A stretch of DNA of 64,000 nucleotides from Hymenobacter lapidiphilus (lineage in GTDB: Bacteria; Bacteroidota; Bacteroidia; Cytophagales; Hymenobacteraceae): positions 1 to 64,000 of the forward strand of contig NZ_JABKAU010000007.1 of NCBI RefSeq assembly GCF_013377885.1, in the 5' to 3' direction. This document shows positions 1-64,000 of the stretch, piece by piece. Both the position numbers and the translations under genes were made by a program. A model generated the notes under the pieces. That model was not told the origin of the DNA. It did not search any database and worked only from the letters and a program-made list of their open reading frames with translations. How positions within the stretch are numbered: the stretch's first letter is position 1; each line of letters starts with the position of its first letter.

Positions 1-79
1 TAGAGACGGAGGAAGAATTAATACAATTATTCGACAGAATTACGACTTTCTAAAAATTTTCATTTGTTTTTCCCTCATA

Positions 80-126
80 GGCCGCCTACCTGCTCGAAAC
101 ATTTGGTTTTGGCGAGGTAGGCGGCC
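80..126. repeat. Stem-loop upstream of the first gene
   Basis: Two arms of about 14 bases (GGCCGCCTACCTGC and its near complement) flank an AT-richer loop. Neither side has a convincing T-run, so it is not a clear terminator. A small palindrome CTAGTATTACTAG follows at about 142-154. I see no coding sequence between 1 and 188. Confidence 0.5.
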
Positions 127-224
127 CAAGGGCTTGAGTTTCTAGTATTACTAGCTTCCCCAGCCGCTGCCGCCCCCGGTAGCGGCTGGTGGGCGTTTGG
201 GGCGGTTGCTGCTACCTTGCCGCC

Positions 225-650
225 GTGCGCTACCGAACTGCTTCCGCTTCGTCTTACGCCTGGCCCGTGCGGGTGGTGCTGAGCATCTACTCCGCGTGCT
301 TCCTGATTGGCACCTACACCCACGCGGCGGGCATTTTGCGGCGAGGGCTGCTGGCCTCGCCGGTGCCGGTGGGTATCGGGGTGTTCTGGGATGCACTGAC
401 GCTGCTCGACCCGCTGGCGGCGGTGCTGGTGTGGTGGCGGCCGCGCCTGGGCCTACCGCTGGCCGTGGCTATTATGGCGGTTGATGTCAGCGTGAACAGC
501 TACGTGTATGTGGCCGGCTACTTTGGGCCGCCGGTAGCGGGGCTGGTGCCACTGAGTTTGCTGGAGCAGGCGCTGTTCGGGCTGTTCGTGTTCATAACCG
601 CCCCAGGGGTGTATCGGCAGGTGGCGCGCCCAATAAGCGGCGGAACATAA
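225..650 (+). CDS. Small multi-pass membrane protein, unknown function
   Basis: The reading frame encodes about 141 residues with four probable membrane helices: near VVLSIYSACFLIGTYTHAAG, around VGIGVFWDALTLLDPLAAVLV, around LGLPLAVAIMAVDVSVNSY, and a final one ending FGLFVFITAPGVY. No catalytic motif is recognisable and I do not know the family. I prefer the GTG at 225, because the extension to the in-frame GTG at 189 reads as untypical Gly/Cys-rich sequence; both starts are uncertain. The gene ends 50 bases before fdhD on the same strand, so cotranscription is possible, but nothing in the protein points to a role in formate metabolism. Confidence 0.55.
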   Translation: MRYRTASASSYAWPVRVVLSIYSACFLIGTYTHAAGILRRGLLASPVPVGIGVFWDALTLLDPLAAVLVWWRPRLGLPLAVAIMAVDVSVNSYVYVAGYFGPPVAGLVPLSLLEQALFGLFVFITAPGVYRQVARPISGGT

Positions 651-699
651 GGGAAAGCCGTATGTTGGTTTCGGTACGCTCCCACTTACTTCCTGCGCC

Positions 700-1557
700 A
701 TGAAAGCCCTGCTCCCACCTACCAGCTACGAATACGCCACCGTGCGGCAGGTGCGCGGCGAGCAGGTGCAGGACGCCACCGATGTGCTGGCCGCCGAGGA
801 GCCGCTCGAAATTCGGGTGGGCTACGGTCCGGTGGGGCAGCGCGAGCACCGCACGCTGGCCATCACCATGCGCACGCCCGGCCACGATTTTGAGCTGGCC
901 GCCGGCTTCCTGCTCACCGAAGGCCTGCTCACCGGCCCCCAGGATTTGCAGGGCATCCTCTACTGCCCCGATGTAACCAAGGATGAGGAGCGCGAAAACG
1001 TGGTGCGGGCCGAGCTGGCCCCCAGCGTGCAGCCCGATTTGCCGCGGCTGGAGCGCCACTTCTACACCAGCAGCAGCTGCGGTGTGTGCGGCAAAACCAG
1101 CATTGCCGCCGTGCACGCCGCCGGCTGTCCGCGCCTGCCGCTGGGCACGGTGCAGGTGCCGGTCGAGGTGATTCATCAGCTGCCCGAGCGCCAGCGCCAG
1201 GCTCAGGAGCTATTCGAACAAACCGGCGGTCTGCACGCGGCGGCCCTGTTCTCGCCCGCCGGCGAGTTGCTGCTGCTGCGCGAAGACGTGGGCCGCCACA
1301 ACGCCCTCGATAAAGTAATTGGCGCCGCGCTGCTTGCCGGCCAGCTGCCGCTGCACAACGCGGTGCTGCTCGTGAGCGGCCGGGCCTCGTTCGAGCTGGT
1401 GCAGAAGGCGGCCGTGGCCGGCATTCCCGTGATGGCCGCCGTGGGCGCACCCTCCTCGCTGGCCGTGTCCGCCGCCCGCGACTTCGGCCTCACGCTCTGC
1501 GGCTTCGTGCGTCAGCAGCGGTTCAACATCTACACCCACCCCGAGCGGATAGTGTGA
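700..1557 (+). CDS. fdhD: Formate dehydrogenase accessory sulfurtransferase FdhD
   Basis: FdhD carries sulfur from a cysteine desulfurase to the molybdenum cofactor of formate dehydrogenases and is needed for their activity in the cytoplasm. The 285-residue protein has the family length. It shows the redox loop SSSCGVCGKTS with C127 and C130, the early EPLEIRVGYGP segment, and the cofactor-binding region EDVGRHNALDKVIGAALL followed by LLVSGRASFELVQKAAVAGIPV. The downstream molybdopterin oxidoreductase at 2119-4671 is the obvious client. A family A hairpin (1564-1713) separates fdhD from the next gene, so these genes may be transcribed separately. Confidence 0.95.
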   Translation: MKALLPPTSYEYATVRQVRGEQVQDATDVLAAEEPLEIRVGYGPVGQREHRTLAITMRTPGHDFELAAGFLLTEGLLTGPQDLQGILYCPDVTKDEERENVVRAELAPSVQPDLPRLERHFYTSSSCGVCGKTSIAAVHAAGCPRLPLGTVQVPVEVIHQLPERQRQAQELFEQTGGLHAAALFSPAGELLLLREDVGRHNALDKVIGAALLAGQLPLHNAVLLVSGRASFELVQKAAVAGIPVMAAVGAPSSLAVSAARDFGLTLCGFVRQQRFNIYTHPERIV

Positions 1558-1563
1558 ACGATG

Positions 1564-1713
1564 TATGGGCGGGGCTTAGCTTCGCTGTCCTGCGGTTGCC
1601 CCCGCCCGCCGTTGCCCGGAACCGTTCAACGAATCCGACTGCCGCAATTGCAGCCCAAGCCCCATTGTTCAGAAACATCGTTTAACGGCGGGCGGGGACA
1701 AGCCCCGCCCCTA
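1564..1713. repeat. Family A GC-rich inverted repeat, copy A1
   Basis: The left arm begins TATGGGCGGGGCTTAGC and the right arm ends ACAAGCCCCGCCCCTA. The left arm carries an extra stretch (AGCTTCGCTGTCCTGCGGTT) that is missing from the right arm but present in both arms of copy A3 at 24 kb. It lies between two same-strand genes. The reading frame of the next gene can be extended back through it to 1561, which is an artefact. Confidence 0.85.
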
Positions 1714-1731
1714 CTCGTTCCCCATCCGCCC

Positions 1732-2061
1732 ATGAAGCTCCGCCTCGATGAAACCTCCTTGCGCCTGCGCCTCGAACTCGAGGAAGTAGCCGAATTTGCC
1801 ACCAGCGGGCACCTGGAAACGGCCGTGCCGCTGGGGCCGGGCGCGGCGGGGCTGCTGCGGTACTCGCTGGAGCGGGCCGCCGACGTGCCGGTGCTGACGG
1901 TGCGCCAGGAGCCGGGCCGCATCCGGGTACTGGTGCCGACGGCGCAGGCCACGGCCTGGGCCGGGTCGGTGGAGGAAATCAGTCTGCGCACGAAACTGGA
2001 AGTCGCTGAAAACCAATTCCTGCTTATCTTGGTAGAGAAGGACCTGGGCTGCGCGCACTGA
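1732..2061 (+). CDS. DUF7009-like small protein between fdhD and the oxidoreductase
   Basis: This 109-residue protein starts MKLRLDETSLRLRLELEEV, contains GRIRVLVPTAQATAWAGS, and ends with the hydrophobic-charged tail FLLILVEKDLGC. That pattern resembles the DUF7009 family of Bacteroidota, a match made from memory of the family. No catalytic residues are evident. The ATG at 1732 is chosen because extending to 1561 reads through the A1 hairpin. Its stop lies 57 bases before the ATG of the molybdopterin oxidoreductase. Its place between fdhD and that enzyme suggests a helper role in cofactor insertion or enzyme maturation, which is inference only. Confidence 0.75.
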   Translation: MKLRLDETSLRLRLELEEVAEFATSGHLETAVPLGPGAAGLLRYSLERAADVPVLTVRQEPGRIRVLVPTAQATAWAGSVEEISLRTKLEVAENQFLLILVEKDLGCAH

Positions 2062-2118
2062 TTGCTCTGCCACAGTTCTTCCTGCCTCTCCTATCCCACC
2101 TCTGCTATTCGCCTTCCC

Positions 2119-4671
2119 ATGGAAAACTCTCCTGCCAACGACCCCACCAAAGCGGGCCAGGCCAACGCCCAGCAAGCCGAAAACGCCCCCAAAAGCGGCG
2201 AGCGGCCCGACCAGGGCCAGGCGCCCGCCCCCGATAACTACAACCCCACCAACCGCAACACCGTGCCTGATCCGATAAAAGCCCCCGACGTAGTCAACGC
2301 CAAGTACCAGCACCCCATTCTGGCCCAGCCGCCCGAGGAGCTGACGGGCCTGCGCCTGGAGCCCCGCCAGACGGTGGCCGCCGGCGTGACGGCCGTCATT
2401 AAAAGCATGTCGTTCAGCTGGGGCGAGGGTGGCCTCGACCGCGGCACCCGGGGCCTGCTGAACATGAACCAGACGGACGGCTTCGACTGCTCGAGCTGCG
2501 CCTGGCCCGACCCCGACCACCACCGCTCCATTGCCGAGTTCTGCGAGAATGGCGCCAAGGCTACCGCTTCGGATGCCGACGACCAGGCCTGCGGACCCGA
2601 GTTCTTCGCCCGCCACAGTCTGGCGCAGCTTTCGAAGATGACGGACCGCGACCAGAACAACGCCGGCCGCCTCACCCACCCCATGGTGTTGCGCCCCGGC
2701 GACAACCACTACACCCCCATCGAGTGGGCCGACGCCTTCCAGCTGATTGCTACCGAGCTGAACGCGCTGGCTTCGCCCGATGAGGCCGCGTTCTACACCT
2801 CGGGCAAAGTGCCCAACGAGCCGGCCTTCCTGTTTCAGCTGTTTGCCCGGCAGTTCGGCACCAACAACCTGCCCGACTGCTCCAACATGTGCCACGAAAG
2901 CAGCGGTGCGGCCCTGAGCAGCACGCTCGGGCTGGGCAAAGGCTCGGTTACGCTCAACGATATTCACGAGGCCGAGGTCATCATGATTATCGGCCAGAAC
3001 CCGGGCACCAACCACCCCCGGATGCTGAGCGCCCTGCAGGAGGCCAAGCAGAACGGGGCCAAAATCATCAGCGTGAATCCACTGATTGAGGCCGGCCTGA
3101 ACCACTTCAAGAACCCCCAGGATTTCATGAAACCCTTCAAGGCGCTGGGCGCGCTGCTGGGCAACGGCACGGTTATCACCGACGTGTACCTGCAGGTGCG
3201 CATTGACGGCGACATGGCCCTGCTGCGGGGCATCATGAAGCACTTGTTGGTGGCCGAGGAGCTGAACCCCGGTCAGGTACTCGACCACGACTTCATCAAT
3301 AAATACACGAAGGGCTACGAGTCGGCCGTTGCCAACATCAAGGCCACGAGCTGGGAGGATATTGAGACGGTGAGCGGTATTTCGCGTGCCGAGCTGCTGG
3401 AGGCGGCCAACCTACTGGCCAACAAGAAGAAAATCATCATCTGCTGGGCCATGGGTCTGACGCAGCAGCGCCAGGGCGTGCAGACGATTCAGGAGCTGGT
3501 GAACCTGCTGCTGCTGAAGGGTGCCATTGGCAAGCCGGGCGCGGGTACCTGCCCGGTGCGCGGCCACTCCAACGTACAGGGCGACCGCACGATGGGTATC
3601 TGGGAGCAGATGCCGCAGCCCTTCCTCGACAAGCTGGGCGCCGAGTTCAACTTCACCTCGCCCACCGACCACGGCCTCGACGTGGTGGACACCATTAAGG
3701 CCATGCACCGCGAGGAGATAAAGGTGTACTTCGGACTGGGGGGCAACCTGCTGGCCGCCGGCCCCGACACCGAGTATATTGCCGAGGCCATGCGCAAGCA
3801 GAACCTGACCGTGTTCGTGGGTACCAAGCTCAACCGCGGCCACCTGATAACCGGCAAAACCTCCCTGCTGCTACCCTGCTTCACGCATGCCGACATCGAC
3901 ATGCAGAAAGGCGGCCACCAGATGACCTCGTGCGAAAACTCGATGGGCGTGGTGAGCCAAAACAAGGGCGTACTGGAGCCATTGCGCGGGCAGATGCTGA
4001 GCGAAGTGGCTATTCTGGCCGGCGTAGCCATTGCCACGCTGGGCGAGAAAACCAACATTGCCGACTGGGTGGCCATGACGGAGAACTACGACGTTATCCG
4101 CGACCATATTGCCCGCGTGATTCCGGGCTTCGAGGGCTTCAACGAGAAGCTGCGGCGGCCCGGCGGGTTCTACCTGCCCAACGGCCCCCGCGACCGGAAT
4201 TTCACGACCAAGGACGGCATGGCGCACTTCACGACCACCGAGCTGGAGCGCTACGAAGTAGGGGCCGACGAGCTGATTATGATGACCGTGCGCAGCCACG
4301 ACCAGTTCAACACCACCATCTACGATTACAACGACCGGTACCGCGGCGTGCACAACGAGCGGCGCGTGCTGTTCATGAACGAGCAGGACATGGCCGACCG
4401 CGGCCTCAAGGCCAAGGACCTCATCGACATCACGAGCCACTACAACGGCCAGGACCGCACGGTGGAGAAGTTCGTGACCGTGCCCTACGACATTCCGCGC
4501 GGCAATGTGTCGGCCTACTTCCCCGAGGCCAACCCGCTCATTCCCATCGGCAGCGTAGCTAAAAAGAGCAATACGCCCACCTCGAAATACGTGCGCGTAA
4601 CCGTGGTGCCCACCCGCAAAACCACGGGCGCCCCGGTAGAGATGCGCCTGGAAGCAGAAGCGAAAGCATGA
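2119..4671 (+). CDS. FdhF/YdeP-family molybdopterin oxidoreductase
   Basis: This is a member of the molybdopterin-dependent formate-dehydrogenase-like superfamily, in the YdeP branch, with 850 residues. The first 60 residues are a hydrophilic, Asn/Pro/Gln-rich extension with no Tat or Sec signal, so a cytoplasmic location is likely. The N-terminal iron-sulfur region is reduced to DCSSCAWPDP (C124, C127) instead of a full four-cysteine motif. The segment LPDCSNMCHESSG (C254, C258) lies where formate dehydrogenases place their Cys or Sec molybdenum ligand. Cofactor-binding stretches include IIGQNPGTNHPRM and GNLLAAGPDTEY, and the C-terminal domain contains IYDYNDRYRGVHNERRVL. No NAD- or quinone-linked partner subunit is encoded nearby. 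Substrate unknown; formate is plausible given fdhD. The ATG at 2119 is preferred over the upstream TTG. Confidence 0.9.
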   Translation: MENSPANDPTKAGQANAQQAENAPKSGERPDQGQAPAPDNYNPTNRNTVPDPIKAPDVVNAKYQHPILAQPPEELTGLRLEPRQTVAAGVTAVIKSMSFSWGEGGLDRGTRGLLNMNQTDGFDCSSCAWPDPDHHRSIAEFCENGAKATASDADDQACGPEFFARHSLAQLSKMTDRDQNNAGRLTHPMVLRPGDNHYTPIEWADAFQLIATELNALASPDEAAFYTSGKVPNEPAFLFQLFARQFGTNNLPDCSNMCHESSGAALSSTLGLGKGSVTLNDIHEAEVIMIIGQNPGTNHPRMLSALQEAKQNGAKIISVNPLIEAGLNHFKNPQDFMKPFKALGALLGNGTVITDVYLQVRIDGDMALLRGIMKHLLVAEELNPGQVLDHDFINKYTKGYESAVANIKATSWEDIETVSGISRAELLEAANLLANKKKIIICWAMGLTQQRQGVQTIQELVNLLLLKGAIGKPGAGTCPVRGHSNVQGDRTMGIWEQMPQPFLDKLGAEFNFTSPTDHGLDVVDTIKAMHREEIKVYFGLGGNLLAAGPDTEYIAEAMRKQNLTVFVGTKLNRGHLITGKTSLLLPCFTHADIDMQKGGHQMTSCENSMGVVSQNKGVLEPLRGQMLSEVAILAGVAIATLGEKTNIADWVAMTENYDVIRDHIARVIPGFEGFNEKLRRPGGFYLPNGPRDRNFTTKDGMAHFTTTELERYEVGADELIMMTVRSHDQFNTTIYDYNDRYRGVHNERRVLFMNEQDMADRGLKAKDLIDITSHYNGQDRTVEKFVTVPYDIPRGNVSAYFPEANPLIPIGSVAKKSNTPTSKYVRVTVVPTRKTTGAPVEMRLEAEAKA

Positions 4672-4703
4672 GCTGTTAGCTGTTAGCTGTTAGCTGTTAG
4701 CTG
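4671..4703 (+). repeat. Heptamer tandem array AGCTGTT (family G)
   Basis: The unit AGCTGTT repeats more than four times, starting at the last base of the oxidoreductase stop codon and ending at the terminator stem. Related AGCT-NNN-TAGC strings occur at 37.9-38.1 kb and at 48.8 and 49.2 kb. Confidence 0.85.
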
Positions 4704-4754
4704 AAAAACGAAGAAGGTCCCGCACTTGGTTAAGTGCGGGACCTTCTTCGTTTT
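4704..4754. terminator. Bidirectional intrinsic terminator
   Basis: The arms AAAACGAAGAAGGTCCCGCA and complement form a stem of more than 20 base pairs with a small loop (TTGGTT). The stem has T-runs on both strands. It lies between the convergent oxidoreductase and tamL genes. Confidence 0.9.
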
Positions 4755-4794
4755 GGGTTGATGAGTCTATCCAAACGCAAGCTGTTGACCTGCG

Positions 4795-4918
4795 TTGCGG
4801 AGGTCGGTGTAGGGGCGGGGCTTGTCCCCGCCCGCCGCCAGAACAATACGGGAACGGGCCGTTGTACAAATCCAACGGCGGGCGGGGACAAGCCCCGCCC
4901 CTACACCGACCTCCGCAA
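4795..4918. repeat. Family A inverted repeat, copy A2
   Basis: The arms TTGCGGAGGTCGGTG-TAGGGGCGGGGC and complement enclose a loop of about 35 bases. The outer 15 bases (TTGCGGAGGTCGGTG) are complementary across the hairpin but not shared with most other family A copies. It lies just beyond the 3' end of tamL. Confidence 0.9.
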
Positions 4919-4936
4919 TCTGGGTTTGCTAGCAGC

Positions 4937-7435
4937 TTAGAACGGGTACCCGATACCAATATTCAGGCGAAGACCATCCCAGCCGATGGGGGACTTCTTA
5001 TAGAAATTCTCCAAGCCAGGCGGAACCGGGACATCGGGATTTTGGCGTGCTCTGATGTCTTCGTTGGCGTAGGGGTAGCGGATGGGTACGGCGGCATCGA
5101 GGCGGATGACGAAGAACTGCACATCGATACGCAGGCCTACCCCCGCGCCTACGGCCAGTTCTTTGAAGAAGGAGTTGAACTGAAACTGGCCGTTTTTGCC
5201 ATCGGGCACGCCGTTTACCGCACCCTCCTCGGTGGTGTTGCCGTTGCTTACAAAGGTGGCGCGGGCGGGGTCGGGGTTTACCAGCCAGATGTTGCCCGCG
5301 TCGATAAACAAGGCCCCTTTCACGTACGGGAACAAGTCCTGGCGATACTCCAGATTGCCTTCGAGCCGGATGTCGCCTACCTGGTCGTAGAAGCCGGCGT
5401 CGGCGTTTTCTTCGGGGGTGCGGTAGGTGCCGGGGCCCACGCCGCGGGCGGCAAAGGCCCGTACGCTGTTGGGTCCCCCAATGCCGAACTGCTTCAGGTA
5501 GGGCAGTACGCTGGAGTTGAGGTAGGGTAGGCCAGCCCCAACGAGCAGGCGGCCCACAAGTTTGTTGCCACTGGTGGGGTTGGCAGACGTGCGGTAGTAA
5601 TTGCGGAACTCCAGGTTTACCTTGGAGTACTGCGAAAACGGCCGATTGAGCAGCGTATAGGAACTCTTACCGGTTTCGGCGTCGGTTTCCTTAGGTGCTC
5701 CGCTCAGACTTTTGAGCAGGTAGGCCAAGTTGCCCGAAAGCTCCACTCCGCCGCTGAAGAATATCTGGTTGCGGCGCTGCTCCAGCACCTGCTGGTTGTA
5801 GGTGTAGGTGTAGTTGCTACCCAGAATGAACTGTTGGCGGAAGCTTTGGCGCAGGAAGGGTTTGGTAGCGAGCAGGCGCTCAAACACGGGCTCGTTGGTG
5901 CTGCTCACATACTGCAGATCGATGGGCTGCAGACGCTGCTCGTTGGTGAGCTTGGTTTTCCAGGTGTAGCCGTAGCCCAGGTTGAAGACGTTCTGCTGGA
6001 AGTAGGTGGTGCGGTTTACGTACTTCACACCCGCTTCGAAAAAGGTGCGGGGCTGGAAGTCGGAGTTCAGCAGCCGGAAGTTGAAGGGCGGCGTAATCAG
6101 GCGGGGCACCAGCAGCTGGGCATCGAGGCTGTACTGGGTCGAGGTCACGCCCGAGAGGGCGTCGCCCTGCCCGGTTTCGATGGAGGCCTTGGCGTTGATG
6201 AGCAGCTGCTCGGCCCCACGCAACGCCGAGCGGTTGCGGTACTGCACCACCACGCCGGGCCCCACAAACAGGCTCGACGTGTTCATCTGCAGCTCGGCCC
6301 GCAGCGACTTCTTGGGCACCTGCGTCATGCGCACAATGGCATTCAGGAAACCATACTGCAACGAATCAGGCTTGTTGCGGGCGGGCCGGAACTGCTGGTC
6401 GACGAAGCGGAAGGTGCCCAGGCTCATCAGGCGGCTCAGCGTCTGATCGGCGCGGCGGCGGCGGTACAGGCTGTCGGGGTAGAGGAAGGTGGCGTTGGCA
6501 ATGGCCTTGGCCTTGAACATCGACTCGTCGGGGTAGTAGCGGTAGCCGCGGTAATTGATGGGCGTTTTGTTGGTGGTCGTGTCTTCCAGGGTGTAATCGG
6601 TGTTGAGCACGACGCGGTTAAGCACGTAGGGCTGGGCCGCCTTGGCCGGAATGCTGCCCTTCACCTTCAGGTACACGTTCAGCTGGTTATCCAGCGTGCT
6701 ATCCACCTGAAACAGTAGGTAGTCGGGCGCGAAATAGTAGTAGCCCCGGTTTTTGAGCTCGTTGTCGATCCGCACCCGCTCGTTCACGAAGGTTTGCAGG
6801 TTGTACGGGTCGCCCACCTTCAGTAGCGAAGCAGCCTGGGTGGCCCGAATGTCGCGGTCGAGCAGCGTGTCGCGTTCCGGGAAGAAGATTTCCTTGATGC
6901 GGTACACCTGGTTCACGCGGGCCTCGTAGTCGACGGCCGCCGTACGGTCTTCGAGCTTGATATTGCTGCGCACTTCGGGCTTGAAAAAGCCGTCGTTGTT
7001 GAGGCGGTTGAGCATCAGGCCGGCCACGCGGGCAGTATCAACTTCGCTGAACAGCACCGGCTCCTCGCCGTATTTGTTGGCCAGCCAATGCCCCAGGCCT
7101 TTGGTTTTGCCCACGCCCATGTGCCAGAAGTATAGCTTGGGCCGCATGCCCAGAATGGAGGCATTGGGCTGGGGCGAAATCACGGCTTCCAGCTGCGTCT
7201 GCACCACCGCCTCGTTCGGAATCGGGGTGCCGGTGTTCGACTTGAGCGTGACCGTACTGCCGGTATATAGCCGGGCGTTGTCGGGGATGAACTTGAGGCC
7301 GCTGCACCCGGCCAGCCCGGCCAGCAGCAGCCCGGCGGCCAGCTGGCGGCCGGAGCGGGTAAGGCGGGAGAACAAGGGGCGGGGAGGTTGAAGTTGGGGC
7401 ACGGATGAGGAATTCTTTGGTATGACGGCCGTCAT
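4937..7435 (-). CDS. tamL: TamL: BamA/TamA-like outer-membrane lipoprotein
   Basis: TamL is the Bacteroidota TamA/BamA homologue, an outer-membrane beta-barrel with periplasmic POTRA-like domains that works with TamB in outer-membrane assembly. The 832-residue product has a lipoprotein signal (LLLAGLAGC, C44), POTRA-like sequence over roughly the first 350 residues, and a C-terminal barrel that contains FGIGGPNSVRAFAARGVGPG, as in Omp85 proteins. It ends in aromatic NIGIGYPF. The first ATG (7435) lies inside the B1 repeat. A GTG at 7402 (VPQLQPPRPLF) is an alternative start that would shorten the unusual N-region. tamB lies upstream on the same strand, 141 bases away. Confidence 0.9.
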   Translation of the reverse strand: MTAVIPKNSSSVPQLQPPRPLFSRLTRSGRQLAAGLLLAGLAGCSGLKFIPDNARLYTGSTVTLKSNTGTPIPNEAVVQTQLEAVISPQPNASILGMRPKLYFWHMGVGKTKGLGHWLANKYGEEPVLFSEVDTARVAGLMLNRLNNDGFFKPEVRSNIKLEDRTAAVDYEARVNQVYRIKEIFFPERDTLLDRDIRATQAASLLKVGDPYNLQTFVNERVRIDNELKNRGYYYFAPDYLLFQVDSTLDNQLNVYLKVKGSIPAKAAQPYVLNRVVLNTDYTLEDTTTNKTPINYRGYRYYPDESMFKAKAIANATFLYPDSLYRRRRADQTLSRLMSLGTFRFVDQQFRPARNKPDSLQYGFLNAIVRMTQVPKKSLRAELQMNTSSLFVGPGVVVQYRNRSALRGAEQLLINAKASIETGQGDALSGVTSTQYSLDAQLLVPRLITPPFNFRLLNSDFQPRTFFEAGVKYVNRTTYFQQNVFNLGYGYTWKTKLTNEQRLQPIDLQYVSSTNEPVFERLLATKPFLRQSFRQQFILGSNYTYTYNQQVLEQRRNQIFFSGGVELSGNLAYLLKSLSGAPKETDAETGKSSYTLLNRPFSQYSKVNLEFRNYYRTSANPTSGNKLVGRLLVGAGLPYLNSSVLPYLKQFGIGGPNSVRAFAARGVGPGTYRTPEENADAGFYDQVGDIRLEGNLEYRQDLFPYVKGALFIDAGNIWLVNPDPARATFVSNGNTTEEGAVNGVPDGKNGQFQFNSFFKELAVGAGVGLRIDVQFFVIRLDAAVPIRYPYANEDIRARQNPDVPVPPGLENFYKKSPIGWDGLRLNIGIGYPF

Positions 7436-7552
7436 GCTGAGCGAAGGCGAAGGCGAAGTCGAAGCATCTCTACTGCAATACTAATCCTAACGCAAGGGTT
7501 ACCACTGCGGTAGAGATGCTTCGACTACGCCTTCGGCTGCGCTCAGCATGAC
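7431..7552. repeat. Family B inverted repeat, copy B1
   Basis: The arms GTCATGCTGAGCGAAGGCG...GAAGCATCTCTACTGC and complement fill the gap between tamB and tamL. The loop, TACTAATCCTAACGCAAGGG, is nearly the same as in copy B4 at 39.3 kb. The left end overlaps the annotated ATG of tamL. Confidence 0.9.
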
Positions 7553-7576
7553 GTTCTTTCTGGCTCTTGACCAACC

Positions 7577-10500
7577 CTATTTTCGACCGGCCACCCGTGC
7601 CGAGTCGCGGCGCGGGGTAACGGCGGTGGTTTTCACCGAGTCGGCAGCAGCTTTTTCTTCCTGTTTCTGCTTCTTCTGGATTTCCTTATTGCGCTGCTTC
7701 ACATCTTTATCGATGCCCTTGAACAGGTCGGCAAAGTTCTGGTAGTCGCGCTGGTAAATGAGTGAGGCGCCGCTGCGCACGTACTGGCCGTCGATGTCGC
7801 TGAAACCGTTGTTGCGGTAAGCGCGCAGCCGCAGGCGGCCGTTGGCCAGCACGTCGTATTCGATGCTCACGTCGCCGGCGAAGTTGCTCGGGCTCTGCTG
7901 GCCGTTGCTGGCCTGGTTGCCGCCCGCCAGGGGCACATCAGTGCCCAGGCGCACGGTGATGCGGTCGTTGAACAGCTGGCGGCGCACGGCCACGTTCAGG
8001 TCGGTGCGGGTTTTCTCGGAGCCCGACGAGAAGTCGGCCTGCGAGTTCACGCCCAGCTCCACGCCCAAATTAGAAAGGTAGGAGCCGGTGAGCTTATTGA
8101 GCTGCTCGGTGAGCACCTGACTGGCACTACCGCGCAGCTGCTCGGCCACCAGGCTGCCGCCGCTGCTATCGAAAGGGTTTTCGGCCAGAAAGCGGTTGAG
8201 CACCAGCAGCGAGAATACCTGCTTGTTCAGCTCGTCGGTCTGGCTGGGCTGGCGCAGCTGGGCCAGGCGGGCCTCAATCTGCGGCTGCAAGGGCGAGCGG
8301 GAACTCTCGGGCAGCTGAATGTCGAAGCTGATAGCCGGCTGGAGCAACGACCCATCGACGTTCAGGTACACGTTGAAAGGCAGCGTGTTGCGGGCCGTCG
8401 ATTTTAGATCTTCGCTACTTGCCCCCTGGCCCGAAAGCAGCTCGGCCGGCGCGGCCTTGGCCACATAAATGGCCGATACATCGGCAATGCCATTGTATGG
8501 GTCGCCCGACCAAGTAATGGTGCTGCCCTGGGCAATCTGGAAGTCGCGCTCGGTTACGTCGTAGAGCGAGAGGTGGTAGCTGCCGCTTTCCACAGCCAGC
8601 CGACCAGTGAGCGTGATGTTACCCGCCGGGTCGATGGCCGTGTTGAGTGTGCCGTTGGCCCGCACTTTCAGGTTGTCGCCCGAGGCTTCATCAATAATAA
8701 CGGTAAACGGCGTTTCGTCGGTGACGGTGATGGTGGCGGCAATGTCGTAGCCGGCCGCCGTTTTGGCTGAATCCTTCAGGGCCAGCTGCCGCAGCAGCAT
8801 GGTATCAATGGGGGCGCTCTTATCCACAAACTCCACAATGCCGTCGGTGCTCACCTTATCGGCCGCCTCGTTGGGCACGGCCACGAAAAAGTTCGAGCCG
8901 TCCTCGACGCTGGCCGTTGTCCGGATGCGCATCAGGTTCAGGTCGCCGGTAATGCGCGACTTCGAATCGACGATGAGCTTGCCCCAGAACAGCGGGTTGT
9001 CGCGCTGGCTGCTTTGCACGGCAATAAAGTCCTCGGTCGTGGCATCGAGCCGGAAGCCGTAGTCCACGAAGTTCTGCGTCAGCACGTAGCCGTCTACCAC
9101 GGCCCGGTTCTGCATCGAGTCCAGAATCACGAAGTCGTTGAGCCGGATGCCCTGCTCATCAAACGTCAGATCCTGGCGGGGCAGCGTGAAGGGGGCACCG
9201 AGCTGGCTGAGCGTGAAGCCGGCGTCGTTAGTTGCGAGCGTGCCGCGCACTTCGGGGACTGCGGCTGTACCCGCAATGTCGAGTTGGCCGCTCAGGTAGC
9301 CGGTGGTTTCCTTGATTTCGCCCAGCGAAAACGGCTCGACGGTACCCAGCGCAAAGCGCGTCACATTGGCCTGCATATCCAGGGCACCGCTGGCCAGGTA
9401 GTCGCCGCTCACGCGCACATCGTTGTTGTTGGGGCCACCCGTCAGGCGCAGATCCACGTTGTAGCGGTCGGCGGCGGGGTTGCTGGCTTTCAGGGCCAGG
9501 TCGCCGAGGAGGGTTTTGCTGTAGGCCAGCCCGCGCAGGCTGGCGTCGGCCGTAAAGCCCATGTTAGCCTGGCCCAGCGACTTTATAACGGCCTGGCCGT
9601 TGACCGTGCCGCCCACCAGCGAATCCTGGAGGCCGCCGGCCGTAGCCAACGCGTTCAGGTCGAGGTTGCTGAACTGGGCCTGCAGCGGGTAGCCGGTGCC
9701 GGCCAACGTCTGCAAGGCAATGCGCTGGTCGCCCTGGCTGAGCTGCACATTTTCGGCCCGAATGGCACCGGTGTTCACGTTATAGCGCAGCTCGTTGCCC
9801 GGCTGCACGGCCCAGCGCTGGTTGTTGAGTATCAGCTTGGGGTCGAAGCTGAATCCGTAGGTCGTGCCCCGCTCATACACCTGCAGCACGCCGCCCAAAT
9901 CGAGGTTCACGGTGCTGTCGTTGCGGGCAATGCGCAACTCGGTACCCACCTTGTTGTCGGCAATGCTGCCCACAAGGCTGGGGTTGGGCAGGTTGAGCGT
10001 GGTGTCTTGAGTAATCTGGTCGAGCCGCAGCCCGTAGTCGAGCTTTTGCGGGTCGGATGACACGGCGAAGCGCAACGAATCGAGCTGGTAGCCGGCGTAC
10101 TTGATGCGGGCAATGCGGGTGTTCAGGCGCAGGTCGGCCTCGCGGCTGTCGAAACTGCCCGTGAGCTTGAAGGGCGTAAGCTGCTGCAGATCGGGCACGA
10201 AGGCGCTGAACACCTTGGGCTCCTTCACCTGGGCCACGAACGTGAACTGCCGGTAGGGTCCGCCGGGGCGGTACTGCACGCCGGGCAGGGCAAAATAGCG
10301 GTCGATGTGCTGCTCCAGGGCCGTGGCAATGTCGCCGAGGCGGGTGTTGCCACGCAGCGTCAGGTCGGCCACCGAGCTAGCGAAGTCCACCTCGGTGCGG
10401 CCGGTGCGCTGCAGAATCCGCCCGCTCACCGAGTCGAGTACAAACGGCCTTCCGTCGCTGACAATGGCAATACGGTTGCCCGAGAACGTGCCGTTGATGC

Positions 10501-12793
10501 TGTTCAGGTCGGAGCCGCTGAGGTTGGCCTGCAAGTCGCCCTGCACGCTCAGGTTGCCCCCGGTGTAAAAGCCCAGAGCCGTGAGGTTGGCCCCACGCAA
10601 GTTCAGCCGGTCAACGGTATAGGTGGGGTTCGAGGCGTTACGCAGGTCAATGGTGGCCAGCAGATCGAGGTTGAGGTTGGGGTCGTCCTTGCTGCTGGCA
10701 TCCACCACATAGCGGTTGCGGTCGATGTCGACCTTGGCCACGATGCCGCGGTAGGTGTAGCCGTTGTAGGTCGCCTGCTGCACTTTGGCAGTCAGCTGGC
10801 CGCGCAGCTGGTTGGGGTCGAGGCCACCGCGGCCAGTGAGCGTGCCGCTGGCCGTTACGGTACCGATAGTAGGGTCGCCGATGAGCTTGCCCACGTTCAG
10901 CTGCTGGGTGCTGAACACGGCCTTAATCGGCTCCTGGCCCACGGGGCCCGCGCCTACATTCACCTGGGCGGCCAGGTTGCCGTAGGTGGTGGTTGCTTTC
11001 AAATTGGTGTCGAACACCAGCGCCGTAGGCCGGCCCTTAAACGTACCACTCACGCGCATGAGCGGCGGCAGCGAGTAGCCGGCCGGAATGGTACCGGCGG
11101 GTGCCAGGCTCCGGATGTCGGCGGCAGTGGTTACAAACTTCTTAATGTCGAGGTCGACATAGAGGCGGCGGTCAGTTTCGGGCAAGCCCTTAATGCGGCC
11201 GCTGGCCACGAGCTGGGTGTTGCGCAGGCCCACCACCTCCAGGCCCTGAATGCGCAGGTCGCTTACCCGGCCGCTCACCTTGCCGCTTAGCAGCACCGAC
11301 TGGTTGGGGCCGGTAGTGAAAGGCGGGGTGTCAATCAATTCGGGCGCCAGATACAGAATGTCGCGGAAGCCGAGGCGGGTATCGCGCAAATCGGCCTCCA
11401 GCTGCAGATTGGCCAGGTCGTCGGCAATAGCGTCGAGGCTGGTGTACTGCATGGCCAGCGTGCGCCGGATGCGGGTGTGGGGCGTTACGAGGTCGAGGTT
11501 GTCGAGGCGGGTCTGGGTCGAGTCGAACACCACATCGGCCTGGGCGCGGGTAACGGCAAAGCCGCTCTGCTCCTGGCCCGAGAGCTGCGTAATGCGGCCG
11601 GTGGTGCTGTTTTCGGAGTAGCGCAGGTTCTCCGTGTTCAGCGTGAGGTTGCTGAACTTGAGGTGGTTGTAGTCCATGCCCCGCACTTTGGTTTTCTGGC
11701 GCGGCTCGTTGAAATTGTCGAAGGCCACCTCCAGGCCGCTGATATCGGACTCGTTGAGGCTCACTACCCAATTCGATTCCTGGCCGGTGGCGCTTTTCAC
11801 CGAGGCGTCGAGGTTGCGCACGGCCTCGGCGGGGTTCACCACGCGCTGCTCGGTGGGCACGTCCTCGTTCTGGGCGTAGGCGAAGGTGGTGTTACGCAGC
11901 GTGAGCTTATCGAGGGCCACGCGGCTGTTAATCAGGTCGATGTTATCGGCCGTTATTTCGGCCTCGCCGATGCGGGTACTGATGTACTGGGCCGAGGGCT
12001 GGTTGCGGTAAGTCAGGGCCACGTTATCGAGCCGGGCTTTGCGCAGGCCGAACTGCAGCCCGAGGGCCGCCGTGTCGGCGGGCGAATCGGGTGGCACCTT
12101 GGTCTGCACAAACGTGATGGTCGTGTTCTTCAGCGCCACCTCATTCACCTTATAGATGGAGTTATCCACATCTACCTCGTCCATACTCAAAGCCAGCGCG
12201 CCCACTTTGGTGCGCAGGTCCAGCCCGTCCACCGCATCCTTATACGTGAGCAGAATGTTGGTCAGCTTGGCGTCGCCGATGTCGTAGGTAAAGCCCGCAC
12301 TGGTGGTGTCGGCGGCGGCAGGGGTTACGGTGGCCGTATCGCCGGTGGCGAAGGCGTTGAGGATGAAGTCGTAGTTGGAAATGCTGTCGGGCTCGGTGCG
12401 GCTGATGGCAATCCGGCCGTCGTTCAGCTCCAGGCTGCTCACCTTTATTTTAGAATCGAGCAGCGCGAAAATATCAATGTTGACGCCCAGATGGCCCACC
12501 GACACGAGCGTATCGCCCTGCTGGTCGGCCAGGTACACATCGTCGAAGCTGATGGTGTTGCGAAAATCGGAGCGAAATTTCCCGATGCGCACGTCGGTCT
12601 GTAGCTTGTCGCGCAGATACTTCTGAGCCTGGTTGGCCACAAAATCCTGCCCCGAAGGCGTCTGGACGTATAAAAACAGGCCGACCAGCAACAGCAGAAT
12701 CAGCCCGACAAGCCCGAGCAGGGCATAGAGGATACGACGCAGGTAAACCGGCAAAGGAAGAAAAGTAGAGGTCGAAAGAGATACGTGCCCCAA
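7577..12793 (-). CDS. tamB: Translocation/assembly module inner-membrane protein TamB
   Basis: TamB-like (DUF490/AsmA-like) protein of 1738 residues, expected to be anchored in the inner membrane and to span the periplasm to TamL. It has one N-terminal membrane helix (ILYALLGLVGLILLLLVGLF), then long repetitive beta-strand sequence typical of the hydrophobic-groove fold. It ends in the conserved TamB domain, with LRLRAYRNNGFSDIDGQY near the end and a Lys/Gln-rich tail. No ATG fits the start. A TTG at 12793 is used; it follows a stop about 57 bases upstream, so the start is uncertain by a few residues. It is the first gene of a probable tamB-tamL unit. Confidence 0.9.
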   Translation of the reverse strand: MGHVSLSTSTFLPLPVYLRRILYALLGLVGLILLLLVGLFLYVQTPSGQDFVANQAQKYLRDKLQTDVRIGKFRSDFRNTISFDDVYLADQQGDTLVSVGHLGVNIDIFALLDSKIKVSSLELNDGRIAISRTEPDSISNYDFILNAFATGDTATVTPAAADTTSAGFTYDIGDAKLTNILLTYKDAVDGLDLRTKVGALALSMDEVDVDNSIYKVNEVALKNTTITFVQTKVPPDSPADTAALGLQFGLRKARLDNVALTYRNQPSAQYISTRIGEAEITADNIDLINSRVALDKLTLRNTTFAYAQNEDVPTEQRVVNPAEAVRNLDASVKSATGQESNWVVSLNESDISGLEVAFDNFNEPRQKTKVRGMDYNHLKFSNLTLNTENLRYSENSTTGRITQLSGQEQSGFAVTRAQADVVFDSTQTRLDNLDLVTPHTRIRRTLAMQYTSLDAIADDLANLQLEADLRDTRLGFRDILYLAPELIDTPPFTTGPNQSVLLSGKVSGRVSDLRIQGLEVVGLRNTQLVASGRIKGLPETDRRLYVDLDIKKFVTTAADIRSLAPAGTIPAGYSLPPLMRVSGTFKGRPTALVFDTNLKATTTYGNLAAQVNVGAGPVGQEPIKAVFSTQQLNVGKLIGDPTIGTVTASGTLTGRGGLDPNQLRGQLTAKVQQATYNGYTYRGIVAKVDIDRNRYVVDASSKDDPNLNLDLLATIDLRNASNPTYTVDRLNLRGANLTALGFYTGGNLSVQGDLQANLSGSDLNSINGTFSGNRIAIVSDGRPFVLDSVSGRILQRTGRTEVDFASSVADLTLRGNTRLGDIATALEQHIDRYFALPGVQYRPGGPYRQFTFVAQVKEPKVFSAFVPDLQQLTPFKLTGSFDSREADLRLNTRIARIKYAGYQLDSLRFAVSSDPQKLDYGLRLDQITQDTTLNLPNPSLVGSIADNKVGTELRIARNDSTVNLDLGGVLQVYERGTTYGFSFDPKLILNNQRWAVQPGNELRYNVNTGAIRAENVQLSQGDQRIALQTLAGTGYPLQAQFSNLDLNALATAGGLQDSLVGGTVNGQAVIKSLGQANMGFTADASLRGLAYSKTLLGDLALKASNPAADRYNVDLRLTGGPNNNDVRVSGDYLASGALDMQANVTRFALGTVEPFSLGEIKETTGYLSGQLDIAGTAAVPEVRGTLATNDAGFTLSQLGAPFTLPRQDLTFDEQGIRLNDFVILDSMQNRAVVDGYVLTQNFVDYGFRLDATTEDFIAVQSSQRDNPLFWGKLIVDSKSRITGDLNLMRIRTTASVEDGSNFFVAVPNEAADKVSTDGIVEFVDKSAPIDTMLLRQLALKDSAKTAAGYDIAATITVTDETPFTVIIDEASGDNLKVRANGTLNTAIDPAGNITLTGRLAVESGSYHLSLYDVTERDFQIAQGSTITWSGDPYNGIADVSAIYVAKAAPAELLSGQGASSEDLKSTARNTLPFNVYLNVDGSLLQPAISFDIQLPESSRSPLQPQIEARLAQLRQPSQTDELNKQVFSLLVLNRFLAENPFDSSGGSLVAEQLRGSASQVLTEQLNKLTGSYLSNLGVELGVNSQADFSSGSEKTRTDLNVAVRRQLFNDRITVRLGTDVPLAGGNQASNGQQSPSNFAGDVSIEYDVLANGRLRLRAYRNNGFSDIDGQYVRSGASLIYQRDYQNFADLFKGIDKDVKQRNKEIQKKQKQEEKAAADSVKTTAVTPRRDSARVAGRK

Positions 12794-13233
12794 TGAGGGC
12801 TGCAGGTTGAAGCCAGCCGAGGGTTTTCCGCAGTTGGCCAGCCGTTAAGTCAGCCAAACGGAAAAAATGGGCGTCGGGTTGGCCGGATTTACCCGGTAGC
12901 AAGTCCGGCCTGACATCAGTCGCAGCTTAGCCAGAGAAGCAGGGCAACTGAACCGTGGCTAGGCGCGTTGGCGCGGCCTACTATCGGGCGTAACCCGGCA
13001 ACCCGGTGTCAGCCCGCAATCCGATAGTCTGCCTACGCGGCCCCCGTGCCGGCTGGGAAGTAGTTTTCCGGTCCCTGTCAACCGGGCACCGTCCGGCCGA
13101 TAATGCGGCATTGGCAGGATGGGTCGCCACGCTTTTCGGGAATATAATACACGGATTTCCGGGGCGAAAACCTGCCGCTCCAGCCTATTAACCTGTATCT
13201 TGCGGGCCGGTTTTTACCTGACTACGCTATCCG
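12794..13233. other. Divergent intergenic region without a gene (440 bp)
   Basis: This gap separates minus-strand tamB from the plus-strand glucanotransferase. It contains only a short frame (13006-13191) with no protein-like character. A weak -7-like box, TATCTTGC at 13196-13203, differs from TAnnTTTG by its last two bases and may serve the glucanotransferase. I see no repeat of the families found elsewhere. Confidence 0.5.
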
Positions 13234-15957
13234 ATGATTCTTCGCTTTACCCTCCCCTACCGCACCGAACCAGGCCAGCGGCTGGTGGTTTGCGGCTCGC
13301 TGCCTGCCCTGGGCCAGTGGGCTCCTGAGGCCGCCCTGCCTTTGCACTACGATGGTGCTTCCGGCCACTGGAACCGGGAGTTGGAGGTATCTGCCGACCA
13401 GCTGGCCGGGGCTACCTATAAGTACCTACTGCTCGATGAGCGCGACGGCGGCCGGCACTGGGAGTGGGGCCCCAACCGCGAGTTGCCCGCTGTGGCGCCC
13501 GCTTTTGGCCGGCTGGTGCTGGCCGACTGGTGGCGCGCCCCGGCCCAACCCGAAAACGAGCTGTTTACGGCCGCCTTTACTGAGGCGCTGTTCCGCCGCC
13601 CCGCCCCGGCTGCTCCGGCGGCCCCGGCTACGGCTGGCCCGGCCGTGCGCTTCCAGCTGGCGGCCCCGCGCGTTCAGCCCGGGCAGCAGCTGTGCGTGCT
13701 GGGCTCCGATGCGGCCCTGGGTGCCTGGGACGCGGCCCGGGCCGTGGTGCTGTCGGATGCCGACTACCCTACCTGGACGGCCGATGTAACGCTGGCGACG
13801 CCCGCCGCCGAAACCCGCTACAAGTACGGCATCTGGGACGCCGGCACCGGCCAGGTCGTGGACCTGGAGGCCGGCGACGACCGGCTGTTGGCCGCCGAAA
13901 CCGACCCGCAGACGCTGCGCGTGCTCGCCGACAACCAGTACCACCACCCAACCGCACCCTGGCGCGGGGCCGGCGTGGCGCTGCCCGTGTTTTCACTCCG
14001 CAGCCGCCAGGGTCTGGGCGTGGGCGAGTTCCCCGACCTGAAGCTGCTGGTAGACTGGGCCGTAGCCACCGGACTGCAAATGGTGCAGGTGCTGCCCATC
14101 AACGACACCGTGGCCACCCACACCTGGGTCGACAGCTACCCCTACGCCGCCATTTCGGTGTTTGCCCTGCACCCGCAGTACCTCAACCTGGAGGCCGTGG
14201 CCGAGCTGCGCGACGCAGCGGCGCGCCAGGAGCTGGCGCAGCTGCGCGACGAGCTCAACGCCCGCGACTTTGTGGACTACGAGCCCATGATGGCCGCCAA
14301 GTGGCGCTTCATTCGCCAGCTGTACCAGCAGGAGAAAAAGGCTTTCCTGGCCGATGCGGACTTCCACGCCTTCCGCGCCGAGCAGGCGGCCTGGCTGCTG
14401 CCCTACGCGGCCTTCAGCGGCCTGCGTGACCGGTTCGGCACGGCCGATTTCCAGCAGTGGCCCGCCGAATACCGCACCCCGGCCCAGGTGGAGGCCCTTA
14501 CGGATGAGGCCAGCGCCGATTTCGACGAGTTCGGCCTGTTTTTCTTTATTCAGTTCCACCTGGATAAGCAGCTGCGCGAAGCCGTGGCCTACGCCCGCGA
14601 GCGGGGCGTAGTGGTGAAGGGCGACCTGCCCATCGGCATCTACCGCCACTCGGTGGATGCCTGGACCCAACCCGAGCTCTACCACCTGCACCAGCAGGCC
14701 GGCGCCCCGCCCGACGATTTCTCGACCACCGGCCAGAACTGGCGCTTCCCCACCTACAACTGGGAGCAGATGGCCCTCGACGGCTACCAGTGGTGGCAGC
14801 AGCGCATGGGCCACCTGGCCCGCTACTTCGATGCCCTGCGCATCGACCATATCCTGGGCTTTTTCCGCATCTGGGAAATTCCGGCGCACTCGGTAGAGGG
14901 CCTGCTGGGCCACTTCTCGCCCGCGCTGCCCTTCTCGCAGCAGGAAATCGAGCAGCGCCTGGGCTGGTTCGACTACGGCCGGCTGTGCGAGCCCTACATC
15001 CGCTGGCACGTAGTGCAGGAGGTGTTTGGCGGTCAGGCGCAGGCCGTGTTCGATGAGTTTATGGAGGATGCCGGCCACGGCAATATCCGGCTGCAGGAGT
15101 TTGCGCGCACCCAGCGCCAGATGGAGGCCGTCATCAACGAGAAGCTGGCCGCCGACCCGGCCCAGGCCGACTACTACCGCTGGCTGCGCGCCGGCCTGTT
15201 CGGGATGGCCAACGAGGTGCTGCTGGTGCCCGACGACCAGCAGCCCGACCACTACCACCCGCGCATCACCCTCACGCTGAGCCGCTCGTTCCGGGAGCTC
15301 GACGCCGCCACCCGCCCGCGCTTGGAGGCTCTCTACAACAACTTTTTCTTTCAGCGCCACGAGGGTTTCTGGCGCGAGCAGGGCCTCACCAAGCTGCCGC
15401 CGGTGCGCTGGGCCACCAACATGCTCATCTGCGGCGAAGACCTGGGCATGGTACCCGCCTCGGTGCCCGGCGTGATGCGCGACCTGGGCATTCTGGGCCT
15501 GCACATCCAGCGTATGCCCGCCGACCCGACCACCGAGTTCGGCCACCCCGGCACCGCGCCCTACCTGAGCGTGGTGAGCCCCGGCTCGCACGACATGAGC
15601 ACGTTGCGCGGCTGGTGGGAGGAAGACCCCGCCCAAACCCAACGGTTCTTCGAAACCACCCTGGGCCACTACCACGAGGCAGCCCCGGCGTTCTGCGAGC
15701 CCTGGGTGGCCCGCGAAATACTAGCGCAGCACCTGCACTCGCCCGCCATGTGGGCCATCTTCCCGCTCCAGGACGTGGTGGCCCTCAGCGCCGAGTTGCG
15801 CCGCGAAGACCCGCTGGCCGAGCAGATCAACGTGCCCTCCAACCCCACCCACTTCTGGAAGTACCGCTTCCATCTGCCGCTGGAGGAGCTGGTTGAACAA
15901 GCAGGCTTTAATGGGGAGGTAATGGAGTTGATAGCACGAAGCGGCCGACTATACTAG
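13234..15957 (+). CDS. malQ: 4-alpha-glucanotransferase (GH77) with two CBM20 domains
   Basis: This enzyme transfers alpha-1,4-glucan segments between maltodextrins or glycogen chains. The 907-residue protein has two N-terminal starch-binding CBM20 domains (about residues 1-100 and 135-230, each with a YKY motif: TYKYLLL and RYKYGIW). They are followed by a GH77 barrel. The catalytic residues are visible: nucleophile D538 in LRIDHILGFFRIWEIP, acid/base E735 in ICGEDLGMVP, and D787 in SPGSHDMSTLRGWW. This tandem-CBM20 layout matches the DPE2-like disproportionating enzymes rather than short E. coli MalQ. It is preceded by a 440-base gap and has no glycan-operon neighbours. Probably cytoplasmic, as no signal peptide is present. 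Confidence 0.95.
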   Translation: MILRFTLPYRTEPGQRLVVCGSLPALGQWAPEAALPLHYDGASGHWNRELEVSADQLAGATYKYLLLDERDGGRHWEWGPNRELPAVAPAFGRLVLADWWRAPAQPENELFTAAFTEALFRRPAPAAPAAPATAGPAVRFQLAAPRVQPGQQLCVLGSDAALGAWDAARAVVLSDADYPTWTADVTLATPAAETRYKYGIWDAGTGQVVDLEAGDDRLLAAETDPQTLRVLADNQYHHPTAPWRGAGVALPVFSLRSRQGLGVGEFPDLKLLVDWAVATGLQMVQVLPINDTVATHTWVDSYPYAAISVFALHPQYLNLEAVAELRDAAARQELAQLRDELNARDFVDYEPMMAAKWRFIRQLYQQEKKAFLADADFHAFRAEQAAWLLPYAAFSGLRDRFGTADFQQWPAEYRTPAQVEALTDEASADFDEFGLFFFIQFHLDKQLREAVAYARERGVVVKGDLPIGIYRHSVDAWTQPELYHLHQQAGAPPDDFSTTGQNWRFPTYNWEQMALDGYQWWQQRMGHLARYFDALRIDHILGFFRIWEIPAHSVEGLLGHFSPALPFSQQEIEQRLGWFDYGRLCEPYIRWHVVQEVFGGQAQAVFDEFMEDAGHGNIRLQEFARTQRQMEAVINEKLAADPAQADYYRWLRAGLFGMANEVLLVPDDQQPDHYHPRITLTLSRSFRELDAATRPRLEALYNNFFFQRHEGFWREQGLTKLPPVRWATNMLICGEDLGMVPASVPGVMRDLGILGLHIQRMPADPTTEFGHPGTAPYLSVVSPGSHDMSTLRGWWEEDPAQTQRFFETTLGHYHEAAPAFCEPWVAREILAQHLHSPAMWAIFPLQDVVALSAELRREDPLAEQINVPSNPTHFWKYRFHLPLEELVEQAGFNGEVMELIARSGRLY

Positions 15958-16276
15958 CATTATTAAAACATTAGACATAATGTTAAAGCGCCACTATAGT
16001 GAATGGCTTTTTTTGCACGAAATGGCTGCAATCCAGCGGTAATAGCTATTTCGTACGCCTCTGCAGGCATTACCTATGGTCGGAGAGGCTTTATGATTTT
16101 TTTGATAAAGAGTTTTTCATCTGCGAATAAGACAGTTCACCGAGCGGAGCGCTACGTTGAACGAATAAGAAGGTTACCTTTGTCGCCCGGAAGCTAGTTT
16201 TGTCGTGTTTAAAACCCTCGCCAGTCAACTACTTCCCTTCACCCACCTACGAAACTTTCACTCTTTTTTTATTCTA
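15958..16276. other. AT-rich intergenic region before the T9SS cargo
   Basis: The base composition falls sharply here compared with the upstream gene. A short frame at 16003-16197 has no credible protein character. The likely content is the promoter and leader of the next gene. Confidence 0.5.
16175..16182 (+). promoter_or_regulatory. Candidate -7 promoter box for the T9SS cargo gene
   Basis: TACCTTTG fits the Bacteroidota -7 consensus TAnnTTTG. A TTG lies at 16157-16159, but the 15-base spacing is shorter than usual. The gene start is 95 bases downstream. Confidence 0.5.
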
Positions 16277-19200
16277 ATGAGAGCACACTTACGCTTACTA
16301 CTCCTGCTTCTGGCTGGAGTGTTATCAGGTCAGAACGCCGCATGGGCGCAGACGGTATCTACACTGGAGTTTGCATCGGGTGTTGGTAACCCTACCGGTA
16401 ACGGCCCAACAGTGGCTAATCAGGTTATTACGTTCCAAGCAAACCTCAATAATCCTAACAATAACACTTTTACTGCTTATAGCCCCACTACCACTGCAAC
16501 ATTCTCGCTAAGTAATCAGCAGTACACGCAGCCGACAACACAACTGAGTACGGGTACGGGTGTAGCATTCGGTGCAACTATCAACACCACTGGAGGAGCA
16601 GCATTAGCTGAAGCGCTATTTCCTACACTAAATGCTTATGGTGCTTCTACAGATGCTAATTATCAGGCTACTAATGGCACGAGCGGTGGAATTAGTGTAA
16701 CAGCAAATAGTGGAGTAGAAATTTTCACTTCTACTGAAGTATTGCCTAATACAGTACCAGCCAATGCTCGCTACCGCTATGCAGATTTAACTATCACGTT
16801 CAATCGTGCGGTTGTCAATCCAGTTGTACACATTACTGGTTTGGGTGGAGTCTATGGCCCTGGAACTGGCTTCACGGCTGAATTGGACCTTCTGACCTCT
16901 GGTGTTACACTATCCAAACTAAGCGGTTCGACTGAGCTTAACGTCACATCTACCCAGATTTTGAATAATGCCCTCGCACCCAACGCTGCGACTGGTACAG
17001 GCGCTGCAAGCGGGTCTGTTCTAGTATCTACACCTGCTGCGGGCATTACTACTATCAGCTTTCGTACCTATCTGCGGCCAAATGCAGCAGGTGGCGATAT
17101 CAATTATACCGGCACGACGGGACATGCTGGTGACGCTTGGCTGGTTAGCGTATCTTCAACTGCCGTCACCCCAATCACAGGTACTGTTTTCGAGGATGTG
17201 AACTACGGCGGTGGCGCTGGCCGGACACTGGCTGCCAGTGGTACAGTGGTTCGGCTGGGGGCTCGCGTAGAGCTTTATAACTCGACCGGAGTGTTTGTAT
17301 CCGCTACCACTACTGATGCCAACGGGCGGTACAACTTCAACCCTGTTGCCGGCAACTACACCGTGCGTGTAGTTAACAGCACCGTAACCAGCAGCCGCCC
17401 CGGTTACGTGAATACGTTGGTTCCAGTGCAGACTTATAATGGCACTACTGACCGTGTAGGTGGTGAAATACCCAGTCAAGCTGATGCAGCCGCTGGAACT
17501 ACCAATACTACACTTAATAGTCTGAATACGGCAACAACCGTTGCCCAAAGTCAGTCAAGCGTAACTGTAGCTGCTGGAACAGCCGGAGTGGGGGCCGATT
17601 TCGGCTTCAACTTTAGCACCGTCGTTAACACGAATGATGCAGGACAGGGTTCTTTGCGCCAGTTTATCACCAACAGCAATACGCTGACCAACGCCGGGCT
17701 AGACCAAGCCGACGACTTTCAGGCAGCAGCAGCAGGTGTCGAGTTTGCCAACTTTGTAATTCCTGATGGTACCACCACTACCAATGGTCTGCGTGCCGGA
17801 GTTGCAGCTGCCAGCGGCTATAGCGCCACCACCGGTTTTACTATTACCCTAGCGTCGGCTCTGCCGATCATTACGGATGCTAATACCAGAATAAACGGCA
17901 GCCGGATTGCCACCGGTCAGAAAGTTGCGTCTGTTCCCGGTACCACAACAGGTCCGGAGGTAACTATCGACTTCGCTAACTTTGGTGGTCTGGAAACCAC
18001 GGCAGCTAACACCCGCTTCATAAGCTTGGGCCTGACCAGGGCCAGAGGCACGGGCGTTTCCGCAACGGGTGATATATCGCAGGGAGCTGCCATCACGTTG
18101 AGCGGCGCGGCTACTACTGGTTCTATCGTGAATGACGTTACGGCTTACAACAACGCCACCGCAGGCATACGTCTGGAGAATGGCGCGACGGGAGTAACTA
18201 TTCAAAACAGCATCCTGCGCAACGGTACTTCTACCGCATCTGCAACCGGAGTTACGGCAACCGATGGGTTCGGCATCGTGCTGGAAGGTGCTACCAACAA
18301 CACGTTTACCGGCAACACTATCAGCAATAACGCCGGCTCCGGTATTGCTTTGGGAACCGGCAATCCGGGCACGACCGTAACGAACACCGGCAACCGTTTT
18401 GAGAGCAATACGATCAGCGGCAACGGTGGCGGGGCCGCCACGACGAACAACGCCGGCATCCGGATTCGCTTCGGGCAGGACAATACATTCTTCAATAACA
18501 CCATCACAAGTAACGATTCCGACGGTATCATTGCTAACGGTGGAACCTCAGGCAACATCTTTTCACAAAACTCCTTTAGTGGCCACAATAATGCTGGCGA
18601 CCTGGGTATTGACCTGACTGCTGGAACAGGCTTCAATGGTGATGACACGAACCTCAACGATAACGGCGACCCTGATACGGGAGCCAACGGGCTGCTCAAT
18701 TTCCCTGTTATCTACCGGGCTTCTGTTTTCAATGGCAACTTGGAGGTGACAGGCTACGCGCCACAAAACAGCGTAATTGAGTTCTTCATTTCCGATGTGA
18801 ACACTGCAACCTTTGGCGAGGGCCAGACCTACCTGTTCACGCGTACCGAAGGCTCTGCGGACGACCTTACTGCCAGAACCGGTAGCTACAGTGGAGCTGT
18901 CAACGGGATCAACCAAGGCAGCGAAACCAACGCGCCCATCTTCGTTTTCAGCATTCCGATCAGCAGCTTGCCCGCCGATCAACAGGCGGCAATAACTGCC
19001 GGTACTGTTCGCCTGACGGCCACCGCTACGCTTCCTACTCAAGGAACCTCGGAGTTCTCGGGTAACACGGCTATCTTGCCTAACACGAGCCCATTGCCCG
19101 TAACGCTGATAAGCTTCGGTGCCCAAGCCGCTGGCCTGAACGCCCGCCTGAACTGGAAAACCGCGCAAGAGCTCAACAACGACCACTTCGTGGTAGAGCG

Positions 19201-19654
19201 CAGCTTCGATGCCCGCAGCTTTGTGGCCGTGGGCCAAGTGAAAGGCCAGGGTTCTACCCAGGCTACCACCACCTACGACTTCACCGATGTGCAGGTAGCC
19301 GACAAGGCTCCTACCGGCCTGGTATATTACCGCCTGCGCCAGGTAGATACTGATGGTACTGAAGCCCTCAGCGAAGTGCAAGCTGTACGCTTCGCCCTCA
19401 CGGCCAGCAAGCTGATTGACGTCTACCCAACCCCTGCCACTGCTACTCAGGATGCCAAGCTCGACCTGAGCGGAGCCCCGGCCGGCACTTACCAGGTAAC
19501 GCTGGTAGATATGACAGGCCGCGTACTGCGCACCTCCCGCCAGAACGGCGGCACCGTGCAGGAGCTGCAGCTGACCAACCTACCAACCGGCACCTACCTG
19601 GTGCAGGTGAAGGGCAACGGCCAGTCGTTCAGCCGCCGCGTTGTCAAGCAATAG
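16277..19654 (+). CDS. Secreted beta-helix protein with T9SS C-terminal sorting domain
   Basis: An exported protein of 1125 residues, probably delivered to the cell surface by the type IX system. It has a Sec signal (LRLLLLLLAGVLSG...AWAQ), an N-terminal beta-rich region, and an SdrD-B-like domain near residue 300 (ITGTVFEDVNYGGGAG). A right-handed beta-helix region follows, opening with NDAGQGSLRQFITNSN near 455 and rich in NTxSxN repeats up to about 775. A fibronectin-like module (LPVTLISFGAQAAGLNARLN) and the type A sorting domain (about 1048-1125, ending GNGQSFSRRVVKQ) complete it. The first 1.9 kb is markedly AT-richer than the sorting domain. The ATG at 16277 places the signal peptide correctly; the frame extends to a GTG at 16205. 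The target is unknown; adhesion or polysaccharide binding is possible. Confidence 0.88.
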   Translation: MRAHLRLLLLLLAGVLSGQNAAWAQTVSTLEFASGVGNPTGNGPTVANQVITFQANLNNPNNNTFTAYSPTTTATFSLSNQQYTQPTTQLSTGTGVAFGATINTTGGAALAEALFPTLNAYGASTDANYQATNGTSGGISVTANSGVEIFTSTEVLPNTVPANARYRYADLTITFNRAVVNPVVHITGLGGVYGPGTGFTAELDLLTSGVTLSKLSGSTELNVTSTQILNNALAPNAATGTGAASGSVLVSTPAAGITTISFRTYLRPNAAGGDINYTGTTGHAGDAWLVSVSSTAVTPITGTVFEDVNYGGGAGRTLAASGTVVRLGARVELYNSTGVFVSATTTDANGRYNFNPVAGNYTVRVVNSTVTSSRPGYVNTLVPVQTYNGTTDRVGGEIPSQADAAAGTTNTTLNSLNTATTVAQSQSSVTVAAGTAGVGADFGFNFSTVVNTNDAGQGSLRQFITNSNTLTNAGLDQADDFQAAAAGVEFANFVIPDGTTTTNGLRAGVAAASGYSATTGFTITLASALPIITDANTRINGSRIATGQKVASVPGTTTGPEVTIDFANFGGLETTAANTRFISLGLTRARGTGVSATGDISQGAAITLSGAATTGSIVNDVTAYNNATAGIRLENGATGVTIQNSILRNGTSTASATGVTATDGFGIVLEGATNNTFTGNTISNNAGSGIALGTGNPGTTVTNTGNRFESNTISGNGGGAATTNNAGIRIRFGQDNTFFNNTITSNDSDGIIANGGTSGNIFSQNSFSGHNNAGDLGIDLTAGTGFNGDDTNLNDNGDPDTGANGLLNFPVIYRASVFNGNLEVTGYAPQNSVIEFFISDVNTATFGEGQTYLFTRTEGSADDLTARTGSYSGAVNGINQGSETNAPIFVFSIPISSLPADQQAAITAGTVRLTATATLPTQGTSEFSGNTAILPNTSPLPVTLISFGAQAAGLNARLNWKTAQELNNDHFVVERSFDARSFVAVGQVKGQGSTQATTTYDFTDVQVADKAPTGLVYYRLRQVDTDGTEALSEVQAVRFALTASKLIDVYPTPATATQDAKLDLSGAPAGTYQVTLVDMTGRVLRTSRQNGGTVQELQLTNLPTGTYLVQVKGNGQSFSRRVVKQ

Positions 19655-19674
19655 TCACGCGCTGATTATTTAGT

Positions 19675-19719
19675 AAGCAAGCGTCCTCCCGCCACCCGGC
19701 GGGAGGACGCTTGCTTTTT
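19675..19719 (+). terminator. Intrinsic terminator after the T9SS cargo
   Basis: AAGCAAGCGTCCTCCCGCC pairs with GGCGGGAGGACGCTTGC and runs into TTTTT. Confidence 0.95.
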
Positions 19720-19797
19720 GGGGTACCACGTACTTGGTCGCACAACCAGCAGGCCGCTTTCAGGTTATAAAGCTTCCGCGCGTAGGCAGTCGGCACC

Positions 19798-19830
19798 GGT
19801 GCGCGAAGCTGGAGCTTCGCGCTACAGCCG
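19798..19830. repeat. Palindrome related to the 49-kb repeat unit
   Basis: GGTGCGCGAAGCTGGAGCTTCGCGCTAC is a solitary copy of the GCGCGAAGC-GGAAGCTTCGCGC core found three times in the 70-base array at 48.9-49.1 kb. Confidence 0.6.
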
Positions 19831-19881
19831 TTCTTCGGTTTGTGCTATATACCCAAAGCCTATTTTGCATAGGTTTGAAGT

Positions 19882-20033
19882 GGAAGCTGTTTACAACGTT
19901 CAAAGACCGTCATGCTGAGCCTGCCGAAGCATCTCTACCGCTTCGTTGAACGACTGCTACGAAGCGGTAGAGATGCTTCGGCAGGCTCAGCATGACGGTC
20001 TGATTGATTCCGGGGACTTTGTGAACAGCTTCC
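19882..20033. repeat. Family B inverted repeat B2 within a family C arm pair
   Basis: The inner arms (19905-20000) are GACCGTCATGCTGAGCCTGC...TCTACCGCTTCGT and complement. Outside them GGAAGCTGTTTACA pairs with TGTGAACAGCTTCC, resembling the family C arms at 41.6 and 63.5 kb. The 448-base gap 19655-20102 holds only the terminator and these repeats. Confidence 0.85.
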
Positions 20034-20102
20034 GTGTGTAGACTTCCCGGCCGTACCAGGCTGCCGGCGCTTTTCCTGTTTCCTTTCTTGCTCCCACTTC
20101 TT

Positions 20103-21059
20103 ATGCCTTCTGCTCGCTGCTCCGTACCCGGCCGGGTGCCTACTGATTTCGATGTAGCCGTTGTGGGGGCCGGCAGTGCCGGGCTGAGCGCGGCGCTGGT
20201 GCTGGGCCGCTGCCTGCGTTGGGTGCTGGTGCTCGATGGGGGGCCGCCCCGCAACGCGCCCTCCCCGGCCGTGCAGGCCTTCTTCACCCGCGACGGCACG
20301 CCGCCCGCCAAACTCCTGAACCTGGGCCGGGCGGAACTGCAAGCCTACCAGTCGGTGGAAATAAAGGAAGCAAAAGTGGTAAGCCTGGCCCGGTGCGGCA
20401 AGCACTTCGAGCTGACGTTGGAGGCACCCACCGGCCACCGCAGCACCCGCACGGCCCGCAAGGTGCTGCTGGCTACCGGCGTTGAAGATGAGCTACCACC
20501 GCTGCCGGGCATGCGCGAGCTGTGGGGTAGCGGGGTGCTGCACTGCCCCTATTGCCACGGCTGGGAATACCGCGACCAGCCGCTGGCCGTGTACGGGCGG
20601 GCCAAGCTCGTAACCGGGCTGGCGCTGCTGGTGAGCCGCTGGAGCACCGATGTGGTGGCGTGCGTGGAGGATCCGGGCAACCTGACCCAGAATGCCCGCC
20701 GCCGCCTGCGCCGCCAGGGCATTGCCGTGCGCGAGGAGCCGCTGGTTAGCCTCGAAGGCACGGCCAGCGGCGAGCTGCGCCACCTCGTGTTCGAGTCGGG
20801 CGAGCCACTGGCGCGCAAGGCGCTGTTTATTCATGCCCACCAGCACCAGCGGAGCGCGCTGGCCGAGGAAATGGGTTGCCGGCTTAATGCCAAAGGAGCC
20901 GTTTGGGTGAGCAAGCAGCAGCAAACCACGGTGCCGGGTCTGTACGCGGCCGGCGATAATACGCCCGGCACCCAGCAGGCGCTGCTGGCCGCCGCCGAGG
21001 GCAGCGCCGCCGCCATCAGCATCAACGAAACCCTGACGCGGGAGGAGTGCCCCAGATAG
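20103..21059 (+). CDS. Thioredoxin-reductase-like NAD(P)/FAD oxidoreductase
   Basis: This is a 318-residue two-dinucleotide-binding flavoprotein. It shows an FAD Rossmann motif VAVVGAGSAGLSAALVLGR (glycines 22-27), a redox pair in HCPYCHGWEYRDQ (C148, C151), and the C-terminal FAD motif GLYAAGDNTPGTQQALLAAAEG. It resembles thioredoxin reductase-like proteins whose real partner is unknown, and no thioredoxin gene is adjacent. The NADPH-binding glycine motif in the second domain is weak (LAVYGRAKLVTGLALLVSRW lacks a clean GxGxxA), so the electron donor is uncertain. The ATG at 20103 is chosen, because the longer frame starts near the B2/C repeat. Confidence 0.82.
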   Translation: MPSARCSVPGRVPTDFDVAVVGAGSAGLSAALVLGRCLRWVLVLDGGPPRNAPSPAVQAFFTRDGTPPAKLLNLGRAELQAYQSVEIKEAKVVSLARCGKHFELTLEAPTGHRSTRTARKVLLATGVEDELPPLPGMRELWGSGVLHCPYCHGWEYRDQPLAVYGRAKLVTGLALLVSRWSTDVVACVEDPGNLTQNARRRLRRQGIAVREEPLVSLEGTASGELRHLVFESGEPLARKALFIHAHQHQRSALAEEMGCRLNAKGAVWVSKQQQTTVPGLYAAGDNTPGTQQALLAAAEGSAAAISINETLTREECPR

Positions 21060-21168
21060 GCCACGGCTCCCAGTACCGGCCGGAGCGGGTTGGGTTTTCC
21101 CGGCCAGGGAACCTATCTTACTGCGACTAGCCTTATCCGGGGCCAGCTGTTTCGTTGCCTGCCTGTTT

Positions 21169-23679
21169 ATGCGCTTTGTTATTCTGCCCGTTTTGCTGCT
21201 GCTCCTGCTTCTGATGGGGCCAACGGCCCGGGCCCAGCGCGTTAGTTTCAGCGGGCGCATCACTGAAACCAACGGCCAGCCCGTGCCTTTTGCCTCGGTG
21301 TTTGTGCGCGGCACCAGCCAGGGCGCCACCGCCGATGAAAATGGGCGCTATCAGTTTACCCTCACCGGCGCAGTGGATACGCTCACGGCTTCGGCCATTG
21401 GCTTCGCCCCGGTCGGGAAAGCCATTACCAGCACCGCCGCCCGCCAGACGCTCAACTTTGTACTGGGCAGCGGCAGCGTGTCGCTGGGCGAGGTGGTGGT
21501 GCGGCCCTACGAGAACCCGGCCTACCGCATTATGCGCCGGGTGGATGCCAACCGCCGCCGCAACCAGAAAACCGAGCTAACGGCCTACGACTACGACAGC
21601 TACGCCCGCAACGAGCTGCTCATCAACAACCTGCCCGACCAGCTAAGCCGCCGCAAGCTGCTGCGTCAGATTACGGCCGTGGCCGATACGCTGGGCCTGG
21701 AGCGCGACGCGAATGGCCGGCCGGTCGTGCCCATCTTCGCCTCCGAAGTTCTCTCGCACTACTACCAGAACAACGAGCCGCTGCGCCAGCGCGAGGAGGT
21801 CAGCAAAACCCAGATGCATGGCGCGGCCCCCCGCGAAGGCTCGGTGGTGTCGCAGATTATGGGCTCCTCGTTTCAGGACTGGGACTTCTACCGGAACTGG
21901 ATTCGCATTGTGGGTAAGGACTTCATTTCGCCCATTGCCGAGGGCTGGAAGTTTTCCTATGAGTACGAGCTGCAGGATTCGCTCATGGTCGGCGACGACT
22001 ATTGCTACAAGCTGAAGGTAACGCCCCGCCGCCCCCAGGACTTAGCGTTCAAGGGCACTATCTGGATAACCACCGACACCTACGCGCTGCGCAAGCTCGA
22101 TGTGGAAGTCAGCACCCAGGCCAACCTCAACTTTATCGAGCAGATTGCCGTGCGCCAGGAACTGGCCCCCACCGAAGCCGGGCCCTGGCTGCCTACCATC
22201 ACGCGCTTCGTTATCGGCATCCGGCCCAGCAAGGGCAGTACCGGCGTGCTGGCCCGCATCAGCACGGTGTACACCAATTTCCAGGTGAACCAGACCCGGC
22301 CGCTGGCGTTCTACGACAAGCCCCTGGAGGTGGCCGCCGACGCCTACGACGTGCCGCCCGGCTACTTCGCCGCCAACCGGCCCGACTCGCTCAGCCGCCA
22401 GGAGCAGCTCACGCTGATTGTGCTCGACACCGTGCGCCAGCTGCCGGCCGTGCGCTCGATGATGGAGCTGGCCGATATTGTGGTGAACGGCTACTATCCG
22501 CTGGGCAAAGTGGATTTGGGTCCGCTGCTGGCCACGGTGGGCTACAACAACATCGAGGGCCTGCGCCTGCGAGTGGGCTTCCGCACCTCCACCGAGTGGA
22601 GCCGCTACTGGCAGTTGCGGCCTTACCTGGCCTACGGCTTCCAGGACGGCCGCTTCAAATACGGCCTGCGGGTGCAGCGCATTATCGACCGGCGGCACTG
22701 GACAGTGGCCAACTTCGAGCACCGTCACGACATCGACCAGGTGGCCCTGCTCGACAACGACTACGCCCTCGAAAATCCGCTGTTTGAGGCCGCAGCCCGC
22801 CTGGGCAACATCAGCAACAGCCGGCCGCTGCTGCGCGACGTAACCAGCGTGTCGGTGCAGTCCGATCTGTTCCGTGGCTTTATCCAGCGCGTGATGTTGC
22901 GCCGCCAACAGTTTCAGCCGCTCTACCCCTTCCTCTACTACACCCAGGAGGCCCGCCCCGGCAGCCCCACCACCGCCGATTTTACGCTCTCGGAAGTGAT
23001 AGTAGAGTCGCGCTACGCCCGCGACGAGGTGCTGGTAGCCAACAACCAGAACCGCCGCACGGCCGTGGGCCTCAAGCGCTGGCCGGTGTTCACGGTGCGC
23101 TACACGCTGGGCCTCAACAACCTGCTCGGCTCCGATTTCCGCTACCAGAAGTTCAACCTGCTCATCGACCACAGCCTGCGCCTGGGCCAGCTGGGCCGCA
23201 CTACTTACCGCGTTGATGCCGGCTATATTCCGAGCACGGTACCCTACCCGTTGCTCAAGAGCCACCTGGGCAACCAGTCGTTCTTCTACAACGCCGGGGC
23301 TTATAACCTCATGCGCTTCTTCGAGTTCGTGAGCGACCGATACGCCGGCCTGCAGTTGGAGCACCAGTTCGGGGGCTTCCTCACCAACTCGTTGCCGCTT
23401 ATCAAGCAGCTTAACTGGCGGCTGGTGGGCACCACCAACCTGCTGTGGGGCAGCGTCAGCGACGCCAACCGCCGCATCACCCCCACCACCGATCCGGCTA
23501 CCGGCCAGCCGCTGCCGGCCTTCCAGTCGCTGGGCCGCCTGCCCTACGCCGAGGTGGGGTACGGGGTCGAGAACATTTTTAAAATTGTACGGGTTGACTT
23601 CCTGCACCGCCTCACCTACCGCAACCGGCCCGAGGCCCGCACGTTCGGGGTAAAACTGAGCCTGAAATTCAGCCTTTAA
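21169..23679 (+). CDS. DUF5686 outer-membrane protein with carboxypeptidase-regulatory-like domain
   Basis: An 836-residue Bacteroidota envelope protein. It has a Sec signal (ILPVLLLLLLLMGPTARAQ) and a CarboxypepD_reg-like domain at residues 25-110 (FSGRITETNGQPVPFASVFV, ADENGRYQF). A long DUF5686 region rich in beta strands follows, consistent with a C-terminal outer-membrane barrel; the protein ends LSLKFSL with a terminal hydrophobic residue. There is no TonB-box or plug domain, so it is not a SusC-type transporter. Its function is unknown. It follows the flavoprotein gene after a 109-base gap on the same strand. Confidence 0.85.
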   Translation: MRFVILPVLLLLLLLMGPTARAQRVSFSGRITETNGQPVPFASVFVRGTSQGATADENGRYQFTLTGAVDTLTASAIGFAPVGKAITSTAARQTLNFVLGSGSVSLGEVVVRPYENPAYRIMRRVDANRRRNQKTELTAYDYDSYARNELLINNLPDQLSRRKLLRQITAVADTLGLERDANGRPVVPIFASEVLSHYYQNNEPLRQREEVSKTQMHGAAPREGSVVSQIMGSSFQDWDFYRNWIRIVGKDFISPIAEGWKFSYEYELQDSLMVGDDYCYKLKVTPRRPQDLAFKGTIWITTDTYALRKLDVEVSTQANLNFIEQIAVRQELAPTEAGPWLPTITRFVIGIRPSKGSTGVLARISTVYTNFQVNQTRPLAFYDKPLEVAADAYDVPPGYFAANRPDSLSRQEQLTLIVLDTVRQLPAVRSMMELADIVVNGYYPLGKVDLGPLLATVGYNNIEGLRLRVGFRTSTEWSRYWQLRPYLAYGFQDGRFKYGLRVQRIIDRRHWTVANFEHRHDIDQVALLDNDYALENPLFEAAARLGNISNSRPLLRDVTSVSVQSDLFRGFIQRVMLRRQQFQPLYPFLYYTQEARPGSPTTADFTLSEVIVESRYARDEVLVANNQNRRTAVGLKRWPVFTVRYTLGLNNLLGSDFRYQKFNLLIDHSLRLGQLGRTTYRVDAGYIPSTVPYPLLKSHLGNQSFFYNAGAYNLMRFFEFVSDRYAGLQLEHQFGGFLTNSLPLIKQLNWRLVGTTNLLWGSVSDANRRITPTTDPATGQPLPAFQSLGRLPYAEVGYGVENIFKIVRVDFLHRLTYRNRPEARTFGVKLSLKFSL

Positions 23680-23683
23680 CTTG

Positions 23684-23715
23684 ATGCAGCGCGTGCCACC
23701 TGCGTTGCGCTGCAT
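23684..23715 (+). repeat. Short stem-loop after the DUF5686 gene
   Basis: ATGCAGCGC and GCGCTGCAT face each other across a 14-base loop. There is no T-run after it, so a terminator role is doubtful. Confidence 0.4.
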
Positions 23716-23734
23716 TCCGTAAACTCCACTACCT

Positions 23735-24010
23735 ATGGCTAAGTACGAAGTTGACAACCTGACCCTGGCCGAAGCCACCCGCCACGCCCCGTTCATCGAC
23801 TACGCCCGCTGCCTCGACGCCGGCCAGCGCCCCTACAACCACGTCGGCGACTGGCCCGAAGCGGGCCAGCTCTACCCCATCCGCACCGTCGATTCGCGCA
23901 CCGAGGGCATTGCCCTGGTCCATGTACTGGGTTTCGAGGGGGAAGCGCCCTACTACAACGCCTTTGCTCCCCACCGCTTCGAGCTGCTGCTCACGGTGTG
24001 GCTGAATTAG
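23735..24010 (+). CDS. Small hypothetical protein (91 aa)
   Basis: The protein starts MAKYEVDNLTLAEATRHAPF and ends FELLLTVWLN. It has no signal peptide or membrane segment, an acidic and aromatic composition, and no motif I recognise. It is supported as a gene by its clean ATG, GC-rich third positions, and close spacing (55 bases) after the DUF5686 gene. It is convergent with the cyclase gene, from which copy A3 separates it. Confidence 0.6.
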   Translation: MAKYEVDNLTLAEATRHAPFIDYARCLDAGQRPYNHVGDWPEAGQLYPIRTVDSRTEGIALVHVLGFEGEAPYYNAFAPHRFELLLTVWLN

Positions 24011-24051
24011 GGCCTACTGTTACGCAGTCTTGTATTACAGCAGGCGAATGC

Positions 24052-24208
24052 CGCACGGTGTAGGGGCGGGGCTTAGCTTCGCTGTCCTTCGGTTGTCCCC
24101 GCCCGCCATTGAACGATTACAGCTGAACGATTAGCGTTGAAGCGGCGCAACCGGCGGGCGGGGACAACCGAAGGACAGCGAAGCTAAGCCCCGCCCCTAC
24201 ACCGTGCG
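24052..24208. repeat. Family A inverted repeat, copy A3 (longest arms)
   Basis: Each arm is about 55 bases: CGCACGGTG, then TAGGGGCGGGGCTTAGC, then TTCGCTGTCCTTCGGTTGTC, then CCCGCCCGCC, pairing almost perfectly. Weaker complementarity (TTACGCAGTC near 24020 with GACTGCGCAA near 24211) extends the stem outward. It lies between convergent genes. Confidence 0.92.
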
Positions 24209-24229
24209 ATGACTGCGCAACATCAATCC

Positions 24230-25000
24230 CTAACTTCCCAGCGCATATAGCACCGGCTTGCTGGGGCTGGCATCCAGCTCCAGGCTGGTTATCTGGAGGT
24301 TGAGTAGGTAAAGACCATCCTCAACGGCATCGGGCACGAAAATGAGCTCGGTGATGGTAGCCTGCTGGCGGGTGGCGTGCGGGTACTGCCAGAACGCATG
24401 GTGGGCCAGCAGCGCGCCCCCATCCTCTTCGCGGTCGACGCTGGGCAGGTCGAGGAGCAGGTGTTCGATGTGCTGCTGGGCCAGGTACTCGGCCAGCGCG
24501 GGTTCGAGGTAGGTGGGGTTGGTGCCCGAGTACTGGCGGGTGCGCTTGGCGCGGTGGTTGGGCAGCGTGCGCAGAATCAGGGCTTCGGGGCGCACGGCGG
24601 CTTCGGGGCCACCTTCCAGCTCACGGCGCACGTCGGCCAGCATCACCACTTCGTCGCCGTTGAGCTGGGGCCGCGGCTGCACCGATACCAGCCGGGCCAC
24701 GAACAGAAACCGGCGCAGGCAGCGGTTGAGCGTGGCCTCCGGCGCGGCCGAAATATGGCCGTAGCACTCGGTATGCGTGCCGTTGCCGTGGGGCGTTACG
24801 TGTACGCGCTTGTAGTTGGTGCTGCCACCCGCCGCCACGCTGCCCACGTAGTCGCCCACCCGAATCACCTCAAACTGTACCGGCTCGGCCCAGAAACAGC
24901 TCACCTGCCCCTCGCCCGGTGCCAGCGGCAGCGAAATATCCAGCGGCGCGTGCGGATCGAAACTGAACGTGCGGCCGTGGTGCGGGTAAGTGGCAAGCAT
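24230..25000 (-). CDS. Cyclase-family (kynurenine formamidase-like) metal hydrolase
   Basis: A 256-residue member of the cyclase superfamily, which includes bacterial kynurenine formamidases and other metal-dependent amide or ester hydrolases. The metal-binding motif appears as TPHGNGTHTECYGH (H71, H76, E78, H82). This is a variant of the usual HxGTHxDxPxH with Glu in place of Asp and no following Pro-x-His. A second feature is PSVDREEDGGALLAHHAFWQ near the C terminus, typical of this fold. Tryptophan-catabolism genes are not adjacent, so the substrate is unknown. Confidence 0.8.
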   Translation of the reverse strand: MLATYPHHGRTFSFDPHAPLDISLPLAPGEGQVSCFWAEPVQFEVIRVGDYVGSVAAGGSTNYKRVHVTPHGNGTHTECYGHISAAPEATLNRCLRRFLFVARLVSVQPRPQLNGDEVVMLADVRRELEGGPEAAVRPEALILRTLPNHRAKRTRQYSGTNPTYLEPALAEYLAQQHIEHLLLDLPSVDREEDGGALLAHHAFWQYPHATRQQATITELIFVPDAVEDGLYLLNLQITSLELDASPSKPVLYALGS

Positions 25001-25058
25001 GAGTTGGGGCTGATGGGATGGGGAGATAACGGCGCAAGGAGGTGATGCGGTAAAGATA

Positions 25059-25150
25059 CTGTCATCCTGAGCGGAGCGAAGGACCTGGGGAGAAGCTGTT
25101 ATTTGATGTTGGCTTCTTTTCCAGGTCCTTCGCTCCGCTCAGGATGACAG
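25059..25150. repeat. Family E inverted repeat
   Basis: CTGTCATCCTGAGCGGAGCG-AAGGACCTGG pairs with CCAGGTCCTTCGCTCCGCTC-AGGATGACAG around a 30-base loop. It resembles family B in layout but differs in sequence, and sits between two minus-strand genes. Confidence 0.9.
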
Positions 25151-25170
25151 GTGGTTTCTACTTTAATTCC

Positions 25171-25824
25171 TCACTCCATCACCCCCAAATCCAGCCCGTT
25201 CAAAATCTGTGCAATTTCTTCGGCGTGGCTGAGGACCATGAAGTGGCCGCCGCCACTAATGCGGTAGTCGATGGGGCGGTTACCGGGTGGAAACACCCGG
25301 TCGCGGGTGCCCAGCAGCTGCACGGCGGGCGCTACGCCGGTGCTGTTCCAGTGCAGTAGGCTGTTGATGGCCCAGCGGGTATAGCGCGGCTCCATGTCGA
25401 GCAAAATGCGCCGGAACAACCGGTATTCGGCCCCGCCCTGCACCCCGAAATACAGCTGCCCGGCCCTCGGAAACAACTTCAGCCACTGCGGCGGCACCAA
25501 TCGGTATAGCCCCGAGGCCCGCACCAGCCGCAGCAGCAACGGCATACTCTGAGCATCGGGCAGGCTACTGATGAGCACCGGCCGCAACCCCGGCCGCAGC
25601 CGCTGCATCTCCAGCGCCACAACCCCGCCAAACGACACGCCCACCAACCAGCCCGTAGCGTCCACCGGAATAGCCTCCACCATCCGGCCCGCATAGTGCG
25701 CCAACGGCTCATCATCCGACTCGGGTGGCAGCCAGGGCAGCACCGCGCTGGGGCCGTGCAGCAACGGCTGCAGCCGCTGAAACACCCGCTCGTCGGCTCC
25801 CAGCCCCGGTATTAGGTAGAACAT
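25171..25824 (-). CDS. Alpha/beta hydrolase
   Basis: A 217-residue compact alpha/beta-hydrolase-fold enzyme. It shows the oxyanion-hole strand FYLIPGLGADERVF, the nucleophile elbow VGVSFGGVVAL (S64), an acid-bearing strand LLGTRDRVFPPGN, and a histidine loop GGGHFMVLSH, so the catalytic triad appears intact. No lid or signal peptide is visible. The substrate cannot be told; such short enzymes include esterases and thioesterases. The start is taken at the ATG whose product opens directly with the first beta strand; the frame extends upstream through non-protein-like sequence into the terminator region. Confidence 0.8.
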   Translation of the reverse strand: MFYLIPGLGADERVFQRLQPLLHGPSAVLPWLPPESDDEPLAHYAGRMVEAIPVDATGWLVGVSFGGVVALEMQRLRPGLRPVLISSLPDAQSMPLLLRLVRASGLYRLVPPQWLKLFPRAGQLYFGVQGGAEYRLFRRILLDMEPRYTRWAINSLLHWNSTGVAPAVQLLGTRDRVFPPGNRPIDYRISGGGHFMVLSHAEEIAQILNGLDLGVME

Positions 25825-25883
25825 AGCGTATGACTGTTGTGTATGAAAAACCGAATCGGCACGCCAAATAACGCTACTAAAAT

Positions 25884-25922
25884 AAGCAGGCCCCCTACCG
25901 GTTGGGTAGGGGGCCTGCTCAT
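25884..25922 (-). terminator. Intrinsic terminator, probably for the DUF4382 gene
   Basis: GAGCAGGCCCCCTACC and complement form a 15-17 base-pair stem. Read on the minus strand it is followed by TTATTTTAG. It lies downstream of the DUF4382 gene and upstream of the hydrolase. Confidence 0.85.
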
Positions 25923-25923
25923 A

Positions 25924-25990
25924 AAGCTGTTTAGAAAGGCAAAGGAGCATGACGCCCTCATAAATATCAATGGTTCTCTAAACAGCTCCT
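25924..25990. repeat. Partial family C arms
   Basis: AAGCTGTTTAGAAAGGC on the left and CTCTAAACAGCT on the right match the family C arms at 41.6 and 63.5 kb. The interior carries only a fragment of family B (CATGACG). Confidence 0.65.
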
Positions 25991-26006
25991 ATTTTAGCTG
26001 AAGAGC

Positions 26007-26861
26007 TTACTGGAGCGGGGTGCTGCCGATGTCCGTCAACTGGTCGTTGGTTACGACGATGCCGGTACGGGTAACCTGCTTGTAGCTCCCCTGGTTGGAC
26101 GGGGCAGTAGTGGTGGGGAAGAACTCGACCCGGTAGGTGCCCGAGGGCAGGGCACCCAGCTGGAAGGCGCCGGCCGCGTCGGCGGAGGTGCTGAACGTGT
26201 CGGCGGGCGTAATGGACGAGCGGATGGCCAGTACCTGCGGCAGCGCCGCGGCCGGGGTTACGGTGCCGCGCAAGCCGCCGCGAATATCCTGGGCCACTAC
26301 CCGAATAACGGGCTTGAGCAGGTACCGCTCCTTTTTGTCGTTGCCGGGCTTCCAGTTGCCGCGCTCCACAATGGATTTGGCCACATCGAAATCGAGCAGC
26401 AGCTGGTAGTTGCTGCTTTGCTGATAGAGGTCTTTCTTGTTGATCTTGAGCTTCACGCCCGATGACTGGCCGCTGGGCGTTTTCAGCTCGTAGCGCTGGC
26501 CGTCGCGGCCGGTTACGTAGCTGTCGGGGCCGAGAATGAGGCGGATTTCACGCAGGTTACCCGGATCAAAATCGGAGCTTACCAGCAGCGCTGAGCGACC
26601 ATTGACGTACTCCAGCACGTTGATGGGCTGGGCCTGGAAAGGCAGCAGCTGCCAGCCATCGGGGTTGCCTTCTTCCTTCAGATGGATCTCAATCTGGCGC
26701 ACATCGAGTATTACCGCCCGAAAGTCACCGGGAGCATCCGTCAGACGCACTTCGAGGGTGCCAGTGGATAGCGCATTGTCCGCTTTATCGTTGTCGCTAC
26801 AGGAGGCCAGCGCCAGCGGCGCAGCTACGAGGGCATAGAACAAAGTGCGTTTAAACATCAT
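26007..26861 (-). CDS. DUF4382 lipoprotein
   Basis: A 284-residue lipoprotein (LALASC, C21) with a DUF4382 domain: GTLEVRLTDAPGDFRAVILD, then VDVxxIEIH-like strands with DVRQIEIHLKEEG. A C-terminal carboxypeptidase-regulatory-like beta sandwich follows (GGLRGTVTPAAALPQVLAIR, then DAAGAFQLGALPSGTYRVEF). It is probably attached to an outer-membrane leaflet or exposed in the periplasm, and its function is unknown. It lies 112 bases downstream of the AsmA-family gene on the same strand. Confidence 0.85.
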   Translation of the reverse strand: MMFKRTLFYALVAAPLALASCSDNDKADNALSTGTLEVRLTDAPGDFRAVILDVRQIEIHLKEEGNPDGWQLLPFQAQPINVLEYVNGRSALLVSSDFDPGNLREIRLILGPDSYVTGRDGQRYELKTPSGQSSGVKLKINKKDLYQQSSNYQLLLDFDVAKSIVERGNWKPGNDKKERYLLKPVIRVVAQDIRGGLRGTVTPAAALPQVLAIRSSITPADTFSTSADAAGAFQLGALPSGTYRVEFFPTTTAPSNQGSYKQVTRTGIVVTNDQLTDIGSTPLQ

Positions 26862-26973
26862 GACAGGGAAGAAAAAGGTGAAACAGATGGCATTGGTCTA
26901 CGCCCACACAGGCTAGTTATTCTGGCCCTGCAACAATGTAACCAAAGTTTGCACTTCTACCAGATAGCCCGAA

Positions 26974-29900
26974 TTAATTGCCAGTCTTGGCCGTATCGGC
27001 CGGGGCCTTGGGCTCGGTAGGCTTGGGCGTAGGTGCCGGTGTGGGGGCCGGCGTTGGTGCCGGGGCTGTCTTCGGCTTCCCGAACAGGCTGTTGAGGCCT
27101 TTTTTAGCCTGTTCGCGCAGTTTGGCTTCGGCTTCGAGGCGCCTCTTTTCCAGCTCCAGCTGGGCGCGGGCTTCCAATTCCTGGCGCTTCACGAGGGCTT
27201 CTTTTTTGAGGCTGTCCTGGGAAAGCAGCAGCTTGGCGGCTAAGCCGGCCTTGGAGTCGTCGAGCTTGCTTTGCACAATGCCGCTAACCAGCTCCTTGGC
27301 AATATCCTTGGCCTGGCCCTTCACGCTGCCGCTGCTCAGCTTCACCTGGGGGTTGGTGATGGTGCCGCCGATGGTGAGTCCCAGCGTCACGCGCTCGGTG
27401 CCCTTAAGGTTCGATACGCCCGTGAGGCGGGTGAGCTGGCTGCTGAGCGCGGTGCCCACCTGGCCCGTGGGCACATTGAGGGCCGCCACATACTCCAGCC
27501 CGCCACCGTCGATGTTGTTCGAGCCGCCCACCGTCATCTTAATCTGGCCTACGTCCAAGTCGAACGGCTTCACCACGAAGTTACCGTTGATGATTTCGGC
27601 GGCCACATCCTTGTTGGTTACCACAAAGTTCTTCAGCTCCTGCAGCTGCGTGAGGTTGCTGATTTTGGTGAGCACCGGCGAGCCGGTTACGGCAGCCCGC
27701 ACAATATCGAACACGCCTTTCCCGGTGAGGGTGCTGAAGCGGGGCATCATGTCGGGGCCCATTTCGCCGCTCACATTGAAGTTCGTTGAGAAGATGCCCT
27801 CCAGGTTGGCCGCCAGCGGCACCAGCTTCTTAATCGAGTTGAAGGCGGAAAAGGCCTGCTGAAAGTTCAGCTCCTTCACGTTCAGGCCGAAATCGAACTT
27901 GGGGTGTGCCAGGTTCTGGCTGCTGTACGAGCCATTGGTGGCGAAGCTGCCGCCAAGCGTGTTGAAGGTGAGGTTGCGCAGCGTAGCCACTTGGTTGCGC
28001 ACCGTCACGGTGCCTTTCACGTCGTTCAGCTTCAGGTTGTCGTACAGCACCTGGCCCGCGGTGGTGTTCATGGTCAGGTCGAATTCCTTCGGAATCTGCA
28101 GCACGCCGTCGGCCTTGGTAGTGGCGGCGGGGGCTTTGGTGGCGGCCGTGGCGCCGGCGGTGGGCTTGGCGCTTACCTCGTCCACCATCCACTCGTTCAG
28201 GTTAAAGCGGCGCGAGTTCACCGTCAGGTCGCCGCGTAACGGCTGGCCGGGCACGAACAGGTAGCCCAGGTAGTTGCTGATGGTGCCCGAGGCCGCCACA
28301 TCCGACGAGCCCACGAAGCCCTGCAGGTCGCGCAGCACAATCTGGTCGTTGTTGAACGTAGCGGTGGCTTGGCTCACCTTCATGCCCTGCGGAAAGTCGG
28401 GGCTTTTGTAGTCGATGTTGCGGGCATTCACGGTACCCGAAGCTACCACCGACTGGTAGCGGCCGGCTTCAATATCGGCCATGTTGCCCTTGGCGGCCAC
28501 GTTGCCGCTTAGGCGGCCGGCCACCGTCATGCCTTCGAGCGGGAATATTTTGGTGAGCTTGGTGAGGTCCACCGTGCCTTTTACATCGGTATCGAAGGCC
28601 AGCTTATCCACGCCCTGGGTGGCCACGCGGCCCTCCAGCGGCTCGCCATCGAGCAGCATCTTGAACTGCGGGATGTTGACTTTGGTATCGTTGAGCTGAC
28701 CGGTGGGGTTGGTCACGGTGCCGGTCAGGGTCAGGTTTTCAATCGGGGCCGGGAACTGCTTGCTCTTCACGTAGCCGTTGGTCAGGTTCATTTTGGCCTG
28801 AATCACCGGCATTTGGGTAGCCGAATACACGCCTTTGGCGGTGGCGTCCACGAAGAGCTTGCCGCGCAACAGCAAATCTTTCACCGGATACACCTTCATC
28901 ATTTCGGCCAGGTCTACGTTGGCTTTCACGCGACCGTCTACCTTCATCGGGGCCAGCCCATCGATAGCCACGTTGCCGTCAATCGGGTTCTTGCCCAGGT
29001 CCAGGTGAAACTGCTTCACGTTCACTTTCACGTTGTTGGTGAAGCCCGACGGGTTGTCCACCACCATATCTACGTTGATGTTGCGGGCGCGCTCGGGCAG
29101 GGACGGGTACTGGAAGCTGCCGTCCTTTATCTGCAGGTTCACGCCGTAGCCGGGCATCTGCAAATCGTTCTGCACACCCTTGTAATAGCCGTCAAACGCC
29201 ACCAGCCCGTCGGCCTTAATGTCCTTGAACTGCTCGGTATACGCGCCCGGCACCAGACTCAGGATGTTCTTGAAATCGGTTTCCAGCGCCTTAAACGTAA
29301 GGTCGTACACAATATCGGTGGCGTTGGGTAGGCCGATGGTACCCTGGAACGTGGCCGGAAAATCGTTCAGCTTCACCTTGTTATCTTTGAAGGTGAACAG
29401 CATCTTCTCCAGGTTCATGGCCATGGTCACATCAGCATCGAGCTGCTTATTGCTCACGTACTGCACACCGTCGTAGCTCAGCGAGGCCGACTGCGCCGTG
29501 GTCTGGCTCACCATATCAAAGATATTCTGCTCGAAGTCGCCCGAGCCGGTGTGCTCGATGCCGCGCAGCTCCATGCCAAACGGAATACTCCGGTCGTCGT
29601 AGCGCAGGCGGCCCTTGTTGATCTGCCAGCCCTTAATGGCCAGGCTCACGGCCGTGGTGTCCTGCCCCTTGGTAGCGGCAGCCGAGTCCGACACGAAAAT
29701 GTCCCAGTTGGCGCGGCCGCTTTTGAGCACCTTTATATTCAGGTCGGGCTCATCGAGGGTGATGTTCTTGATTTTGATCTGGTCGCCGCTGATAACGCTC
29801 ATCAGGTCCAGGCCGATGCGCGTCTGGGGCAGGTACGCCAGCGTGTCGCGGGCAAACGAGTCCTGCCCGATGATGCGCAGCTGGCTGATGCGCAGGGCCA

Positions 29901-30090
29901 GGTCGGGAAAGGTGCTCAGCAGCGTTACGTCAACATTGGCCGGGTCGTACTGCACCTCGGCCCGTACCCGCTGGGCGAGCTGCTTATCGAAGGCCGCTTT
30001 AATTTTATCTTTGAACAGCAGCGGGGCCAGGGCCAGGAAGGCCACGACTACCACCAGGAAAATCCCGAGGCCGATAAAAAACTTGCGCAT
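26974..30090 (-). CDS. AsmA-family envelope protein
   Basis: A 1038-residue AsmA-like protein. It has an N-terminal membrane anchor (FFIGLGIFLVVVVAFLALA), long repetitive beta sequence, and the AsmA C-terminal region (about 750-930) containing DVGQIKMTVGGSNNIDGGG. A coiled-coil-like charged tail (SLKKEALVKRQELEARAQLE) and a Pro/Ala/Thr-rich end (APTPAPTPAPTPKPTEPK) follow. AsmA proteins share the groove fold of TamB and are linked to lipid transport or outer-membrane homeostasis. The start is taken at the ATG directly before the membrane anchor; upstream in-frame sequence is not protein-like. Confidence 0.88.
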   Translation of the reverse strand: MRKFFIGLGIFLVVVVAFLALAPLLFKDKIKAAFDKQLAQRVRAEVQYDPANVDVTLLSTFPDLALRISQLRIIGQDSFARDTLAYLPQTRIGLDLMSVISGDQIKIKNITLDEPDLNIKVLKSGRANWDIFVSDSAAATKGQDTTAVSLAIKGWQINKGRLRYDDRSIPFGMELRGIEHTGSGDFEQNIFDMVSQTTAQSASLSYDGVQYVSNKQLDADVTMAMNLEKMLFTFKDNKVKLNDFPATFQGTIGLPNATDIVYDLTFKALETDFKNILSLVPGAYTEQFKDIKADGLVAFDGYYKGVQNDLQMPGYGVNLQIKDGSFQYPSLPERARNINVDMVVDNPSGFTNNVKVNVKQFHLDLGKNPIDGNVAIDGLAPMKVDGRVKANVDLAEMMKVYPVKDLLLRGKLFVDATAKGVYSATQMPVIQAKMNLTNGYVKSKQFPAPIENLTLTGTVTNPTGQLNDTKVNIPQFKMLLDGEPLEGRVATQGVDKLAFDTDVKGTVDLTKLTKIFPLEGMTVAGRLSGNVAAKGNMADIEAGRYQSVVASGTVNARNIDYKSPDFPQGMKVSQATATFNNDQIVLRDLQGFVGSSDVAASGTISNYLGYLFVPGQPLRGDLTVNSRRFNLNEWMVDEVSAKPTAGATAATKAPAATTKADGVLQIPKEFDLTMNTTAGQVLYDNLKLNDVKGTVTVRNQVATLRNLTFNTLGGSFATNGSYSSQNLAHPKFDFGLNVKELNFQQAFSAFNSIKKLVPLAANLEGIFSTNFNVSGEMGPDMMPRFSTLTGKGVFDIVRAAVTGSPVLTKISNLTQLQELKNFVVTNKDVAAEIINGNFVVKPFDLDVGQIKMTVGGSNNIDGGGLEYVAALNVPTGQVGTALSSQLTRLTGVSNLKGTERVTLGLTIGGTITNPQVKLSSGSVKGQAKDIAKELVSGIVQSKLDDSKAGLAAKLLLSQDSLKKEALVKRQELEARAQLELEKRRLEAEAKLREQAKKGLNSLFGKPKTAPAPTPAPTPAPTPKPTEPKAPADTAKTGN

Positions 30091-30167
30091 AGAATGAATG
30101 CTTAAAAGAGGTAAATTCCGGCAGCCGAACTGACTATCAGAACAATCAGTCCGGTTGCCGACCCAGG

Positions 30168-30175
30168 CAAAAGTA
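30168..30175 (-). promoter_or_regulatory. Candidate -7 box for the AsmA-family gene
   Basis: On the minus strand TACTTTTG matches TAnnTTTG exactly, about 78 bases upstream of the ATG. I do not see a well-spaced -33 element. Confidence 0.45.
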
Positions 30176-30389
30176 AGGAGAAACTCAACCGGACTACGGT
30201 TGTGGTAAACGCTGTACAGACGCACTATCTTGCCTCTCGTCATCGAACGACTTACCCGCCCGGTTTCCGTCAGCTACTATCAACTCCGGTGAGACGCCAG
30301 ACAGTGCGCCTCTATAGCCGCCAGCACTTTTACAGTTCTCTCAGGCCCCGGGTACCAAACCCACCCGCCCACTCGTTAGCAGCCCACGT

Positions 30390-31439
30390 ATGCGAAGCAC
30401 CAGCACGTCAGCAGCAGCAGAACCCAGAAGGCGGCGGCGGTGGCTGGCCGCTGCCGGGCTGCTGCTGGCCGGGCCCGCCGCGCAGGCCCAGGACCTGTAC
30501 TTCGCGCAGCCCTTCGCCAACCGCATGCAGCTCAACCCCGCCTACGCCGGCCTGCTCGATGATTATGGCGTAACGCTCAGCTACCGCAACCAGTTTCCTA
30601 CCCTGGCCGGCACCTTCCAGACCACCCAACTGGCCGCCGACTACCGCCTGCTCAACCAGCGCAGTGCCTTTGGCCTGCTCATAAACCAGGACCGTACGGG
30701 CAGCGTGGGCTACACCCGCCTGCAGGCAGGAGGCGTATATGCCTACCATGTGCGCCTCAACCGTCAGCTTAATCTCAGCGGCGGGGCCACGCTCAGCTAC
30801 GGCCGCCAGCGCGTCGGCTACAGCAACCTCGTTTTCGGCGACCAGCTCTCCGACGACGGCCAGGTGCGCAACCTGAGCCGGGAAGCGGCCGACTATGCGC
30901 CCGTCAACTACCTCACGGCCGGGGTGGGCGGGCTGCTGTTCGGGCCGCAGTTCTGGCTGGGCGTGGCGGCCCATCACCTCAACCAGCCCAGCCTGGGCTT
31001 CGCCGGTCAGGCCGCGCTGCCCATGCGCCTGAATGTGCAGGGCGGCTACAAATTCTACTTCGCCCAGGTGAACACCGTGCGCGAGCAGCGCGAAGTCAGC
31101 CTTAGCCCCACGGCCGGTTACACCCGCCAGGGCAACTCCGAGCGCACCGACCTTGGATTGTACTTTACCACGACTCCACTAACACTCGGGGCGGTGTACC
31201 GGGGGCTGCCGCTACCCGGTGCCCCCCGGCCCCAGCAGGTACTTACGGCCGTGGCTGGCATCAGCGCGGGCACTTTTCGGCTTGGTTATAGCTACGATGT
31301 CAGTCTCAGCCAGTTCAGCGCCGATTTAGGCGGGGCGCACGAGCTTTCGCTCACGCTCCGCGAGTTCGATGCGCTGGAAGCAGCCTGGCGCCGACTAAAG
31401 CGACGTAATTACCCGAAAATTCCTTGCCCGGCTTTTTAA
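30390..31439 (+). CDS. PorP/SprF family type IX secretion membrane protein
   Basis: A 349-residue PorP/SprF protein, an outer-membrane beta-barrel family tied to T9SS function and to surface attachment of secreted proteins. Visible features are a long basic N-region and signal ending AAQAQ, the family opening YFAQPFANRMQLNPAYAGL, and regularly spaced beta strands such as FGLLINQDRTGSVGYTRL and GGATLSYGRQRVGYSNLVFG. It lies 68 bases upstream of gldJ on the same strand, consistent with a motility and secretion unit. Which of the several PorP-type paralogues this is cannot be settled. Confidence 0.92.
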   Translation: MRSTSTSAAAEPRRRRRWLAAAGLLLAGPAAQAQDLYFAQPFANRMQLNPAYAGLLDDYGVTLSYRNQFPTLAGTFQTTQLAADYRLLNQRSAFGLLINQDRTGSVGYTRLQAGGVYAYHVRLNRQLNLSGGATLSYGRQRVGYSNLVFGDQLSDDGQVRNLSREAADYAPVNYLTAGVGGLLFGPQFWLGVAAHHLNQPSLGFAGQAALPMRLNVQGGYKFYFAQVNTVREQREVSLSPTAGYTRQGNSERTDLGLYFTTTPLTLGAVYRGLPLPGAPRPQQVLTAVAGISAGTFRLGYSYDVSLSQFSADLGGAHELSLTLREFDALEAAWRRLKRRNYPKIPCPAF

Positions 31440-31507
31440 AATGTTGTATTATTGCACCCGACTTGCCTCGGCTAAATGCTTTCTTAACAGGTAGTTTCAA
31501 CTTGATC

Positions 31508-32761
31508 ATGAATATTTCCAAGTACCTGGGCCTGGCCCTTGTCGGAGCCTGCACCCTGACTGCCTGTAACAAGGGCGGACGCTCGGCTACCAACCCCGGC
31601 AAATACAGCTCGACCACGGGCATCGAGTACAACACCGATGAGGGCATGAAGGTGTCTGATTATCAGGGCATCCCCGAAGGTCCGGGTTTGGTGTTTATCG
31701 AAGGCGGCCGTACGGTTCTGGGTTCGGCCGAAGAGGACGTGGCCATGAGCCACGACAACCTGGAGCGCACCGTTACGCTGGCCTCCTTCTACATGGATGA
31801 GGTGGAAGTAGCCAACATCCACTGGCTCGAATACCTGCACTACGTGCGCAAGGACTCGGCCGAGGAGTTCTATATGTCGGCCCTGCCCGACACCACCGTG
31901 TGGGCCCGCGAGCTGTCGTTCAACGACCCCTACGTAGATTACTACCTGCGTTACCCCGGCTTCCGCTACTTCCCGGTAGTGGGCGTAAGCTGGCTGCAGG
32001 CCAACGACTTCTGCACCTGGCGTACGGCCAAGGTAAACGAGCGGCTGGCCAGCGACGCATCTGAGGATGGCGGCGGCTCCCGTAAGGGTGGTCTGTTCGG
32101 CCGTAAGAAAAACAAGGGCGGCGACGCCGCTGAAGGCACTTCTGAGGATGGCGGCGTGAAAATCGCCATCGAAAACGGCAACACGCTACCCAACTACCGC
32201 CTGCCCACCGAGGCAGAGTGGGAGTACGCGGCGCAGGCCCTCATCGGCACCCAGGAAACCGGCAACGAAAACCAGGAAAACAAGCGCATTTACCCTTGGG
32301 ATGGCCGTCAGGTACGGAACCCCTACGGTAAGAACCAGGGTCAGTTCCTCGCCAACTTCAAGCGTGGCCGCGGCGACTACGCCGGTATTGCCGGCTCGCT
32401 CAACGATGGCGCCATGATTACCGAGCAGGTATTCTCGTACCCACCCAACGACTACGGCCTCTACAACATGGCCGGCAACGTGAACGAGTGGGTGCAGGAC
32501 ATCTACCGTCCCCTTTCCTACGAGGACGTGGAGGATTTGAACCCCTTCCGCCGCAACGGCTACCTCGACCCCTCCGAGAAGTACGACAAAAAGGGTTACC
32601 AGTCGCTCATCGACGACCATGTGCGCGTGTACAAAGGCGGCTCGTGGCGCGATGTAGCCTACTGGCTCTCGCCCGGCACCCGTCGCTTCATGGCCGAAGA
32701 CTCAGCTACGGCCACCATCGGCTTCCGCTGCGCCATGATCAACGCCGGCTCGAACAAATAA
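31508..32761 (+). CDS. gldJ: Gliding motility lipoprotein GldJ
   Basis: GldJ is an outer-membrane lipoprotein with a sulfatase-modifying-factor (FGE-like) fold, required for gliding and T9SS function. The 417-residue protein has a lipobox (TLTAC, C20), the FGE-fold segments FYMDEVEVANIHWLEYLHYV and FPVVGVSWLQANDFCTWRT, and YRLPTEAEWEYAAQALIG. The tail includes VRVYKGGSWRDVAYWLSPGT and IGFRCAM. The segments GDYAGIAGSLNDGA and YPWDG fit GldJ better than its relative GldK, and no gldL-N follows. An insertion of about 35 residues (GGSRKGGLFGRKKNKGGDAA region) is low-complexity and positively charged. FGE catalytic activity is not expected. Confidence 0.9.
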   Translation: MNISKYLGLALVGACTLTACNKGGRSATNPGKYSSTTGIEYNTDEGMKVSDYQGIPEGPGLVFIEGGRTVLGSAEEDVAMSHDNLERTVTLASFYMDEVEVANIHWLEYLHYVRKDSAEEFYMSALPDTTVWARELSFNDPYVDYYLRYPGFRYFPVVGVSWLQANDFCTWRTAKVNERLASDASEDGGGSRKGGLFGRKKNKGGDAAEGTSEDGGVKIAIENGNTLPNYRLPTEAEWEYAAQALIGTQETGNENQENKRIYPWDGRQVRNPYGKNQGQFLANFKRGRGDYAGIAGSLNDGAMITEQVFSYPPNDYGLYNMAGNVNEWVQDIYRPLSYEDVEDLNPFRRNGYLDPSEKYDKKGYQSLIDDHVRVYKGGSWRDVAYWLSPGTRRFMAEDSATATIGFRCAMINAGSNK

Positions 32762-32828
32762 CATCACAGATGCTGCAGATGACGAAGATTCGTTCTGACG
32801 CAGCAACATGTAAGACACTCCAACTACT

Positions 32829-32860
32829 AAAACAGCCACTCCATACGGGGTGGCTGTTTT
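32829..32860 (+). terminator. Intrinsic terminator after gldJ
   Basis: AAAACAGCCACTCC pairs with GGGTGGCTGTTTT; the T-run lies within the stem's 3' end. Confidence 0.85.
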
Positions 32861-32987
32861 GCTGATTAAGCAGACCGTCATTCAGCGCGAATCGATAATA
32901 CCCGTAACTCAAGCCGCCGCCGCCAGAAAAACCATCTGCCGTAAAAACGAATCCGCGTCATCTGCAGCATCCGCAACATCTGTGATT

Positions 32988-33686
32988 CTAGGCCACGGCG
33001 ATGGTGGCTACACTGACTTCGCGCGCCCCGGCGGCGAGGAGTACGGCGCAGCAGGCTTCGAGTGTGGCCCCGGTTGTCAGCACGTCATCGACTATCAGCA
33101 CGTGCTGGCCAGCCACCAGCTCGAAGCGGGCGGCCTCGAACACGGTAGCTACGTTATGCCAGCGCTGCAGGCGGTTTTTGCGGGTCTGCGATTCGGTGGC
33201 GGCGGTGCGGCGCAGGGCCTCCGGGTGCCAGGGGCAGCCGAGAGCCGTGGCCAGGCCTTCGGCGAAACTATCGGCCTGGTTGTAGCCGCGGCGGGCCAGC
33301 TTGCGCGGGTGCAGCGGCACGGGCACCACCAGCCCGAAAGTATCGGCGTAGCCCGCCCCGACCAGCTCCTGACCGAAGTGGCGGCCCAGCACCCTGCCCA
33401 CCTGCTGCTGGTTGCGGTATTTCAGCTCGTGCAGCAGATGCTGCACCCGCCCGTGCTTCTGAAACGTGAGGTAGCCCAGCACATGCGTAACCGGCAGCTT
33501 CCCCCAGAACCGACGGGCCAGCGGGTTATCGGCCGGGGGCAGGCGGTGGTAGTCGGTGTAGGGCAGCTGGGCGCGGCAGTCGGTGCACAGGTCGTCCTCG
33601 CCGCGGGCCAGCGGCTCCTGGCAGGCCAGGCACACCCGCGGGAACAGTAGGCTCACGAAATCGGACAGCACGACGGGCAGCGGCAT
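32988..33686 (-). CDS. comF: ComF-family phosphoribosyltransferase-like protein
   Basis: A 232-residue ComF/GntX family protein, linked in other bacteria to DNA uptake, although many members have no proven role. An N-terminal zinc-ribbon is seen as C19-x2-C22 and C34-x2-C37 (VCLACQEP, DLCTDCRAQ). The phosphoribosyltransferase domain shows PVPLHPRKLARRGYNQAD and the PRPP-binding loop VLIVDDVLTTGAT at residues 196-208. It stands alone between gldJ and the AhpD-like gene and is transcribed the other way from both. Confidence 0.93.
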   Translation of the reverse strand: MPLPVVLSDFVSLLFPRVCLACQEPLARGEDDLCTDCRAQLPYTDYHRLPPADNPLARRFWGKLPVTHVLGYLTFQKHGRVQHLLHELKYRNQQQVGRVLGRHFGQELVGAGYADTFGLVVPVPLHPRKLARRGYNQADSFAEGLATALGCPWHPEALRRTAATESQTRKNRLQRWHNVATVFEAARFELVAGQHVLIVDDVLTTGATLEACCAVLLAAGAREVSVATIAVA

Positions 33687-33874
33687 GGCGGTGGGGCAGC
33701 GGGTGGGCTTGGGGAAACTTCTGCCTAATTTTAGCGCTTAATGCTGAAACTTCCACGGTCTTATTTTTTCGGAGCGTTGGTTAAGCATCTGCCTGACTGC
33801 AGACTATAGTCCAACCTGCCAGCAGCGCAGAGTCATCAGCCTACCGGCCCATTCATTCATCAGTCCATCAACCC

Positions 33875-34252
33875 ATGAGTATCGTCACCGAATTCAACGA
33901 TTACCGCCAGCGCATGAATGAGAAAATCATGGCGGCCGATAACAAGGTCATCAAGCGGTTTTTCAACCTCGACACCAACACCTATCAACAGGGCGCGCTC
34001 GACGTAAAAACCAAGGAGCTATTGGGCCTGGCTTGCTCCATGGTGCTGCGCTGCGACGACTGCATCAAGTACCACCTCGGCAAGTGCTACGAGGAGAAGG
34101 TGAGCGAGGAGGAAATCTACGAGCTGTTCGCCATTGCCAACCTCATCGGGGGCAGCATCGTGATTCCGCACTTCCGGCGGGCCGTGGAGTACTGGGAGGC
34201 CCTGAAGGAAGAGACGGTAACCCCGCCGCCCGTTCATCCGCACGCCGTTTAA
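33875..34252 (+). CDS. AhpD-like carboxymuconolactone decarboxylase family protein
   Basis: A 125-residue all-helical protein of the CMD/AhpD family, with the redox motif LRCDDCIKYHLGKC (C60, C63, H67). This is the AhpD-type CxxC-x3-H arrangement, suggesting peroxidase or disulfide chemistry rather than lactone decarboxylation. No AhpC lies nearby. It is followed after two bases by a second gene, so the two are surely cotranscribed. Confidence 0.92.
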   Translation: MSIVTEFNDYRQRMNEKIMAADNKVIKRFFNLDTNTYQQGALDVKTKELLGLACSMVLRCDDCIKYHLGKCYEEKVSEEEIYELFAIANLIGGSIVIPHFRRAVEYWEALKEETVTPPPVHPHAV

Positions 34253-34254
34253 GT

Positions 34255-34617
34255 ATGCTCGATCCTCAGGAAACCGAAGCCCAGTTCGAGCACCGCTGGT
34301 GGGAGCTGATGACGGAGATGAAGACCCGCTTCGGCAAAAAACCCGACATGAATGCCCTGCTGCTGCTCATTGGTGTGCAGGAGCTGGGCCAGGGTGCGGG
34401 GCCTTTCACGAAGGAGCAGAAGCAGGACCTGATGCACATTGCCACCTGCCGGCTGTTCAGCATTTCGGGCTACTACGAGCGCGAAAACGTGGATGAAGAG
34501 GGCTGGCCCCACTACCGGCTGCTGCAGGCGCTACCCTTCTCCAACTTAAAGGAGCAGGAGCGCATGCTGAAATGGCACGTGCTGGAATACTTCGACGAGC
34601 AGAATCAGGAGGAATAA
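34255..34617 (+). CDS. Conserved hypothetical protein, partner of the AhpD-like gene
   Basis: This 120-residue, acidic, soluble protein opens MLDPQETEAQFEHRWWELM and contains FGKKPDMNALLLLIGVQELG and GWPHYRLLQALPFSNLKEQE. I do not recognise a named domain. The ATG sits two bases after the preceding stop, so translation is probably coupled. A helper or partner of the redox protein is a guess from position alone. Confidence 0.8.
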   Translation: MLDPQETEAQFEHRWWELMTEMKTRFGKKPDMNALLLLIGVQELGQGAGPFTKEQKQDLMHIATCRLFSISGYYERENVDEEGWPHYRLLQALPFSNLKEQERMLKWHVLEYFDEQNQEE

Positions 34618-34631
34618 AGAAGTAAAAAGTA

Positions 34632-34764
34632 GTCATGCTGAGCTTGCCAAAGCATCTCGCGTGCAATGGCAACTGTCATGCTGAGCGCAGTCGAAGCATC
34701 TCTACCACAATGGCATATGTGATTACTACTGCGGTAGATATGCTTCGGCTGCGCTCAGCATCAC
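34632..34764. repeat. Family B repeats: half copy plus full copy B3
   Basis: A solitary left arm (GTCATGCTGAGCTTGCCAAA, from 34632) is followed by a full hairpin at 34675-34764 with arms GTCATGCTGAGCGCAGTCG... and complement. The right arm carries a CATCAC end instead of CATGAC. Confidence 0.85.
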
Positions 34765-34792
34765 GTTCTTTTTGCTCCGGAAAACCCATCAG

Positions 34793-35569
34793 ATGAACAT
34801 CATTTCTTACAATCTCAATGGCCTGCGCTCGGCCGTGAGCAAGGGCCTGGCCGACTGGGTGGCCACAGCCCGGCCCGACGTGCTGTGCGTGCAGGAAATA
34901 AAGGCCGGCCGCGAGCCGCTCGACGTAACGCCGCTCACCGATCTGGGCTACCACGCCTACCTGCACCCGGCCCGGAAGCCCGGCTACAGCGGCGTGGCCA
35001 TTTTCTCCAAGGAAAAGCCGCTGGCTGTAACCGAGGGCTGCGGGCAGGAGCTTTACGATACCGAAGGCCGGGTACTGCGGCTCGATTTTGAGCACTGCGC
35101 GGTGCTGAACACCTACATGCCCTCGGGCACCAGTGGGCCCGAGCGGCAGGCATTCAAGGTGGAGTGGTTACACTTTTTCCGACGCTACGTGGCCGGACTG
35201 CAAGCGGCCGGGGTGCCGCCGCTCGTTATTGCCGGCGACTTCAACTGCTGCCAGCGCGAGCTGGATCTGCACAACCCCAAGGCCAACCAGAAAAGCCCCG
35301 GCTTCACGCCCGAAGAGCGGCAGTGGTTCCAGGATTTTCTGGCCGACGGCTTCACCGACTCGTTCCGTCACCATCACGGCGACGCGCCGCAGCGCTACTC
35401 CTGGTGGAGCTACCGCGCCGGCTCGCGCGCCCGTAATGTCGGCTGGCGCCTCGACCACCTATTGGTCGACAACCGCCTCGTGCCCCATATCCGCCACGCC
35501 GACCTGCTACCCGACGTCATCCACTCCGACCATTGCCCGGCTTCTTTAACGCTGAGTAGCTGGCAGTAA
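34793..35569 (+). CDS. xth: Exodeoxyribonuclease III
   Basis: This is an ExoIII/APE-type endonuclease-exonuclease-phosphatase enzyme that cuts DNA at abasic sites and trims 3' ends during base-excision repair. The 258-residue protein shows MNIISYNLNGLRSA, VLCVQEIKAG (E35), NTYMPSG, VIAGDFNCCQRELDL, WRLDHLLVDNRL, and the closing HSDHCPASLTL with the catalytic histidine. All residues expected for metal and phosphate binding appear intact. The chosen ATG gives the canonical family start. Confidence 0.95.
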   Translation: MNIISYNLNGLRSAVSKGLADWVATARPDVLCVQEIKAGREPLDVTPLTDLGYHAYLHPARKPGYSGVAIFSKEKPLAVTEGCGQELYDTEGRVLRLDFEHCAVLNTYMPSGTSGPERQAFKVEWLHFFRRYVAGLQAAGVPPLVIAGDFNCCQRELDLHNPKANQKSPGFTPEERQWFQDFLADGFTDSFRHHHGDAPQRYSWWSYRAGSRARNVGWRLDHLLVDNRLVPHIRHADLLPDVIHSDHCPASLTLSSWQ

Positions 35570-35574
35570 GAATT

Positions 35575-35719
35575 CAGGTCACGCAGCACGATGTAGGGGC
35601 GGGGCTTGCCCCCGCCCGCCATTGAACGGAGCGCTTGAGGCACCAGTACGGCCGTCCAGCGACACCGCTCAACGGCGGGCGGGGGCAAGCCCCGCCCCTA
35701 TATCGTGCTGCGTGACCTG
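35575..35719. repeat. Family A inverted repeat, copy A4
   Basis: The central core TAGGGGCGGGGCTTGCCCCC is shared with the other copies. Outside it a private 18-base arm, CAGGTCACGCAGCACGAT, pairs with ATCGTGCTGCGTGACCTG. It lies between convergent genes. Confidence 0.93.
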
Positions 35720-35729
35720 GATGCTTTCC

Positions 35730-37025
35730 CTAAATCAAAATCATTTCCGCCACCTCGCGGCCCGAGGCTAGGGCGGCATTTAGCGAGGGGTAGGCGGCGT
35801 AGTCGCCGCAGCGGTAAAAGTGGGCACCGAGCCGGAGCGACTGGTGGGCGGGCTGGCCGGCGGGATATTCGGGTAGGGCGAAGGGCAGCTCGTAGGTGCG
35901 CAGGTGCGGCCAGCCGGCGGCTTCGGGGCCGAACCAGGCGGTCAGCTCTCGGCGCAGTTGGGCTGTCAGGCCGGCTTCCGAAAGACCATGCTCGCCGTGG
36001 GTGCTCACCGATACCAGCCGCTGCCCGGCCGGGGCGTAGGCCGGCGCCACATCCGACGGGAAGGCCACATTATGGGCCAGGCCGGTAGGCGAGGCGTTGA
36101 GGCGCAGCAGCTTATCAGGACGGCTGGTTGAAGCGGGAGCGGCGAAATAGGTGCAGGTAGTGCGCCGCCAGCGCAGGGCCGCGGGGGTCGAAACAAGCGC
36201 CTCGTCGGTGGCATTGGGCAGCAGGCGCGCCACCGCTTCGCCATCGACGGCTACTACAACACCGGCGGCCTCAATGGTTTCGCCGCTGGCCAGCCGGACA
36301 GTGAGGCCCTCCACGGCGGCTACCGGGCAATTCAGGCGCACGGTGCCGGTGGGCAGGCGGGCGGCCAGCTGCTCGGGTATCTGCTGCATGCCCAGGGCCG
36401 GCACCACGGCTTCGCCTTGCACAAACTGCTGAAACACGAACTCGAAGAAATTGGCTGCCGTGCTCAGGCTCCGGTCAAGGAACACGCCCCCGAAGAAGGG
36501 CCGGAAGAAGTTGTCGATGATTTGCTCACTCCAGCCGTAGTGGCGCAGAAAGTCGAGGGTGGTTTGCCTGTTAGTGGAGCTGCGACTTATAAGCTGCCCG
36601 CTGGTGTAGCCGTGTACGTGCTTCACCAAGCTCAGAATCCGCAGCTTGTCGGGCAGCGTGCCGATGCGCGAAGTGAGGGCCGAAAACGCAGCCATGGGCC
36701 GTTGCAGCGGGTTCTGCAGGGTCGTTTCCTTGCCGTCGGGCAATCGGATAACCGCTCCGGAGCGAAAGGCCTTCAGATCGAGGGCACCGTAGTCAATCAG
36801 CCGCTCGACCTCGGGGTAGCGCGTGAGCAGCACCTGGAACCCCCGGTCGAGGCGGAACCCTTCGGGCGTAATATCGGTCCGGACGCGGCCACCCACGGCG
36901 TCGGCGGCTTCGAGCAGCAGCACGGGCCGGCCGGCGCGGTGCAGGTAGTTGGCGCAGGCCAGCCCGGCCATGCCAGCCCCGATAACTATGGTGGGTAATT
37001 GGGCGGAAGAAGCAGTAGTCATCAT
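35730..37025 (-). CDS. FAD-dependent amine-oxidase-like oxidoreductase
   Basis: A 431-residue flavoprotein of the amine oxidase/protoporphyrinogen oxidase/phytoene desaturase superfamily. The dinucleotide motif is IVIGAGMAGLACANYLHRAG (glycines 16-21), followed by VGGRVRT at 44-50. A C-terminal FAD motif is seen in HFYRCGDYAAYPSLNAALASG. No neighbouring carotenoid or heme gene is present, so the substrate is unknown. Two adjacent ATGs form the start. Confidence 0.85.
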   Translation of the reverse strand: MMTTASSAQLPTIVIGAGMAGLACANYLHRAGRPVLLLEAADAVGGRVRTDITPEGFRLDRGFQVLLTRYPEVERLIDYGALDLKAFRSGAVIRLPDGKETTLQNPLQRPMAAFSALTSRIGTLPDKLRILSLVKHVHGYTSGQLISRSSTNRQTTLDFLRHYGWSEQIIDNFFRPFFGGVFLDRSLSTAANFFEFVFQQFVQGEAVVPALGMQQIPEQLAARLPTGTVRLNCPVAAVEGLTVRLASGETIEAAGVVVAVDGEAVARLLPNATDEALVSTPAALRWRRTTCTYFAAPASTSRPDKLLRLNASPTGLAHNVAFPSDVAPAYAPAGQRLVSVSTHGEHGLSEAGLTAQLRRELTAWFGPEAAGWPHLRTYELPFALPEYPAGQPAHQSLRLGAHFYRCGDYAAYPSLNAALASGREVAEMILI

Positions 37026-37090
37026 AGACCCAACAAACTGCAAACGCAGCGCGAAGGTTGTTTTTTGATAGAAGCCAAGACTTGAAAGGG

Positions 37091-37189
37091 ACGTCATTCA
37101 AAGCGAAGCGAAGAATCTCGCTCGTAAGCATTGCGCTACGGTAGTTCAATATTTGCGAGTGAGATTCTTCGCTTTGCTCTGAATGACGT
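37091..37189. repeat. Family D inverted repeat
   Basis: ACGTCATTCAAAGCGAAGCG-AAGAATCTCGCTCG pairs with CGAGTGAGATTCTTCGC-TTTGCTCTGAATGACGT. The same AGAATCTCGC core forms the outer arms of the nested element at 41.6 kb. Confidence 0.92.
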
Positions 37190-37215
37190 TCTCCTGACTT
37201 CTAGCTTCTAGCTCC

Positions 37216-37893
37216 TCAGAAAAGTGGCTTGCGCGGCTTCATGATCTTGCGGGTTTTCTGGGTCCAGAGCTCGGCCGCACCGTTTCGGGCGAGGCTGACG
37301 CGCCACACGCCCATGGCCTTGCCCTGCTGGTAGCCAGTGGCCTGGTCCTGGGGGTACTTCTGCCTGATGAGCGCGTAATCGGCGGCGGCAATGTCTTTGC
37401 CCACTTCGCCATGGCAGCGCAGGCAAAGCTGGTCGTTGAGCACTAATGGGCGCTGGTAGGTGAACACTTCCTGGCTGGGGCGGGCCACCTGCCGGGCGGT
37501 GTCGGCCGGGTTCAGCTCGGCGGCGCTCAGGGTAGCCAGGCTGAGGGGGTTGCGCGGGCGGTTGCTCACGCGGGTTAGCGTAGCCTGCATCGCCTTGGCC
37601 AACGAATCGGTGCGGGGCAGGCGCTCGGGCCGGCAGAACGGCAGGGCCGCCGCTACGCCGCCCGCCGCCAGCTTCTCGGCCAGCACCTGGCGCAACTCCC
37701 GCTCGGCCCGGCCCGTGAGCGAGTCGCCGGCCCAGGCTGTGGCCCGCAGCAAATCGTTGGGCATAATGCGCTTCACTTCCCAGTTAACAGATTCTTTGGC
37801 TAGCTCCTTGGTATTGCTCAGGTGCTCCACCTGGTCGGGATTACAGGCAGAAAACAGGAGTAGCAGCGAGGCAAGTGGCAGGAGTGGGCGCAT
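37216..37893 (-). CDS. Tll0287-like (DUF3365) mono-heme lipoprotein
   Basis: A 225-residue lipoprotein (LLFSAC, C17) with a Tll0287-like/DUF3365 heme-binding domain. A single c-type heme site is visible in LCLRCHGEVG (C157, C160, H161), followed by QATGYQQGKAMGVWRVSL, typical of the family. It is exported, so heme attachment would happen in the periplasm. It may act as an electron carrier or redox sensor; no cytochrome maturation genes lie in the window. Confidence 0.88.
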   Translation of the reverse strand: MRPLLPLASLLLLFSACNPDQVEHLSNTKELAKESVNWEVKRIMPNDLLRATAWAGDSLTGRAERELRQVLAEKLAAGGVAAALPFCRPERLPRTDSLAKAMQATLTRVSNRPRNPLSLATLSAAELNPADTARQVARPSQEVFTYQRPLVLNDQLCLRCHGEVGKDIAAADYALIRQKYPQDQATGYQQGKAMGVWRVSLARNGAAELWTQKTRKIMKPRKPLF

Positions 37894-37900
37894 AGTTTTG

Positions 37901-38078
37901 AGCTTTTAGCTACTAGCCGTTAGCTGATAGCTTTTGTTTTTTCTGGACCTACGCAAAAGGGGTGCTGCCGGCAAGTGGCTTTGCTATCCTGCGGTTCATG
38001 CTACGGCCGCGCTACGGAGGCAGCCGCACCCAATTGACCGACCGGAGTCTCAAAGCTAACAGCTGTCAGCTAACAGCT
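37901..38078. repeat. Family G paired arms around the prfA upstream region
   Basis: The left arm AGCTTTTAGCTACTAGCCGT... (37901-37935) is complementary to the right arm AAAGCTAACAGCTGTCAGC... (38052-38078). About 115 bases of unrelated sequence lie between them. The right arm ends 13 bases before the prfA -7 box. Confidence 0.75.
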
Positions 38079-38091
38079 CAGAATGTAGCCG

Positions 38092-38099
38092 TATCTTTG
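38092..38099 (+). promoter_or_regulatory. -7 promoter box for prfA
   Basis: TATCTTTG is an exact TAnnTTTG match, 29 bases before the ATG. No clear -33 TTG is present; the family G arm occupies that position. Confidence 0.7.
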
Positions 38100-38128
38100 T
38101 AGCCCTACTACAAATTTCAGAAGGCAAG

Positions 38129-39199
38129 ATGCTAGATAAACTGGAGGCCATCCAACGGCGCTACGAGGATGTGAGCGAGGAGCTGACCCAGCCCGACGCC
38201 ATGAGCGACATGAAGCGCTTCAAGTCCCTCAACAAGGAATACAAGGACTTGGGCAAGATTATGGTCGAGTACAAGGCCTACCAGAACGTGTTGGCCAACA
38301 TTGCCAGCTCCAAGCAGGTCATCTCGACCGAAAAGGATGAGGACTTCCGCCAGATGGCCAAGGATGAGCTAGAAGAGCTTTACCCCGAAGAGGAGCGCCT
38401 GGAAGCAGTTATCAAAGAACTGCTGATTCCGAAAGACCCCAACGACAGCAAGGACGTCATCATGGAAATCCGGGCTGGAGCCGGAGGCGACGAGGCCGCC
38501 ATTTTTGCCGGCGACCTGCAGCGCATGTACATGCGCTACGCCGAAAAGCACAACCTCAAAATGGACCTCATTGACGCCACCGAAGGTACTTCGGGCGGCT
38601 ACAAGGAAATTATTCTGGCCCTGAAGGGCGAGGACGTGTACGGCAAGCTCAAGTTTGAGAGCGGCGTACATCGCGTGCAGCGCGTGCCGGCCACCGAAAC
38701 CCAGGGCCGCATCCACACCTCCGTGGCCTCGATTGTGGTGATGCCGGAGGCCGAAGAGTTGGACGTGCAGATTGACATGAACGACGTGCGCAAGGACCTG
38801 TTCATGTCGAGCGGCCCCGGCGGGCAGTCGGTAAACACGACCTACTCGGCCGTGCGCCTCACCCACCTGCCCACCGGCCTCGTGGCCCAGTGCCAGGACC
38901 AGAAGTCGCAGCTCAAAAACTTCGATAAAGCCCTCGGCGTGCTTCGCTCGCGGATTTACGAAATCGAGCTGGCCAAGAAGAACGAAGCCGAAGGTGCCCA
39001 GCGCAAAAGCATGATTGGCAGCGGCGACCGGTCGGACAAAATCCGCACCTATAACTACCCCCAGGGCCGCGTAACCGACCACCGCATCGGCTTCACAGTA
39101 CACAACCTGGCCAGCGTGATGGATGGCAACATCGACGACTTCGTGGAGCAACTGCGCCTGGCCGAAAGCGCCGCCCGCCTACAGGAGGGCGTCGGATAA
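38129..39199 (+). CDS. prfA: Peptide chain release factor 1
   Basis: RF1 ends translation at UAA and UAG codons. The 356-residue protein has the expected length. The PAT tripeptide that reads the stop codon lies at P187-A188-T189 (QRVPATETQGR). The peptidyl-tRNA hydrolysis motif is SSGPGGQSVNTTYSAVRLTH, with Gly231, Gly232 and Gln233. The PAT motif separates it from RF2, which would carry SPF. A probable -7 box lies close upstream. The usual bacterial partner gene for the RF methylase is not adjacent. Confidence 0.97.
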   Translation: MLDKLEAIQRRYEDVSEELTQPDAMSDMKRFKSLNKEYKDLGKIMVEYKAYQNVLANIASSKQVISTEKDEDFRQMAKDELEELYPEEERLEAVIKELLIPKDPNDSKDVIMEIRAGAGGDEAAIFAGDLQRMYMRYAEKHNLKMDLIDATEGTSGGYKEIILALKGEDVYGKLKFESGVHRVQRVPATETQGRIHTSVASIVVMPEAEELDVQIDMNDVRKDLFMSSGPGGQSVNTTYSAVRLTHLPTGLVAQCQDQKSQLKNFDKALGVLRSRIYEIELAKKNEAEGAQRKSMIGSGDRSDKIRTYNYPQGRVTDHRIGFTVHNLASVMDGNIDDFVEQLRLAESAARLQEGVG

Positions 39200-39257
39200 T
39201 TTTTCTGGCTGAACGGACGTTAGGAGAAGAAAGCCAAACGTCGGCAGCACATAAATT

Positions 39258-39387
39258 GAACGTGTCATGCTGAGCGAAGCGGAGCGTAGTCGAAGCAGCT
39301 CTACTGCAATGCTAATCCTTATGCAGGGGTTACCATTGCGGTAGAGATGCTTCGACTACGCTCCGCTTCGCTCAGCATGACACGTTC
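39258..39387. repeat. Family B inverted repeat, copy B4
   Basis: The arms GAACGTGTCATGCTGAGCGA-AGCGGAGCGTAGTCGAAGC and complement are nearly perfect over about 53 bases. The loop, TGCTAATCCTTATGCAGGGG, resembles that of B1. Confidence 0.93.
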
Positions 39388-39418
39388 TATTGACATCCCA
39401 TCAAAAACCCACCAACTC

Positions 39419-40942
39419 ATGCGCTTCCTGCTTCCGCTGCTGCTCCTGCTTTCGGCCCTGACCACAACGGTACTGCTGCCGGGCTGCGAGCCGAAGGAAG
39501 ACCTGATAACAACAGACAGCAGCGCGAAGCTGGAATTCTCGCTCGACACGGTGAAGTTCGATACGGTGTTTGTGGCCACCGGCACCGTTACCAAGCGCCT
39601 GTGGGTGTACAACCGCAATGCCCGGGCCGTGCGGGTGGCCGAAATCAGCCTGCCGAGCCGGCCGGCCGTAACCTACAGCCTGCTGATAAACGGCGACGCC
39701 GTTGCCAGCGCCCGCAACGTAGAAATCAGGGGAAAAGACAGCCTGCTGGTGCTGGTGCGGGCTACCGTTGACCCCACGCCGGCCGACGGCAAGCCGTTTC
39801 TGGTGGAAGACGACCTGCGCTTTGTAACCAACGGCAACGAGCAGGCCGTGAAAGTGCTCAGCTACGGCCAGAACGCTTACTTCCACGACAACGAAACCAT
39901 CACCTCTAGTACCGTCTGGAAAGCCGACAAGCCCCACGTGATTTACAATTCGGTGCTCGTGAAGCCGGGTGTTACACTCACCATTGCGGCCGGCGCACGC
40001 ATCTACTCGCACTTCCGCTCCTATCTGGTGATAGAGGGCCGCCTGTTGTGCAACCCCGATTATCAGCCTACCGGCCCCATCAAGCCTACCGACCCCAACA
40101 TCGTGCGCTTTTCGGGCGACCGGCGCGAGGCCGAGTACGCCGAGCGGCCCGGCCAGTGGGGCGGCATCGAGTTCGACCTGGGCAGCCAGGGCAACGTGGT
40201 GCGCTACACCGAACTAAAGAACAGCACGCTGGGCCTCTACCTCTACAACCCGTTTGATGAGCAGCCGCGCCCCCAAGTGCGGGTCGAGAATGTGGAGCTG
40301 CGCAATATATCCACCCTCAATAGCGGCCTGGGCTTCGATGGGGCCGCGCTGCTGAGCCTGAGCGGCGACCTGACGGTCAGCAACACGCTCATCAGCAACT
40401 GCGAGCAGTACGCGGTATACGCCGTGCAAAGCAGCCAGGTCCGGCTCGACTACTGCACCATCGCCAACTATAGCCTCGGCACCCGCGACCAGCCTTCGGT
40501 CCTTACTTCGCCCGAAGCGCCTTTCGCTTCCATTGGCGGCCGGCCGCTGCCCGTAGTTGCGCCACGTGGCCTCACGATACGCAACTCCATTATCTGGGGC
40601 AGCATCCGCGACGGGGAGGAGTTGGAGTTTGTGGCCGGTGAGCAGTACGCGGGCAGCATCAGCATCCGCAACAGCCTGCTCAAAACCAAGAAATACGATA
40701 ATACCGGGCCGCTGGGCCAACAGAAAAACGGTAACGTCCTCAACCCCGACGAGTTTGCCTCCCCCATCTTCAAAAGCACACCGTCGCGCTTCCGGGGTAC
40801 CGCGCTCAGCTTCGAGCTAGACACCCTCTCACCAGCCAGCAACCGCGCCCTGCCCCTACCGGGCCTCACCACTGACCTACTCAACCGCCCCCGCAACCCC
40901 AACACGCCTGATATGGGCGCCTATGAGCGGGTGAATCCTTAA
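39419..40942 (+). CDS. Beta-helix lipoprotein
   Basis: A 507-residue lipoprotein (VLLPGC, C23) made of an N-terminal beta-sandwich region (residues about 40-150) and a right-handed parallel beta-helix. The helix shows repeats such as GVTLTIAAGARIYSHFRSYL, NVVRYTELKNSTLGLYLYN, LTVSNTLISNCEQYAVYAVQ and LTIRNSIIWGSIRDGE. It ends PRNPNTPDMGAYER, a common end of such proteins. It has no sorting domain, so it is probably held at the outer membrane by lipid. A carbohydrate-binding or structural role is possible. The start is an ATG directly before the signal; the upstream frame reads through the B4 repeat. Confidence 0.8.
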   Translation: MRFLLPLLLLLSALTTTVLLPGCEPKEDLITTDSSAKLEFSLDTVKFDTVFVATGTVTKRLWVYNRNARAVRVAEISLPSRPAVTYSLLINGDAVASARNVEIRGKDSLLVLVRATVDPTPADGKPFLVEDDLRFVTNGNEQAVKVLSYGQNAYFHDNETITSSTVWKADKPHVIYNSVLVKPGVTLTIAAGARIYSHFRSYLVIEGRLLCNPDYQPTGPIKPTDPNIVRFSGDRREAEYAERPGQWGGIEFDLGSQGNVVRYTELKNSTLGLYLYNPFDEQPRPQVRVENVELRNISTLNSGLGFDGAALLSLSGDLTVSNTLISNCEQYAVYAVQSSQVRLDYCTIANYSLGTRDQPSVLTSPEAPFASIGGRPLPVVAPRGLTIRNSIIWGSIRDGEELEFVAGEQYAGSISIRNSLLKTKKYDNTGPLGQQKNGNVLNPDEFASPIFKSTPSRFRGTALSFELDTLSPASNRALPLPGLTTDLLNRPRNPNTPDMGAYERVNP

Positions 40943-40978
40943 GTAACCCAACGTTGGGAGCTATTCTACCGGAACGAC

Positions 40979-41087
40979 GTAGGGGCGGGGCTTGTCCCCG
41001 CCCGCCGTTAGCACATGCTTTGCGGGGTCTCCTGACAGCTGTTCAATCCGTTGTTTAACGGCGGACGGGGACAAGCCCCGTCCCGAC
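40979..41087. repeat. Family A inverted repeat, copy A5 (degenerate)
   Basis: GTAGGGGCGGGGCTTGTCC...CCCGCCCGCCGTTA pairs with TAACGGCGGACGGGGACAAG-CCCCGTCCCGAC, with several mismatches in the right arm. It has no long private flank, unlike A2, A4 and A6. Confidence 0.85.
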
Positions 41088-41160
41088 ACCGACCTTCTAA
41101 ACTTGAGCTATAAATGAGGGGTAAGCACGTTATTCACCTCGCATTTCTCACTTCCAACCT

Positions 41161-41583
41161 ATGTACTGCTTCCAGAAACGACTGCGGCTGCCGGCGCTAA
41201 GTCGGGGCTTTCATCTGATAACCGATTTGCTGGTAGCCGAACTGCCCGAGTTGGAGCAGCTGCAGGTAGGCACGGCGCACTTCTTCATCCAGCACACCTC
41301 CGCCAGCCTCAGCCTCAACGAAAACGCCGACCCTACTGTGCGCGCCGATTTTGAGCAGTTCTTCCGGCGGCTGGTACCCGAAAACGCGCCCTACTTCCAG
41401 CACACCCAGGAGGGTCCCGACGATATGCCGGCCCATCTTAAAGCTAGCCTGCTGGGCCACGCCGTGAGTATCCCCATTAGCCGGGGTGAGCTGCTGCTGG
41501 GCACCTGGCAGGGCATTTACCTGGGCGAGCACCGCATCCATGGCGGCCGCCGCTGGGTGGTAGCCACGTTGATGGGGAGTTAA
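41161..41583 (+). CDS. yjbQ: YjbQ-type secondary thiamine-phosphate synthase (UPF0047)
   Basis: A 140-residue YjbQ/UPF0047 protein. The family has weak thiamine-phosphate synthase activity, but its main role is not settled. Conserved segments are FFIQHTSASLSLNENADPTV, DDMPAHLKASLLGHAVSIPI, and GTWQGIYLGEHRIHGGRRWV, holding the family's histidines. It stands alone on the plus strand after copy A5. Confidence 0.93.
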   Translation: MYCFQKRLRLPALSRGFHLITDLLVAELPELEQLQVGTAHFFIQHTSASLSLNENADPTVRADFEQFFRRLVPENAPYFQHTQEGPDDMPAHLKASLLGHAVSIPISRGELLLGTWQGIYLGEHRIHGGRRWVVATLMGS

Positions 41584-41593
41584 GGATTAGGCA

Positions 41594-41801
41594 AGAGCAT
41601 CATTCAGAGCGAAGCGAAGAATCTCGCGTGAATCGTCACAACGAAGCTGTTTAGGAAGTGCCAGGAATCAGTTAGGACGTCATGCTTCATCTGGCGTCCG
41701 CGCAGTCGAAGCATGACGTTCTTTTGACTTTCTAAACAGCTTCAACAGTTGTTGTTCAACCATTCACGCGAGATTCTTCGCTTCGCTCCGAATGATGCTC
41801 T
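41594..41801. repeat. Three-level nested inverted repeat (families D, C and B)
   Basis: The outer family D arms are AGAGCATCATTCAGAGCGAA-GCGAAGAATCTCGCGTGAAT and complement. Inside lie family C arms (41643-41743), GAAGCTGTTTAGGAAG... and complement. Inside these is a family B-like core (41677-41719), ACGTCATGCTTC...GAAGCATGACGT. It fills the convergent gap between yjbQ and the lipoprotein gene. Confidence 0.92.
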
Positions 41802-41804
41802 GTA

Positions 41805-42392
41805 TTACTGACCTATTGTTACACGCACCGCGTAGCGCACCGAATCGAATAGAATCAGCTTTTGGACGCCCTGCACGCGGTAAGTGCTAAGCTGGCCGTT
41901 TGGGCTATCCAGCTCCAGGGTTTTGGCCGAGTACACCAGCGGGTTGTCCTGGGAGACAGTGGCGCGCACCTGCTGCACCTGCCCGCCACGGCTAACGACC
42001 AGAAGCTGGCGAACCGGCTGCTCCACGCCGGGACGGCGGCGGTAGGTGCGCCGCAACAGCCCGTCGGGCGTGGCCGCCGAATCGACGAGGTAAAGGCCGT
42101 GCAGGGCGGGCTTGTCGATATCGGCTTGCTGGAAAATCTGCAGCTCTTTGGCCCAGTCAGTGGGCGTGAGGCGTTCGGTTTCCAGGCCGCCGTCGCGCAA
42201 CAGTACCTGCTTTTCTACGGTGGGTTTGCGGCGGTTGAGCTCGATGGTCTGCTCGCTCAGAAAAGCCGGCAGGTTGAAGTAGCTGGTGTGCTGGCGCAGT
42301 GTCTCGTTGGGTGCCGGCGCATCAGTCGCCGTTCCGCAGGCCGTGAGCAGCAGAGCCAGGGCAACCGGCAGTACGAGCCCGCGCTTACGCAT
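41805..42392 (-). CDS. Hypothetical lipoprotein downstream of gpmI
   Basis: A 195-residue lipoprotein (LALLLTAC, C19) with alternating polar and hydrophobic strands; I recognise no domain. Its ATG overlaps the end of gpmI by eight bases, so it is translated from the same transcript. It is rich in beta-type sequence toward its end (LSTYRVQGVQKLILFDSVRY). Confidence 0.75.
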   Translation of the reverse strand: MRKRGLVLPVALALLLTACGTATDAPAPNETLRQHTSYFNLPAFLSEQTIELNRRKPTVEKQVLLRDGGLETERLTPTDWAKELQIFQQADIDKPALHGLYLVDSAATPDGLLRRTYRRRPGVEQPVRQLLVVSRGGQVQQVRATVSQDNPLVYSAKTLELDSPNGQLSTYRVQGVQKLILFDSVRYAVRVTIGQ

Positions 42393-43935
42393 TCGGGCCA
42401 GTGGTTTGAGGGTGCAGCAGGCTCTGACCGGTCATGATGGCAGGCTTCGGGATGCCCATCAACTCCAGCACGGTAGGCGCAATGTCGCCGAGCTTGCCGT
42501 CGGCCAGCGGGCCACGGTAGTCGTTGCTGGCCAGAATGCAGGGCACCAGGTTGGTGGTATGGGCCGTATTGGGCGAGCCGTCGGGGTTCACCATCATGTC
42601 GGCGTTGCCGTGGTCGGCAATGATGATACAGGTGTAGTCGGCGGCCAGCGCGGCTTCTACCACGCCACGGGTGCATTCGTCGGCGGCTTCGGCAGCCTTC
42701 ACGGCGGCCGCAAAAATGCCGGTGTGGCCCACCATGTCGGTGTTGGCGAAGTTGAGCACCACAAAATCGGCCGACTTGGCCAGCAGCTCCGGCACCAGTG
42801 CGTCGCGCAGCTCGTAGGCGCTCATTTCGGGCTGTAGGTCATAGGTGGCTACCTTGGGCGAATTGCGCATAATGCGGCTCTCGCCCGGAAACTCCAGCTC
42901 CTGCCCGCCCGAGAAGAAGAACGTCACGTGCGGGTACTTCTCGGTTTCGGCAATCCGAATCTGCTTTTTACCGTGCTCGGCCAATACCTGGCCCAGCGTA
43001 TGCTCCAAGTTGTCCTTCTCGAAGATGGGAATGACGCCGGTGAAGGTGGCGTCGTAGCTGGTCATGGTCAGGTAATGCAGGTTCAGGCGCTGCATCTGGA
43101 AGGCGTGGAAATCCTGCTGGGTGAGGGCCTCCGTGATTTCGCGGCCCCGGTCGGTGCGGAAGTTAAAGCAGATAACCACGTCGCCCTCGGCAATGGTGGC
43201 CAGCGGCGTACCGTCGGCGTCCACCTTCACAATGGGCTTCATAAACTCATCCGTCGCGCCCTCCTTATACGAGTCGAGCATGCTCTGAATCAGGTTCTGC
43301 GAGGGCGTACCGATGCCGTTTACCAGCACATCATAGGCCACTTTCACCCGCTCCCAGCGGTTATCGCGGTCCATGGCATAGTAGCGGCCTACCACCGAGG
43401 CAATTTTGCCGCTGGCTCCGCGCTGCAAGTGCTGCTCCAGGTCGTTCACGTAGCTCACCCCGCCCTTGGGGTCGGTATCGCGGCCATCGGTGAAGGCGTG
43501 GATGAACACATTATGCACGTCCTCATCGTGGGCGATGGAGCACAGGGCCTTTAAGTGGTCGATATGCGAGTGCACGCCGCCGTCGGAGAGCAGGCCCATC
43601 AGGTGCACGGGCTTACGGTGCTCGCGGGCGTAGGCGAAGGCCTGCTGCAGGGCGGGCACCGCGGCCAGCTTCCGCTCGCGCACAGCCTTGTTGATGCGCA
43701 CCAGATCCTGGTACACCACCCGGCCAGCCCCGATGTTCATGTGCCCAACCTCAGAATTACCCATCTGCCCGTCGGGCAGGCCCACGGCCTCGCCCGAGGC
43801 CTGGAGCCTGCTGTGCGGAAAACGTGCGAACAGCGAATCAACGAAGGGTGTATTGGCTTGGTCGACGGCCGAAACTTCCTTATTCTGAGCCAGGCCCCAC
43901 CCGTCCAGAATCACCAGCAATACCTGTTTGTTCAT
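42385..43935 (-). CDS. gpmI: 2,3-bisphosphoglycerate-independent phosphoglycerate mutase
   Basis: This glycolytic enzyme interconverts 3- and 2-phosphoglycerate using two manganese ions. The 516-residue protein is of normal length. It shows the metal site LLVILDGWGLAQN, the catalytic serine S61 in DGQMGNSEVGHMNIGAGR, the segment HIDHLKALCSIAHDEDVHN, and the C-terminal metal ligands in VVLNFANTDMVGHTGIF and CIIIADHGNADMM. It is the first gene of a two-gene unit with the overlapping lipoprotein. The -7 box at 43941-43948 ends only five bases from the ATG, suggesting a near-leaderless message. Confidence 0.97.
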   Translation of the reverse strand: MNKQVLLVILDGWGLAQNKEVSAVDQANTPFVDSLFARFPHSRLQASGEAVGLPDGQMGNSEVGHMNIGAGRVVYQDLVRINKAVRERKLAAVPALQQAFAYAREHRKPVHLMGLLSDGGVHSHIDHLKALCSIAHDEDVHNVFIHAFTDGRDTDPKGGVSYVNDLEQHLQRGASGKIASVVGRYYAMDRDNRWERVKVAYDVLVNGIGTPSQNLIQSMLDSYKEGATDEFMKPIVKVDADGTPLATIAEGDVVICFNFRTDRGREITEALTQQDFHAFQMQRLNLHYLTMTSYDATFTGVIPIFEKDNLEHTLGQVLAEHGKKQIRIAETEKYPHVTFFFSGGQELEFPGESRIMRNSPKVATYDLQPEMSAYELRDALVPELLAKSADFVVLNFANTDMVGHTGIFAAAVKAAEAADECTRGVVEAALAADYTCIIIADHGNADMMVNPDGSPNTAHTTNLVPCILASNDYRGPLADGKLGDIAPTVLELMGIPKPAIMTGQSLLHPQTTGPNA

Positions 43936-43940
43936 GGCCG

Positions 43941-43948
43941 CAAAGATA
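43941..43948 (-). promoter_or_regulatory. -7 promoter box for gpmI
   Basis: On the minus strand TATCTTTG is an exact TAnnTTTG match. It lies five bases upstream of the gpmI ATG. No well-spaced -33 TTG is visible. Confidence 0.65.
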
Positions 43949-44083
43949 CGGCAGACCCGGCAAAAAGGCCGGCCTCTTCTGTACCTTGCCAGCCAGCCGG
44001 CTCATTTGGCCCAATCTTGCTTCAGCTGGTGGCAGCTTGGCACTATTTTCGCATCTTGCCGATCAAACTCTTTCTGTTTTTAC

Positions 44084-44485
44084 ATGAAACGTCTAACTTC
44101 TTTTGCTTCGGTGCTGGTACTGGGGTTGCTGCTGGCTGTCGGTGTGATGGCCCAGGCCGATTCCTTCGGGCCGGTGCGCAGCGCCATCCGGAACAGCAAT
44201 GCCCGCGAGCTGGCCCAGCTGTTCGCCCCCAACGTGGAGCTGAGCTTTGACGACGGCGACAAGCAGAGCTACAGCGCCACGCAGGCTGAGTTTGTGATGA
44301 AAGATTTCTTTGCCAAGCACTCTCCGGCTTCGTTTGATTTCATCCACTATGGCGGCAGCAACGAAGGCACACCCTACGCCGTGGGCAAGTACGTCGGCAA
44401 GGACGGCACCTACCGCATGTTCGTGAAGATGAAGCAAACCGGCGGCAGCCTCAAAATTGACAACATCGCCTTCACCAAGGAATAA
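44084..44485 (+). CDS. DUF4783 exported protein
   Basis: A 133-residue protein with a Sec signal (SFASVLVLGLLLAVGVMAQA) and a DUF4783 domain of the NTF2-like type: VRSAIRNSNARELAQLFAPN, VELSFDDGDKQSYSATQAEF, and KMKQTGGSLKIDNIAFTKE. The family is common in Bacteroidota and its function is unknown. It is followed by a clear terminator, so it is probably a single-gene unit. Confidence 0.88.
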   Translation: MKRLTSFASVLVLGLLLAVGVMAQADSFGPVRSAIRNSNARELAQLFAPNVELSFDDGDKQSYSATQAEFVMKDFFAKHSPASFDFIHYGGSNEGTPYAVGKYVGKDGTYRMFVKMKQTGGSLKIDNIAFTKE

Positions 44486-44512
44486 CCCCGGCCCTGGCCG
44501 GCTCACTATCAG

Positions 44513-44543
44513 ATACCGCGCCTTCGGGCGCGGTATTTTTTTT
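44513..44543 (+). terminator. Intrinsic terminator after the DUF4783 gene
   Basis: ATACCGCGCC-TTC-GGGCGCGGTAT is followed by a run of eight T. Confidence 0.96.
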
Positions 44544-44639
44544 GTGCGGTAAGCACCCCGGTATGGTAAGCAAATAGGCTCTGTTGAGGCCGAATCGAAG
44601 AGACTTGGGCGGCGCTGCCTGGAACCGGGGCGTTTTTGC

Positions 44640-44647
44640 TATTTTTG
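44640..44647 (+). promoter_or_regulatory. -7 promoter box for nadC
   Basis: TATTTTTG is an exact TAnnTTTG match. It ends four bases before the GTG start of nadC, so transcription may begin at or near the start codon. No well-spaced -33 TTG is visible. Confidence 0.6.
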
Positions 44648-44651
44648 TCCC

Positions 44652-45512
44652 GTGCAAACGCCTTCCTACCTTACTCCTGAAGCCCTGACGGCCTTCATTC
44701 AAGCGGCTCTGGCTGAAGACGTCGGCGACGGCGACCATTCGGCGCTTTCTTCCATTCCGGCTGAAGCCCGCAACCGCGCCCACCTGCTCATCAAAGATGC
44801 CGGGGTGCTGGCCGGGGTGGAGCTGGCCCGCCACATTTTCACCTTCGTGGATGCCGACCTTGTGCTGGACGTGCGCCTGCAGGACGGGGCCCGTGTAAGC
44901 TATGGCGACGTGGCCCTCGTAGTGGAGGGCCGGGCGCGCAGCATTCTTACGGCCGAACGGCTGGTACTCAACTGCATGCAGCGCATGAGTGGCATTGCCA
45001 CCCATACGGCCCACCTCATTAGCCTGCTGGCCGGCACCAAGGCCCGCCTGCTCGACACGCGCAAAACCACCCCCAACTTCCGGCTGCCCGAAAAATGGGC
45101 CGTGCTGATTGGTGGCGGCGTCAACCACCGCTACGGCCTCTTCGACATGATTATCCTCAAGGACAACCATGTGGATTACGCCGGGGGGGTGCGCCAGGCC
45201 ATCGAAGCCTCGCGGGCTTACCTGGCCCAAACGGGCCGGCAGTTGCCCATCGAAATTGAAACCCGCTCGCTGGCCGAAGTGCAGCAGGCGCTTGATACCG
45301 GCGGCATCGACCGTATCATGCTCGACAATATGGCGCCGGCCCAGCTCCGCGAGGCCGTGGCCCTGGTGGCGGGCCGCTTCCCGCTCGAAGCCAGCGGTGG
45401 TATTACCGAGGAAACCATTGCCGATGTAGCCGCCACCGGCGTCGACTACATCTCAGTCGGAGCCCTCACCCACTCCGTCCGCAGCCTGGACATGAGTTTA
45501 AAAGCCTTTTAA
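44652..45512 (+). CDS. nadC: Nicotinate-nucleotide pyrophosphorylase (carboxylating)
   Basis: NadC converts quinolinate and PRPP to nicotinate mononucleotide in NAD synthesis. The 286-residue protein has the family length. It shows the N-terminal EDVGDGDHSALSSIPAEARN, the substrate-binding LLDTRKTTPNFRLPEKWAV, the VNHRYGLFDMIILKDNHVD segment, and the barrel-closing loops LEASGGITEETIADVAATGV and DYISVGALTHSV. The start is a GTG at 44652, directly after a -7 box. nadA and nadB are not in the window. Confidence 0.96.
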   Translation: MQTPSYLTPEALTAFIQAALAEDVGDGDHSALSSIPAEARNRAHLLIKDAGVLAGVELARHIFTFVDADLVLDVRLQDGARVSYGDVALVVEGRARSILTAERLVLNCMQRMSGIATHTAHLISLLAGTKARLLDTRKTTPNFRLPEKWAVLIGGGVNHRYGLFDMIILKDNHVDYAGGVRQAIEASRAYLAQTGRQLPIEIETRSLAEVQQALDTGGIDRIMLDNMAPAQLREAVALVAGRFPLEASGGITEETIADVAATGVDYISVGALTHSVRSLDMSLKAF

Positions 45513-45518
45513 TGAGTT

Positions 45519-45602
45519 GGTAGTTGTTGGGTGTCAGTTGGTAATAGCGGAGTGCCAGAAGAATTTGGCGCTATTACTATCAACTGATATCCAGCAACTA
45601 CC
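45519..45602. repeat. Imperfect inverted repeat between nadC and the YcxB-like gene
   Basis: TGGTAGTTGTTGGGTGTCAG-TTGGTAATAGCG pairs imperfectly with the complement ending CCAGCAACTACCA around 45602. The sequence is unlike families A to F, but the layout is the same. Confidence 0.75.
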
Positions 45603-45621
45603 AGCGAACAACGAACGACCA

Positions 45622-46212
45622 ATGCAACTACCCAACCAGCGCGGGAGCTACCGGCAGCAGCAGGGCCCCTCGCCGATGGCCATCCGGACCAAAAAGCACC
45701 AGCTCGACACCAACACCTACACCCGCATAGCCATGGGCCGGGTGTGGCGGCGCGAGTGGTGGTATGCCCTCATTCCGTTTGCGGTAGGGCTGCTGCCGGC
45801 TATTATCTGGCATTCGTGGTGGTGGCTGGCCCTTTCATTAGGCCTCACACTGCTTTACGTCCTCTTCCGCTCGGCCCAGGTAACGGGCATGACGCAGGTG
45901 GAGCAGAGCAAGCCGCTGTTCGAGAAGATGGCCTACGAGTTTGATAACAAGCAGATTGTGCTGCGGCGCAACGAGAAGGAGGGCATGCGCATAACCTGGG
46001 ACATGATTGGCGAGGTGAAGCGCGAGGCGGCCGGTTACCTGCTGCTGCTCAAGACGCCAGAGCTGCCGGACGAAATCAAAGGATTTAAGCGCTGGATGGC
46101 CCGCACCTTTGATGCGCCTATCTTTGTAGAAGTACCCGACCGCATTTTCAACTCCGGCAACGACCAGAAGCTGTTCGAAGCCATGCTGCGCCGCAAAAGC
46201 CTTTTGGTATAG
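45622..46212 (+). CDS. YcxB-like membrane protein
   Basis: A 196-residue protein with two adjacent membrane helices (WYALIPFAVGLLPAIIWHSW, then WLALSLGLTLLYVLF) and a C-terminal soluble domain. This domain has a beta-rich pattern (YEFDNKQIVLRRNEKEGMRI) and LLLLKTPELPDEIKGFKRWM, like the YcxB C-terminal domain. Its function is unknown. The start is either 45622 or the ATG at 45676 (MAIRTKKHQ); the first adds an untypical Gln/Pro-rich segment. It is probably expressed apart from nadC because of the intervening hairpin. Confidence 0.75.
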   Translation: MQLPNQRGSYRQQQGPSPMAIRTKKHQLDTNTYTRIAMGRVWRREWWYALIPFAVGLLPAIIWHSWWWLALSLGLTLLYVLFRSAQVTGMTQVEQSKPLFEKMAYEFDNKQIVLRRNEKEGMRITWDMIGEVKREAAGYLLLLKTPELPDEIKGFKRWMARTFDAPIFVEVPDRIFNSGNDQKLFEAMLRRKSLLV

Positions 46213-46346
46213 CATGCAGTAGCTGGCACCGCACACGGAGGACCGGACGGGCACCAGCAAGCCTCACCGATTTTCGTGCCTGACACCGACTACCTGCCCG
46301 ATACCAGGTACTCACTACCAACTACTCATTACTCACTACTTTTCTC

Positions 46347-46763
46347 ATGAGCAAGCAACTCGCTATTTCCGCTTTTGCCCTGGCTGCGCTGGCCCTGGGC
46401 GGCTGCAGCGCCGAACCGTCGGATTGGCGGCCCGACAAAAAAGTATCGTTGGATATGGTTGCCCCCGGCACCCGCTCCAGCGAGAACTTCGAGCACACCG
46501 ATGCAGAGCACGCCGATATGGAACACAACGGTGTGGAACATAGCGGTATGGAGCATAACGAAAAGGGCGGGGCTATTGCCGAGCCCGTTAGCTCCGGCGT
46601 AACGCTCGACGAGCCCAACATGCGCAAGCGGACCAACGCCGAGGAGTCGCGTACTGCCAACGACCCCACTGCCCCGCTCACCAACAGCCCCGAGGCAATG
46701 CAGAGCGTAAAAAAGGCCTCTGACACCACCGCAACTAAGGCCTCGAAGGGCCCCAAGAAATAA
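46347..46763 (+). CDS. Lipoprotein with a five-residue EH repeat
   Basis: A 138-residue lipoprotein (LALGGC, C20). It has a regular Glu-His repeat every five residues: FEHTDAEHADMEHNGVEHSG, with EH at 49-50, 54-55, 59-60, 64-65 and 69-70. The rest is low-complexity and hydrophilic, ending KASKGPKK. Such evenly spaced acidic and histidine pairs could bind transition metals, but no named family is recognised. It is 21 bases upstream of a second lipoprotein gene with a metal-binding motif, so both are probably one unit. Confidence 0.75.
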   Translation: MSKQLAISAFALAALALGGCSAEPSDWRPDKKVSLDMVAPGTRSSENFEHTDAEHADMEHNGVEHSGMEHNEKGGAIAEPVSSGVTLDEPNMRKRTNAEESRTANDPTAPLTNSPEAMQSVKKASDTTATKASKGPKK

Positions 46764-46784
46764 TTGCCCGCTATCTGTAAGCTC

Positions 46785-47066
46785 ATGACCTATTTCAAGC
46801 AAGTTGCCCTGGCATTGTGCCTGTTGCCCATGCTGGCCCTAACCAGCTGCGAGCAAAAGGCTACTACGGCCGAGGCTCCCGCTACTGAAGCTACCGCTAC
46901 CGAGGCGCCTGCCGCTACCGGTGCTGAGGCGATGCCCGTGGCCACTGCCGCCTACATTTGCCCCATGAATTGCGCTGGCAGCGCCAGCGACAAGCCCGGC
47001 AAGTGCCCGGTTTGCAATATGGACCTGGAGCCCAACCCGGCTGCCAAGCCCGCCGCTACGCTTTAG
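46785..47066 (+). CDS. Lipoprotein with heavy-metal-binding domain
   Basis: A 93-residue lipoprotein (LALTSC, C22) with an Ala/Thr/Glu-rich linker and a C-terminal heavy-metal-binding domain. Its motif is YICPMNCAG...GKCPVCNMDL (C59, C63, C74, C77). The family commonly precedes copper or heavy-metal efflux pumps, but no pump lies here. Together with the EH-repeat lipoprotein it suggests metal capture at the cell envelope. The frame extends upstream to 46764, but the ATG at 46785 opens directly with the signal. Confidence 0.85.
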   Translation: MTYFKQVALALCLLPMLALTSCEQKATTAEAPATEATATEAPAATGAEAMPVATAAYICPMNCAGSASDKPGKCPVCNMDLEPNPAAKPAATL

Positions 47067-47126
47067 CCTACGGCGCTGGCTTACGCCCCGCGTTTGCGAG
47101 GCACAGCCAACCTGATTTCCCGAATG

Positions 47127-47161
47127 CGAAGAAGGGCGTAGCTACGCCCTTCTTCGTTTTT
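47127..47161 (+). terminator. Intrinsic terminator after the metal-binding lipoprotein
   Basis: CGAAGAAGGGCGTA-GC-TACGCCCTTCTTCG is followed by TTTTT. Confidence 0.95.
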
Positions 47162-47172
47162 CAGCCCTGCCT

Positions 47173-47919
47173 ATGTCTGCTGCTGCTTCCGAATGGTTTA
47201 GCACTTGGTTCGATTCGCCTTACTATCACCGCCTGTATCAGCACCGCGACTATGCCGAAGCCCGGCAGTTTCTGGGGCGGCTACTGGAGCACCTGCACCC
47301 ACACCCCGGGGCCCGGCTGCTCGATTTAGCCTGCGGCAAGGGCCGGCATTCGCGCTACCTCAGCGAGCAGGGCTTCGATGTAACAGGCGTCGATTTATCG
47401 GCCCAGAGCATTGCGCATGCCCGGCAGTTTGCCCACGAGCACCTGCGCTTCTACGAGCACGACATGCGCGACGAACTGCCCTACGGCCCCTTCGATCTGG
47501 TGCTGAACCTGTTTACGAGCTTTGGCTACTTTGCCGAGGAGGCCGAGAACGTGGTGGCGCTGCGCCACGCCGCCGACGCGCTGCGGCCAGGCGGTAAGCT
47601 GGTCATCGACTTTCTCAACACCGACCTGGCCATCCGGCAGCTGGTGGCCCACGAAACCAAAACCGTTGATGGGGTTACTTTCCAGCTGCACCGCCACCTC
47701 CAGCACGGCTTCATCGTAAAGGACATCCGGTTCGAAGATGAGCAGGACCAGCCGCAGCACTTCGTGGAGCGCGTGCGGGCCCTCACGCGGGAGCGGTTCG
47801 AGGAGTACTTCCAGCTGGCGGGCCTGCGCCTGGCCGAAACGCTGGGCGACTACCAGCTCCGCCCCTTCGACCTGGCCACCAGCCCCCGCATGCTGTTCGT
47901 GCTGAAAAAACAAGGGTAA
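47173..47919 (+). CDS. Class I SAM-dependent methyltransferase
   Basis: A 248-residue Rossmann-fold methyltransferase. The SAM-binding motif I is ARLLDLACGKGRHSRYLSEQ (about residues 47-66), followed by the acidic loop VTGVDLSAQSIAHARQF and motif IV-like PYGPFDLVLNLFTSFGYF. The C-terminal half has the extended beta arm typical of small-molecule methyltransferases of this type. Its substrate is unknown. A terminator separates it from the upstream lipoproteins. Confidence 0.9.
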   Translation: MSAAASEWFSTWFDSPYYHRLYQHRDYAEARQFLGRLLEHLHPHPGARLLDLACGKGRHSRYLSEQGFDVTGVDLSAQSIAHARQFAHEHLRFYEHDMRDELPYGPFDLVLNLFTSFGYFAEEAENVVALRHAADALRPGGKLVIDFLNTDLAIRQLVAHETKTVDGVTFQLHRHLQHGFIVKDIRFEDEQDQPQHFVERVRALTRERFEEYFQLAGLRLAETLGDYQLRPFDLATSPRMLFVLKKQG

Positions 47920-48026
47920 TATGCCGAATGACTGATGTGCTGCCGGGATGAACTCCCGTTAAACAGCGCATATCAGCCTATTCAAAATCAGCATGTCACC
48001 CCATCAAAAAATCAACTCATTAACCT

Positions 48027-48767
48027 ATGTGGTTTGCCGTTTTTGCGCTGTTCCTGACGGTGCTGGGGGCCGGGTGGCTAACGCGCTTCGTGCCCACGGC
48101 CGGCACCGTCTGGATGAAGCCGCTACTGGCGTTCAGTGGTGCCTACCTGTTTACGCTCACCGTTACACACCTGCTGCCCGAGGCCCTGGAACTGCGGCCC
48201 GGCCACCAGGTAGGCTACTTCGTGCTGGCCGGTTTTTTCGGGCAGATGCTGCTGGAGGTATTTTCGCAGGGTGTTGAGCACGGCCACGTTCATCATCACC
48301 CCGAGCATTCAGGGCACGTTGACCAGGTGCCGTTCATGCTGCTGTTTTCGCTGGCTATACACTCCTTTCTGGAAGGCAGCATTTTGATTAAAGACCCGGT
48401 AGCCGGCGACGTAAACCATAATTTCTATGCCATTCTGACCGGTATTGCCCTGCACCATATTCCGGCCGCCTTCGCCCTGATGGCGCTGTTGCGGCTGCGA
48501 CTAGGCTCGTTTCGGCGGGCGCTGCCCTACCTGCTGTTGTTCGCGCTGGCCGGCCCGGCGGGCATCATCATCAGCAACTACGTGGTGCTCGACCAACTGC
48601 TAGGAACCGGCCTCTACGCCGCCCTGCTGGGGCTGGTAGCCGGCAATTTCCTACACGTGTCCACCACCATTCTGTTCGAAACCAGCCCCGACCACCGCCT
48701 TAACGTGCGCAAGCTGCTGGCCACGCTGGCCGGCCTCCTGCTGGCGCTGGCCGTAGATGTGGTTTGA
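48027..48767 (+). CDS. ZIP-family metal transporter
   Basis: A 246-residue membrane protein of the ZIP (zinc/iron permease) family with about eight helices. The cytoplasmic loop is histidine-rich (VEHGHVHHHPEHSGHVDQ). The transmembrane metal-site helices show LAIHSFLEGSILI and GIALHHIPAAFALMAL, matching the conserved ZIP helix-4 and helix-5 His/Glu patterns. It would import divalent metal such as zinc. It lies about 1 kb downstream of the two metal-motif lipoproteins, with the methyltransferase between. Confidence 0.92.
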   Translation: MWFAVFALFLTVLGAGWLTRFVPTAGTVWMKPLLAFSGAYLFTLTVTHLLPEALELRPGHQVGYFVLAGFFGQMLLEVFSQGVEHGHVHHHPEHSGHVDQVPFMLLFSLAIHSFLEGSILIKDPVAGDVNHNFYAILTGIALHHIPAAFALMALLRLRLGSFRRALPYLLLFALAGPAGIIISNYVVLDQLLGTGLYAALLGLVAGNFLHVSTTILFETSPDHRLNVRKLLATLAGLLLALAVDVV

Positions 48768-48895
48768 TTTTGAGCTGTTAGCTGACAGCTATTAGCGGTT
48801 AGCCTTTCCGTTGGATCAGGCTCACAGAACGGCCGTAGCGCGAAGTTTCCGCTTCGCGTAACGCTGCTGACTGCCGCGTAACGCTGCTGACTGCC

Positions 48896-49086
48896 AAACG
48901 ACACCATTCAACGGTGCGCGAAGCGGAAGCTTCGCACTACACCCGCATACCGTCGCTAACTTCCCAAACGACACCATTCAACGGTGCGCGAAGCGGAAGC
49001 TTCGCGCTACACCCGCATACCGTCGCTAACTTCCCAGACGGCATCGTTCAACGGTGCGCGAAGCGGAAGCTTCGCGCTACGGCCGT
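48896..49086 (+). repeat. 70-base tandem repeat carrying a palindrome, three copies
   Basis: The unit starts at 48896, 48966 and 49036, with a period of exactly 70 bases; the third is shortened. Each unit contains the palindromic core GCGCGAAGCGGAAGCTTCGC. The first two are almost the same (one base differs, CGCACTAC against CGCGCTAC) and the third has several changes. No spacers or varying inserts are present, so it is not a CRISPR array. Confidence 0.9.
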
Positions 49087-49108
49087 TGCAGAGGCCCCAA
49101 AACCACGT

Positions 49109-49147
49109 AAAAAGGCCGGTTCGGGACGAATCCCGAACCGGCCTTTT
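49109..49147. terminator. Terminator serving the first M13 gene (minus strand)
   Basis: AAAAGGCCGGTTCGGG pairs with CCCGAACCGGCCTTTT. On the minus strand it is followed by TTTTTAC. Confidence 0.85.
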
Positions 49148-49194
49148 GGCACGGCGCTAACAGCTAAAAGCTCTCAGCTAACAGCTTAAAAACC

Positions 49195-51300
49195 CTACCA
49201 GATTCTGGCGCGCTCCTGCTCTTTGCGGACCATTTTCGCGGGCTCCTTGCAGCCGAAGGCCTCGTAGAACTCGGGCATGTTCATGAGCGGGCCGTTGGTG
49301 CGGTACTGGGCCGGCGAGTGCGAGTCGGTGAGCACCTGCTGGCGCAGGTATTCGGGGCGGGCATTGGTGCGCCACACCTGCGCCCAGGCCAGGAAGAAGC
49401 GCTGCTCGGGCGTGAAGCCGTCGTAGCGGGGCGGCGGGGTGCTGCCGTATTTCTGCTTAAGCTGCTTTTCGAGGGCCGAGTAAGCCAGGGCCAGCCCGCC
49501 GAAATCGGCCAGGTTTTCGCCCATCGTCAGCTTGCCGTTCACAAACACCGAATCCAAAGGCGAGAAGGCCGAATACTGGGCACCCACCATGTCGGCGCGC
49601 TTCGTGAACTCCGTTGCGTCGTCCTTGGTCCACCAGTCGCGCAGGTTGCCCTGGGCGTCCGACTGGCGGCCCCGGTCGTCGAAACCGTGCGTGATTTCGT
49701 GGCCGATTACCGCGCCCATGCCGCCGTAGTTCACGGCATCATCGGCCTTGGGGTCGAAGAACGGGGGCTGCATGATGCCGGCCGGGAACACGATTTCGTT
49801 GAGCGAGGAGTTGTAGTAGGCATTCACCGTGGGCGGCGTCATGCCCCACACCGAGCGGTCGATGGGCTTGCCGTAGCGGCTCACGTTGTCCTTGCCCTCC
49901 CACTCGCGGGCGGCCAGCACGTTCTGCAGGTACGACTCGCGCGAGATATTCAGGGCCGAATAGTCCTTCCACTTATCCGGGTAGCCGATTTTCACCGTGA
50001 ACGAGGCCAGCTTCTTCAGGGCCTCCTCCTTGGTTACCGGGCTCATCCATTCCAGCCCGCGGATATGCTCGCCCATGGCCTCCTTGATGTTGGCCACCAT
50101 CTGCTGGGCCTTTACCTTGGTTTCGGGCTTGAACGCCTTGTCGACATACAGCTGCCCGAAGGCCTCGCCCAGCGAGCCGTCGGTGGCCCGCAGCATGCGC
50201 TTCCAACGCGGCTGCTGCTGCTTGGCCCCGCTCAGCACCTGCTGAAAGCGGAACTGCTCATCGACGTAGGCCTGGGGCAGCGCCGACGAAACCGACGATA
50301 CCAAGTGCCAGCGCAGGTAGGTTTTCCAATCCTGCAGCGGCTCCTGGGTCAGGGCCGCGTTGGCTTCTTTCAGGAACTCGGGCTGGCCCACAATCACCTC
50401 CTGGGCCGAAGCCAAGCTGAGGGCGGGCAGCATGGCGGGCAGGTTCAGGTTCGGGAACTGCTTGCTGGCCTCAGCCACGCTCATCTTGTTGTAGTTGGCG
50501 TAGGGGTCGCGCAGGGCTACGCGGTCTTTGCTGGCTTTGGCCAGGCGGGTTTCGATGCGCAACACCGTGGCGGCGTGCTTAGCGGCCTCGGCGGGCGTAT
50601 TGCCCAGCATTTTGAAGGTGTTGTTGAGGTACACCGTGTAGGCCGCCCGGATGGTTTTGGAGCGCGAATCGTCCTTCAGATAATAGTCGCGGTCGGGCAG
50701 ACTCAGGCCGCCCTGGCTGAGGTAGAGGGCGTATTCGTCGCTTTTCTTGCGGTCCTGCGACACGCCCAGGCCGAACACCGAGCGGGTTTGCAGCTGCTGG
50801 GCCCGCACCAAGCCCATCTGCAAATCCTTCAGGTTTTTGATTTTGTCGATGCGGTTCAGCTCGGGATTCAGGTACTTGAGGCCGGCCGTTTCGATGGTCG
50901 TTGAGTCCATGGCCGAGGCGTAGTAGTCGCCCACTTTCTGCAGGTTCGAGCCTTTTGTAGCGGCTGTATTGGCCGCCGACTCCTCCAGAATCTGGCGCAT
51001 CACGGCCTCGTTCTGGTTGATGAGCCCGTTCCAGGAGCTCCAGCGCGACTCGGCAGCCGGCACCGGGTTATTCTTCAGCCAGGTGCCCGAAGCATACTGA
51101 AAAAAGTCCTCGCAGGCTGAAACCGACGGATCGATATTAGCCGGGTCGAGGCCCACACCGGGCATGATGGGGCCGAGCTGCGGCGCAACGGCGGCGGCCG
51201 AGGTGCTGGCGGTAGTAGCCGGCGTGCTGGCCGCGCAGCCGCCCAAAGCCAGGCCGGCGGCAGTGCCTAGAGTAAGTAGTAGAGTCCGTTGTGGCGTCAT
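49195..51300 (-). CDS. M13-family metallopeptidase lipoprotein, copy 1
   Basis: A 701-residue neprilysin-like zinc endopeptidase (M13). It is a lipoprotein (LALGGC, C22), so it should be anchored at the outer membrane or periplasm. The zinc motif is GAVIGHEITHGFDDRGRQSD, with HEITH, and the third ligand lies in TMGENLADFGGLALAYSAL. The N-terminal segment DPSVSACEDFFQYASGTWLK and the NAYYNSSLNEIVFPAGIMQP loop are typical of M13. It is the closer of two paralogues; the gap to the other contains copy B5. Such enzymes break down peptides and may take part in nutrition. Confidence 0.95.
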   Translation of the reverse strand: MTPQRTLLLTLGTAAGLALGGCAASTPATTASTSAAAVAPQLGPIMPGVGLDPANIDPSVSACEDFFQYASGTWLKNNPVPAAESRWSSWNGLINQNEAVMRQILEESAANTAATKGSNLQKVGDYYASAMDSTTIETAGLKYLNPELNRIDKIKNLKDLQMGLVRAQQLQTRSVFGLGVSQDRKKSDEYALYLSQGGLSLPDRDYYLKDDSRSKTIRAAYTVYLNNTFKMLGNTPAEAAKHAATVLRIETRLAKASKDRVALRDPYANYNKMSVAEASKQFPNLNLPAMLPALSLASAQEVIVGQPEFLKEANAALTQEPLQDWKTYLRWHLVSSVSSALPQAYVDEQFRFQQVLSGAKQQQPRWKRMLRATDGSLGEAFGQLYVDKAFKPETKVKAQQMVANIKEAMGEHIRGLEWMSPVTKEEALKKLASFTVKIGYPDKWKDYSALNISRESYLQNVLAAREWEGKDNVSRYGKPIDRSVWGMTPPTVNAYYNSSLNEIVFPAGIMQPPFFDPKADDAVNYGGMGAVIGHEITHGFDDRGRQSDAQGNLRDWWTKDDATEFTKRADMVGAQYSAFSPLDSVFVNGKLTMGENLADFGGLALAYSALEKQLKQKYGSTPPPRYDGFTPEQRFFLAWAQVWRTNARPEYLRQQVLTDSHSPAQYRTNGPLMNMPEFYEAFGCKEPAKMVRKEQERARIW

Positions 51301-51344
51301 GGGGTTGTGGGAATTTGAGGGTTGTGAGGTGGATTGCAGAGTGA

Positions 51345-51465
51345 GAACGTGTCATGCTGAGCGCAGTCGAAGCATCTCTACCGCAGTGGTAAACTCAATG
51401 ATAGGATTAGCATTGCAGTAGAGATGCTTCGACTGCGCCTCCGGCTACGCTCAGCATGACGGTTC
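51345..51465. repeat. Family B inverted repeat, copy B5
   Basis: GAACGTGTCATGCTGAGCGC-AGTCGAAGCATCTCTACCGC pairs with the complement; the loop is the reverse orientation of that in B1 and B4. It separates the two M13 genes. Confidence 0.92.
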
Positions 51466-51481
51466 TTTTATCATTCGTTTA

Positions 51482-53596
51482 TTACCAGATCTTCGCCCGC
51501 TCGTCTTCGGCCCGCACCATTTTCTGGCCGGGCTGGCAGCCGAAGGCCTGGTAGAACTCGGGCATATTCATGAGGGGGCCGATGGTGCGGTACTGGCCGG
51601 GCGAGTGCGGGTCGGTGAGAATTTGCTGGCGCAGAGCTTCGGGGCGGATGTTGGTGCGCCGCAGTTGGGCCCAGCTCAGGAAAAACCGCTGCTCGGGCGT
51701 GAACCCGTCGATGAGCGGGCGCTGGCCCTTGCCGTAGGTCTTGTCGAGCTGCTTTTGGAGGGCGGCGTACACGATGGTCAGGCCCGCGAAGTCGGCCAGG
51801 TTTTCGCCCATGGTCAGCTTGCCGTTCACGTACACCGAATCCAAAGGCGAGAAGGCCGAGTACTGGGTACCCACGATGCCGGCGCGCTTGGTAAACTCGG
51901 CCGCGTCGGCCGGCGTCCACCAGTCGCGCAGGTTGCCCTGCGAGTCGTACTTGCGGCCCGAGTCGTCGAAGCCGTGCGTGATTTCGTGGCCCATTACGCC
52001 GCCGATGGCGCCGTAGTTCACCGCGTCATCGGCAGCGGGGTCGAAGAAGGGCGGTTGCAGGTAGCCGGCCGGAAACACGATTTCGTTCATCGGCGGGCTG
52101 TAGTAGGCATTGATGGTGGGCGGCGTCATGCCCCACTCGGTGCGGTCAATCGGCCCGCCGAACTTGCTCACGTTCTGCCGGAAGTTCCACTGCCGGGCGG
52201 CCAGCACGTTCTGCAGGTACGACTCGCGGCTGATGTTCAGGGCCGAATAGTCCTTCCACTTGTCGGGGTAGCCGATTTTCACCTGCAGCGCGGCCAGCTT
52301 TTTCAGGGCTTCCTGCTTGGTAGGCGCGCTCATCCAGGTGTTGGTTTGGATGTGCTCGGCCATGGATTCGCGGATGTTGGCCAGCATGTCCAGCGCTTTC
52401 TGCTTGGCGGCGGGCGGGAAGGCTTCATCCACGTACAGCTGCCCGAAGGCCTCGCCCAAGGTGTTATCGGTGGCGCTCAGCATGCGTTTCCAGCGCGTGG
52501 GCTGCTGCCGGGCCCCGCTCTGCACCTGCGCAAACCGGAAGGCCTCATCGCCAAACGCCTTGGGCAAAGCCGAGGTCAGCGACGATACCAGCTGCCAGTC
52601 GAGGTAGGTTTTGAGCTCAGCCACCGGCGTCTGCTTCAGCACGTTGCTCAGCTCCTGGAAGAACTCCGGCTGGCCCACGATTACCTCGGCGGCTGCGCCC
52701 AAACCATTGGTTTTCAGCAGCGTGGGCAGTCCCATATTAGGGAAGCGCTGGTTGGCTTCGGCCAGCGTCATCTTGTTGTAGCTGGCGTAGGGGTCGCGCA
52801 ATGAAACCCGGTCTTTGCTGGCCTGGGCCAAGCGGGTTTCGAGGCGCAATATGGCCTTGGCTTTAACAGCGGCGGCCGTTTCGCTCTCGCCCAACAGCTT
52901 AAACGTGTTGGTGAGGTACTGCACGTAGGCCGTGCGCACGGCCAGCGAGCGGGCGTCGCTCTTCAGGTAATAGTCACGGTCGGGCATGCTCAGGCCGCCC
53001 TGGCTCATGCTCACCACGTACTGGCTGCTGTTTTTGCGGTCGGGCGTTACGCCAGCCCGGAAGAATGCGCCGGTGCCCAGCGTCTGCTGGCGGGCAATTT
53101 CGGCGCGCACGCCGGCCAGGTCCCGGATGGCAGCAATGCGGGCCAATTCGGGCTTGAGGTACTTCAAACCGGCCTGTTCGAGGCCCGTCGAGTCCATGCC
53201 CGAGGCGTAGAAGTCGCCCACTTTCTGGCGGTTGCTACCCGGAGCAGCACTTCGGTCGGCGGCGGCGTCATCGAGCAGCTGGCGCAGGCGGGCCTGGGTG
53301 CGGTCATTCAGCAGGTTACGCGGGCCCCAGCTGGAGGCGTAGCCCGGCACCGGGTTGTTGCGCAGCCAGTTGCCGCCCGAAAACTGGAAAAAGTCCTCGC
53401 AGGGCTCCACCGAGCGGTCCACATCGGCCAGGTTGATGCTCCGGCCGGGGCCCAGGTCCTGGACGGCGGCGGCGGGCGTTGAGGCCGCGGGGGCGGCCTG
53501 GGTAACCGCGGCGGGCCGGGAGGTAGTGCAGCCAGCCAGCGCCAGCAGCAGGGCCGCCGCCGCCCCGGCCCGGTGAGGAGCGGAAAGGTTGTTCAT
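51482..53596 (-). CDS. M13-family metallopeptidase lipoprotein, copy 2
   Basis: A 704-residue paralogue of the downstream copy, with the same architecture: lipobox (ALAGC, C23), DRSVEPCEDFFQFSGGNWLR, the zinc motif GVMGHEITHGFDDSGRKYDS, and ENLADFAGLTIVYAAL. Long stretches are identical or nearly so in both (for example YPDKWKDYSALNISRESYLQ), which points to a tandem duplication. The N-terminal 40 residues and surface loops differ. Both zinc motifs are intact, so both should be active. Confidence 0.95.
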   Translation of the reverse strand: MNNLSAPHRAGAAAALLLALAGCTTSRPAAVTQAAPAASTPAAAVQDLGPGRSINLADVDRSVEPCEDFFQFSGGNWLRNNPVPGYASSWGPRNLLNDRTQARLRQLLDDAAADRSAAPGSNRQKVGDFYASGMDSTGLEQAGLKYLKPELARIAAIRDLAGVRAEIARQQTLGTGAFFRAGVTPDRKNSSQYVVSMSQGGLSMPDRDYYLKSDARSLAVRTAYVQYLTNTFKLLGESETAAAVKAKAILRLETRLAQASKDRVSLRDPYASYNKMTLAEANQRFPNMGLPTLLKTNGLGAAAEVIVGQPEFFQELSNVLKQTPVAELKTYLDWQLVSSLTSALPKAFGDEAFRFAQVQSGARQQPTRWKRMLSATDNTLGEAFGQLYVDEAFPPAAKQKALDMLANIRESMAEHIQTNTWMSAPTKQEALKKLAALQVKIGYPDKWKDYSALNISRESYLQNVLAARQWNFRQNVSKFGGPIDRTEWGMTPPTINAYYSPPMNEIVFPAGYLQPPFFDPAADDAVNYGAIGGVMGHEITHGFDDSGRKYDSQGNLRDWWTPADAAEFTKRAGIVGTQYSAFSPLDSVYVNGKLTMGENLADFAGLTIVYAALQKQLDKTYGKGQRPLIDGFTPEQRFFLSWAQLRRTNIRPEALRQQILTDPHSPGQYRTIGPLMNMPEFYQAFGCQPGQKMVRAEDERAKIW

Positions 53597-53650
53597 GCAG
53601 GAAGATAAAGAGAATGGCTAGGGTAAGGTCGCGAAATTGAACTGCAGGCT

Positions 53651-53736
53651 GCAATCCTTGGAAAAAGAACAGTCATTCAGAGCATGTTGCTCTAAGCGCA
53701 ACATGCTCTGAATGACCGTTCTTTTTCCAAGGCTGC
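53651..53736. repeat. Family F inverted repeat
   Basis: GCAATCCTTGGAAAAAGAAC-AGTCATTCAGAGCATGTTGC pairs with GCAACATGCTCTGAATGAC-CGTTCTTTTTCCAAGGCTGC. It lies between the OYE and M13 copy 2 genes. Confidence 0.92.
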
Positions 53737-53750
53737 CTTTACTTCCAGGC

Positions 53751-54821
53751 TTACAGCTTCGGCTTGGCCCGCTCGTACTGTTCCGGCCACTTCACGTCGG
53801 CGCCCAGCTCGTGGGCGGCGTGCAGCGGGAAGTAGGCGTCGCGCAATGACTCGCGGCCTAGTAGCACCACATCGGCTTTGCCGGAAGCCACGATTTCTTC
53901 GGCTTGTTGGGCATCGGTAATGAGACCCACAGCGCCGGTGGCCAGGCCGGTCTCGCGACGCACTTGCTCGGCGAAGCGCACCTGGTAGCCGGGACCCACC
54001 GGAATATCGGCCTTGGGCACGTTGGCGGCCGTCGAGCAGTCGAGCAGGTCCACGCCGGCGTCCTGCAGCAGGCGGGCCAGGCGCACCGAGTCGTCGGCGG
54101 TCCAGCCGCCTTCGGTCCAGTCGGTAGCCGAAATGCGCACCCACAGGGGACGGTCGGCGGGCATTTCGGCGCGGGTGGCCGCCACCACTTCCAGCAGCAG
54201 CCGAACGCGGTTTTCGAACGAGCCGCCGTACTCGTCGGTGCGCTCGTTGCTGAGGGGCGACATGAATTCGTGCAGCAGGTAGCCATGGGCCGCGTGCAGC
54301 TCAATTACCTCGAAACCAGCCTCCATCGCCCGGCGGGCACCCTGCCGGAAGTCCTCGACAATCTGGGTTATGCCGGCTTTATCCAGGGCCTGCGGGGTGG
54401 GGTATTCGGGGCTGAAGGCCAGGGCGCTGGGTCCCAGGGGCAGCCAACCGCCTTCGGCCGGGCTCAGAGCTTTGCCACCTTTCCAGGGGCTGTTGTGGCT
54501 GGCTTTGCGGCCGGCGTGGGCCAGCTGAATGCCCGAAGCACCACCTTGGGTGCGGATAAAGTCGGTGATGCGACGCAGGCCGGCTACGTGCTCGTCCTGC
54601 CAGATGCCGAGGTCGTCGGGGGTGATGCGGCCGGCAGGCGTTACGGCAGCCGCTTCGAGCAGCACCAGTCCGGCACCGCCCACGGCCCGCGAGCCCAGAT
54701 GTACCAGGTGCCAGTCGGTGCTGAAGCCGTTTTCGGAGCTGTACTGGCACATGGGCGAGATGACGAGGCGGTTGCGGAGCGTGACGCCGCGCTGGATAAA
54801 GGGCTGAAACAGGTGAACCAT
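53751..54821 (-). CDS. Old Yellow Enzyme-family NADH:flavin oxidoreductase (YqjM-like)
   Basis: A 356-residue FMN-dependent ene-reductase of the YqjM type. Typical residues are C25 in LVISPMCQYSSENG, the segment QLAHAGRKASHNSPWKGG, the substrate-binding pair H176 and H179 in IELHAAHGYLLHEFMSPLSN, and the following ERTDEYGGSFENRVRL. It reduces activated double bonds with NAD(P)H. It is transcribed away from the pirin gene; the gap of about 150 bases between their starts holds the likely promoters. Confidence 0.94.
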   Translation of the reverse strand: MVHLFQPFIQRGVTLRNRLVISPMCQYSSENGFSTDWHLVHLGSRAVGGAGLVLLEAAAVTPAGRITPDDLGIWQDEHVAGLRRITDFIRTQGGASGIQLAHAGRKASHNSPWKGGKALSPAEGGWLPLGPSALAFSPEYPTPQALDKAGITQIVEDFRQGARRAMEAGFEVIELHAAHGYLLHEFMSPLSNERTDEYGGSFENRVRLLLEVVAATRAEMPADRPLWVRISATDWTEGGWTADDSVRLARLLQDAGVDLLDCSTAANVPKADIPVGPGYQVRFAEQVRRETGLATGAVGLITDAQQAEEIVASGKADVVLLGRESLRDAYFPLHAAHELGADVKWPEQYERAKPKL

Positions 54822-54972
54822 GTAGGGTATGCAGGGTGATTTCAAGACAAAAAAACGGGCCGGAGCCGGTGCTATAACAAAACGGGTCGTAAACGTTTTA
54901 TCCGTCGCTGCTGCACCTCTCCTACGGCCCAGCAGGCCGTTCAACCAAATCACACCCCGCAATTCTCCGCCC

Positions 54973-55830
54973 ATGCGTACCATCAAAGCCGTTCATCAGG
55001 CCCAAAGCGCCCCCATTGCCGACCTGACAACCTACCGCGCCCTGCCCACCAACTCGGTGGACCATCTCGACCCGTTTCTGTTTCTCAATCACCACGGCCC
55101 CCAAACGTACCCGGCGCGCAACCGCGGCCTGCCCTTCGGCCCCCACCCCCACCGCGGCTTCGAAACCGTTACGTTTATTCTGGAAGGCGACATTATGCAC
55201 CAGGATTCGGGCGGGCACCGCAGCATTATCGGGCCGGGCGGCATCCAGTGGATGACGGCCGGCCGGGGCCTGATTCACTCCGAAATATCCTCCGACGAGT
55301 TCAAGCAGGCGGGCGGCCCACTGGAAATCCTGCAGCTGTGGGTAAACCTACCGGCCCGCCTCAAGATGACCGAGCCCAACTACATTGGTCTGCAGCAGCC
55401 CGAAATTCCGGCCGTAACGCTTGATGAGGGCCGCGTGACCATCCACGCCGTGTCGGGTGAATGGCACGGCACGGCCGGAGCCGTACAGCCGCTCACCGAC
55501 ATGTCGCTGGCCACTGTCAACTTCCGGCAGGATGGTCACCTAAACCTACCCGTTACGGCCGAGCGCACGATTTTCTGTTATATAATCCGGGGCCGACTTC
55601 GGATAAATGGACAGGAGGCCGAGGCCCGGCAGCTGCTGGAGTTCAACCACGACGGTACTGGGTTTGAAGCGCAGGCCCTGACCGACGACGCCATATTACT
55701 GCTAGGCCACGCTGCGCCGTTTGGCGAGCCCATTGTGGCGGCCGGACCGTTCGTGATGAATTCTGAAGCCGAAATCCGGCATGCCTATCAGGACTACCAG
55801 GCCGGTTCGTTCGGCACCTGGACGGAGTAG
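54973..55830 (+). CDS. Pirin-family protein
   Basis: A 285-residue two-cupin pirin. The metal-binding residues are intact: H58, H60 in GPHPHRGFETVTFILEG, and H102, E104 in GRGLIHSEISSDE. Bacterial pirins such as YhhW have quercetinase activity; others are regulators. The neighbouring OYE gene (divergent) and the Rrf2 gene (same strand, 104 bases downstream) suggest a small redox-response group. The start at 54973 is chosen because the upstream frame is not protein-like. Confidence 0.94.
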   Translation: MRTIKAVHQAQSAPIADLTTYRALPTNSVDHLDPFLFLNHHGPQTYPARNRGLPFGPHPHRGFETVTFILEGDIMHQDSGGHRSIIGPGGIQWMTAGRGLIHSEISSDEFKQAGGPLEILQLWVNLPARLKMTEPNYIGLQQPEIPAVTLDEGRVTIHAVSGEWHGTAGAVQPLTDMSLATVNFRQDGHLNLPVTAERTIFCYIIRGRLRINGQEAEARQLLEFNHDGTGFEAQALTDDAILLLGHAAPFGEPIVAAGPFVMNSEAEIRHAYQDYQAGSFGTWTE

Positions 55831-55868
55831 ACAGCCAGAGAATGGGCTATGCGGGTGTATACTGAAAA

Positions 55869-55894
55869 GAAAATGATTGCACACAACCATTTTC
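55869..55894. promoter_or_regulatory. Candidate operator palindrome overlapping the Rrf2 promoter
   Basis: GAAAATGATTG and CAACCATTTTC are inverted with 10 of 11 positions matching, separated by four bases. The site covers the TTG and the spacer ahead of the -7 box at 55901, which is where a self-regulating repressor would bind. Confidence 0.7.
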
Positions 55895-55900
55895 TTTCCG

Positions 55901-55908
55901 TACATTTG
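55901..55908 (+). promoter_or_regulatory. -7 promoter box for the Rrf2 gene
   Basis: TACATTTG matches TAnnTTTG. A TTG lies at 55877-55879, 21 bases upstream, close to a Bacteroidota -33 element. The ATG follows 26 bases downstream. Confidence 0.75.
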
Positions 55909-55934
55909 TAACCGAAGCTGTTACTTACCTGGTT

Positions 55935-56384
55935 ATGAATACCCGTTTCGCCGTTGCAACCCACATCGTGGCCTACCTGGCGCACTCGTCGGGGCAGCCG
56001 GTCTCGTCGGATGTGCTGGCTGGCAGTGCCGGCACGCACCCGGTAGTGGTGCGGCGGCTGCTGGGCACGCTGGCTACGGCCGGGCTGGTACGCAGCCAGC
56101 GCGGCAGCGGCGGCGGCACGCTGCTGGCCCGCTCACCGGCCGACATTTCGTTGCTCGACGTGTACCGCGCCATGCAGCAGGCCGAACCCGACCTGTTTCA
56201 GATAGGCAGCACCACCCCCAACCACAATTGCGACCTGGGCCGGGTGATGCAACAGACGCTCGAAGGACTATTCGGGCCGGCCATTGAGGCCATGTACACG
56301 GCATTGGCGGCTGTTTCGGTAGCCCAGCTACAGCAGCATCTGCACCAGCGGCTGACAGATTGCTGTTCTCAAAGCTCGGCCTGA
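55935..56384 (+). CDS. Rrf2-family transcriptional regulator
   Basis: A 149-residue winged-helix regulator: NTRFAVATHIVAYLAHSSGQ at the start, the recognition-helix region GTHPVVVRRLLGTLATAGLV, and the wing SQRGSGGGTLLAR. The three-cysteine cluster of IscR/NsrR types is absent; cysteines occur only in NHNCDLG and as a CC pair near the end. It is therefore closer to YwnA-like members that sense by thiol or other signals. The palindrome across its own promoter supports autoregulation; pirin and OYE are plausible further targets. Confidence 0.9.
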   Translation: MNTRFAVATHIVAYLAHSSGQPVSSDVLAGSAGTHPVVVRRLLGTLATAGLVRSQRGSGGGTLLARSPADISLLDVYRAMQQAEPDLFQIGSTTPNHNCDLGRVMQQTLEGLFGPAIEAMYTALAAVSVAQLQQHLHQRLTDCCSQSSA

Positions 56385-56531
56385 CCCCGCAGTGCTGGCC
56401 CACACCTGAGCAACTCCTCTTTCATTCCACTTTGCTTCTGCCGGTTTTCGGCCTTTTCGCAGAAGCGCCTTTTTTACTGGTGACTGGTCCAAATAGGGCC
56501 GTCCGACTTAGAGGTCAGCTGGTTCCAACTC

Positions 56532-57092
56532 ATGAAAAAATCAATTAGCGCGGGGCTACTCCTGCTTGCCTTCGCGGCCGGCGGCACTGTGGTTCCCCGC
56601 TGGCTTGCTCATCCTCGCCCAGCCCCGGTTTCTGTTGTGATGCCCCCGCCAACGCCTGCTTCGGTAGCGGTGGCGGGCGAGCCGCTGCTGGCCGGCCAAA
56701 GCGGCCGGGTTCACGAGGTGTTCTACCACGCGGGCCAGCATGTGCGGCGCGGGCAGTTGCTGCTGAAACTGTTGCAGAAGCAGCCCAGCGTGCAGCAGCA
56801 GCAGTTGCAGCTTCAGCTGGAACGGCAGCAACAGGCCTATTCGGCGTTGCAGCGCCAGGAGGCACCGGCCGGGCAGCTGGAGGCAGCGCAGGCCCAACTG
56901 GCCGCCACCCGCGAGCAGTTGGCCCGGGCCGTACCCATGTTCAATTTCGTGTATGTAACGGCCCCGGCCGATGGCCAGGTGCTGGCGCCTACCGCCCATG
57001 CCGGCGACCAGCTCCGGCCCGATTCGCCGGTGGCGCAGCTGGCTCCATTGCCTGCACCCGATACTACACCGCTACTCAGCCACGTTGAGTAG
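56532..57092 (+). CDS. Minimal HlyD-like membrane-fusion adaptor
   Basis: A 186-residue protein with an N-terminal membrane anchor (ISAGLLLLAFAAGGTVV), a split lipoyl-like domain (GRVHEVFYHAGQHVRRGQLL and FVYVTAPADGQVLAPTAHAG), and between the halves a Gln-rich coiled-coil hairpin (QLQLQLERQQQAYSALQRQ). The beta-barrel and membrane-proximal domains of normal HlyD/AcrA adaptors are missing, so it is about half the usual length. No transporter lies beside it. It is followed 37 bases later by a stand-alone acyl carrier protein. Confidence 0.75.
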   Translation: MKKSISAGLLLLAFAAGGTVVPRWLAHPRPAPVSVVMPPPTPASVAVAGEPLLAGQSGRVHEVFYHAGQHVRRGQLLLKLLQKQPSVQQQQLQLQLERQQQAYSALQRQEAPAGQLEAAQAQLAATREQLARAVPMFNFVYVTAPADGQVLAPTAHAGDQLRPDSPVAQLAPLPAPDTTPLLSHVE

Positions 57093-57129
57093 GCCCCAAT
57101 AACCTGTTTTTTTGCTTTCTGACTCTCTC

Positions 57130-57402
57130 ATGGAAAATCTCATTCGTTATCAGGTAGAGCGGATGCTGCTGCGCAAGGGCCGCAACCCGGCCTTGGTTAT
57201 GCAACCCGGCACCCGCCTGCAGCAGGACATCGGCCTCGACTCCATCGACCTGGTGGAGCTGGCCATCAACCTGGAGCACCGCTTCCATATTGAAATACCC
57301 GACGCTGAAATGGAACGCCTGCGCACCGTGCAAAACGTGCTCGACTGCGTGGACCACCACCTGAGCGAAACGACGGTGGCCGTGGCGGCCGGCGGCCGGT
57401 AG
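57130..57402 (+). CDS. Stand-alone acyl carrier protein
   Basis: A 90-residue acyl carrier protein with the phosphopantetheine site IGLDSIDLVELAINLE (S38) and the acidic helix II. It has an amphipathic N-terminal helix and ends VDHHLSETTVAVAAGGR. It is not the housekeeping AcpP, which is usually beside fabF, so it may serve a special acyl transfer. The upstream gene is a minimal HlyD-like adaptor and the downstream one a GNAT acyltransferase, after a gap with its own -7-like box. No ketosynthase or ligase is nearby. Confidence 0.88.
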   Translation: MENLIRYQVERMLLRKGRNPALVMQPGTRLQQDIGLDSIDLVELAINLEHRFHIEIPDAEMERLRTVQNVLDCVDHHLSETTVAVAAGGR

Positions 57403-57481
57403 GTATCTGCCACAAGCCGGTACGGCGGTTCATAAAACCCCGAACTTAAACCCAGCTATACCCTAATCTGGGCCGGTTGCG

Positions 57482-57489
57482 TATCTTTT
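57482..57489 (+). promoter_or_regulatory. Possible -7 box for the GNAT gene
   Basis: TATCTTTT, followed by TG, is one base off TAnnTTTG and ends only three bases before the ATG. It would give a near-leaderless message, as proposed for nadC and gpmI. Confidence 0.35.
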
Positions 57490-57492
57490 TGC

Positions 57493-58065
57493 ATGATTCC
57501 ACTCATTACCTACACGCCCCGCCTGACGCTGGTTGCTGCCAGCCGGGCCCTGCTGATTGCCGAAACTGCCAAGCCGCACTATTTCCCGGTGCTGCTGGGG
57601 GCGCAACTGCCCCAGCACTGGCCCCCACCCGAGTACGACATGGAGGTGCAGCAGCACGCGCTGGAGCAGCTCACGGCTGGCGGCCGCGAGGCGGCAGGCT
57701 GGTACGGCTGGTACGCCCTGCTGCGGGCCGGCGCCGAAACGCCCACCAACACGCTCATCGGTGCCGGCGGCTTCCACGGGCCGCCCGTCGATGACACGGC
57801 CGAAATCGGGTTTGCCGTGGCCACCGACTGGCAGGGCCAGGGCCTGGGTGCCGAGTTGGTGGCCGGCCTCGTGCGCCACGCCGCCGACACCGATATGGTG
57901 CGCTACCTCACGGCCCGCATAGCCCCCGCCAACGAGCCCGCCCGCCGCACCCTCGAAGCCAACGGCTTTCACCAGATCAGCGAAGCCCCCGACACCGAAG
58001 GCCGACACCTGTTTGGCCGGAATGTAACGGAGGCAGACAAGAACGAGGTCAAAGAAAAGAAGTAA
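57493..58065 (+). CDS. GNAT-family N-acetyltransferase
   Basis: A 190-residue acyl-CoA N-acyltransferase of the RimJ/RimL-like type. The opening TPRLTLVAASRALL, the core strand TNTLIGAGGFHGPPVDDTAE, the acetyl-CoA loop DWQGQGLGAELVAGLVRHA, and the closing NEPARRTLEANGFHQIS are visible. Its substrate (protein N terminus or small molecule) is unknown. Confidence 0.9.
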   Translation: MIPLITYTPRLTLVAASRALLIAETAKPHYFPVLLGAQLPQHWPPPEYDMEVQQHALEQLTAGGREAAGWYGWYALLRAGAETPTNTLIGAGGFHGPPVDDTAEIGFAVATDWQGQGLGAELVAGLVRHAADTDMVRYLTARIAPANEPARRTLEANGFHQISEAPDTEGRHLFGRNVTEADKNEVKEKK

Positions 58066-58086
58066 CAACCTGCTGCTACATAGAAC

Positions 58087-58178
58087 GTCATGCTGAGCGC
58101 CGCCGAAGCATCTCTACCGCAACGCTCAACGCCATTGCAACAAATCAGTAGAAATGCTTCGGCGGCGCTCAGCATGAC
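58087..58178. repeat. Family B inverted repeat, copy B6
   Basis: GTCATGCTGAGCGCCGCCGA-AGCATCTCTACCGCAACGC pairs with the complement, but the right arm is degenerate at its inner end (GTAGAAATGCTTCGGCGGCG). It lies between convergent genes. Confidence 0.88.
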
Positions 58179-58237
58179 GGGCATATTTGCATCAGCGCTT
58201 GGTGTGGTAAGCATGCCGGGGCAGATAGTTTGACCTT

Positions 58238-58996
58238 CTACTTCTTCGCCTTCTTGGTAGTGGGGTACTGCATATCGAGGGCGACGAGCGTGTCGCGCAG
58301 GGTTTGAGCTACAAAGTGGGCCTTGTACCAGTTCTGGTCGGCGGGCACAATGTGCCAGGGGCAGCTGGCGGGGCTGCAGTGGCGGAATACGTCTTCGTAG
58401 GCGGCGCGGTATTCGGGGCGCTGGCGGGCCTTTTTATCGTCGCCAGCCTCGTATTTCCAGCGTTTGTCGGGGTCGGTGATGCGCTCCTGCAGCCGGTCGC
58501 GCTGCTCTTCTTCCGACACATGCAGGTAGAACTTGAGTACCGTAGTGCCGGCCTGCTGCAGCAGCTTTTCGAAGTTGTTGATGGCCGTAAAGCGCCGCCG
58601 GGCCTCGGCATCATTAATCAGCCCCTCTACGCGGGTAATGAGCACGTCTTCGTACTGCGAGCGGTTGAACACCTGCATCATACCCCGGGCGGGTGCCTGC
58701 TGATGAATGCGCCACAGGAAATCGTGGGCCAGCTCGGTTTCGGTAGGCTCCTTGAACGAATACACCCGCACCCCCTGGGGGTTGATGCCGCTGAACACGC
58801 GCCGGATCAGGCCGTCTTTGCCGCTGGCATCCATGCCCTGCAGAATGATGAGCACACTGTGGCGGCCTTCGGCGTAGAGGCGGTCCTGCAGCTCCACCAG
58901 CTCCTGCCGAAGCTTTTTGTTGGCGCGCTTGGTGGCCGCTTTGCGGGCGCTGGCCGGCGCCTGGGTGGGCAGTTGGGTAAGATCGAGGTCAGCCAT
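58238..58996 (-). CDS. PPK2-family polyphosphate kinase
   Basis: PPK2 enzymes move phosphate between polyphosphate and nucleotides. The 252-residue protein shows Walker A GMDASGKDG (G54-K60), followed by LIRRVFSGINPQGV, and the family FNRSQYEDVLITRVEG (N111 region). It also has lid-type HVSEEEQRDRLQERITDPDK and WHIVPADQNWYKAHFV. The basic N-terminal helix is SARKAATKRANKKLRQ. Which class (AMP, ADP or both) cannot be decided here. Confidence 0.94.
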   Translation of the reverse strand: MADLDLTQLPTQAPASARKAATKRANKKLRQELVELQDRLYAEGRHSVLIILQGMDASGKDGLIRRVFSGINPQGVRVYSFKEPTETELAHDFLWRIHQQAPARGMMQVFNRSQYEDVLITRVEGLINDAEARRRFTAINNFEKLLQQAGTTVLKFYLHVSEEEQRDRLQERITDPDKRWKYEAGDDKKARQRPEYRAAYEDVFRHCSPASCPWHIVPADQNWYKAHFVAQTLRDTLVALDMQYPTTKKAKK

Positions 58997-59027
58997 AGTA
59001 TTGATTTACTGCTGGGTTAATATGGTT

Positions 59028-59675
59028 TTACTTCCCCACCGTGCCTAGGGCGGCGAGCGTAAGCGGGCCTTCGGACACGTAGCGCTGCTGAGCGCTCAGG
59101 CCCACATCCCGCAAATCCTGGAGCAGCCCGGCCCCGGCAGCCTCTGTCGTAAACGCTTCAGTGGTTGTCGAAATCAGGGTAACGGGGCGCTCGGGCAGGC
59201 CTACGAGCGTGGCGCGGCGGTCAATGGAGGGCGGGAAAACGGGCGCGTAAAGCAGCAGCCGGTCGTAGTGAGTGCGGCCACTGGCCAGCCAGCGGCAGGC
59301 GGCGGCCGCGCCGTGGCCGTAGCCCAGCACCGTTACGGGTACGTTGGCGGGGCAGTTGGCCAGCACTTCGGCGGCCAGCTCGTCGAGGTAAGTGGTTAGG
59401 TCAGACAGGTCGGCCAGCAGCGAATCTGGCGCAAACCATGACGCGGCCGTAACGGGTGTTTCGGTGGGGCCGGCCGGCAGGGCGTAGCGCGAAAGGCCCT
59501 CAGGCAGCACCAGCAGGCGGTCGGGCGTATCGAAATTGACGAGTTGGGCCGCAAAAGCGGCCAGCGGCTGGCCTTCGCCGTGCAGGCAGAACCACACGTG
59601 CTGAATATCGGCACCCGGTTCGCCGAGGCTGATGTAGCGGGCTGTGCGGACCGTAGAGATGGTGTTGAGCTCCAT
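59028..59675 (-). CDS. Alpha/beta-hydrolase-fold protein with a lost nucleophile
   Basis: A 215-residue protein of the phospholipase/carboxylesterase type by its fold: oxyanion strand VWFCLHGEGQPLAAF and the elbow VTVLGYGHGAAAACRWLASG. In this family the elbow reads LGFSQGA; here it reads LGYGHGA, so the nucleophilic serine position is G120. The later strand RPVTLISTTTEAFTTEAAGA lacks the usual Asp-containing GxxDxxVP motif. Thus it is probably not an active serine esterase. It may be a binding protein. It lies 31 bases downstream of PPK2's start on the same strand. Confidence 0.75.
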   Translation of the reverse strand: MELNTISTVRTARYISLGEPGADIQHVWFCLHGEGQPLAAFAAQLVNFDTPDRLLVLPEGLSRYALPAGPTETPVTAASWFAPDSLLADLSDLTTYLDELAAEVLANCPANVPVTVLGYGHGAAAACRWLASGRTHYDRLLLYAPVFPPSIDRRATLVGLPERPVTLISTTTEAFTTEAAGAGLLQDLRDVGLSAQQRYVSEGPLTLAALGTVGK

Positions 59676-59909
59676 AATGCGAAGGGCCTGAAATTGAATG
59701 TCTGCCCCTGTGTACGCAACGGCCGGCCTTTCCGCTGCCTGCATGCGGGTACACCCCTCTTCCTTTGCACCCGACACAATGGCCGAAACAGCGCAAAACA
59801 TCCTGCTTCAGCCAGACTTTATGACACTACAGGGCCACCCGACCCAACTTTGGGGGCTTGGTACAACTTTTGAAATAAGCCAGTCACATCATCTGTAAGG
59901 ACCTATCTT

Positions 59910-60290
59910 ATGAACCTGATCAGCAAAGAATTCATCCGCAACATTGCGCCCCAGCTCGACCTGCTCAATACCTTGGGTGGTGGCATCGCGCAGGCCCAGA
60001 TGCGGGTTGATAAGCGGGAGAAAGGCGTCATTGTTCGTGTTGCCCTTCCTTCGGTTAATCCCCAGAGCTTCCACGTCGTACTCAACGAAAACACCCTGAC
60101 CGTGTACGCCGAGTTCCGGCACACGCCCGATGACAAGCTGGCCGCGCCGCTCTTCAGCCGCAGCCTCAGCCTGCCGGCCGGCCTCAATGCCAGCCGCATC
60201 GACGCCGTGTTCGAAGGCTCGGAGTTGCTCGTGCGTATCCCTTACGCCGCCAACGACGAGCCGCGCGAAATCGACATCAGGCAGCGCTAA
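59910..60290 (+). CDS. Hsp20/alpha-crystallin family small heat-shock protein
   Basis: A 126-residue small heat-shock protein that holds unfolding proteins in the cytoplasm. The alpha-crystallin domain is short but clear: KGVIVRVALPSVNPQSFHVV, NENTLTVYAEFRHTPDDK, FSRSLSLPAGLNASRIDAVF, and the closing SELLVRIPYAAN, similar to L-V-I-x-I/P strands. The usual A-x-x-x-N-G-V-L motif is degenerate (FEGSELLV). The C-terminal anchoring IxI/V motif is replaced by EIDIRQR. Confidence 0.85.
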   Translation: MNLISKEFIRNIAPQLDLLNTLGGGIAQAQMRVDKREKGVIVRVALPSVNPQSFHVVLNENTLTVYAEFRHTPDDKLAAPLFSRSLSLPAGLNASRIDAVFEGSELLVRIPYAANDEPREIDIRQR

Positions 60291-60340
60291 GCCGCGCACT
60301 TCGCCATAACGCCGGGACCGACCGGCCCATGTTTCACCTG

Positions 60341-60366
60341 GCCACTGCCTCTGCAGTGGCTTTTTT
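60341..60366 (+). terminator. Intrinsic terminator after the Hsp20 gene
   Basis: GCCACTGC-CTCT-GCAGTGGC is followed by TTTTTT. Confidence 0.95.
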
Positions 60367-60424
60367 CATGGACTTCAGATTCGCCGAATGCGTGTCCGCC
60401 GCTGGTTAAGGTCCGCAGCGCAAA

Positions 60425-60748
60425 TCAGGAAAAGAGCGGAATAAGCAGGGCGAAGCCCACGAGCAGCGAGAGGTAGAACCAGCCCATAAGCTGCCCCCGC
60501 AGGCGGCGCGGCAGCCGGTTGCTTAGCACCAGTACCGCCACCACCACCAGCGTCAGGTGCAGCAGCAGAAACACCACCGTCTTCACCCAATTGCTTACAA
60601 TTGTGTTTTCGGGCTGCAGTTGGTCGGCCATGCCCAGGCCCGAGGTAGCAACCTTCAGCGCGTAGTACGCGGCCACTTCGAAAACTACGAACAGCCCCGC
60701 CCCCACTAAAAAAGCCAGCGGCCCGGTTTTCTGCTTGATTTCAGCCAT
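60425..60748 (-). CDS. Small membrane protein, unknown function
   Basis: A 107-residue protein with three probable helices: AFLVGAGLFVVFEVAAYYAL, KTVVFLLLHLTLVVVAVLVL, and GWFYLSLLVGFALLIPLFS. It has a short hydrophilic N terminus (MAEIKQKTG) and no recognisable domain. It is convergent with the Hsp20 gene. Confidence 0.75.
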   Translation of the reverse strand: MAEIKQKTGPLAFLVGAGLFVVFEVAAYYALKVATSGLGMADQLQPENTIVSNWVKTVVFLLLHLTLVVVAVLVLSNRLPRRLRGQLMGWFYLSLLVGFALLIPLFS

Positions 60749-60886
60749 GGAAGGTGAATGGTGAGGTGGTGTTTTGGGAGCCGGACTGCGTTATCTGGAC
60801 AGTTGCTGCGGAGAGCCTGATTTGCTGAAGCAAACCGGGCAATCTATCCCTAAACGTCAATTATCCAGCCAGTTACTTAATTTTTC

Positions 60887-61040
60887 GCAATAGGTCTATC
60901 AGCACGGTGTAGGGGCGGGGCTTGTCCCCGCCCGCCGCCCGAGCAATACGGTAAACGATTGTTGAAAGGTCCCTCAATGCTTCGTTCAACGGCGGGCGGG
61001 GGCAAGCCCCGCCCCTACACCGTGCTGATAGACCTGTTGC
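60887..61040. repeat. Family A inverted repeat, copy A6
   Basis: The core GTGTAGGGGCGGGGCTTG is flanked by a private arm of 23 bases, from 60887: GCAATAGGTCTATCAGCACG pairs with CGTGCTGATAGACCTGTTGC with one mismatch. Its right edge is followed by GCAATCTGGGTT, the same string that follows A2 at 4.9 kb. The 306-base gap 60749-61054 holds little else. Confidence 0.92.
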
Positions 61041-61054
61041 GCAATCTGGGTTGG

Positions 61055-61333
61055 TTACCTGGCTTTGCGCAGTTCGGCCGTGCGGGTCTCAACATAAAGC
61101 GCCTCCACTTTAGCGCGGGCCCAGGGCGTGCGGCGCAGAAAGGTGAGACTGGATTTGATGCTCGGGTCGACGGAAAAGCAGTTGATGCGGATGCGGCTGT
61201 CGAGCCCGGGCCAGCCGTAGGCCGCCACCAGGTACTCCAGAATCTGGGCCAGCGTAATACCGTGCAGCTCCCGAATCAGGTGGCCCGATTCGTCGCGGGC
61301 GTCGTGGGCAGAAGGGCGGGATGGTTGAGACAT
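61055..61333 (-). CDS. VF530-like (DUF2132) small protein
   Basis: A 92-residue protein of the VF530 family: [20 protein letters not shown], then [19 protein letters not shown], then [18 protein letters not shown], matching the family over its whole length. Members fold as a helix bundle and have been called DNA-binding, without a known role. It lies alone, 14 bases after copy A6. Confidence 0.92.
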
Positions 61334-61437
61334 GGCAATGAAATTGAGAAGCCGAAGGTGCGAAAAAACCGGCGGTTACCCTCTAATTTACGGGTTCTTT
61401 TCGGCGGCTGAGGCACCAACCGGCCGGCGTGGGTCGT

Positions 61438-61445
61438 TATCTTTG
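61438..61445 (+). promoter_or_regulatory. -7 promoter box for the GH25 gene
   Basis: TATCTTTG matches TAnnTTTG exactly, 19 bases before the ATG. No -33 TTG with normal spacing is visible. Confidence 0.65.
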
Positions 61446-61464
61446 CTCACGTACCGTCGGTTCT

Positions 61465-62310
61465 ATGGCCCTTACGTCTTCCTCTTCGGCTCGCTCGCGC
61501 CCGTCGCGTCCGTCGCGCCCTGCCCGACGGCGGAAGCCCGGGCGGCGGTGGGTGGGCTGGCTGCTGGCCGCACTGCTGCTGGTGGCCCTCGGCCTTTACA
61601 GCCGCTATTCGGCCCAGATTAACCGCTATGCCCGCCGGGCCTACGCCACCCTGCGAACCAGCTCGCTCACGGGCCAGGAAAAAACCCCGCTCCGGGCCGG
61701 TTACGCCGTGCATGGCATCGATGTATCGTCGTATCAGGGGCGCATCGACTGGCCGGTGGTAGCCAGCCACGAGGTGCGGTTTGCCTTCATTAAGGCTACC
61801 GAAGGCGGCACCCTGCGCGACCCGCGTTTTGGGCGCAACTGGCGGGGGGCGCGGGCGGCGGGCGTTTTCCGCGGGGCCTACCACTACTTCCACCCCAAAT
61901 CCGACCCAACCAAGCAGGCCAGCCTGTTTACGCGCACCGTGCCCCTCGGCCCCGGCGACCTGCCCCCGGTACTTGATGTGGAGCACGCCAATTTCCATGA
62001 TGTGGCCCAGATGCGGCGCGGTGTGGCGCTATGGTTGCGGCTGGTGGAGCGCCACTACGGCGTGCGGCCCATTCTGTACTCCAACTATGGTTTCTATCAG
62101 CGCCACCTGGCAGGCCACTTCGACGACTACCCGCTGTGGCTGGCGCACTACGAAGTAGACCAGCCCCGGCTTCCGGCCAGCCGCTGGATTATCTGGCAGC
62201 ACTCCGACGAATCGTACGTGCCCGGCATTCGCGGCCCGGTCGATTTCAACGTGTTTCAGGGTAGCTTTGAGCGGCTGCGAGCCCTGCGGATTCCTCCGAA
62301 ACGGCCGTAG
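61465..62310 (+). CDS. GH25 muramidase (lysozyme)
   Basis: A 281-residue glycoside hydrolase of family 25, which cuts peptidoglycan between N-acetylmuramate and N-acetylglucosamine. A basic Ser/Arg/Pro N terminus is followed by one membrane helix (WVGWLLAALLLVALGLYSRY), so it is anchored in the inner membrane and faces the periplasm. Catalytic-domain residues are clear: D86 in VHGIDVSSYQGRIDW, FIKATEGG, and D171 and E173 in PPVLDVEHANF. An endogenous wall-remodelling role fits better than phage lysis, as no phage genes are present. The ATG at 61465 gives the signal-anchor. Confidence 0.93.
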   Translation: MALTSSSSARSRPSRPSRPARRRKPGRRWVGWLLAALLLVALGLYSRYSAQINRYARRAYATLRTSSLTGQEKTPLRAGYAVHGIDVSSYQGRIDWPVVASHEVRFAFIKATEGGTLRDPRFGRNWRGARAAGVFRGAYHYFHPKSDPTKQASLFTRTVPLGPGDLPPVLDVEHANFHDVAQMRRGVALWLRLVERHYGVRPILYSNYGFYQRHLAGHFDDYPLWLAHYEVDQPRLPASRWIIWQHSDESYVPGIRGPVDFNVFQGSFERLRALRIPPKRP

Positions 62311-62351
62311 CATTCCGACCAGTCCGTTTTTACGCTTTTAACTCTACTGCT

Positions 62352-62726
62352 ATGCGCTGCTTTTTCCGACTTGCCTTGTGCTGCGGGGCCGGGCTGCTGC
62401 TGGCCGGTTGCGCGGGCACCGGGGCCTTCACCGAATCCGGCAAGGCCTCCTTCTACGCCGATAAGTTCGAGGGCCGCCGTACGGCCAGTGGCACCGTGTA
62501 CCGCTCCGGCCAGCTCACGGCGGCCCACAAAACGCTGCCCTTCGGTACCCGGGTACGCGTGACCAACCCGCGTAACAACCGCTCGGTGAAAGTAGTAGTA
62601 ACCGACCGGGGACCGCACGTTAAAGGCCGTATCATCGATTTATCGAAGAAAGCAGCCCGCAAAATTGACATCATCGACGACGGCGTGGCCCCGGTAACGC
62701 TGAAAGTCATTCGCAAAGCTCAGTAG
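62352..62726 (+). CDS. rlpA: RlpA-like septal ring lipoprotein
   Basis: A 124-residue lipoprotein (LLLAGC, C20) with a double-psi beta-barrel: GKASFYADKFEGRRTASGTV, AAHKTLPFGTRVRVTNPRNN, and VTDRGPHVKGRIIDLSKKAA. RlpA proteins act on glycan strands without stem peptides at the septum or as binding proteins. The SPOR domain of E. coli RlpA is missing; such short forms are common. It lies 41 bases after GH25 on the same strand, forming a peptidoglycan unit. Confidence 0.92.
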   Translation: MRCFFRLALCCGAGLLLAGCAGTGAFTESGKASFYADKFEGRRTASGTVYRSGQLTAAHKTLPFGTRVRVTNPRNNRSVKVVVTDRGPHVKGRIIDLSKKAARKIDIIDDGVAPVTLKVIRKAQ

Positions 62727-62752
62727 CCCGGTTTACCTTACCACTCATTACT

Positions 62753-62944
62753 ATGCGCATCCGTAAAAAAATCCGCTGGACGGCTCCCACCGAGGCCGAC
62801 CGTTTCACGCAGCTCAGCTCCTTCATCCAGGCGGCCGAAGATGAGGGATGGAGCGAAGACGAGGTGCAGTTCGTCATCAATGAAATCGTGGAAGCCCCCA
62901 ATGAGGCTGAGGTGGCTCTCATCTTCCAGGATTACAGCCACTAG
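62753..62944 (+). CDS. Small acidic protein (63 aa)
   Basis: The protein begins MRIRKKIRWTAPTEADRFTQ and continues with an acidic, mainly helical stretch (AAEDEGWSEDEVQFVINEIV). No motif is recognised. The ATG lies 26 bases after the rlpA stop, and a bidirectional terminator follows, so it is the last gene of that unit. Confidence 0.7.
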   Translation: MRIRKKIRWTAPTEADRFTQLSSFIQAAEDEGWSEDEVQFVINEIVEAPNEAEVALIFQDYSH

Positions 62945-62972
62945 CGTCCGGCATCAATCAGCTACAACACGA

Positions 62973-63012
62973 AAAAGGGGCCGGCAATGCGTAAGCAAAG
63001 CCGGCCCCTTTT
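62973..63012. terminator. Bidirectional intrinsic terminator
   Basis: AAAAGGGGCCGGC and GCCGGCCCCTTTT form the stem, with T-rich ends on both strands. It separates convergent genes. Confidence 0.92.
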
Positions 63013-63047
63013 CTTGATGCTACTATGCCAGCGTTTCGACGCGCTGA

Positions 63048-63449
63048 CTACCGCTTCTTTTTGCCTTTAGCTTTCATCACCTGCGCCTGCTGGAGGCTGT
63101 CCTGCTCGGCCTTCATGGCGCGGGTGGTCATGCGGCCCGTCAGCGACATATAGTCGCCTTCCTGCAGGCGAACGGTGGTGCCGTCGGCCATCATAACCGT
63201 GCCGTCGGGCTGCACTTTGGTGCCGTTTACCAGGGCCGACTCGGCGGTAATGGCGCCGGTGTGGGCATTACGCGTTTCGAGCACCTTACCATCTTTCATC
63301 AGGAAGCCATCCTTCATGGTGGCGCCATTGGACACCACACGGGCCTTGGGCTGCGCACCGCGACGGGCGACTGGGGCTTTGGTTTGGGCCTGAGCAGCCA
63401 GCGTGCCGGCCATAAGCATAACAGCTGCGAGAGTAGCGAGAAATTTCAT
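63048..63449 (-). CDS. DUF6799 exported protein
   Basis: A 133-residue protein with a Sec signal (FLATLAAVMLMAGTLAAQAQ) and DUF6799-like repeats: MKDGFLMKDGKVLETRNAHT, then LVNGTKVQPDGTVMMADGTT, two related beta units. It ends in a very basic tail (MKAKGKKKR). The family is found in Bacteroidota, and the function is unknown. Confidence 0.85.
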   Translation of the reverse strand: MKFLATLAAVMLMAGTLAAQAQTKAPVARRGAQPKARVVSNGATMKDGFLMKDGKVLETRNAHTGAITAESALVNGTKVQPDGTVMMADGTTVRLQEGDYMSLTGRMTTRAMKAEQDSLQQAQVMKAKGKKKR

Positions 63450-63547
63450 AAAGCAAGCAGTATGGGGGTGGGTGGGTGGAGAAAAGACCGGCTGGCGCCG
63501 GCAATGTTACGGTAACCCACAACGGGCTGGGTTCGTTCTAAAGTATT

Positions 63548-63697
63548 GAAGCTGTTTAGGAAGTACCCTGAATCAATTAGAACGTCATGCTGAGCTTGCC
63601 GAAGCATCTCTACCGCTTCGCTGAATGACTGTAACGAAGCGGTAGAGATGCTTCGGCAAGCTCAGCATGACGTCCTTTTGACTTTCTAAACAGCTTC
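63548..63697. repeat. Family B inverted repeat B7 within family C arms
   Basis: Outer arms GAAGCTGTTTAGGAAG... and ...CTTTCTAAACAGCTTC (family C) enclose family B arms GTCATGCTGAGCTTGCCGA... and complement. It lies in the divergent gap 63450-63763, which carries no other clear element. Confidence 0.93.
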
Positions 63698-63763
63698 ATT
63701 GACTGGCCTGCCCTCTACCAAATTCGGGCCGGTTTTTCTTCTGTCCCTCCGCCCTACTCGCTC

Positions 63764-64000
63764 GTGGATTATAAAGACTACTACAAGACGCTGGGCGTCG
63801 ACAAAAAGGCCACGCAGGACCAGATAAAAAAGGCCTACCGCAAGCTGGCCCGTCAGTATCACCCTGATGTGAACCCCAACAACGCCGAAGCCGAGCAGAA
63901 ATTTAAGGAAGCCAACGAGGCTAATGAAGTACTCGGCGACCCCGAAAAGCGCCAGAAATACGACCAGCTGGGCGCCGACTACCAGCGCTACCAGCAGGGC
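63764..64000 (+). CDS. DnaJ-domain protein (CbpA/DnaJ-like), cut by the window end
   Basis: The window ends inside this gene; 79 codons are visible. It starts with GTG at 63764 and reads [20 protein letters not shown], then [20 protein letters not shown], ending in a J-domain. The HPD tripeptide that stimulates DnaK is present. A J-domain opening like this is typical of CbpA and DnaJ co-chaperones; the downstream domains lie beyond the window. No upstream dnaK or grpE is present. Confidence 0.88.

Follow-up and report, generated by a model that had tools for sequence, protein, structure and literature searches.

The gap between two convergent genes of Hymenobacter lapidiphilus is filled by a hairpin, A4, whose arms continue to pair beyond the repeat core, which raises the question of where this additional paired sequence comes from. 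The window, i.e., the whole 64,000-nucleotide stretch of DNA analysed here, carries several such hairpins, and a first-pass annotation made from its letters alone had described their outer arms as private to each copy, proposing that the hairpins arise by local inverted duplication or by the copying of one arm over the other. The 18 perfectly paired bases reported for A4 beyond the core were recovered, with 35575-35592 pairing with 35702-35719, in the following arrangement:

34772..35569, plus strand: left convergent neighbour of A4, an Exo_endo_phos family protein
35568-35726: A4 hairpin, whole span, arms of 62 nt, 92% complementary, 35 nt apart
35568..35629, plus strand: left arm as paired, 62 nt, 92% complementary to the right arm
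35575..35592, plus strand: left outer edge, 18 nt, CAGGTCACGCAGCACGAT; long-form REP-A edge CARRTTGCGNAG with 2 substitutions, 6 nt from GTAG
35593..35620, plus strand: left GTAG-tagged REP core, 28 nt
35621..35673: interval separating the two REP cores, with the unpaired centre at 35630-35664
35665..35726, minus strand: right arm as paired
35674..35701, minus strand: right REP core, 28 nt, inverted, with ATAG as its head
35702..35719, minus strand: right outer edge, 18 nt, an exact inverted match of the left edge
35730..37097, minus strand: right convergent neighbour of A4, a flavin amine oxidase family protein

The REP-A family and its outer edges

A4 is a REPIN/BIME-like REP doublet, with two GTAG-tagged REPs, heads outward, around a spacer; we classified it as such because copies of the GTAG-headed core are found genome-wide and because a RAYT-like gene is flanked by REP-A pairs. 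The head motif (GTAGGGGCGGGGCTTG.., comprising the GTAG tag and a short GC-rich palindrome) was detected with at most 1 mismatch at 168 forward and 152 reverse sites of the 4.6-Mb assembly (controls, 0), and the core of each A4 arm reads, small variation aside, GTAGGGGCGGGGCTTG(T/C)CCCCGCCCGCC. A 552-kb portion (about 12% of the genome) contained 93 REP-A sites and 42 non-overlapping head-out pairs, i.e., inverted doublets with a spacer. Across named genomes, the extended exact motif was found in at least 74 stretches, 73 of which are named Hymenobacter among the matches listed; it also occurs in L191, a contig binned as an Acidobacteria MAG, through either mis-binning or transfer. A single Y1 transposase gene was found in the genome, scoring above the Pfam Y1_Tnp cut-off and, against NCBIfam REP_Tyr_transpos, 60.9 bits (E 1.2e-16), which is below the cut-off of 80. 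REP-A pairs are found on either side of this RAYT-like gene, no more than about 320 bp away, and since REPs flank it, the dispersed family of REP doublets is presumably moved by this putative transposase. The REP pair adjoining the gene (L001 990-1202) has a spacer made of tandem copies of a 14-bp unit, CATTGACCGGTTCC, and matched 17-nt edges of its own.

The window includes further REP-A pairs, along with a second hairpin family whose members mostly start with CGTCAT and occur as inverted pairs (hereafter CGTC-type). The 23-base, near-perfect extension previously noted for the A6 core was also borne out. The elements considered below, with A2 and A3 of the earlier annotation taken to be the pairs at 4795 and 24052, are:

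4795..4918: A2, REP-A pair, arms of 43 nt, 100% paired, edge extension of 14 nt
24052..24208: A3, REP-A pair, arms of 56 nt, 100% paired, with extra loop sequence (about 20 nt) identical in both REPs
40979..41087: REP-A pair with unmatched edges (extension 0), non-symmetrised, for comparison
53656..53732: CGTC-type hairpin with a 16-nt edge; 4 relatives have other edges at the same gap
60886..61041: A6, REP-A pair, 23-nt edges 96% paired; cores differ, T vs C at core position 17
63548-63697: MITE with TIRs GAAGCTGTTTAG/CTAAACAGCTTC and a short direct repeat (ATT or ATTGA), with a CGTC-type hairpin inside at 63582-63673

The arms of the MITE are element ends and not flank copies, and its site is empty in relatives G114 and G079. 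A related copy of this MITE is contained in the hairpin at 41594-41801. Separately, the neighbouring ~700-aa genes at 49195-51300 and 51482-53596 are tandem paralogues (DNA blocks at 74-81% identity, spacing 2287 nt).

How private the outer edge is depends on the stringency of the search. The exact A4 18-mer occurs twice in the assembly, both times as an arm of A4, and up to 3 mismatches yield 15 sites versus 2 in the control; besides the two A4 edges, the only near-matches known as REP edges are C89:114642 and 114747. A degenerate form of the edge, CARRTTGCGNAG, was found with at most 2 substitutions in the first 60 nt upstream from GTAG at 19 of 92 REP sites, compared to 1/92 in the adjoining 60 nt further out and 1.7 in shuffles, and with at most 3 substitutions at 36 sites, compared to 17 and 14, respectively. 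The better matches sit 6 or about 18 nt from GTAG, and REP sites are conserved at most of positions -8 to -1 upstream of it. Both A4 arms fit this long form with 2 substitutions, the A2 arms with 0 (right) and 3 (left), and the right arm of A6 with 1. The A4 arm is hence a long-form REP edge that has diverged, and its exact spelling is common to the two A4 arms only. For A2, the supposed privacy does not hold, as its GGAGGTCGGT edge was found again at another locus, in G087, and other hairpins of the genus bear apparently locus-specific arms of up to 48 nt. Overall, the first-pass annotation was right that the edges are complementary, which they are beyond chance, and the exact A4 spelling is confined to its own arms; its statement that such edges are not shared with other copies was not confirmed, given the 19 of 92 sites with the long form.

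By eye, the convergent gap of A4 holds REP-A in G000, half a REP in G079, CGTC-type pairs instead in G114, G087, and G003, and REP-free palindromes in several other relatives, with no clean empty site among the 21 relatives inspected at the gap. The changed 3' end of the left gene is common to G000 and G079, which suggests gap exchange between species.

Edges, cores, and spacers within pairs

We compared the two arms of the 42 REP-A pairs from the 552 kb with a null obtained by permuting right edges among loci (5000 permutations). Outward edge pairing summed to 380, compared to 158 when permuted, and pairing past 9 nt to 124, compared to 8.7, with no permutation reaching either observed value; the excess persisted among the 24 pairs in which one or both arms bear the long-form motif (60 vs 8.8; 0/5000). 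Edges of at least 12 nt were present in 13 REP-A pairs. Mismatches within pairs amounted to 62 over the six-nt edge, versus 102 permuted (0/5000), and to 74 over the 28-nt core, versus 91 (52/5000), i.e., a weak likeness. The base at core position 17 agreed in 24 of 37 pairs (13 disagreements vs 18 expected; 225/5000), and core mismatches averaged 1.0 in long-edge pairs versus 2.1. On the inner side, no excess of flank matching was detected among 41 pairs (104 vs 161 permuted) because the spacer is asymmetric; these inner spacers are family-like, and the REP-A pair accordingly looks like an asymmetric unit. Since an inverted duplication of an arm would yield a symmetric inside, these pairs do not appear to have formed in this way, and local inverted duplication, as originally proposed, is not supported for REP-A, in which the two cores also often differ.

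The same contrast was obtained from an exact-pattern scan of nine other Hymenobacter record sets (73 pairs among the matches listed; the records overlap G079), from which L191 (the Acidobacteria MAG), L216 (a Hymenobacter MAG), pairs near locus ends, and duplicate pairs had been left out. Among these listed pairs, edges past 9 nt summed to 104 versus 29.6 (0/3000), core mismatches to 126 versus 144.5 (22/3000), and inner pairing to 171 versus 265 (69 pairs), and several of the longest edges bear the long-form motif.

For CGTC-type hairpins, 88 pairs were picked by core motif alone, disregarding pairing. Their edges matched as well (436 vs 163; 0/3000), reaching at least 10 nt in 14 of 88 pairs (1.9 expected), and several (27, 23, 22, and 15 nt) match perfectly and then end abruptly. 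These long edges look unrelated to one another save for the last few bases. The cores were also concordant within pairs (identity 0.847 vs 0.466), as was the inner side (554 vs 337; 68 pairs), hence matching confined to the edges characterises REP-A pairs. Across the 1.18 Mb scanned, edges were longest in G079, at 48 nt within 98-nt arms. Two loci of G001 (40268-40414 and 134563-134719) have similar arms of more than 30 nt, which indicates that some long arms travel with the element; these arms are element ends and not flank copies. One orthologous gap contains REP-free palindromes in three relatives (G079:41598-41688, G003:26460-26556, and G001:48359-48450), with arms of 25-41 nt that are 97-100% paired; these are made of simple units, and their sequence differs in each species.

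Next, we considered how paired positions change between species, using the five relatives syntenic with the contig of the window (86-90.5% identity). Hairpins were chosen in one species and read by alignment in the other. Across 179 comparisons of 90 palindromes, 261 coupled pair changes were observed versus 27.5 expected, and with one relative per palindrome there were 85 versus 8.7, alongside 314 single changes; coupled change at paired positions is thus 9 to 10 times as frequent as independence predicts. Outside the core, 18 coupled changes were counted among 365 ungapped pairs, compared to a calculated expectation of 4.7, which is a smaller excess than in the core. Coupled changes in the core could alternatively come from replacement of a whole hairpin by another family copy. 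When the set was restricted to 78 palindromes by stricter criteria, transversions, which therefore did not pass through G-U pairs, made up 39 of 71 coupled changes, whereas single changes in that set comprised 132 transitions and 91 transversions (transitions 132/223 vs 32/71 among coupled changes, p 0.04).

Two other analyses of orthologous hairpins were not retained. An arm test on four rows, for which the hairpin had to be a palindrome in both species, returned 1741 concerted versus 21 orthologous columns in 125 comparisons, and was set aside as it is biased by this choice, counts gaps, and includes replaced hairpins. Spacer orientation in 226 comparisons (15 inverted, 28 in the same orientation, 22 ambiguous, and 161 unrelated) was not taken as proof of template switching, as such counts could also be produced by independent insertions of opposite orientation. 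Taken together, REP-A pairs display edge matching without inner matching, and paired positions of orthologous hairpins display coupled change.

Direction of copying at individual loci

The first-pass annotation had anticipated that, under inverted copying, relatives lacking a hairpin would retain only one of its private flanks. Edges were one-sided at A4 (in G079), A2 (in G114), and C27:43769, and no locus was fully polarised. At A4, G079 keeps the left edge (0.76, p 0.002) and not the right one (0.64, p 0.218), with half a REP and no right arm, and neither edge aligns in G114, G087, G003, or G001. At A2, the core is absent from G114, where the right edge alone aligns (0.79, p 0.002; left 0.71, p 0.118); in G079 the left edge aligns (p 0.002) and the right one nearly does (p 0.064). 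Neither A6 edge was found in 3 relatives, and the CGTC-type hairpin at 53656 retains the left edge only in comparison with G003 and the right edge only in comparison with G079. Several of the 18 hairpins picked by hand (one of them without a relative) had both sides or neither aligned. Given that A4 and A2 edges are partly REP sequence and that doublet loss is known, the one-sidedness of these two loci may fit copying but also deletion, and for the same reasons A2 in G114 and A4 in G079 were rejected as pre-insertion sites. A similar ambiguity affects C89:114644, which is one-edged in G058, where the pair is missing; REP-A pairs occupy this gap in both G079 and G087, so that the G058 site can result from deletion.

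The best locus for direction is C27:43769, for which the alignments are suggestive. Its left edge is conserved on the left in all three relatives, G079, G114, and G087 (p 0.001 each), its right edge is conserved on the right in none of the three (p 0.45-0.82), and the right edge of this genome, like its left one, matches the left flank of the relatives (p 0.001). The spacer is also present in G079 (by eye), and G114 lacks the right flank over 65 nt. In G079, the two edges mismatch each other (p 0.85), and the right one resembles a copy of the end of its own spacer. In G087, the right edge is weakly similar, with gaps, to the right edge of this genome (p 0.043) and to its own left edge (p 0.036), hence the matched edges might be older. 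Because of this weak match and of the apparently overwritten right edge in G079, we did not retain C27:43769 as a clean polarised case, and deletion or later overwriting could explain it. The right REP of the G079 orthologue (L102, G079:C104, about 105.5 kb) has matched arms of its own, CAATGGCG/CGCCATTG, which are short and resemble copies of the end of the spacer.

Other loci were mixed, and C34:19668 and C89:114644 did not bear on the direction of copying. At C37:15656, the right edge only aligned with G114 (p 0.001 vs 0.116), left homology stopping 374 nt away, and neither edge aligned in G079. C27:112846 aligned on the right only in G114 and on both sides in G079, and C27:77231 was rejected as a polarised case, as both sides align in two of three relatives and the left only in the third. 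The first-pass annotation would have abandoned the idea if both flanks occurred in relatives without the core; this pattern was seen once, at C34:109326 in G087, and we read it as loss of the core since the residue keeps the conserved REP edge. An automated one-arm test (304 tests, 100 palindromes) returned both sides in 106 tests, neither in 140, and one side in 58, and was set aside, its outer arms being mostly REP core and not private sequence. Overall, a direction of copying is suggested at single loci.

Candidate explanations and known systems

These observations are best accommodated if the matched outer arms are a secondary product, one flank having been copied in inverted form over the other with the REP-REP hairpin as seed, which we consider probable. 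Specifically, the doublet would become single-stranded during replication and the two REP cores would pair; a nascent 3' end that has copied through one core could then fold back and anneal to the other core of its own strand, copy the flank outside the second core, and return to the template. The outside of one arm would thereby be overwritten by, or receive as an insertion, an inverted copy of the outside of the other arm, and the stem would grow outward as cores and inner spacer stay different. The REP-A pattern is the one that would be expected from quasipalindrome template switching if the REP-REP hairpin primes the switch, and we infer template switching during replication as the copying process and as the source of A4's own 18 nt. 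The proposal of the first-pass annotation that one arm is copied over the other is thus supported for the outer flank of REP-A pairs, by edges that match within pairs and hardly between them and by coupled change, with a direction that is suggestive.

The alternative that we take most seriously, at somewhat short of even credence, is that the edges are part of a mobile element (a long-form REP or a larger TIR element) inherited whole, with divergent copies looking private. The long-form edge at 19 of 92 sites, with its better matches 6 or about 18 nt from GTAG, points in this direction, as do the recurrence of A2's edge at another locus and the MITE-like units that own matched arms elsewhere (63548-63697, and G001 40268 and 134563). 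Part of the A4 edge is family sequence, so the mere meeting of two long-form REPs could account for it. However, edges match far more within pairs than between them, including in the long-form subset (60 vs 8.8), the cores of the same pairs do not match with such strength, and long CGTC-type edges look mutually unrelated save for their last few bases. A different order of events, in which a REP pair inserted into the loop of a pre-existing hairpin such as a terminator, would make both flanks older than the core. We consider this unlikely: C34:109326, with both edges and no core in G087, and the REP-free long-arm hairpins occupying the same gap in relatives (with arms of 41 nt at G079:41598, for instance) are compatible with it, but the G087 residue, in which conserved REP edge bases survive, looks like the result of core loss, REP sequence is conserved at most edge positions between -8 and -1, and some relatives have one edge only at C27:43769, A4, and A2, with the reservations about deletion and overwriting given above.

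Selection for pairing, e.g., in a bidirectional terminator or mRNA 3' end, could also restore complementarity base by base. The location of A4 between convergent genes, the frequency of coupled changes, and the relative conservation of inverted-repeat arms near terminators (reported in the portion of PMC13155455 available to us) would fit such a process. Yet it would be expected to favour the stem near the loop, whereas REP-A pairs are matched far outside and not inside; arms reach 98 nt, and 39 of 71 coupled changes are transversions when single changes are richer in transitions (p 0.04), all of which makes this explanation quite unlikely. Finally, local inverted duplication of one whole arm, i.e., flank and REP together, would account for A4 arms that are near identical over 62 nt and for CGTC-type pairs that are alike in core and inner side too. 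For the REP-A class it is contradicted by the inner-flank test and we rejected it there, as spacers are asymmetric and cores differ within pairs even next to the 23-nt edges of A6, and as the origin of the hairpin it is very improbable, though it may apply to CGTC-type pairs.

Beyond the matched arms themselves, seeded copying can be extended into a wider and more doubtful reading, which we hold tentatively: dispersed REP doublets would seed replication turn-round, private stems would grow outward, and much of the paired, fast-changing sequence of convergent gaps in Hymenobacter would be written in this way rather than by selection or insertion. If REP doublets do act as seeds, the stem edge would record the direction and number of copying events. 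Three things usually lumped in REP hairpins are set apart here, namely an asymmetric unit, a shared core, and an outside seemingly symmetrised afterwards. Long perfect stems at the ends of bacterial genes, otherwise credited to selection, could on this view have a mutational origin, and the seeded hairpins, hundreds in each genome, would provide a natural test set for measuring template switching. A caution also follows: private flanks that match are not to be equated with transposon terminal inverted repeats without further tests.

The REP-A doublets resemble REPIN/BIME and RAYT systems (PMC3116915, PMC3733652, as far as their available text goes) in the GTAG tag, the hundreds of copies, the inverted doublets, the location between convergent genes, and the Y1 transposase gene flanked by REPs. 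In the accessible part of PMC3116915, REPIN excision is reported, singlets are called doublet remnants, and compensatory changes inside the REPIN hairpin are noted; locus-specific matched flanks outside the doublet were not found described in the available sections of either paper. The CGTCAT hairpins of the window resemble the CGTC-tagged REPs of PMC3733652 (in the sections at hand) in tag and in forming inverted pairs, and differ in that some CGTC-type pairs here also have apparently locus-specific edges. Regarding the copying process, the E. coli quasipalindrome mutation described in the available text of PMC7202029 involves a polymerase templating on the nascent strand, through which inverted repeats become more perfect. 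One arm is likewise overwritten by the complement of the other, but that work relied on reporters and mutation hotspots, whereas here the process is inferred from many REP hairpins and the stem extends into the flank. Template switching also creates and maintains RNA hairpins (PMC8794818), and arm homogenisation with spacer inversion has been described in yeast (PMC8604942), both as given in the accessible portions of these papers. Reverse-complement copies, perfect stems, and multi-base coupled changes are common to these systems and ours; spacer inversion is a known product there and only suggestive here, and they concern RNA genes and yeast coding DNA, as opposed to bacterial REP elements. 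A limited search of the open literature returned no earlier description of REPs seeding template switching or of its genome-wide footprint. Overall, the kind of process is known, and its proposed seeding by REPs and genome-wide setting would be new.
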